From contig JAERRX010000077.1 of NCBI GenBank assembly GCA_016735225.1, positions 1 to 34,419 on the forward strand: DNA of 34,419 nucleotides. Direction: 5' to 3'. A program made the translations under genes and the position numbers. Positions 1 to 34,419 of this stretch are shown in pieces. Below the pieces are notes generated by a model that was not told the DNA's origin, made no database searches, and worked only from the letters and a program-made list of their open reading frames with translations. Origin of the DNA: Sulfurimonas sp. Lineage in GTDB: Bacteria > Campylobacterota > Campylobacteria > Campylobacterales > Sulfurimonadaceae. How positions within the stretch are numbered: the first letter of the stretch is position 1; the number at the start of each line of letters is the position of its first letter.

Positions 1-44
1 ATTTGTATATATTTTAAGAAATATAAAAAAATTAAGGATTTATA

Positions 45-128
45 ATGAATTTAGGATTACTATCTGTTTTTATAGGACTAAGTGCTTTGCTATTTATGAC
101 TTACAAAATATATAAATTTCAATACTAA
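45..128 (+). CDS. Small single-pass membrane protein, 27 aa (MNLGLLSVFIGLSALLFMTYKIYKFQY), not in the ORF track
   Basis: ATG at 45 with AAGGAT Shine-Dalgarno at 34-39; stop TAA at 126-128; hydrophobic core followed by a basic/aromatic tail. Confidence 0.5.
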   Translation: MNLGLLSVFIGLSALLFMTYKIYKFQY

Positions 129-235
129 AATAACTCAGTTACACCCCCTGTGATCGGATATCCACTTTTAGTGTGTAAAAACATAAGAAATTGTAGCAAA
201 AATATGCTCCTTCGACAAAGTTTAGACTATGGAAG

Positions 236-338
236 TATAATATTAAAAGAGCTGAAGAACCTCTAAAGGTATTTATTTATAAAGTAAACCGTTGTGTGAT
301 AAAGCACACAGCATAGTTACCTAGTTATTAACTTTTTT
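236..338 (+). ncRNA. Candidate intergenic sRNA (about 90 nt, roughly 248-338) with its own -10 and a terminator-like 3' end
   Basis: TATAAT at 236-241; stem GTTGTGTG/CACACAGC (291-298/305-312, one G-U wobble, loop ATAAAG); stem AGTTA/TAACT (315-319/329-333) running into a T-tract (333-338). Confidence 0.35.
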
Positions 339-354
339 ATAAGTAATTTTGATA

Positions 355-360
355 TATAAT
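355..360 (+). promoter_or_regulatory. Putative sigma70-type -10 element for the 388-843 ORF
   Basis: TATAAT at 355-360, AT-rich upstream, 27 nt before the ATG. Confidence 0.4.
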
Positions 361-387
361 TGGGTATAAGAAATTAGGAGTTTTGTC

Positions 388-843
388 ATGTTTGTATCTT
401 CGTACAACACATATATTAGCACAAACAGCACACAAAAAGTTCAAAATGAAAAAAATGAAGCCCTAAAAGCATCTAAAGTTTCTTTTGATTCTCAACTTCT
501 TAACAATACTATCTTAGAATCAACAAACACTCAAAACTATCCAATAAACTATATTTCTAACTATAAAACTTTTAGCAACAAGCAAAAACTGCAAGAGTCA
601 TTTGAAAATATTACAAAAGACAAATATACTAAAAATAAAGCCATTAAAAATGCACAGAATGCTTACTCTGATAACTCTAAAATGTTTTCATTTTTACTAG
701 AACCAAAAGCCACACAAAGCCAAACTCCAAAATTTAACAATGCTCTTCCAGACAATATACTAAAAGCTCAAGAGAAAAATATACGACATAAAATGGTAAA
801 CACTTATATAGAAAATGACAAGTATTACCAGATTACCGCTTAG
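388..843 (+). CDS. Hypothetical protein, 151 aa, Asn/Lys/Ser-rich, C-terminal MVNTYIENDKYYQITA
   Basis: ORF with AGGAG Shine-Dalgarno about 7 nt before the ATG; no recognised domain. Confidence 0.75.
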   Translation: MFVSSYNTYISTNSTQKVQNEKNEALKASKVSFDSQLLNNTILESTNTQNYPINYISNYKTFSNKQKLQESFENITKDKYTKNKAIKNAQNAYSDNSKMFSFLLEPKATQSQTPKFNNALPDNILKAQEKNIRHKMVNTYIENDKYYQITA

Positions 844-847
844 TTTT

Positions 848-1399
848 TTAAGGGCAGTTTACTAGGTATTTCCACTGAGTAGATGTTGATCTTGAGTTCA
901 TACAGTTTGGAAGCACTTGAACTGTTACAAAAGTTTGACCTCCAGAAAATGGCACTTTTACTTTTTTAATACCCCGTGTACCTACACATCCGCTATCAAA
1001 AATTATATTGTTTTCGCTAACTATTGTTATTCTGTCTTCTTCAGAGTATGTTTCATATTCAAATATAAATGAACCTCTTGTTTTACCTAGTGCTATCTGT
1101 TTTGCATCTGCTTTTAATGCACCTGCTTGAACCTCTTTGTTACACTGAGTTATGTTTTTATTTTTAGGTGCCATTATAATGATAACTTTTTTCTCTACAA
1201 TAACTGGCTTCTCGACAACAACTACTTTTTCAACTATCTTCTCCTTATATATAACTTTTGGTGGTGGTGGCGGTGTACAATCTTCAAACTCACAATCCAA
1301 ATCTTTAAAAGCACCCTTTGCCATACTATTTGCTCTGTCATACTCAGATGCACTTGAAAAAATAAACATCGCTAAAAGCATTAAAATTATTTTTAACAT
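848..1399 (-). CDS. Secreted hypothetical protein: signal peptide, PPPPP hinge, Lys/Val/Glu-rich stretch, Cys-containing C-terminal domain
   Basis: Start placed at the internal ATG (MLKIILMLLAMFIFSSASEYD, complement of 1397-1399), which has a GGAG Shine-Dalgarno; the longer ORF start at 1471 runs into ymdB. Confidence 0.7.
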   Translation of the reverse strand: MLKIILMLLAMFIFSSASEYDRANSMAKGAFKDLDCEFEDCTPPPPPKVIYKEKIVEKVVVVEKPVIVEKKVIIIMAPKNKNITQCNKEVQAGALKADAKQIALGKTRGSFIFEYETYSEEDRITIVSENNIIFDSGCVGTRGIKKVKVPFSGGQTFVTVQVLPNCMNSRSTSTQWKYLVNCP

Positions 1400-1451
1400 A
1401 AACTCTCCTTTTTTTCTTTTATATTTTATACTATTTGAGTTTAAAGTAAGA

Positions 1452-2261
1452 TTATTCTTCAAGCCATGCATCTGTTTTTATCACTCTTCCATCACAAAAA
1501 TACTTTAACTTAAAAGCATTAGAGCATCTGCCTTCATTTATATCCATAACTGCTATTTGAAGTATTTTTTTACATCTTTTTGGTATATCGAAATGACCTT
1601 TCATCCCAGTTAGAAACTGTTTTAGTGGAACTTTTGAGTCCATTCCTATGACATTGTCTCTGCAACCGCTCAAACCAATATCACTTAGATATGCAGTGCC
1701 TTGAGCTATTTGAAAATCATCTGTGCCAACATGAGTATGTGTGCCGATTATCGCACTTACACTACCTTGAAGTAGCATCATCATAGCTCGTTTTTCACTT
1801 GTTGCCTCAGCATGAAAATCAACAAATATATTTTCAACACCCTGCTCTTTTAGCTCCAAAACACTCTGTCTTGCTTTTCTAAAAGCATTATCTACAAGAG
1901 GCATAGAGTAGTGTCCCATAAGGTTTAAAACAGCTAGTTTTTCTCCAGCAACTTCATAAACCTTACAGCCAGTTCCACTAACCTCATCGGGGTAGTTGTG
2001 CGGTCTTAGTATCTCATGTGTATCAAACAAAGCCTCTATATCTTTTTTATCCCAAGAGTGGTTACCTCCTGTCATGCAGTCAACTCCATAAGATATAAGC
2101 TCATTTGCATTTTTTCCAGTCATACCAAAACCATGAGATGCGTTTTCATAGTTTGCCACTACAAAATCGATCTCAAACTCCTCTCTTATCTTTTTTAGAT
2201 GCTCTTTTAACATCTCTCTACCTGGGCGACCTACTATATCGCCTATAAATGCTACTTTCAT
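1452..2261 (-). CDS. ymdB: YmdB-family metallophosphoesterase (TIGR00282-like)
   Basis: MKVAFIGDIVGRPGREML N-terminus, GGNHSWD, VDFHAEATSEK, GTHTHVGTDD motifs. Confidence 0.9.
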   Translation of the reverse strand: MKVAFIGDIVGRPGREMLKEHLKKIREEFEIDFVVANYENASHGFGMTGKNANELISYGVDCMTGGNHSWDKKDIEALFDTHEILRPHNYPDEVSGTGCKVYEVAGEKLAVLNLMGHYSMPLVDNAFRKARQSVLELKEQGVENIFVDFHAEATSEKRAMMMLLQGSVSAIIGTHTHVGTDDFQIAQGTAYLSDIGLSGCRDNVIGMDSKVPLKQFLTGMKGHFDIPKRCKKILQIAVMDINEGRCSNAFKLKYFCDGRVIKTDAWLEE

Positions 2262-5252
2262 CTATAGTACCTTTGGTTTATTGTTTCTAAGATAAAAAAG
2301 CACCGCTTTTATGATGTCATCATCATCTTTAGAGTTTGATTTAATGCTCTCTTTGGAGTTGTTAATATATGAAATAGTTATATTTTGTCCATAGTTCATG
2401 ATGCTTTTTATATTTTTATCAATACTTAAAAGTTTTATGACCATTAGTTCAAAAAACTGTTTTGTTGGGCTATCTAACTCTCCAAACCTATCGATGATCT
2501 CCTCTTCTATCTCATATATTTCAACAGGAGTTTCACACTGAGATAGTCGTCTATAAATATCTAAGCGAAGCCTATCTTCTTTAACAATCTCATCAGATAT
2601 AAAAGCAGAGATGCTAAGTTTTATATCTACTTTAGCACGCTGAGTTTCCATAGTATTGCTAAGTATTTTTATAGCATCTTCTAGCATCCTAAGATATAGA
2701 GAATAACCTATATTTTTTATATGTCCGCTTTGAGCATCGCCTACAAGATTGCCTCCGCCTCTTATCTCTAAATCATGATAAGCTAAAACAGAACCACTTC
2801 CTAAAAATGAGTTTGACTCTAGGGCTAGGAGTCTTTTTTTAGCTTCATCTGTTATGTTGTGTTTATCTTGAACCACAAAGTAAGCAAAACCCTCAACATG
2901 ACCACGACCTACACGACCACGAAGCTGATGAAGGTCTGCTATACCAAACCTATCTGCCCCATCTATGATCATAGTATTTACTTTTGGCATATGAATACCT
3001 GACTCTATGATAGAGGTGGCTATCATCAGGTCATACTCTCCCTCTTCAAACTTTAAAAGTTCTTTTTCAGTCTGAACCGCTGAGATCTTAGAGTGCAACA
3101 TAACTACTCTTAGCTCAGGAAGTATAGCCTTAAGTTCGCCCAGTTTTATCGGCATATGGTCTATGGAGTTGTGAACATAAAACACTTGTCCACCTCGCCT
3201 TAGCTCTCTTAATATTACCTCTTTTATAAATTTTTCATTATACTCTTTTACAAAGGTTCTTACTCCCTGTCGCTCACTAGGTGGAGTTAAAAGCTGACTC
3301 ATGGTTTTTATGGAACTTAGTGCTTGGTTTAGTGAACGAGGTATAGGAGTAGCACTCATAGAGAGTAGATGCACACTATGATAAACCTCTTTTATCTTTT
3401 CTTTTTGCTTCACCCCAAACTTATGCTCTTCATCTATGATAACAACACCCAAGTTTTTAAAACTCAAACCAAAAAGAGAGTGAGTACCGACAACAACATC
3501 TATCTCACCAGATGCTAAACCTTTTGTGATGTTGTTTTTATCTTTTGTACTTACAAATCTATCTAGTTTTGCATATCTCAAGCCCAAATCAGTAAACCTT
3601 TCATCTAAAGAGCGATAATGTTGAGCCGATAAAAGAGTTGTTGGGACTATGAGAGCTGACTGATAGCCTGACTTAAAAGCTGTAAATATTACATTTAAAG
3701 CAACCTCTGTTTTACCAAAACCAACATCACCGCTCAAAAGCCTGTCCATTATATGTCCACTTGACATCTGAGTCACTATCTCATCAACTGATCTTGTTTG
3801 ATCATCAGTATAGGAAAATCCTGCTAATTTTTGAAACTCTTTTAACTCTGAGTTTGCTATATTCATCTTTGGAGCTTTTATAAGCTCTCTTGCTGCTGCT
3901 GTGTTTACTATTTGACCAGCTATCTCCATTAGTCGTTTTTTAACTTTTTCTTTTAACTTGCCAAAGCTTCCTTTTCCGAGTCTATCGAGCATAGGAGTTG
4001 AGCCACCAGATGCGATGTAACGGTCAATAAAGTCAAGGTTTTCTACAGGTAAAAGTATCTTATCATCACCAACATACTTTATAACTATAAAATCTTTTAT
4101 ACCACCCAAAATCTCTGTTTGCTCTATCTTTTCAAATATTCCCACTCCATAATCTTCATGAACTACATAATCACCAGCTTTTAAGTCATCAAGCATTATA
4201 GAACTTTTTCTTCTTCGCCTTACTTTATCTGCTTTGTTTAAAGAGATGATAAGCTCATCTTTTGTTATGATATTTAAAATATATGGAGCATATACCTCTT
4301 TAATATTACTTAGATTAAAAAGCCCTACTTGCTTCATCAAAGCTTCATTTGCTGCTATGATAGTTATCTTTTTGTTTTTATGAACTTTTATAAGAGTAAG
4401 AACATCTGTTACCACTAGCTCTTTGTAACTATCACTTCTTTGTAAAATATCAACATTGAAACTATCTCTTGACACAAAAGGGTCATTTAGAGCATAAGCA
4501 TCTACAAGTAATGTGTCTAGGTTTCTTATAAGTTTTACATTTTTCTTATCTAAAAAGTTTGAAGCCTTATCATCTAAATACCAAAAACCCAAAGATGCTA
4601 CATCTTTTACTAAAGCATCAAAATCACTCTGCTCTATCTTTTGATGTAGCTGGGTAAACTGATCTTCATCTAAAGAGTAAAAAGCAGGAGATATTTTAAA
4701 GCTGTCAAGTTCTTCTTTGAGAGTTCTTTGAGTTTCTAGTTCAAAGCGTTTTATCTGTTCTATCTCATTGTCAAAAAGAGAGACTCTTATAGGCATATCA
4801 GAAGATGGTGTAAATATATCTATAATATCCCCACGAAAAGATATCTCTCCTGCAACTTGAACCATATCTACAAAATTGTAACCCCAAAATAACATCTGCT
4901 CTTTAAAGGAGTTAAGATCTATAGTTGAGCCAAACTCTACTGTTTGTTCTTGGAGCAAAGAGTTATGAGGAAGATGAAAAAGTAATGTTTTAAGTGGAGA
5001 TATTACTAGGGGCTTTTTTTTATACGAATAGTACAATTTTAAGGCACTAAAGAGTTCATGGAGTTCTTGAGTGTAAACTCTCAAGTCATCCCCATAGCTC
5101 GGACGAAAGTCTGGGAAAACTATTGCCTCTTTGTTGAAAAAAGTTGCAACACTTTTTAGACTTTGAGCCTCTTTATAGTCTTCACATATTAAAACTTCTA
5201 CATCTTCTTTTTTATTTTCTTTAAAGTATTCAAACAGTATGTTTTGTGACAT
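2262..5252 (-). CDS. mfd: Transcription-repair coupling factor Mfd
   Basis: 996 aa; CarD-like interaction region (DYVVHEDYGVGIF), helicase motifs GDVGFGKTEVA, DEEH, SATPIPRSL, HQLRGRVGR. Confidence 0.95.
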   Translation of the reverse strand: MSQNILFEYFKENKKEDVEVLICEDYKEAQSLKSVATFFNKEAIVFPDFRPSYGDDLRVYTQELHELFSALKLYYSYKKKPLVISPLKTLLFHLPHNSLLQEQTVEFGSTIDLNSFKEQMLFWGYNFVDMVQVAGEISFRGDIIDIFTPSSDMPIRVSLFDNEIEQIKRFELETQRTLKEELDSFKISPAFYSLDEDQFTQLHQKIEQSDFDALVKDVASLGFWYLDDKASNFLDKKNVKLIRNLDTLLVDAYALNDPFVSRDSFNVDILQRSDSYKELVVTDVLTLIKVHKNKKITIIAANEALMKQVGLFNLSNIKEVYAPYILNIITKDELIISLNKADKVRRRRKSSIMLDDLKAGDYVVHEDYGVGIFEKIEQTEILGGIKDFIVIKYVGDDKILLPVENLDFIDRYIASGGSTPMLDRLGKGSFGKLKEKVKKRLMEIAGQIVNTAAARELIKAPKMNIANSELKEFQKLAGFSYTDDQTRSVDEIVTQMSSGHIMDRLLSGDVGFGKTEVALNVIFTAFKSGYQSALIVPTTLLSAQHYRSLDERFTDLGLRYAKLDRFVSTKDKNNITKGLASGEIDVVVGTHSLFGLSFKNLGVVIIDEEHKFGVKQKEKIKEVYHSVHLLSMSATPIPRSLNQALSSIKTMSQLLTPPSERQGVRTFVKEYNEKFIKEVILRELRRGGQVFYVHNSIDHMPIKLGELKAILPELRVVMLHSKISAVQTEKELLKFEEGEYDLMIATSIIESGIHMPKVNTMIIDGADRFGIADLHQLRGRVGRGHVEGFAYFVVQDKHNITDEAKKRLLALESNSFLGSGSVLAYHDLEIRGGGNLVGDAQSGHIKNIGYSLYLRMLEDAIKILSNTMETQRAKVDIKLSISAFISDEIVKEDRLRLDIYRRLSQCETPVEIYEIEEEIIDRFGELDSPTKQFFELMVIKLLSIDKNIKSIMNYGQNITISYINNSKESIKSNSKDDDDIIKAVLFYLRNNKPKVL

Positions 5253-5276
5253 TTTTTTCCTAGGGAATATCTTGGT

Positions 5277-5714
5277 TTATTTTACTAAAGCAGTTGCTTT
5301 AGTTACTTTAAGTTTTTTGTCTTTTAATTTTTCTGGAATAGGAACAGGAGCAGCTCCCTTGACAATACTTTTTCCTTCAAAAACACCCTTAATTTCAATA
5401 ATAAGCTCACCTGACTCTATTGTTCCATTAACTCGCCCTGATTCCTTAATCTCTACCCTATCAGCACTAATACTTCCCTCTACATAGCCTTGAACCACAA
5501 GTCTTTTAGTAGCTACTTCACCCTTTATATGACCATTTTTTCCGATATTTACCTCTTTTTGAGAGTGGATAACACCTTCAAATTCTCCATCTATGTACAA
5601 ATTGCATGAGAGATCAATCTCTCCCTTTATTGTTGTTCCTGCTGTAATAATGGTAGTGTTTTTGTCGGTTTTACTACTCTGATCTGCGCTGTCGCTGTTA
5701 TTAAAGATTGCCAT
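5277..5714 (-). CDS. ccmA: Bactofilin (polymer-forming cytoskeletal protein), CcmA-like
   Basis: MAIF start, repeating beta-helix pattern (GTTIKGEIDLSCNLYIDGEFEGVI...); located directly downstream of an M23 peptidase as in the Helicobacter cell-shape locus. Confidence 0.9.
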   Translation of the reverse strand: MAIFNNSDSADQSSKTDKNTTIITAGTTIKGEIDLSCNLYIDGEFEGVIHSQKEVNIGKNGHIKGEVATKRLVVQGYVEGSISADRVEIKESGRVNGTIESGELIIEIKGVFEGKSIVKGAAPVPIPEKLKDKKLKVTKATALVK

Positions 5715-6571
5715 GGTATTATTTTTTCCTTATCAAATATCTCTTTATAGTTTTTAACATTCCATTTTACAAAATAAAAAGGATTTACTGCTCTTTGAAT
5801 AAATCTTATTTCATAATGCAAATGCGGACCATTACTCATTCCTGAGTTGCCTGTGTATGCGATCAGATCTCCTTTTCTTACAAATATTCCTGATTTTACC
5901 ACAACTTTATTTAAATGCCCAAAATATGTTCTAAAGCCATAGTTATTTTGAAGTATGACCAACCTACCATAGCCACTTTTTTTATGAAAGCCTGCCCACT
6001 CAACTATGCCATCAGCAGTTGCGTAAATTGGAGTGTTCATCTTTGCTCTCATATCAAGACCACGATGAAACTCCCTTCTGTTGAGTGTTGGATGTATTCT
6101 GTAGCCAAACTTACTTGTTATACCTTTAAACTCAATAGGCGAGCCGCTAGGAATCAACTGCAGTAGAGTTGTCATCTGTTGTGAGTTTACTTTTGTCAAG
6201 TTCACTCTTTGTTGAAGTGACATATCTCGAACTGGGGAGAGACCCATCATTTTTTCAACTTCCGATAAAGAGTCAGAAACTTCATCTAATTCTCGTTTTT
6301 TATTACTCAATGCTAAAAGAGTACCCTTCATATTCTGATCTAGCTCATCATTCTTTCTTTTTAAAGCATTGTAAGATTTTTGAGTGTTTTGACGTTTTTT
6401 TTCTATCTCATCGACTGAATAGTTTAGATATAAAATAGTACCAACAGCGATTAAAGCTATAAAACCTAAAAACGATAGAGCATAAAGTATCGCTCTTTTA
6501 ACTATGTAATGCATGTTGTACTGCTTTACACCATTGTCATCATTGATAGTAATAGTAAAATGATCATTCAT
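5627..6571 (-). CDS. M23-family metallopeptidase, cell-shape/peptidoglycan endopeptidase (Csd1/Csd2-like)
   Basis: N-terminal TM and coiled coil, then FGYRIHPTLNRREFHRGLDM...GNSGMSNGPHLHYEIRF, the LytM/M23 signature. Confidence 0.9.
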   Translation of the reverse strand: MNDHFTITINDDNGVKQYNMHYIVKRAILYALSFLGFIALIAVGTILYLNYSVDEIEKKRQNTQKSYNALKRKNDELDQNMKGTLLALSNKKRELDEVSDSLSEVEKMMGLSPVRDMSLQQRVNLTKVNSQQMTTLLQLIPSGSPIEFKGITSKFGYRIHPTLNRREFHRGLDMRAKMNTPIYATADGIVEWAGFHKKSGYGRLVILQNNYGFRTYFGHLNKVVVKSGIFVRKGDLIAYTGNSGMSNGPHLHYEIRFIQRAVNPFYFVKWNVKNYKEIFDKEKIIPWQSLITATAQIRVVKPTKTLPLLQQEQQ

Positions 6572-6578
6572 ATATCAG

Positions 6579-7730
6579 CTATGCTCTCTTATATATTTTC
6601 ATAAATTCTTCAACAACACTAAAGGAGCCAAATACTAAATATTTTTCATCTTGCACTATCTTTTCAAATGAGCTGTATTGTATCTCTAAGTCTTTTAAAG
6701 TTTTTTTAAGTTGTGCTTTTGAGACTAATCTTTCATCATCTATGTCGATAATTTGCACACTTTTTACTATTGGCTTTAAAATTTGAAGAATTTTTTTATA
6801 ATTTTTATCTTTATAACTATTGTAAATCAAAACAAATTTATCTGGTTTTAGTGCATCTCTTATAGCATCTGCTGCTAAAGGGTTATGCCCAACATCAACA
6901 ATTATATTTTTTTGTAGATGTGTTAAGCGTCCAAAAAGCTTAGAACCTACAAAACTATCTTCATCATACTCTAAGTTTAAAAAGTTTAGAGCAGAGATGC
7001 TTAGGCTTAGGTTTTCTACTAGATGCTGCTCTAATTTTAAAGATGATGCAATATTTTTAATTTTTATTTTGTCATTATCACTTAGTAATTGATCATATTT
7101 TTGTATATTTAGATTTTTAGATTTTACTAAAATATCAGAAATCTCATATACCTCTTTCTCTTTTTGCAAGGCTAAAATAGCATTGTTTTGTATAGCATTT
7201 AATTTTGTTGTTGCTATAGCTTTTAAAGTTGAACCTAAAAAAACCTCGTGGTCAAAAGATATAGGTGTTACAAGAGTTAAAATCTTATCAAAAACAGCAG
7301 TTGCATCATGTTCTCCACCTAAACCAGCTTCCATAACAAGATAATCACACTCTTTACTTACCACTAGGCAAAGAAGTGTTGTGTATTCAAAATAGGAAAG
7401 TTCATCTGATTCAGATGGAGTTAATATATTTTGCAGTTTTATGTGGGCATCTTGGAGTGTTTTATCATCAATATCACCCCCATCTATCCATATTCTTTCG
7501 TTGAACTCTAAAATATGAGGTGAACTATAATGAATAGTTTTAAACCCCATAATATACAGGGCAGTAGCTAAAAATCTGCCTGTAGTTCCCTTTGCATTTG
7601 TGCCTATGATATGGATGATTTTTGGTATATCCATAAGGTTTTTAACTCTCGCATAAACCCTAGGCATACGAGTATAGTCAATTTTATCATAATATAGTGG
7701 CTTGAGCGATAAGAAATTTTTTAGTAACAT
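6579..7730 (-). CDS. folC: Folylpolyglutamate synthase/dihydrofolate synthase
   Basis: GTNAKGTTGRFLATAL P-loop, YSSPHILEFNERI, EAGLGGEHDATAVF, VDVGHNPLAA motifs. Confidence 0.92.
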   Translation of the reverse strand: MLLKNFLSLKPLYYDKIDYTRMPRVYARVKNLMDIPKIIHIIGTNAKGTTGRFLATALYIMGFKTIHYSSPHILEFNERIWIDGGDIDDKTLQDAHIKLQNILTPSESDELSYFEYTTLLCLVVSKECDYLVMEAGLGGEHDATAVFDKILTLVTPISFDHEVFLGSTLKAIATTKLNAIQNNAILALQKEKEVYEISDILVKSKNLNIQKYDQLLSDNDKIKIKNIASSLKLEQHLVENLSLSISALNFLNLEYDEDSFVGSKLFGRLTHLQKNIIVDVGHNPLAADAIRDALKPDKFVLIYNSYKDKNYKKILQILKPIVKSVQIIDIDDERLVSKAQLKKTLKDLEIQYSSFEKIVQDEKYLVFGSFSVVEEFMKIYKRA

Positions 7731-7732
7731 TT

Positions 7733-9292
7733 TTAGTTATATGCCACCTGATTACGACCATCTTTTTTTGCTTTGTATAAGCATTCATCTGAAGATGTGA
7801 TAAGGTTTTTCAAAGAGGACATCTTTTTTCTTTCGCTAACACCGCAACTGACAGTAACCTGAATTCTTTGTCCTTTATACATAAAACGAGCTTTTTGAAC
7901 ATGCTTTCTTACTTTTTGGGCAAAATCAACACCGCCTTTAGTTCCTGTCTCACTAAGAAGAGCCATAAACTCTTCCCCTCCAAATCTACCAATTATATCT
8001 ACACTTCTTGTTGCTTTTTTTAGTATCTTTGCAAAAGCAGCAAGAACAGCATCCCCTGCATCATGCCCATAAGTATCATTAACATTTTTAAAGTGGTCTA
8101 GGTCAAACATAACAATACTAAAGTTATGCCCATATCTAACAAACTCAGACTCTTTAACACTCATAAACTCATCTAAGGCTCTTTTGTTGTAAAGCTTTGT
8201 TAAAAAGTCCTCTTTTGATGCTTGCTTAGCATCTTCGAGTTCTTTTTCAAGGTTTTTGACTTTTGTGCTCAATAGCCCAACTTCTTTAGTGTGACCCTTT
8301 AAGTCATCGGTTAAAGTTTTAGTAGATTCCTCTAAAGCGGTTGCTATGCCTAAAAGTTTTTTATGAGATAGTTTAAAATTTGCAGCACTTCCATCGTTAT
8401 AATTTTCTAAATCTGACTTTATCTTTTGTATCTCAGTTGTTGAATCATCAGAGTGTTCTATCATCGCAATAAGTCTTAAAGATAATTTATCTAGTACTCC
8501 ATCGATCGACTCTACCATCTTTTTTACACTTTTTTTATCAAGTGCTATTCTAAGTGAGATGATTGTTCTAACTTCTTCTTCTATGCTTGCACTGTCTAAA
8601 AGTGCTGGGTTAAGCTCAATCTTTTCACTAAGTGTAGCTATCTTGTCATTTACACTCGAAGCGATAGAGGGAACAAAAGATAAAACTAAAAGTGATGCTA
8701 CTCGAACTAACTCGCTATTGTTTTTATCTGTGTTTGAATCTGTGTTTGAAGTTGAAACATCTGTATCTAAATTTTCAATTGTCTTTTTAAGATCCCTCCT
8801 ATCAACCTCACCAAAAGCACTTAGTTTACTTAAAAAATTATCATCATAAGTGGTTATAAAGTCTATCCAGTGCTGTCTAAACTGCTCAAGTTCTTGTGTT
8901 GTCGGGTTTGAACCTAAAAGAACAATACTCTTCTGTGCTAATTCACTTGCTTGTTCATTGTGTAGAACTTCTACAACTTGAAGTATTCTTTTTGTGAGAA
9001 GTTCTTGTGACTCAAGCTGCTCTGAACATACTGTTGGACTTGTTCTGTTTAACTTTGAGATCAAAAAACGAGTTAGTTCGTCCATTGATTGTATTCTATA
9101 ATTTTTTAACTCTTTTTGAATATCCTTATTTAAAGTTTTTGAAAACTTTTCAACATGGGTACAGTCCTGTGTATTCATACCAGCATTTTTTGCCTCTTTA
9201 CAAAATGCTTCTGCATAATAGTCTGGTGTTAATATCTTTCCCTCTAACTCAAGCCTTTTCATAGCTTTTTTTATAATAATTTGAACGGTCAT
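7733..9292 (-). CDS. Diguanylate cyclase (GGDEF domain) with long N-terminal alpha-helical region
   Basis: C-terminal DFLTKLYNKRALDE...RFGGEEFMALL...VSCGVSE; RSVD (RxxD I-site) five residues before GGEEF. Confidence 0.92.
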   Translation of the reverse strand: MTVQIIIKKAMKRLELEGKILTPDYYAEAFCKEAKNAGMNTQDCTHVEKFSKTLNKDIQKELKNYRIQSMDELTRFLISKLNRTSPTVCSEQLESQELLTKRILQVVEVLHNEQASELAQKSIVLLGSNPTTQELEQFRQHWIDFITTYDDNFLSKLSAFGEVDRRDLKKTIENLDTDVSTSNTDSNTDKNNSELVRVASLLVLSFVPSIASSVNDKIATLSEKIELNPALLDSASIEEEVRTIISLRIALDKKSVKKMVESIDGVLDKLSLRLIAMIEHSDDSTTEIQKIKSDLENYNDGSAANFKLSHKKLLGIATALEESTKTLTDDLKGHTKEVGLLSTKVKNLEKELEDAKQASKEDFLTKLYNKRALDEFMSVKESEFVRYGHNFSIVMFDLDHFKNVNDTYGHDAGDAVLAAFAKILKKATRSVDIIGRFGGEEFMALLSETGTKGGVDFAQKVRKHVQKARFMYKGQRIQVTVSCGVSERKKMSSLKNLITSSDECLYKAKKDGRNQVAYN

Positions 9293-9307
9293 AATATACT
9301 CCTTGTT

Positions 9308-9811
9308 TTATTTGTTAGCTCTTGCGCCTTCTGCTGAAACCTGTGCAACAAATGAGCGAATCGCTTTATCTGCACTAAAACGAATAGCATCAAATCTCTG
9401 CTTATCAGTCACAACTGCATTTTTTTCTACTGCAAAATCATAAGTTCCCAAAGCTAGGTACTTTTTGCTTAGTCCACTGTGATGTCTCATTATACTCAAA
9501 GTTAGGCTCATTCTATAGCCGATAATAAAACCATCTTTGTCATAAACAATGGGTGTATATGTTGGAGCAGCTATACTTAGGTCTAAATGAGTCTCGGACT
9601 CGGACTTTTTTACCAAAGATGAATGAAAAACCTCTATAATTGCTGTATCTACTGCATCTTTAATGATTACAGTATTTTCAGGGTCTTGAGCAGAGATGAT
9701 TATATTTGTACTTATCTTCTCTCCCATAACTTCTCGTGATAGCTTTGAGCTTGGTTTATATCCGCAAGATATAAAGATCATTGCTATCAAAAAAGTTAGT
9801 ACATATCTCAT
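9308..9811 (-). CDS. lptE: LPS-assembly lipoprotein LptE-like
   Basis: Lipobox-like IFISCGYKPSS; position next to leuS as in other Campylobacterota. Confidence 0.75.
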   Translation of the reverse strand: MRYVLTFLIAMIFISCGYKPSSKLSREVMGEKISTNIIISAQDPENTVIIKDAVDTAIIEVFHSSLVKKSESETHLDLSIAAPTYTPIVYDKDGFIIGYRMSLTLSIMRHHSGLSKKYLALGTYDFAVEKNAVVTDKQRFDAIRFSADKAIRSFVAQVSAEGARANK

Positions 9812-9813
9812 GT

Positions 9814-12285
9814 TTAGCCTTTTACAACTAAATTTACAAGTTTTTTAGGAACTAAAATCTCTTTTACTATCTCTTTATCTTCTAGCCATTTTTGAGCTTT
9901 TTGCTTTGCTAAAGAGATGATATTTTCTTTTGACTCATCTATTGCAACCTCTATTTCACATCTTCTTTTTCCATTTATAGAAACACCTAAAGTCATACTA
10001 TCTTCAAGAAAAACTTCATCTAAAACTTTTTGAGATGTCAAGTTGTTTAGAGAAAAATACTCATTACTTATCTCCCAACAAATATGTGGGATGATCGGCT
10101 CTAATATTGAGCTTAATATCCAGTAACCTTCACTCCATAGATCAGAGTTATCTTGAGTATTAAGAGCATTTATAGCTTCCATTGTTCCTGCTATGAGAGT
10201 GTTGAAGGTATATTTTTCATTATAAACTTCTTTTGCCCTTACTAGAGCTTCATAGACTTTTTTTCTAGCATATTTTTCATCTTTGCAAAGAGTTGCATGT
10301 TGTATAGATGGTATCTTGTCTGTTTTTATGATATGTGAACTTCTATCGCTAAATCTTTTTATAAACTTATAAGCACCCTCAACTGCATTATCATTCCACT
10401 CTAGTTCTTGCGTTGGAGGGGCTGCAAAAAGTATAAAAAGTCTTGCAGTGTCTGCTCCATATTTTTTTATGATAGCATCTGGGTCAACAGTATTGCCCTT
10501 TGACTTACTCATCTTAGCACCATCTTTTAAAACCATACCTTGAGTAAGTAGTTTATCAAATGGCTCATCAAACTCCACATAACCCAAATCACGAAAAACT
10601 TTAGTAAAAAACCTCGCATATAGTAGATGCAATATAGCATGTTCTATGCCACCAATATACTGATCAACACTCATCCAATAGCTCATCTGCTCTTTTGAAA
10701 ATGCCTCTGTTTCCCAGTTTTTAGGAGATGCACAAAAGCGTAAAAAGTACCAAGAGGACTCTACAAAAGTATCCATAGTATCTGTTTCACGAGTTGCATC
10801 CTTACCACAAACAGGACATTTACAATGTTTCCAAGTTGGATGTTTGTCTAAAGGGTTACCCTCCCCTGTGATCTCAACATCCGATGGAAGAGCGATAGGA
10901 AGGTTTTCTTTTTTCTCCATAACTAAACCACAATCATCACAATGCACAAAAGGCAAAGGAGCACCCCAATATCTTTGGCGAGAAACTCCCCAATCTTTAA
11001 GCTTGTAGTTTGTAGTTTTTTTACCTAGTTTTTCATCTTCAAATTTTTTGATAACATTGTATTGAGATTTTTTGGAATTTAGTCCGTTAAATTCAGCCGA
11101 ATCAAAAAGTATGCCAACATCACAAAAGGCAGATTTGCTAAAATCATGCTCACCCTCTTTTGGTTTGATAACAGCATCTATCTCTAAGGAGTACTTTTTT
11201 GCAAAGTCAAAATCTCTATCATCATGAGCAGGTACAGCCATAACAGCACCTGAACCATAGTCCGTCAAAACAAAGTTAGCTATCCAAACTGGAAGTTTTT
11301 TGCCTGTTAGTGGATGAAGAACATCTAGTCCTAAGGAGATGCCCTTTTTCTCTTTTTGTCTGTTTATAGATGATGTGTTTTTCATATCTTTTATCTGAGC
11401 AAGAACATCATCGCTCAGAAGATTGTTCTCTATCATATAGCTAACTATCTTATGTTCTGGGGCTAATGCTGTATAGCTTACACCATATATAGTTTCAGGT
11501 CTTGTTGTAAAAACATCAAAGGATTTAAACTTATTGTCTAAAATATTTAAAGAGTTATCATCAAAATATAGGTCAAACTCTAGTCCATTTGACTTTCCTA
11601 TCCAATTTTCCTGCATAGTTAAAACTTGCTTTGGCCAACCGCCCTCTAGCTTTTTTAACGAGTCAAGAAGCTCATCGGCATACTTAGTTATCTTAAAATA
11701 GTACTGATTCATATCTTTTTTAACTATTGGTGTATCACATCTCCAACAGCATCCATCTACTACTTGCTCATTTGCTAAAACTGTTTTATCATGTGGACAC
11801 CAGTTTAGTAAGCCCTTTTCACGATATAAAAGTCCACTCTCATACATATCGATAATAAAGCCCTGCTCAAACTTAGTATATAGCTCATCACTTGTTGCTA
11901 ACTCTCTTGTTTTTGAAAAAGAAAAACCTAGTGCTTTGAACTCACCTTTCATATACTCTATGTTGTCATAAGTCCATGTTTTTGGATTTGCATTGTTTTT
12001 GATAGCTGCATTTTCTGCAGGCATACCAAAGCTATCAAAGCCTATGGGATGAAGTACATTTTTACCCTCTTGTCTAGCAAACCTTGCAAAAGCATCACTT
12101 ATTGAGTAGTTTCTAACATGACCCATGTGTAGGCGACCGCTTGGAAAGGGAAACATACTTAGTATATATTTTTTCTCTTTAGTAAAGTCTTCGCTAGGCT
12201 CAAAACTATTATGTTCTGCCCAATATTCTTGCCATTTTTTTTCTATAGTCTGTGCATTGTATTCCAAATTATTAGTTCCTGTCAT
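9814..12285 (-). CDS. leuS: Leucyl-tRNA synthetase
   Basis: [15 protein letters not shown] (HIGH region), [13 protein letters not shown] (KMSKS), CP1 editing domain TTRPETIYG. Confidence 0.97.
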
Positions 12286-12307
12286 TAAATATAACTCCCG
12301 ATGGAGA

Positions 12308-12646
12308 TTAGTACTCTTCGTGAATTTTTGAACTCTCTATATAGATAAGTCCTACTGAAAACAGGTTGGCTATTAAAGCACCTATTGTCAAAGCGATAGC
12401 CCACTCTAAGTTTCCAACCACTTCTAAGTATATAAATGCTGGGATAAGATGTAAGTCTGCAACCAATGAAGATGCTAGTAGCTCTGCTGAAAGTAAGTTT
12501 CTTACTCCAACTTTCAATACTGTTGAAACTAAATTTAAGCTTCCTGCAACAAAAAGTGCTACGGCACTATGTTCATATAAAAATCCCGCAATTGATGTTA
12601 AACTCATTAAAGAGAAAAACACATAAATAACCTTACCCCAATCCAT
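12308..12646 (-). CDS. Small multi-pass membrane protein of a Campylobacterota-type family (DUF6394-like)
   Basis: 112 aa, 3-4 hydrophobic segments, conserved position between leuS and secF. Confidence 0.75.
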
Positions 12647-12672
12647 TACAATTCCTTAGTTTTATTGAGGTG

Positions 12673-12705
12673 ATTATACAAAAAATATCTTAAATGATGA
12701 CTGAA
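12673..12705 (-). promoter_or_regulatory. Putative promoter of the leuS-to-ymdB direction operon
   Basis: Minus-strand TTCAGTCAT (12697-12705), 18-nt spacer, TATAAT (12673-12678), followed by Shine-Dalgarno and ATG at 12646. Confidence 0.5.
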
Positions 12706-12724
12706 GCCTCGAACTTCTCGAGGC
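12706..12724 (-). terminator. Putative terminator or 3'-end hairpin after secF
   Basis: Perfect 7-bp stem GCCTCGA/TCGAGGC with 5-nt loop; no strong U-tract. Confidence 0.45.
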
Positions 12725-12744
12725 AAAAGGAGATAAATATAGTT

Positions 12745-13716
12745 TTACATTACCCCAGATTCATATTGGTCTCGCATACGTTGCTTTTCTGCTTCTCTTT
12801 TTGCTTTTGCTGCTAACTTAATATGATAAGACTTAACATCAAAACCAAACCAAAGAAGAACAGGAGATGCTACAAAGATAGATGAGTATGTACCAACTAT
12901 GATGCCTACAAGAAGTGTAAATGCAAAGGCATGAATAATCTCACCACCAAACATAAAGAGTGTAAATACAACGAAAAAAGTTGTAAGTGAAGTCAATGTT
13001 GTTCTTGCTAAAGTTCTTGTAATAGACTCATTGATAATCTCAGCTAGATTTGTACTTTTTGAAGTTGTTACACCCTCACGAATACGGTCAAAAACAATAA
13101 TAGTATCATTGAGTGAATAACCCAATATAGTAAGAAGTGCAGCTAAAACATCTAAGTTTACATCTAGTCCGACAAGAGTTATAGCTCCTACAGCTAAAGA
13201 GATATCATGCACTAAAGCCACTATAGATGCCACAGCAAAACGCCACTCAAATCTAAAGGCAACATAGATTAGGATGCCAGCTATTGCTAAGAGTAAAGAC
13301 ATAATTCCTTTCTCTTTTAGCTCTGCCCCAACTGTTGGACCTACTATATCAACACGACGAATTTCAAAATTACCACTACCTTTTAGTGCCTCTCTTGTCA
13401 CATCGCCAATATCAACCGTAACACTACCAGTAGTACTCTTCATACGAATTACCACCTCATCTGGAGAACCAAACTCTGTAATAGTCGCACTTTTAAAGAG
13501 TTCGTTAGACTTTAGCTTTTCTCGCATAGCATCTATTGGTGCTTTTGTGTCATACTTAACTTGGACTATAGTTCCACCAGCAAAGTCGACACCATAGTTT
13601 AAACCCTTGGTTGCTAAAAGTGTATATGAAGCTAAAATTAAAATTATAGATAAAATCATCGTATATTTAGACTTATTCATAAAGTTAAAGGTTTTTGCAT
13701 ATTTGAAAAATTCCAT
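12745..13716 (-). CDS. secF: Protein translocase subunit SecF
   Basis: GVDFAGGTIVQVKY, VDIVGPTVGAELKEKG, GYSLNDTIIVFDRIRE. Confidence 0.96.
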   Translation of the reverse strand: MEFFKYAKTFNFMNKSKYTMILSIILILASYTLLATKGLNYGVDFAGGTIVQVKYDTKAPIDAMREKLKSNELFKSATITEFGSPDEVVIRMKSTTGSVTVDIGDVTREALKGSGNFEIRRVDIVGPTVGAELKEKGIMSLLLAIAGILIYVAFRFEWRFAVASIVALVHDISLAVGAITLVGLDVNLDVLAALLTILGYSLNDTIIVFDRIREGVTTSKSTNLAEIINESITRTLARTTLTSLTTFFVVFTLFMFGGEIIHAFAFTLLVGIIVGTYSSIFVASPVLLWFGFDVKSYHIKLAAKAKREAEKQRMRDQYESGVM

Positions 13717-13720
13717 CTAC

Positions 13721-15292
13721 TTACCCCTTTATCCCAAACCAAAAACGGTTGTTTTTGCTTTTTTGTATTTTCTTTTCTAGCATTTCATAGATGCCATGTG
13801 TACCGAGTATAGCCGTTAGCATAGATGCTAAGATACCGATACTCATAGTGATCGCAAAACCTTTTATCGCACCCGTTCCATAAGCATATAAAACAACAGC
13901 TGCTATAAGAGTTGTAATATTTGCATCTAAGATGGCACGCATAGCATTTTCATAACCCTCTTCTATCGCTTTATGAATAGACTTGCCTTGATAGATAAGC
14001 TCTCTTATCCTCTCGGAGATGATGACATTAGCATCTACTGCCATACCAACAGTCAGAACTATACCTGCCATACCAGGAAGTGTGAGAGTTGCCCCAAAAA
14101 GGCTCATAATAGCAATAATAATAAACAAGTTTGCAACTAAAGCAATATTTGCAATAAGACCAGCCATACGATAATAAACTAGCATAAAGACGATAACTAA
14201 AATAAAGCCACCTATAAGAGCCACCATACTAGCTTTTATACTATCAGCTCCTAGGCTTGGGCCTACAGAACGTTTTTCCATCAAATATATGGGAGCTAAA
14301 AGAGCCCCAGAACGAAGAGCTATGGCTAAATCTTTTGCTTCCATAACTGTATAACTTCCAGATATTTGACCATTTCCTCCACCGATACGCTCATTGATAT
14401 TTGGTGCGGAATAAACCTTGCCATCTAAAACAACAGCTAGTCTTTTGCCAACACTTTTACCTGTAAAGTCACCGAAAATTTCAGCACCCTCTGCATTTAG
14501 TTTGAAGTTGATAAGAGGTCTATTGTTTTGATCAAATCCCATAGATGCATCTGTAAGCATACTACCATCTAAGATAGGAATCTCACGAACCAAATAGTGC
14601 CTATTTGGGTCTTTTACATCAGGTAAGATAACATCGCCATACTCAGCAGCATCTGCATCACTCATAACACTTACACGAGCGTTTCTATCTTCATCAACTG
14701 CCATGAGTTCTAACTTTGCAGCACGAGATATAAGCTCTCTTGCTCTTTGTTCTTCCTCTTGAGTTTTGATACCAGCTAACTGAACTAAGATCTTTTCTTC
14801 ACCTTGACGAGCAACTATAGGTTCAGCTAAGCCAAATTGATCAAGTCTATTTCTTATGGTTTCTATTGCTTGATCTATGGCTAATTTTTCAGTTCTTACA
14901 ATCTCTTTAGGAGTTAGGCTTAAGGAGAATGATAATGCATCTAGTGAGATGTCTGAGCCATCTATTTTACTTAAAAATTCTTGCATCTGCTTTACATCAT
15001 CACTATCTAAAAGTGAAAATACTATAGATGATTCATCAAATCTTAACTCATCTATCAAGATATCGTTTCTATCGCTAAAGTGTTTAATACTTGCTGCGAT
15101 AGATTTTATACGAGATTTAGTAGCCTCTTCGGTTTTTACACCCAAAAGCATGTGCAAACCACCTTGTAGGTCAAGTCCTAAGGTGACTTTTTTGCCATCT
15201 TGGAGTTGAAGTAGAGATGGTGCTGAGAAAAACAGACCAAAAATTATTGCAGAAGCAAAAATGACTATGCGGTAATTAAGCTTCATCCTCAT
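13721..15292 (-). CDS. secD: Protein translocase subunit SecD
   Basis: TLGLDLQGGLHMLLGV, GMAVDANVIISERIRE; start placed at ATG AGG ATG AAG near the yajC stop. Confidence 0.95.
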   Translation of the reverse strand: MRMKLNYRIVIFASAIIFGLFFSAPSLLQLQDGKKVTLGLDLQGGLHMLLGVKTEEATKSRIKSIAASIKHFSDRNDILIDELRFDESSIVFSLLDSDDVKQMQEFLSKIDGSDISLDALSFSLSLTPKEIVRTEKLAIDQAIETIRNRLDQFGLAEPIVARQGEEKILVQLAGIKTQEEEQRARELISRAAKLELMAVDEDRNARVSVMSDADAAEYGDVILPDVKDPNRHYLVREIPILDGSMLTDASMGFDQNNRPLINFKLNAEGAEIFGDFTGKSVGKRLAVVLDGKVYSAPNINERIGGGNGQISGSYTVMEAKDLAIALRSGALLAPIYLMEKRSVGPSLGADSIKASMVALIGGFILVIVFMLVYYRMAGLIANIALVANLFIIIAIMSLFGATLTLPGMAGIVLTVGMAVDANVIISERIRELIYQGKSIHKAIEEGYENAMRAILDANITTLIAAVVLYAYGTGAIKGFAITMSIGILASMLTAILGTHGIYEMLEKKIQKSKNNRFWFGIKG

Positions 15293-15548
15293 ACTTTTTT
15301 GAGATCGCATCTCTTGATATTTTCACGATAGTATCATCATTTATTTTAACACTCAAAATAGTCTCTTCAACTTTTTGAATAACTACTATAAAGCCACCAT
15401 TTGTGTAAACTTTATCGCCTTTTGCTAAATCTGCTAACATAGCTTTTCTTTTTTTTGCCTCTTTTTGTTGAGGGCGAATAATCACAAAATACATGATTGC
15501 TATTAAAAACACAAACGGAGCGAACTGAGTTATAATATCCATTGGCAT
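15276..15548 (-). CDS. yajC: Preprotein translocase subunit YajC
   Basis: FLIAMYFVIIRPQQKEAKKRKAML...GDKVYTNGG; adjacent to secD. Confidence 0.95.
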   Translation of the reverse strand: MPMDIITQFAPFVFLIAIMYFVIIRPQQKEAKKRKAMLADLAKGDKVYTNGGFIVVIQKVEETILSVKINDDTIVKISRDAISKKYEDEA

Positions 15549-15574
15549 GGAGATCCTTTTATTAAATTTGGGCG

Positions 15575-15607
15575 ATTATACATAAAATACTATAAGAAAT
15601 GACTGAA
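15575..15607 (-). promoter_or_regulatory. Putative promoter of yajC-secD-secF
   Basis: Minus-strand TTCAGTCAT (15599-15607), 18-nt spacer, TATAAT (15575-15580), Shine-Dalgarno AAAGGA, ATG at 15548. Confidence 0.5.
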
Positions 15608-15625
15608 AATATACTATAATTGTAT

Positions 15626-16861
15626 ATGCTAAACATAATTCAAACATTTAAAAAAAATAACAATCTACTTTATGAGCTTTTACTAGGTCTCATCACAGCA
15701 CTTCTTTTTAGTGCTTTTATATACTTAGAAGAGTTTGGTTTTACTATACAAATACTAAATACCATCTTTGCTCTTTGTGCCTTAGCCCTGTTTTTATATA
15801 TACCAAAAAGGTCTGTTTTAGTAGCTGGCTTTAGTATAGGTATCCTTTGGTTTTACTGGATAGCTTATAGTTTTGAGTATCAAGGTGTTGGATATATGGC
15901 ACCTTTTATTATTTTTTCTTTTGGTATTATATATATGCTATTTTTTGGTGTTTTAGCACTTACAAACAAGGTATATATCAGAGCTGTTTTGATTTTTGCA
16001 CTTAGTTATTTTGAGCCATTTGACTGGAACTGGTTGCAGATAGAGCTTATTTTTGTTGATAGTTATATCGGCATCTACAAATACCAACTAGCATCTGTTT
16101 TAGTTTCTCTTTCTCTTATCTCTTACATAAAAAAACCATACAAATATGCACCTTTGATCTTACTTTTAGTTGCCATAAACTACAGTACAGAACTGCCAAA
16201 ACTAGCACCACTTAAAATAAAACTTGTTCAAACAGATATAAAGCAAGAAAAAAAATGGAAAAGAGAGACACTAAGACCAACCATCTCTTATATATATAAA
16301 GAGATACAAACTGCAACAAGTGAGACCTATGATATAGTAGTTTTCCCTGAGTCTGTATTTCCACTTTATATGAACAAGCATCCACGACTAGTTCATCAAC
16401 TTTCAATACTCTCAAAAGATATAGCTATCGTTGCTGGCTCACTATATAAAGAAGATGGAAAAAACTATAATGTTACCTACCTTTTTGAAGATGGAAAATA
16501 CAAAATAGCTAAAAAACTTGTACTTGTGCCATTTGGCGAGTATATACCTCTTCCAAAATTCGCTATAAAGATCATAAACGATACTTTTTTCTCTGGTACT
16601 TCTGACTTTAAAACAGCCTCATCACCAACTGACTTTATCATCAAAGGTGTAAAGTTTAGAAATGCCATCTGCTATGAAGCCACTTGTCAAGAGATATATG
16701 AAGGCGATGTTAATTTTGTCATAGCATCTAGTAACAATGCTTGGTTTGCTCCATCGATAGAGCCAACACTACAAAAACTTCTTATGAGATACTATGCTAG
16801 AAAAAATGGCGTTACTATCTACCATTCAGCAAACTATAAGGGAACTGGTATAGTAAGATAA
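15626..16861 (+). CDS. lnt: Apolipoprotein N-acyltransferase (short C-terminus)
   Basis: VVFPESVFPL, GSLYKEDGKNYNVTYLF, NAICYEATC carry the Glu/Lys/Cys triad; N-terminal multi-TM region. Confidence 0.88.
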   Translation: MLNIIQTFKKNNNLLYELLLGLITALLFSAFIYLEEFGFTIQILNTIFALCALALFLYIPKRSVLVAGFSIGILWFYWIAYSFEYQGVGYMAPFIIFSFGIIYMLFFGVLALTNKVYIRAVLIFALSYFEPFDWNWLQIELIFVDSYIGIYKYQLASVLVSLSLISYIKKPYKYAPLILLLVAINYSTELPKLAPLKIKLVQTDIKQEKKWKRETLRPTISYIYKEIQTATSETYDIVVFPESVFPLYMNKHPRLVHQLSILSKDIAIVAGSLYKEDGKNYNVTYLFEDGKYKIAKKLVLVPFGEYIPLPKFAIKIINDTFFSGTSDFKTASSPTDFIIKGVKFRNAICYEATCQEIYEGDVNFVIASSNNAWFAPSIEPTLQKLLMRYYARKNGVTIYHSANYKGTGIVR

Positions 16862-16913
16862 CCTATCTGTAACCTATACTTAGATATAATAGGAAAAAAT
16901 ACTTTTAGGTTAC
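16859..16913 (+). promoter_or_regulatory. Putative ppk1 promoter with TAACCTA repeats
   Basis: TAACCTA at 16859 and 16870 (11-bp phase), TATAAT at 16885-16890, inverted copy TAGGTTA at 16906-16912. Confidence 0.45.
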
Positions 16914-16918
16914 TTTTT

Positions 16919-19045
16919 ATGCAAAATATGCTAAATCTTAAAAATCCAGAGTTCTACAACAATCGTGAACTTTCTTGGTTACAATTTAACACGAGAGTTT
17001 TAAAACAAGCTCAAGATATCTCGCTTCCACTTTTAGAACGCTTAAAATTTCTAGCCATATATGGCACAAACTTAGATGAGTTTTATATGATAAGGGTCGC
17101 TGGGCTAAAAAAACTTTTTGCTGCTGGAGTTATAGTTTTAGGAACAGATAAACTAACTCCCCTACAACAACTTCGTGAGATAAGAAAATATCTACATCAG
17201 GAGCAACAAGTTTTAGAGCATTGTCTTCTTGGAATTTTAAAAAGTCTTGAAAATGAGGGCATAAGTGTTAAGTCTTATAAGGAGTTGAACCAACGAGAAA
17301 AACATACTTTAGATAGATATTTTAGAGAAAATATCTACCCTGTTATCATTCCAATAGCCATAGATGCCACTCACCCCTTTCCAAACCTCAACAACCTCAG
17401 TTTTGGTCTTATTGTAAAACTTAGTGATATTGATAATAGCACTGTTGAAAGGTTTGGAATCATAAGAGTTCCTAGAGTTTTAAGTAGGTTTGTTGAGCTT
17501 AACCACAACACTTATGTTCCTATAGAATCACTAGTCGCACAACATGTAGAAGACCTCTTTCCTGGTTATACTCTTTTAAAATATGCCTCTTTTAGAGTGA
17601 CTAGAAATGCCGATATGGAGATAGCGGAGGAGGAAGCTGATGACTTTATGGAGATACTTGAAGAGGGTTTAAAGCTTCGTAGAAAGGGTGAGATGGTTAG
17701 GCTTGAAGTTGGTAGTGATACCGATGAAGAGATCATAAACTTTTTTAACCGTCATACAAATATTTATAAAAACGATATTTATAAGTTTCACACATTTTTA
17801 AACCTCTCAAGTCTTTGGCAAATAGTAGGAAATATTTCATTTGCTCATCTTTTACTACCTCCTTTTAAACCAAAAAACATACCACCTTTTGATAGAAATG
17901 AAAATATATTTTCAATCTTAGAAAAACAAGATGTAACTATGTATCATCCATATCATAGTTTTGAACCCGTTGTAAGACTTATTGGGACTGCTTCAAAGGA
18001 CCCCGATGTAGTTTCTATAAAAATGACTCTTTATCGTTCAGGAACAAACTCGCCTATAGTTCAAGCACTCATATATGCAGCAGAGAGTGGAAAACAGGTC
18101 ACTGTAATGGTTGAGCTTAAGGCTAGGTTTGATGAGGAAACAAATCTTTTGTGGGCAAAAGCACTTGAAAAAGCAGGAGCACATGTTATATATGGAGTTC
18201 GTGGTTTAAAAGTCCATGCAAAAGCTGCACTTGTAACAAGAAGAAAAAAAGGTAGATTAAAACAATATGCTCATTTAGGCACAGGAAACTACAACCCTTC
18301 AACTGCAAAAATATACACAGATATAAGCTATATGACCTCAAAAGATGAGATAACAAACGACCTTACAAGGTTTTTTCATTTTTTAACAGGCTTTAGTAAA
18401 AAAGGTAAACTTGATGAGTTATATATGTCTCCCACTCAGATAAAACCAAAAATATTATCACTAATTCACAAGGAAACTAAAAAAGGCAAAGAGGGACAGA
18501 TCATTGCAAAAATGAACTCTTTAGTTGATGAAGATGTTATACAAGCATTATACAAAGCTAGTCAAGATGGAGTTAAAATCGACCTTATTGTTCGTGGTAT
18601 CTGCTGTTTAAAAACAGGCATAGAGGGTGTAAGTGATAACATTAGAGTTATCTCTATTCTTGGAAAATATTTAGAACACCCTAGAGTTTTTTACTTTAAA
18701 AATGACTCTGCTAAGATATATATATCTTCTGCTGATTGGATGCCGAGAAATCTTCTCAGAAGGATAGAACTTTTAACTGCCATAAAAGATGAAGAGTCAC
18801 AAAATCAAATCATCCAAATACTAAAACTTCAATGCTCTGATAATGTTTTAGCACATGAACTTCAAAGAGATGGTTCATATATAAAAGTCAAAGCAGGCAA
18901 AGATGAAAAACCTATCAACAACCATAAGCTCTTAGAAGAATTTTTAAATAAAATCTCAAAAGCTAGTAAAAAAGAAACTCAAAGAAGTGTTTCTCAAATC
19001 ATATCAAAACTATTTAAAGGAACGAAAGATGATACTAAATTATAA
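16919..19045 (+). CDS. ppk1: Polyphosphate kinase 1
   Basis: NRELSWLQFNTRVL N-terminus, HPYHSFEPVVRLI, VHAKAALVTRR, HLGTGNYNPSTAKIYTD. Confidence 0.97.
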   Translation: MQNMLNLKNPEFYNNRELSWLQFNTRVLKQAQDISLPLLERLKFLAIYGTNLDEFYMIRVAGLKKLFAAGVIVLGTDKLTPLQQLREIRKYLHQEQQVLEHCLLGILKSLENEGISVKSYKELNQREKHTLDRYFRENIYPVIIPIAIDATHPFPNLNNLSFGLIVKLSDIDNSTVERFGIIRVPRVLSRFVELNHNTYVPIESLVAQHVEDLFPGYTLLKYASFRVTRNADMEIAEEEADDFMEILEEGLKLRRKGEMVRLEVGSDTDEEIINFFNRHTNIYKNDIYKFHTFLNLSSLWQIVGNISFAHLLLPPFKPKNIPPFDRNENIFSILEKQDVTMYHPYHSFEPVVRLIGTASKDPDVVSIKMTLYRSGTNSPIVQALIYAAESGKQVTVMVELKARFDEETNLLWAKALEKAGAHVIYGVRGLKVHAKAALVTRRKKGRLKQYAHLGTGNYNPSTAKIYTDISYMTSKDEITNDLTRFFHFLTGFSKKGKLDELYMSPTQIKPKILSLIHKETKKGKEGQIIAKMNSLVDEDVIQALYKASQDGVKIDLIVRGICCLKTGIEGVSDNIRVISILGKYLEHPRVFYFKNDSAKIYISSADWMPRNLLRRIELLTAIKDEESQNQIIQILKLQCSDNVLAHELQRDGSYIKVKAGKDEKPINNHKLLEEFLNKISKASKKETQRSVSQIISKLFKGTKDDTKL

Positions 19046-19556
19046 AAAGATAAAACCTATACTAGGTGAAAAAACTTGGATTGCTCCCTCTGCTGATATC
19101 ATCGGAGAGGTAAGTTGTGGAACAGACTGCTCTATATGGTTTGGGTGTGTTGTGAGAGGCGATGTTAATTATATAAAAATTGGCAACAGGGTAAATATTC
19201 AAGACCTTAGTATGATACATGTTACACACTATAAAAAAGAAGATAAAAGTGATGGCAACCCTACTATTATAGGAGATGATGTAACTATTGGGCATAGAGT
19301 TATGCTTCATGGTTGTGAGATCGGGGATGCTTGTCTTATTGGTATGAGTGCTACTATACTTGATGGTGCTGTTATTGGCAAAGAGAGCATTGTCGGGGCT
19401 AGTTCGCTTGTTACTAAAAACAAGGTTTTTCCTCCTCGCTCACTTATAGTAGGAACTCCAGCTAAAGCTGTTAGAACTCTTAGCGATGAAGAGGTTAAAG
19501 AGCTTTATGCATCTGCTTCAAGATATGTAGAGTTTAAAAATGGATATACAGAGTAG
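19029..19556 (+). CDS. Gamma-carbonic anhydrase-like / left-handed beta-helix hexapeptide-repeat protein
   Basis: GVDCSIWFG-like region (CSIWFGCVVRGDVNYIKIGNRVNIQD), MIHVTH, GHRVMLHGCEIGD; start at the internal ATG with AAAGGA Shine-Dalgarno, overlapping the end of ppk1. Confidence 0.9.
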   Translation: MILNYKKIKPILGEKTWIAPSADIIGEVSCGTDCSIWFGCVVRGDVNYIKIGNRVNIQDLSMIHVTHYKKEDKSDGNPTIIGDDVTIGHRVMLHGCEIGDACLIGMSATILDGAVIGKESIVGASSLVTKNKVFPPRSLIVGTPAKAVRTLSDEEVKELYASASRYVEFKNGYTE

Positions 19557-19562
19557 CACTTA

Positions 19563-20177
19563 ATGATGCTAGACTTTTTCATAGTTACTGACATCATTGG
19601 CATTATAGCCTTCGCTCTAAGTGGTTTTTTGATTGGTGTTAAAAATAGGCTCGATGTTTTAGGTATATTTATTGCTGCTAGCTTAACAGCTTTGGGTGGT
19701 GGGATCATAAGAGACTCTATCTTAAGCTCCACCCCTTTTGCTTTTACCTCTTTCTATCCTGCCCTAACTCTAACTTCAACTATTGCTATAGCTTATCTAT
19801 CTAAAATATATAAAAAAGCATCTATTGAACAAAAATGGATATTTGTCATAAGCGATACTATCGGTCTTGTTGCTTTTAGTATTACAGGTGCTCTTTTAGC
19901 TATAGATGCAGGGTCCAATTTTTTTGGCATAGTAGTTTTAAGTTTTATCACTGCGGTTGGTGGTGGTGTCACAAGAGATATCATGATAAACCAAGTCCCC
20001 ACAGTTCTTATAAGTGACTTTTACGGTTCTATAACGATCATAGTTGCTCTTTGTTTAGCTAGCCTTGAAGCCCTAGGCTATCTAAATGAGATAAGTATCT
20101 TATGTGTTAGTATTTTTTCTATACTCTTAAGGCTTTTTGCTTTTAAGAAGCATTGGAAACTTCCAAAGCTTAGCTAA
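19563..20177 (+). CDS. Trimeric intracellular cation channel (TRIC/UPF0126) family membrane protein
   Basis: Two repeated halves containing ALGGGIIRDSILSSTPF and AVGGGVTRDIMINQVPTVL. Confidence 0.9.
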   Translation: MMLDFFIVTDIIGIIAFALSGFLIGVKNRLDVLGIFIAASLTALGGGIIRDSILSSTPFAFTSFYPALTLTSTIAIAYLSKIYKKASIEQKWIFVISDTIGLVAFSITGALLAIDAGSNFFGIVVLSFITAVGGGVTRDIMINQVPTVLISDFYGSITIIVALCLASLEALGYLNEISILCVSIFSILLRLFAFKKHWKLPKLS

Positions 20178-20180
20178 ACC

Positions 20181-21356
20181 CTAGGTTCTATAATCAGCAT
20201 TGATCTTGATATATTCATGACCTAAGTCACAACCATAAGCTTTAAAACTTCCATCTCCTACACCTAAGTCACATGATATTGTAAACTTTTTATGCCTCAT
20301 AACTATGGCACATTTTTTTTCCATCTGCTCATCAAAATAAAGCTTGCCTCTGTCATAAACACAAAGATTATCAAAGGAGATCTTTAGTTTATCTTCATAA
20401 CTCTCTACTCCACTTGCTCCAACAGTAGATGCTACTCTACCCCAGTTTGGGTCTTCTCCATAAAGAGCAGTTTTTACAAGTAACGAATCAGAAAGAGTTT
20501 TTGCCACTATCTCCGCCTCTTTGTCATCTTTTGCACCACTTATTTTATATGTAACAAGTTTGCTCGCACCCTCTCCATCTCGAACCATCTCAAGAGCCAA
20601 AAAGTGCATCACTTTAAAAAGTGCCTCTTTAAATGCATCTGTATCAAAAGCTCCACTTTTAGCATTACTTAAAAGTAAAACAGTGTCGTTTGTTGATGTG
20701 TCTCCATCTACACTTATCGCATTAAAAGTAGTTTTTGTGACCTCATCTAGTATCTCTTGCATCTGCTTTTTTGGAACAGTTGCATCTGTGGTTATAAAGC
20801 ATAGCATTGTAGCCATTGCGGGGTTTATCATACCTGCACCCTTTGCCATCGCTCCTATACTAAAACAACTTCCATCGTCAAGCTCTACTTTTAAAGCTAT
20901 CTCTTTTGAAAAAGCATCTGTAGTCATGATAGCCCTAGATGCTTTAGCGGACTCTTTTTTTCTAAGGTCAAAATCTTTCATCGCATCTATGATCTTTTCT
21001 TTAGGAAGTCTAACACCGATAACCCCAGTAGAACTCATGATAGGGTTTAACTTATCACTACAATGGCTTAAAACCTCATCAATATCATCATAGCCATCTT
21101 GTCCAGTCATTGCATTTGCATTTTTTGAATTTATCAAAACAAAGTTAGTTTTAAAATCTCCCTTTGCCCTAAAATGCTTTATGGGGGCTGCAAACATTTT
21201 GTTTGTAGTAAATACAGATGCTACTTCACATGAAGTATCACTATATATAAATGCCATATCAAGTGCATTTTCTGGTTTTAAACCTGCACTAACTCCATCT
21301 GCAAAAAAACCTTCTGCAGCACATATACCATCTTTTGTTTGGACTATTTTATACAA
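20181..21356 (-). CDS. argJ: Glutamate N-acetyltransferase / amino-acid N-acetyltransferase ArgJ
   Basis: [29 protein letters not shown] autocleavage region, [20 protein letters not shown] start. Confidence 0.95.
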
Positions 21357-22104
21357 ATCTCATCTCCCTTGGCTTCTCTCTTCTTCTTAGAAGTTCTTTA
21401 GTTGTGTTTATATCGCTCTGTTTTCCTATGATAAGCAACCTACACTCACTTGTAATCAAAACATCACCTTTTGGCATAGTTATAAATTTTCCATCTTTTT
21501 TTGTTATACCTATAACTGAAGTGTTTGTAATTTGTCGTATATGTGTTTCTTTTAATCTTTTGAGTACAGCCCAGCTATACTTTGGAACCTGCACCTCTTC
21601 CATGTCAAGAGGGTTATCACTCTTGTATAAAAACTCCTCTAAAAGGTTTTGCATATCTGGTCTCGTTGCAACTGCACTCACTCTTTGAGCAGTTAATTTT
21701 GTAGGAGAAACAACAGTATCAGCTCCTAGTTTTTTTAGTTTTTCTACATCGCCCATAGATTCAGCAGCAGAAATAATATAGTATGGTTTTGGAAGAAAAT
21801 GTTCTTTTTCAAAAAGTCTAACCGATGCTATAAGAGCGATATTGTCTGCCATAGAATCAGAAAGTGTTATAAGACCTTTTGCAGATGATAAGTTTACTTT
21901 TAGCATTGAAAGTTCTGCATGTGGTTCTGCTTTTAAATATTGAGGATAGTTATACTCAACTGCCCATTCATCGATTTGGGGTCTTGGATCAACTACGACA
22001 AAAGGGATGTGGTTATTTTTTAACTGCTTTGTGACTTCAAGTGTGTAGTCATTATGATAACAGACTACAAAATGTTGCTTTAACCTTGCTATTTTATATA
22101 GCAT
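21349..22104 (-). CDS. Candidate internal translation product: free RCK domain (251 aa)
   Basis: In-frame ATG (complement of 22102-22104) preceded by AAAGGAG with a 6-nt spacer (AAAGGAGCGAAAAATG). Confidence 0.5.
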
Positions 22105-22479
22105 TTTTCGCTCCTTTAGTATAGTAAATATTGTTCCTCTGCTTAACTCCCCTACCAATATACCAATAGCACTAGAAAAAATAGCAAAGCCTGCTATAAC
22201 CAATATGATAGTAAAGATTCTACCTGCATTAGATATAGGGGCTATCTCGCCAAAACCAACAGTAGTAAATGTTATACCTGTCTGGTAAAATGCATCCATT
22301 AGAGTAAAGTTATCTATAAGAACATATCCAACTGTTCCAACAAGCATAATCATTATTGTTAAAATAGCAGGTAGGCGAAATGGTTTGAGGTGAGAGTAAA
22401 GTTCTGGAAGAAGCTTTACTTCAGGTTTAGGAGGAGACTCCCAATGTAGGAAGAAACGAATCCTCTGTAAAAGATTCAA
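21349..22479 (-). CDS. 2-TM potassium channel with TrkA-N/RCK domain
   Basis: Selectivity-filter-like [12 protein letters not shown] between two TM helices; Rossmann-type RCK domain ([14 protein letters not shown]...); TTG start. Confidence 0.9.
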
Positions 22480-22497
22480 GTTAATTCCCTATTCTCT

Positions 22498-22686
22498 TTA
22501 GGAATTTTTCTTAAGTGTACGTAACTCTCTTGCAGAGATTTTAATCTTTTTTGTAGTACCATCTTCTAGTTTGATACGTACTGTTCTTAGGTTTAATAAA
22601 AAACGACGCTTTGTTCTGTTTTTTGCGTGAGAAACATTGTTTCCACTCATAGGGCCTTTGCCACTAATAGCACATCTTCTTGCCAT
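22498..22686 (-). CDS. rpmB: 50S ribosomal protein L28
   Basis: [33 protein letters not shown]. Confidence 0.97.
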
Positions 22687-22767
22687 AATAAGCTTCCTTG
22701 TTTAGGTTTTTAAAGTTGCGAATTATATCTATTTGAAGCAAAACTTCAGCTTAAAGGTATATTATTT

Positions 22768-22796
22768 AGAGAGATATGAACTTTTAATATCTCTCT
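22768..22796. promoter_or_regulatory. Inverted repeat in the rpmB / HDOD divergent intergenic region
   Basis: Perfect 10-bp arms AGAGAGATAT / ATATCTCTCT, 9-nt loop. Confidence 0.5.
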
Positions 22797-22846
22797 TATT
22801 GTTTTCTAGTTAAAATGTATCATAAATTTATGAGGTGCCGATAATT

Positions 22847-23644
22847 ATGATAACAACTAAAAAAATTAACCAATATATAGAGAGAATTCCTCCAGCACCT
22901 AAGGCACTAAAAGAGACTCTTTCATTTTTAAACAATGGAGAACTTACTAAAGCCTCTCATGTTGCACAAAATGACCCTGCTCTTTCGAGATATTTAAGAG
23001 AGTTAGTAAACAAACCGATATATGGTTTCACAAATGAGATAAGTGATATTTCACAAATTTTTGGAATTCTTGGTGTTTCTGGCTCTCAACAAAGTGTCTA
23101 TAACTATATGACAACACTACTTAGTCCTGAAAAATGGGTTCTTTTTAAGTTAGATGCTAGAAAATTTCATGAGCTTCAAGCAAGACTTTCTAAAAATTGG
23201 GAAACAATATTAAAACACTTAAATATAGAAGATAAAGATATTAGCACTTCTATTAGTTTACTTCCTGCAAGTATCATAGTTACAGAAGCTCTTTTTTGTG
23301 AAAAGATAGATGATGTTACTCTTTTAAGAGGTGTTAAAAAGATTGATTATAATACTATCTTATATCGTCTAAGCGGTATTGGGATTTTTGATATATGTGA
23401 ACAAATATCAAAAAAATGGGAGATGTCTGAAAAAGTATCAAATATTATTCAAGCCTCTTCTGGCACAAAACCATCTACAGATGAAAACACAAACAGGCTC
23501 GGGAAATGGATGCATCTACTACTGTTTTATGAACTATCTAAACCACTTTTTATAGAAGCAGGATTAAATGATTTTATAGATTTTCACATAGAGTATGTTA
23601 GCGATATATATGAAGAGTTTGCCACTCTAATGGAGATATCATGA
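22847..23644 (+). CDS. HDOD-domain protein
   Basis: RIPPAPKALKETLSFLN...LTKASHVAQNDPALSRYLRELVNKPIYG resembles HDOD; start moved to ATG 22847 because GAGGTG at 22832-22837 reads as its Shine-Dalgarno. Confidence 0.75.
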   Translation: MITTKKINQYIERIPPAPKALKETLSFLNNGELTKASHVAQNDPALSRYLRELVNKPIYGFTNEISDISQIFGILGVSGSQQSVYNYMTTLLSPEKWVLFKLDARKFHELQARLSKNWETILKHLNIEDKDISTSISLLPASIIVTEALFCEKIDDVTLLRGVKKIDYNTILYRLSGIGIFDICEQISKKWEMSEKVSNIIQASSGTKPSTDENTNRLGKWMHLLLFYELSKPLFIEAGLNDFIDFHIEYVSDIYEEFATLMEIS

Positions 23645-25035
23645 GAGCAATAGTAAAAGATGGTATTGGTATATTTACACCTCAAGGTTTTTTAGATGGA
23701 GGAAATGGTGAGTCATTTTTAAGCCTTGATGACATAAAAGCAACATCACAATTGAAAGTAGATATGATTTTAGTCTCTTTGAAAAAAGTTATCTTTTTTA
23801 ACAAAAATGGTCTTGATATTTTTATGAAGGTTTTTGCCAAAGTACGACAAGCAAACAATATAACGGTAGGTTTTTGTGACTATGATAAACTAAAATATGA
23901 TACTATAAAAGTCTTCTACAAAGATGAAGTCAATTTTTCTTTATTTAAAACAAAAGAGATAGCCCGACTTTTTTCTTCAAGCTTTAAAAACCAAAACAAA
24001 AATGTTTTACTTTTTAGTCATGACAAATCGCAACGCTCAGCCATGGCTATTGAGCTACATGATAATGGACACAATCCTATTATAGCTCAAAGCAAAGAGG
24101 AGTTTATAGAAAAATCAAAAAACAAAGATGCTTATGATTTTATAATTGACAATAGTTTCTTAGGACAGATGGGACAAAAAATTGCAACAAGAGTAACTGG
24201 CAATGCTATCATCTACACAATCTCATCTTTTTTAGATGCACAGATAGTAGATAAGTTCAATGTTGAATATCATAACAACTCTTTAAATGTTGGGTTTAGA
24301 CTTTTTATATTTGATGCTTTCAGGGTAGTTAGTATGAATGTCCATGCTATGAACTTCTTCTCAAGGCTTGCAAGTTCCGCCGCTGAATACAATGCTTCTA
24401 TATGCTTTGTTGGACTCTCTTTTGATAAAACTCCAAATACATTTAAAGAAAACTTAGAAGACTCTGGTATATTATTTTATGAAAAGATGGATGATATTCT
24501 TCAAAATAAAGAGCTATTAAAAGAGCTAGGGGCTAGCAGTGCTTCAAATGTTAAAAACAAAAGGGTTATAAACAAAAAGATTGTTTCAGAACTTCCAAGG
24601 TTTATAGATGCTACTGTGCAAACCATAGAGATGATGACAAACTCTAAAGCCGTAAAACGATCTGCAAAAGTAGATAATATTCTCATAGGCGACAAAAAAG
24701 AGAAGATAGCTAGCTCCATAGGCTACTATGGTGACTTAGATGGGATGCTTATACTTATATTTCCTAAAGAGATTGCAAAAAAAGCTTGTGAGCTTCTTGT
24801 TGGTGAAAAAACTGATGATGTTGAACTTATACTTGATACACTTGCGGAGCTTGTAAATATTATTGGTGGCAAGATCAAAACTATGCTTAGTGACCACGAC
24901 ATCAGTGTAGATATCACACTTCCTAGAACATACCATAATGTTGATAGCCTTCTTGAAGTTATCAAAGGAAGGAAGGGAGTGCAAGTGGATTTAGCATTTG
25001 ATGATGATAAGTTTATATTTTTCTTAACTAGATAA
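23641..25035 (+). CDS. STAS-like / receiver-like / STAS-like / CheX-type phosphatase fusion protein
   Basis: C-terminal DTLAELVNIIGG (Dxxx-ExxN of the CheC/CheX/FliY family); N-terminal and central STAS-like patterns; ATGA overlap with the HDOD gene. Confidence 0.7.
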   Translation: MRAIVKDGIGIFTPQGFLDGGNGESFLSLDDIKATSQLKVDMILVSLKKVIFFNKNGLDIFMKVFAKVRQANNITVGFCDYDKLKYDTIKVFYKDEVNFSLFKTKEIARLFSSSFKNQNKNVLLFSHDKSQRSAMAIELHDNGHNPIIAQSKEEFIEKSKNKDAYDFIIDNSFLGQMGQKIATRVTGNAIIYTISSFLDAQIVDKFNVEYHNNSLNVGFRLFIFDAFRVVSMNVHAMNFFSRLASSAAEYNASICFVGLSFDKTPNTFKENLEDSGILFYEKMDDILQNKELLKELGASSASNVKNKRVINKKIVSELPRFIDATVQTIEMMTNSKAVKRSAKVDNILIGDKKEKIASSIGYYGDLDGMLILIFPKEIAKKACELLVGEKTDDVELILDTLAELVNIIGGKIKTMLSDHDISVDITLPRTYHNVDSLLEVIKGRKGVQVDLAFDDDKFIFFLTR

Positions 25036-25038
25036 AAG

Positions 25039-25058
25039 TCTAATTTGATACAATTAGA
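25039..25058 (+). promoter_or_regulatory. Inverted repeat overlapping a candidate -10 before rpe
   Basis: TCTAATT-TGATAC-AATTAGA (perfect 7-bp arms) with TACAAT at 25049-25054. Confidence 0.35.
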
Positions 25059-25078
25059 AAAATTCTTAAGGAAGTAAG

Positions 25079-25720
25079 ATGTTAGTAGCTCCAAGTATTT
25101 TAAGTGCTGATTTTGGAAATTTACAAAGAGATGTTGAAGATATTTGTAATTCTGGCTGTGATTTGGTTCATGTTGATGTGATGGATGGTCATTTTGTGCC
25201 AAACTTAACTATTGGTCCTGTTGTGGTTTCTGCTGTAGCCCAGTGTGCTACAAAACCTCTCGATATACACCTTATGGTGCAAAACAATACTTTTTTTGTT
25301 GAACTTTTTGCACCATTAAAACCAAAATATATATCATTTCACATAGAAGAAGAAAAGCATCCACATAGACTTATACAAAAGATTAGGTCACTGGGGATAA
25401 AACCTGCTATCGTGCTAAACCCTCATACACCGCCAGAATCGATTGAGTATCTACTCAAAGACTTAGATATGGTTTTACTCATGAGTGTAAACCCTGGTTT
25501 TGGTGGGCAAAGTTTCATAGAAAGTGTGCTTAAAAAAGCCTCAAAACTAAACGAGATGAGAAATAAAATAAATCCCAACTGCCTCATAGAGGTCGATGGT
25601 GGGGTTAATGATAAAAATATTAAAGAGCTTAAAGATGTTGGGGTTGATGTTGTTGTAGCTGGAAACTATGTGTTTAAGCACTCTTGTAAAAAAGAAGCTA
25701 TAAAAAGTTTACAGATTTAG
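25079..25720 (+). CDS. rpe: Ribulose-phosphate 3-epimerase
   Basis: APSILSADFGNL, HVDVMDGHFVPNLTIGP, MSVNPGFGGQSFI, EVDGGVN. Confidence 0.97.
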   Translation: MLVAPSILSADFGNLQRDVEDICNSGCDLVHVDVMDGHFVPNLTIGPVVVSAVAQCATKPLDIHLMVQNNTFFVELFAPLKPKYISFHIEEEKHPHRLIQKIRSLGIKPAIVLNPHTPPESIEYLLKDLDMVLLMSVNPGFGGQSFIESVLKKASKLNEMRNKINPNCLIEVDGGVNDKNIKELKDVGVDVVVAGNYVFKHSCKKEAIKSLQI

Positions 25721-26305
25721 ATGAGAGTTAAAATATGTGGTATCACTTCATATAAAGATGCTATGGAGGCAATAGATGCTGGTGCAGATGCCCTAGGTTT
25801 TGTCTTTTATGAAAAATCACCAAGATATATTTCACCATCAGATGCCAAGAAAATCATCTCTAAGCTTCCCCCTTTTGTAGAAAAAGTTGCTCTCTTTGTC
25901 AATGTAGATGCACAAATCATAAACTCCTATATGCAAGAGTCAGGATGCACTCTAGTTCAACTTCACTTTGAGCCTAAAGACTCAGTTTATGAGCAACTTT
26001 TTGTTCCATATATAAAAGTTATAAGAGCCAAAAATGCCAAAGATATTTTGAAATATAGCCAAGAGTATAGACTTGTAGATGCCTACTGCGATGCCTATGG
26101 AGGAGCAGGAAAAAGCTTAAATATAGAGTGGTTTAAAGATATTGACTGTTCTAAGATTATACTTGCTGGTGGCTTAGATGCATCCAATGTTGCATCTTTA
26201 AAAGAGTATGGATTTTATGGGGTTGATGTCAGTAGTGGTGTGGAGTTATCAAAAGGGATAAAGAGCAAAAAGAAAGTTAAGGATTTTATAAATAATGCTA
26301 AGTAA
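25721..26305 (+). CDS. trpF: Phosphoribosylanthranilate isomerase
   Basis: MRVKICGITSYKDAMEAIDAGADALGFVFYEKSPRYI, VQLH, LAGGLDASNV, GVDVSSGVE. Confidence 0.95.
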   Translation: MRVKICGITSYKDAMEAIDAGADALGFVFYEKSPRYISPSDAKKIISKLPPFVEKVALFVNVDAQIINSYMQESGCTLVQLHFEPKDSVYEQLFVPYIKVIRAKNAKDILKYSQEYRLVDAYCDAYGGAGKSLNIEWFKDIDCSKIILAGGLDASNVASLKEYGFYGVDVSSGVELSKGIKSKKKVKDFINNAK

Positions 26306-27113
26306 TGATCTAGCCCTAGATGCAAAAAGCATAGATAAGCTTGCGACCAAAGGTTTATCTTTGGAGTCTTTAGAAAAACAAGTAGATGAAGATATAAACC
26401 TATCTCTTGAACTTTGGCATGCTCAAGGCTTGCAAATAGTTAAAGAGCATGGACATTTCTACTTTGCCACTAAGTTTATACCTATCAAAAAAGCCGAGTT
26501 TTGTATAGTTGATATAGAAACAAATGGCTCAAAAATTGATAAACATCAGATCATAGAGATAGCTGGAGTTAAAGTTAAAAATGGTGTAATAACTCAAAGG
26601 TTTGAATCTCTTGTAAGATGCAAAGAGATAGATCAACATATAAGTGCAATAACAGGTATTTCAGTAGATGATACTAAAGATGCTCCAAGTTTAAAAGAGG
26701 TACTTACTGAGTTTAAGATATTTTTAGGTGATAGTATTTTTGTAGCACATGATGTAAAGTTTGACTATAAGTTTATATCTCTAAGTTTACAAAAAATCGG
26801 ACAAGAACCTCTACTAAACCGCTCTCTTTGCTCACTTGCCCTAGCTGAGAGAACCGTAGAGTCATACAGATATGCTCTATCATACCTAAACCAATACCTA
26901 AACTTACATCCAGATGCCACCCATCATAGAGCGATGAGCGATGTACTTACTACTTATAAGCTTTTTATCTTATCGCTTAAAAATCTTGGCAAAAGTATAA
27001 GGTATGTAGAGGATTTGATAAGATACTCAAAAGAAGCATCAAGGCTTAAACGAGTAAAATTTGACCCTTTGAAAGTTGAAGAGATAAGAGATGATTTACT
27101 ATCAACTAGCTAA
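26295..27113 (+). CDS. 3'-5' exonuclease (DnaQ/DEDDh family)
   Basis: FCIVDIETNGSKIDKHQIIEIAGVKV, FVAHDVKFDYKFI, HHRAMSDVLTTYKLF. Confidence 0.92.
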   Translation: MLSNDLALDAKSIDKLATKGLSLESLEKQVDEDINLSLELWHAQGLQIVKEHGHFYFATKFIPIKKAEFCIVDIETNGSKIDKHQIIEIAGVKVKNGVITQRFESLVRCKEIDQHISAITGISVDDTKDAPSLKEVLTEFKIFLGDSIFVAHDVKFDYKFISLSLQKIGQEPLLNRSLCSLALAERTVESYRYALSYLNQYLNLHPDATHHRAMSDVLTTYKLFILSLKNLGKSIRYVEDLIRYSKEASRLKRVKFDPLKVEEIRDDLLSTS

Positions 27114-27126
27114 ATTATTTAGCTAG
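27106..27126. terminator. Putative bidirectional terminator between convergent genes
   Basis: CTAGCTAAA-TTA-TTTAGCTAG perfect 9-bp arms; includes the stop codon of the exonuclease; weak U-tract. Confidence 0.4.
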
Positions 27127-27150
27127 CTGATAAGTTAGTAAAACCCTAGA

Positions 27151-29358
27151 CTAGTACTGTAGTCTTTCAAATGTAGTGACAGCTCGTTGAGCTCCATTTA
27201 CATTTACACTGCCTTGATCTATATAACTAATATTTACATCAGTTGTAGTGCCGTTAAGTGTAACATTATAATCAGTAGTAGTTCCTTCATATAACGACCA
27301 AACACCTCTTTCATAAATTAGTCCGCCATAGAACTCTTTATATGAGCCGTTAATATCAAATGTTCTACTTACTATAGTTCTTCCGGTAGAAGCATTTACA
27401 TCACCTGACGCAATCTGGATTTTTGTTCCATTTAAGTCAGATTGAGAGGTTGGATAAAAACTAATGGTTGAATTTAAATCAGTTATATTTAAATCATCTC
27501 CATCATTTAAGCTTACTCTATCGCCTTTAAATTGCCAGTTTTTAGTTGGTTGAGGGTCTAATATACCAGTAACATTATCTTCAATAATTGTTACATTTAC
27601 ATTTCCTGTCTCAACACTTACCCCAAATGGGTTATCACTATCAAAGTATGAACCATAGTAAGTTACCCCAGCAGTAGTATTTACTTCTGAATATGATCCA
27701 TCGGTATAAAAAGTTATATTTCTTTCATTGTTAACTTCTATCGTTTTACCAGCTACAGCCAATTGGCTCCCAGAAGGCATAATCTCTACTATAGTTGCAG
27801 TAGTCCAATTGCTTGCACTACCTCTTCTTAATCTAAAAGATTTTCCTGCATTCATAGCCATTTGCTTTCCAACATCTTGTGCTAGGGCAGGGATAGCATT
27901 TGTTGCTGCAGTCATATTTGACTCTATATTATTTGCATCGTTTGTTGCAATAACAGGTGCAATAACTTCAACAATCGCATCAGAAACGGTAATCGCAACT
28001 TGTGCAATTTTATCTGCAGAAAAACCGTTTGCATTTAAGTCAGTATTTAAAACTTTTTTCATCATCGTGATAGAGTTTGCAAGAATTCCACTGTTGTTCA
28101 TATCAGAGATACTCTCCATAGCGAAACTACCTTTCATTCCCATCATCATATTTAAAGCTACTGTTGCTCTGATTTTTGCAAATGTAACATTTGTATCAGT
28201 TGGATCAGTTGCAAGTCCTTCCATAGGATCATCATAAATATCTTCTGCAGTGATATTATAATCAGGATAACCAACACCATCACTAAAATCTGCATCTTGA
28301 TTTGGGTCATTAAGTACACTTGCAATATCTGTAGCACTCATACCATTTGCAACAATTGTTGTTGTCGGAGATAGTACTCCATCAGTATTTGATGCATCAA
28401 ATTTTGAAGATAGGTTACTATCAAATGGTTTTCCATTGTGATAACCCTTATAATCTTGACAAATTTTTACAGTAGCATCTAGTGGAACTGTATCAGAAAA
28501 TGAAAAACTACCTGTAGCTGTTGAAACAGTAGATACAAAAGATGTTTTAGTAGCACAATTACCATCAGTACCTACGCTTGAGCTTCCAACTACATAAAAT
28601 TTAGCTTGACTTATGTATGGATCAACTGCAACACCTTCAGAGCCAGCACTTGTGTCATCATTACTTGAGCTTGTGTCATCTGAGCTTGAGCTTGAGCTTG
28701 AACTTGAGTCATCAGTGCTTGAACTTGAACTTGAGTCATCAGTGCTTGAGCTTGAACTTGAGTCATCAGTGCTTGAGCTTGAGCTTGAACTTGAACTTGG
28801 TCTAGCTACAATTGGGTTTGAGATAAGATATCTTTCTGCACCGTGAAGTTCAGCTTTAATTTTATCTTTTAAAGTTGCATCTGTTATAGTGTTGACATTT
28901 TTAAACAAGTCATCCATACTTATCCCAGTAGTTGCTTCAACATAAGCTTTTGCATCTGCAAGTGAACTACCACTAATAACTTTTTTATAAACCCGAGTGG
29001 TTAAGGCACTAATAATACCGCCTGTTCCAGCTGGTGTAGCAAAAATCTTCTTAGCTGACACCACACTTCCTGCATCACCAATAGCTTCATGTTTTATGGC
29101 ACCAACAGGTATAACAGCAACTATATTACATGTGCTATCTCCAGCTAAAGTAAATGCACCATTAGAGCTACTTACAACAGAGGTCTCTGTTGCATCCTTT
29201 ATGCCATTATTGTTGCAGTCAAAAAATACTGTTGCACCCTCGTAATAACTACCAGTTACTACACCATTAACAGTGCCTGAACTGTTATTTGAGTCTGAAC
29301 AAGCAGTCAATAAAAACATGCTTGAGACACCTAGTAAGGTTATTTTAAAAGTATTCAT
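27151..29358 (-). CDS. Large surface/periplasmic lipoprotein with Ser/Asp repeat linker
   Basis: Lipobox LLTAC|SDSNN; N-terminal VTGSYYEGATVFFDCNNNGIKDATE module; (S)nTDD repeats; Asn/Thr-rich beta-type C-terminal region. Confidence 0.85.
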   Translation of the reverse strand: MNTFKITLLGVSSMFLLTACSDSNNSSGTVNGVVTGSYYEGATVFFDCNNNGIKDATETSVVSSSNGAFTLAGDSTCNIVAVIPVGAIKHEAIGDAGSVVSAKKIFATPAGTGGIISALTTRVYKKVISGSSLADAKAYVEATTGISMDDLFKNVNTITDATLKDKIKAELHGAERYLISNPIVARPSSSSSSSSSTDDSSSSSSTDDSSSSSSTDDSSSSSSSSSDDTSSSNDDTSAGSEGVAVDPYISQAKFYVVGSSSVGTDGNCATKTSFVSTVSTATGSFSFSDTVPLDATVKICQDYKGYHNGKPFDSNLSSKFDASNTDGVLSPTTTIVANGMSATDIASVLNDPNQDADFSDGVGYPDYNITAEDIYDDPMEGLATDPTDTNVTFAKIRATVALNMMMGMKGSFAMESISDMNNSGILANSITMMKKVLNTDLNANGFSADKIAQVAITVSDAIVEVIAPVIATNDANNIESNMTAATNAIPALAQDVGKQMAMNAGKSFRLRRGSASNWTTATIVEIMPSGSQLAVAGKTIEVNNERNITFYTDGSYSEVNTTAGVTYYGSYFDSDNPFGVSVETGNVNVTIIEDNVTGILDPQPTKNWQFKGDRVSLNDGDDLNITDLNSTISFYPTSQSDLNGTKIQIASGDVNASTGRTIVSRTFDINGSYKEFYGGLIYERGVWSLYEGTTTDYNVTLNGTTTDVNISYIDQGSVNVNGAQRAVTTFERLQY
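28660..28800 (-). repeat. Nested tandem repeat (27-bp units built on a 6-bp TCAAGC/TCAAGT unit) encoding TDDSSSSSS
   Basis: GTCATCAGT anchors at 28708, 28735 and 28762 (27-bp period), with a degenerate flanking copy. Confidence 0.9.
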
Positions 29359-29470
29359 CTTAAACTCCTAGTGTTAGAATGCCATATTATATCACTATAA
29401 AACTTAAAGAAAATACTAGTTAAAATTCAGTTTTTTTTGATTGTAGTGTTTTTAAAGAGGTAAAGAAGAG

Positions 29471-29489
29471 GACTTACTCTGAGTAAGCC
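29471..29489 (-). terminator. Hairpin over the accA stop codon, possible terminator
   Basis: CTTACTC-T-GAGTAAG inverted repeat (29473-29487), flanked by GGA/CCC; minus-strand downstream is U/C-rich. Confidence 0.35.
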
Positions 29490-30409
29490 CCTATTTTTGT
29501 TAGTTTGTTATATCTAAGTTCTAGTCTATCTTCATCAGACATCTCTCTTAAAGAACTTAAACTTTTCAGGAAGTACTCTGAAATAGCGGTTGCGGCTTTT
29601 TGGGTTTCTCTATGAGCTCCGATCAATGGTTCATCTACAATATCATCAATAAGGTTCAACTCTTTTAAGTCTGCACTTGTTATTTTCATAGCATTTGTAG
29701 CAGCTTTTACTTTTTTAGGGTCACTCCATAAGATAGCAGAACATCCCTCTGGGGAGATAACACTAAATATAGAGTATCTCATCATCGCAAATTTATCAGC
29801 AACACTTATAGCTAAAGCACCACCACTTCCACCTTCACCAATAACTACTGCTACTGTTTGAGTGTTTAACTGAGAAAATTCTAAAAGATTTCTAGCTATA
29901 GCTTCACTTTGATTTCTCTCTTCTGCTCCTACTCCTGGATATGCACCCGGTGTATCTACTAACATTAAAACAGGTATGTTAAACTTCTCTGCCATTTTTG
30001 CAGCACGAAGAGCTTTTCTGTAGCCCTCTGGATGTGGCATTCCAAAGTTTCTTATTATTTTATTTTTAGTACCACGACCTTTTTGCTCGCCTATGACCAT
30101 AACTCTCTCATCGCCGATATAGCCTAGGTAGCACAGTATTGCAGCATCATCACGAAAATGTCTATCTCCGTGGATTTCATATTTATCATGCATGATCAAG
30201 TTTATATAGTCAAGTGCATAGGGTCTATCAGCATGACGAGCAAGTTGTAGTGTTTGAAATGGAGTCAGATGATTAAATATCTTTGCTACAGCTTTATCAA
30301 GATCAGCTTCAAGAATTTTTACAGCAGGCTCATCATGTCTAACACGAGCAGATATTATATCTTCTTGAATAGATTTTATTTTATTTTCAAAGTCTAAAAA
30401 TGTTGCCAA
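29474..30409 (-). CDS. accA: Acetyl-CoA carboxylase carboxyltransferase subunit alpha
   Basis: [61 protein letters not shown]. Confidence 0.97.
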
Positions 30410-30410
30410 G

Positions 30411-31628
30411 TTAAATCCTTTTAAAAATTATAACACCATTGGTTCCACCGAAACCAAAAGAGTTACTCATCACTACATCTAAGTGTGCTTTTCTTGAAAC
30501 ATTTGGAACAATATCTAAATCACAGTTTTCATCTGGAGTTGTGTAGTTTATAGTTGGAGGAATGATAGAATCTCTCATAGCCATCAAACATGTTACAGCC
30601 TCTATACCTCCAGCAGCTCCAAGACAATGTCCTATCTGACCTTTGATAGAACTCATGGGAGGGCAATTTTCTTTTCCACCAAGTAGTTCTTTAACAGCGG
30701 CTGTTTCATTTTTGTCGTTTACAGGGGTGCTTGTTCCATGAGCATTTATATAGTCTAGTTTTGGTTCGCCTGCCATCTTGTATGCTGCTTTCATAGCACG
30801 AGCTGGACCATCTAAGCTTGGAGTTGTTATGTGGTTAGCATCTCCACTCTCACCAAAGCCTATAATCTCTCCATATATTCTAGCTCCACGAGCTTTTGCA
30901 GCTTCATACTCTTCTAAAACTAAAGAGCCTGCACCTTCACCCATAACAAAGCCATCTCTGTTTAAGTCAAATGGGCGAGAAGCAGATTTTGGGTTTTCAT
31001 TGCTAGTCGAGAGTGCTTTCATAGCTGCAAAACCACCTACTCCTGCACCAGTTATAGCACACTCTGCCGAAACAACCAACATCTGGTCAGCTCCACCACA
31101 TACTATTGTTTTAAAAGCTTCATTTATAGAGTGAGTTCCAGCTGCACAAGCAGTTACACTTGATAAGTTTGGTCCCTTAGTTCCATGCTCTATAGAAACA
31201 AAACCACCAAGCATATTAACCAAAGCTCCTGGAATAAAAAATGGGCTTATTCGACGAGGTCCACGATTTTCTAAGATGATAGAGTTTTTCTCAATAGATG
31301 GAAGACCACCTATACCTGAACCTGTACTGATACCAAACCTATCCATATCTAAATCTTCGGGCAAGTTAGCATCAAGCATAGCTTCTTGAGCTGCTTTTAA
31401 ACCTAAGTGAATAAATCTATCAGCTTTTTTAACCTCTTTTTTTGGCATAACAGTTGAAGGGTCAAAATCTTTTACTTCACCTGCAATCTTTGCACTAAAC
31501 TCTTCAATATCAAACAATGTAATTGTGTCTATGCCACACTTACCTTCACAGATAGCCTTAAAAGAACTCTCTTTATCATTTCCAACTGCATTTATCATGC
31601 CCATACCAGTTACTACTACTCTTTTCAT
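30411..31628 (-). CDS. fabF: 3-oxoacyl-[acyl-carrier-protein] synthase II
   Basis: [30 protein letters not shown] active site, [25 protein letters not shown]. Confidence 0.97.
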
Positions 31629-31666
31629 CTAAAAACCTCCACGATAAACCTATAAAATATTTTATA

Positions 31667-31702
31667 TAGTTCAGTAAAACTTTTATAGTAAATACTGAAC
31701 TA
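31667..31702 (-). promoter_or_regulatory. Long hairpin between acpP and fabF
   Basis: TAGTTCAGTA ... TACTGAACTA, 10-bp arms (31667-31676 / 31693-31702) with inner ACT/AGT pairing. Confidence 0.5.
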
Positions 31703-31722
31703 AAAAAACATTTTATCGTTGA

Positions 31723-31950
31723 TTATTTGCTTTCTATATACTCAACAACATCTTTAATAGTTTGAATCTTCTCTGCTTCATCATCAGGAATTTCAATGTC
31801 AAATTTCTCTTCAAGAGCCATTACTAATTCAACTACATCAAGGCTGTCAGCACCTAAATCTTCAACAAACTTAGCATCTTCTTTAACTTCGTCTGGATTA
31901 ACGCTCAACTGCTCAACTACTACTTCTTTAATATCTTCTAAAAGTGCCAT
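31723..31950 (-). CDS. acpP: Acyl carrier protein
   Basis: [35 protein letters not shown]. Confidence 0.98.
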
Positions 31951-31998
31951 TATAGCTCCTATTTTTTAGTATAAAATCGAGAAAGTATATCATAAATA

Positions 31999-32020
31999 CC
32001 TTAATGTTATCCCATTAAGG
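31999..32020 (-). terminator. Putative terminator after fabG
   Basis: CCTTAATG-TTATCC-CATTAAGG perfect 8-bp arms just beyond the fabG stop; followed on the minus strand by TATTTATG. Confidence 0.5.
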
Positions 32021-32021
32021 A

Positions 32022-32768
32022 CTATGCCATATTTAATCCACCATTTACTTTTAATGTTTCGCCAGTAATATAACTAGCATGGTCTGAGAGTAAAAAAGCT
32101 GTTGCCTCGGCTACTTCACTTGCTTTTCCAAAGCGTTTCATCGGTATATTTTCCGTAAAATTATCTTTTATCTCATCGCTTAGAGCATCGGTCATCTCTG
32201 TTGCGATAAAACCAGGAGTGATACAGTTGTAGCGAATCCCACTTGTTGCTGCTTCTTTTGCAAAACTTTTACTCATTGCGATAACTCCGCCCTTAGATGC
32301 TGCATAGTTTGTTTGCCCAGCATTACCTGTTTCGCCAACTATTGAAGCTATGTTTACCACTGCACCAAACTTTTTCTTTCTCATAACTTTCATAGATTCT
32401 CTACAACCGATAAAACATGAGGTTAGATTTGCATTTATAACACTCATAAAGTCTGCTTCTTTCATCCTAAGAGCTAGCTTATCATTTGTTATGCCTGCAT
32501 TATTTACAAGATATGAAAGTTCGCCATCACTAGAGACTATTGTTTTTATAGCATCACTAAAAGCGACCTCATCACTTACATCAAAACCTATAACAGCAGC
32601 TTTTCCGCCATCTTTTTCTATCTCATCTTTTATAGCATCTGCTTTATCTGCACCACTTCTATAGTTTACCCAAACCTTTAAACCATAAGAGGCTAAAGTT
32701 TTTGCTATCTGTGCACCTATACCTCTGCTTGAACCTGTTACTAAAACATTTTTTCCTGAAAATTTCAC
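32022..32768 (-). CDS. fabG: 3-oxoacyl-[acyl-carrier-protein] reductase
   Basis: VTGSSRGIGAQIA, LVNNAGI, NIASIVGETGNAGQTNYAASKGG, ITPGFIATEMTD. Confidence 0.96.
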   Translation of the reverse strand: MKFSGKNVLVTGSSRGIGAQIAKTLASYGLKVWVNYRSGADKADAIKDEIEKDGGKAAVIGFDVSDEVAFSDAIKTIVSSDGELSYLVNNAGITNDKLALRMKEADFMSVINANLTSCFIGCRESMKVMRKKKFGAVVNIASIVGETGNAGQTNYAASKGGVIAMSKSFAKEAATSGIRYNCITPGFIATEMTDALSDEIKDNFTENIPMKRFGKASEVAEATAFLLSDHASYITGETLKVNGGLNMA

Positions 32769-32788
32769 TATATTATTCCTTATTTTAT

Positions 32789-34264
32789 TTAGATTAGACT
32801 AGCATCCATTTGTGCTGGTATCTCTAGTCCCATTAGTTTTAAGAGAGTTGGAGCGATATTACTTAAAGCACCATCTTCCACTCTGCTAACTCCATCAGCG
32901 ATAACAAAACACCAAACTTTTCCAACTGTATGATTTGTCAATATATTTCCACTATCATCTCTCATCTCTTCACAATTTCCATGATCAGATGTGATAACTA
33001 CCGAGTAGTCTTTTTGTGAAGCTTTTTCTATGATCTTGCCTAGTTGTGTGTCAACTGTATTTACTGCTATTTTAGCAGCTTCTTCATCTCCCGTATGACC
33101 TATCATATCGCCATTTGCAAAGTTTACTACTACAAAGTCATATTGTTCCTCCATAGCACTTAAAACAGCTTCACAAACTTCATTTGCACTCATTTGTGGC
33201 TTTTCATCATAAGTTTTTACATCTGGAGATGGTATGAGAACTCTTGTTTCATTTTCATAAGGCTCATCGATGCCACCGTTTAAAAAAAATGTCACATGTG
33301 CATACTTTTCAGTTTCTGCGGTGTGAAATTGTTTTAGTCCATTTTTAGAGATAACTTGAGCTAAAGTATTTTCTGGTACCTCTTTAGAAAACAAAACGGG
33401 GTAAGAAAAACTTTTATCATACTCTGTCATCGTTGCTAGATTTATATCTAATATTTTTCTCTCAAAGTGTGAAAAACTATCATCGCCTAAAGCTGTAACT
33501 AGCTCTCTCATTCTATCGCTTCTAAAGTTTATAGTTAAAACACTATCACCATCTTGCATCCCATCATAGCCTTTAAAAGCAGTTGGCTCGACAAACTCAT
33601 CGGTTTCGCCTAAGGAGTATGACGAACCTATGTAGCCTGCTGGTTCAAAGTCTGTTTTAGGAGTAGCATCTACTATGGCTTCATAAGCTCTTTGAACTCT
33701 TGTCCAGCGGTTGTCTCTATCCATGGCATAAAAACGACCAGATATAGTTGCGATTTGGATATTTTCACTTAGATGCGAGTTTACAATTTTTAGGTATTTT
33801 TGGGCAGAGGTTGGAGAAACATCTCGCCCATCAGTTATAAGGTGTAAAAAAACTTTTTTACCCTTTGCTTGAGCAATCTTTGCGATACCTATTAAATGAT
33901 CTATATGAGAGTGAACTCCGCCATCACTCATAAGCCCTATAAGATGTAAGCGCTGTGAAGAGTTTAAAATATCTCTAAGAACCTCATTTTTTTCTAGTCT
34001 ATCTTCACTTATAGCTAGTGATATTTTAACTAAGTCTTGATACAAAACACGACCGCTTCCTATACTCATGTGACCAACTTCAGAGTTTCCCATCTGACCT
34101 TCTGGCAAACCGACACTTAAGCCAGAAGTAGCTATAAAAGAGTGAGGAGTTTTTTCAAACAACCTATCGTAAGTAGGTTTTAGAGCATTATGAAACGCAT
34201 TATGTTTTGTTTTAGGACTAAAACCTATGCCATCTGTGATAACTAAAACGGTTTTTTTACTCAA
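32789..34264 (-). CDS. gpmI: 2,3-bisphosphoglycerate-independent phosphoglycerate mutase
   Basis: LVITDGIGFSPK, GNSEVGHMSIGSGR, DGRDVSPTSA, VITSDHGNCEEM; start placed at TTG 34264 with AAGGA Shine-Dalgarno rather than 34303. Confidence 0.93.
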   Translation of the reverse strand: MSKKTVLVITDGIGFSPKTKHNAFHNALKPTYDRLFEKTPHSFIATSGLSVGLPEGQMGNSEVGHMSIGSGRVLYQDLVKISLAISEDRLEKNEVLRDILNSSQRLHLIGLMSDGGVHSHIDHLIGIAKIAQAKGKKVFLHLITDGRDVSPTSAQKYLKIVNSHLSENIQIATISGRFYAMDRDNRWTRVQRAYEAIVDATPKTDFEPAGYIGSSYSLGETDEFVEPTAFKGYDGMQDGDSVLTINFRSDRMRELVTALGDDSFSHFERKILDINLATMTEYDKSFSYPVLFSKEVPENTLAQVISKNGLKQFHTAETEKYAHVTFFLNGGIDEPYENETRVLIPSPDVKTYDEKPQMSANEVCEAVLSAMEEQYDFVVVNFANGDMIGHTGDEEAAKIAVNTVDTQLGKIIEKASQKDYSVVITSDHGNCEEMRDDSGNILTNHTVGKVWCFVIADGVSRVEDGALSNIAPTLLKLMGLEIPAQMDASLI

Positions 34265-34294
34265 TGTGATTCCTTTAATAAGAAAGTTTTTGAG

Positions 34295-34300
34295 ATTATA
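34295..34300 (-). promoter_or_regulatory. Putative -10 element of gpmI
   Basis: Minus-strand GTATAATC about 30 nt upstream of the gpmI start. Confidence 0.4.
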
Positions 34301-34419
34301 CAATTATTTTAGCTTTTTTTCCAAATCTAAACACAAAAGCACTTGAGAATAATCTTTTAGTATTTTAGCTTTTATTTATTGATAAACTATGATTATATTT
34401 GCATAACTTAACAAAGGTT

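Follow-up and report, generated by a model that had tools for sequence, protein, structure and literature searches.

A single reading frame in Sulfurimonas in all probability yields two products, a K+ channel with two transmembrane helices (2TM) and one RCK domain per subunit and, from a second start codon within the same frame, a free RCK. The frame lies on the reverse strand of the window, by which we mean the whole stretch of 34,419 nucleotides analysed here (Table 1). Initiation at TTG 22479 would produce the channel subunit with its tethered RCK (376 amino acids), and initiation at ATG 22104, by means of the in-gene AAAGGAG, a soluble RCK of 251 amino acids. Four free RCKs would then pair with four tethered ones to form an octameric gating ring on the tetrameric pore, a ring that a one-RCK channel would be unable to complete alone. 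By this count, eight RCKs require one free RCK for each single-RCK subunit and none where the RCKs are in tandem. On the sequence evidence given below, a free RCK subunit of ~29 kDa very likely joins the four tethered RCKs in the ring, because its start signal is rare, because the site is conserved at a synonymous position, and because the ATG is missing at this site in paralogues. An earlier note on this DNA had read two products from the frame, and the conserved synonymous signal and the missing ATG in the sampled tandem-RCK-type paralogues support that reading.

Translation of the frame (22479-21349) gives a protein of 42.8 kDa, in which Pfam identifies Ion_trans_2 (residues 40-110), TrkA_N (137-259), and TrkA_C (293-364). 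The transmembrane helices span residues 28-56 and 84-114, and the one TrkA_N and one TrkA_C that follow the second helix (TM2) make exactly one RCK per subunit. Two RCKs per subunit, as in the tandem channels of the GsuK type, were not found by Pfam in this protein of 376 residues, which has a single TrkA_N and a single TrkA_C. The nearest solved relative is MthK, both by sequence and by fold. The gene is, on these sequence matches, a K+ channel of the MthK/HpKchA type, and conduction is predicted. In the AlphaFold2 model, the first RCK strand occupies residues 137-140, and the predicted free subunit starts 11 residues ahead of it, inside the linker helix between TM2 and the RCK. The predicted short product matches RCK-only structures of MthK along its length. 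The main features described in the earlier note are all there: the frame with its TTG start and weak upstream signal, the TVGFG filter, and the AAAGGAG-N6-ATG at the junction between TM2 and the RCK.

Table 1. Positions of the channel gene, its two start sites, and neighbouring features in the window.
Feature	Position	Strand	Basis or remark
K+ channel gene, full-length, 2TM + single RCK, MthK/HpKchA type, 376 aa	21349..22479	-	Pfam, sequence and fold
Start codon (TTG) for the full-length protein	22477..22479	-	
Weak AGGGA 5' of the TTG start	22486..22490	-	Duplex of -4.8 kcal/mol with the 16S tail
rpmB (ribosomal protein L28), 18 nt 5' of the TTG start	22498..22686	-	Translation
Selectivity filter TVGFG, residues 73-77	22249..22263	-	
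Linker helix TM2-RCK bearing the internal start, residues 116-131	22087..22134	-	AlphaFold2, mean pLDDT 86.8
Internal Shine-Dalgarno AAAGGAG within the codons of Leu121-Lys122-Glu123 (CTA AAG GAG)	22111..22117	-	
Internal ATG, Met126, candidate start of the free RCK	22102..22104	-	Invariant in orthologues
Predicted second product, free RCK, 251 aa, 28.9 kDa	21349..22104	-	Translation, model

The internal signal is written in the coding sequence itself: read in frame, the codons CTA AAG GAG CGA AAA ATG contain AAAGGAG, a spacer of 6 nt, and the ATG of codon 126. Its pairing with the 16S tail, computed with the standard tail CACCUCCUUU in place of this genome's own, reaches -8.0 kcal/mol, against -4.8 kcal/mol for the full-length TTG. 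As background we used 267 long genes from 434 kb of DNA, made up of the window and 400 kb from the complete genome of a close relative (G108). These genes contain 1834 internal in-frame ATGs, of which just one is preceded by AAGGAG with a spacer of 4-8 nt: the Met126 site. A duplex energy of -8.0 kcal/mol is reached by 1.4% of them. The folding energy of the mRNA is -6.2 kcal/mol at the internal start, the same as in shuffled sequences, and -13.2 kcal/mol at the full-length start, a difference that is suggestive only of a more open internal site. The full-length start is separated from rpmB by the intergenic stretch 22480-22497, and the two genes are probably co-transcribed. A loose motif scan found an L28-like ORF upstream of the channel gene in 154 of 179 orthologous loci, which suggests that the coupling of the channel start to the ribosomal-protein gene is conserved. 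The full-length start codons of the orthologues, as inferred by alignment, are TTG (96), ATG (70), and GTG (11).

We collected orthologues from the genus, from a sample of the phylum, and from named genomes, resulting in 204 loci and 180 distinct proteins, which reach down to 42% identity. They are represented by 58 sequences with pairwise identity below 80%. Among the matches listed, all orthologues fall within the window's own order. Met126 is invariant in the 180 distinct orthologues and is the sole Met column kept in all of them; it is also one of the 20 columns that are invariant in the 58 representatives. The alignment has no indels in columns 115-130. The codon of Lys122 is AAG in 171 of 171 orthologues (51 of 51 representatives), whereas AAG accounts for 25% of the Lys codons in the orthologue genes, 22% in the representatives, and 18% in the sampled relative genome; AAA predominates in the remaining Lys columns (2-40% AAG). 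Nine proteins have Arg at this position, always encoded by AGG or CGG and always followed by GAG, with GGGAG retained. Glu123 is encoded by GAA only alongside the AAG of Lys122, with AAGGA retained, and one orthologue has AAGGAT. Positions -10, -9, and -8 relative to the internal ATG are G, G, and A in every orthologue: the wobble base at -10 is always G, and the remaining upstream wobble positions are variable. Mean pairing with the 16S tail is -7.6 kcal/mol for the internal start versus -3.9 kcal/mol for the inferred full-length start, and the internal Shine-Dalgarno is the stronger one in 161 of 177 orthologues.

The codon-constraint score of column 122 is 2.76, the highest among 166 columns (the next is 1.25). 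When changes between AAA and AAG were counted on the tree by parsimony, column 122 had none, and the 18 other Lys columns had 3, 6, 6, 11, and so on up to 38. The tree count is a fairer figure than the naive probability that all representatives have AAG (10^-39), which ignores their relatedness. Since the Shine-Dalgarno is fixed at a synonymous position in 180 orthologues and the other Lys codons change fast, the codon pattern demonstrates selection for the internal start across the order. The alignment of orthologues at synonymous positions, suggested in the earlier note as a check, thus came out strongly in favour of its reading. A constraint on the protein alone, with the channel requiring Lys-Glu-Arg-x-Met and the nucleotide signal arising as a by-product, agrees with the conservation of Met126, Glu123, and most Lys122 as residues. 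Yet such a constraint is unable to fix a third base, as seen in the 171 AAG codons against a share of 22-25%, in the AGG or CGG of the Arg codons, and in the lack of any synonymous change. The M107I mutant of MthK, moreover, still assembled and crystallised (PMC2573919). We give this explanation hardly any credence.

Paralogues provide a control for the role of the internal start. The linker alignment included 35 non-orthologous sequences, i.e., 33 paralogues and two single-RCK channels. The paralogues, which come from the genomes that also hold the orthologues, are nearly all ~470-565 aa long, and their assignment to the tandem type is by length and match, not by an individual domain scan. 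In the linker alignment, none of the 33 sampled paralogues has an ATG at the position equivalent to Met126. The residue at this position is usually Ile, Leu, or Val, and since paralogues carry a hydrophobic residue there, Met is not structurally required. Near the site, a few of them carry a run of purines by chance, with no start codon in register. The genome of the window itself encodes a tandem-RCK-type paralogue (G000:C91:22354-23289, reverse strand, L002/L209), which has a TVGYG filter and a linker without internal ATG. The two non-orthologous single-RCK channels, which are rare and belong to other branches, have an ATG exactly at the site (L211 in G105, 375 aa; L229 in G152, 351 aa), preceded by AAGGA in L211 and by a weak Shine-Dalgarno in L229.

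The same control bears on the possibility that AAGGAG is a Shine-Dalgarno-like pause after TM2 that aids membrane insertion, with Met126 incidental. Elements of this kind have been proposed as ribosome pauses on mRNAs of E. coli membrane proteins, but they concentrate at codons 16-60 and ahead of TM2 (PMC4359368), and the one studied here is at codon 122, after the last transmembrane helix. Pausing needs no ATG six bases on, and the ATG is nonetheless invariant. Finally, the channel shares its membrane topology with the tandem-RCK-type paralogues, in which the element is mostly missing and the ATG always so. As both its position and the paralogues disagree with a pause site, we rejected this explanation as very improbable.

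A free RCK could also be made from a short mRNA covering the RCK part, transcribed from an internal promoter, and this would be compatible with the same product. The window does contain an extended -10-like string, TGGTATATT, ~55 nt upstream of the internal ATG. However, TGnTAnnnT is found upstream in 21% of the representatives, within the 2-41% found in control regions of the same genes, and a scan with promoter consensus sequences found promoter-like sites no more often than in shuffles. We rejected the internal promoter, unlikely as it is, because the upstream -10 is not conserved. Ribosomes presumably initiate at the second translation start (22104) in this organism.

The contrast between the two types of channels can be put as a rule: where the RCK is single, the gene would retain a ribosome-binding site and a start codon within its own frame for an obligatory free RCK, and where the RCKs are in tandem it would not. 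We lean towards this rule, with moderate confidence. Beyond the order, a single-RCK channel encoded on plasmid pDK1 of Rhodococcus sp. DK17 (L253) has its ATG at the homologous position itself, preceded at a greater distance by GGAG. Among the few plasmid-borne channels checked, that of Hymenobacter has its ATG three residues off the site and without a Shine-Dalgarno. These few channels are too thin a basis for extending the rule beyond the order.

The free RCK of MthK is made from the internal Met107 (PMC2573919, PMC2920069, PMC4565861), a precedent rightly invoked in the earlier note. Like the channel described here, MthK has 2TM and one RCK, and Met107 is homologous in place to Met126; the two proteins differ in having ~22% identity and a filter that is TVGYG in MthK and TVGFG here. 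For MthK, the octamer containing free RCKs was deduced from a mutant crystal and its physiological reality has been disputed, the octamer in vivo having been questioned (PMC2920069). In GsuK, each subunit has two RCKs in tandem, and four subunits complete the octameric ring (PMC3510474). GsuK and the ~520-aa paralogues share the 2TM pore and the RCK with our channel, but their RCKs are in tandem and here the RCK is single. The second precedent of the earlier note, Kch of E. coli, is weaker than stated. Kch also has a single RCK after the pore, and an internal Met has indeed been proposed as a start, but the protein has six transmembrane helices, its internal ATG is located 5 residues further on, and AAGGA lies 12 nt upstream. 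Elimination of the putative internal start changed neither expression nor function (Kuo 2003, reported in PMC2920069). Linkers of the Kch type contain a potentially initiating Met, whereas those of Kef do not (PMC2920069, Figure 1 legend).

A better precedent than Kch is HpKchA (HP0490) of Helicobacter pylori, which is absent from the earlier note. This protein is from another genus of the same order, has 2TM and one RCK as here, and is very probably an orthologue of our channel. Its internal start codon reportedly gives a separate RCK at about 1:1, and mutation of this codon is reported to cause an intermediate K+-dependent growth defect (Stingl et al. 2007, EMBO J 26:232). Judging from f2 genomes with the sequence IKEKGMIYKI, the internal Met of HpKchA would be the equivalent of Met126. 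By analogy with MthK and with the work reported for H. pylori, we infer that the free RCK would have a role in the assembly of the ring. HP0490 begins with UUG (PMC8743543), and TTG is the start codon here too. The main text of a study of C. jejuni by Ribo-seq mentions neither RCK nor potassium channel (PMC11955535).

The earlier note took the soluble form to be possibly the more abundant. The strength of the Shine-Dalgarno, the use of ATG versus TTG, and the more open site point towards the short form being favoured. Against this, translational coupling to rpmB might increase the output of the long form, and ribosomes that are elongating through the frame may obstruct the internal site. Equal amounts of the two products (1:1) would be enough for an octameric ring.

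RCKs made from an internal start are already known in kind, with Met107 of MthK as the model and HpKchA. To this, the present comparison of sequences adds the synonymous fixation across the order and the contrast between single-RCK and tandem-RCK channels. If the rule is true, the conserved signal would be evolutionary evidence, independent of crystals, for a physiological octamer of four tethered and four free RCKs throughout the order. This bears on the dispute over whether free RCK subunits exist in cells (PMC2920069). The signal also provides a criterion for annotation, as a gene call giving the long product alone would be incomplete.

The channel has no match in many genomes of genus g14 (family f3; for example, G161, G181, and G184) that are complete in other respects, and it was probably lost in this genus. 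The Ca2+ ligands of MthK, Asp184, Glu210, and Glu212, are not all kept: in a pairwise alignment, Glu210 is replaced by Ala and Asp184 by a non-acidic residue. Glu212 aligns to a position that is Glu in only about half of the representatives. As judged from this alignment, the loss of ligands lowers the case for calling the channel Ca2+-gated and leaves its description as a single-RCK channel standing.

The selectivity filter varies among orthologues. In orthologues of family f2 such as L179, L181-L192, L197-L199, and L203, it is TATGFG or TNTGFG, with Thr replacing the usual Val. The filter is TVGFT in 14 of the 180 orthologues (L139, L141, L142, L144, L146, and others), and it ends in LGYT in L151, L152, and L201 and in LGFT in L155. 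This replacement of the last Gly by Thr, mostly in family f3, is uncommon among K+ channels and might affect selectivity.
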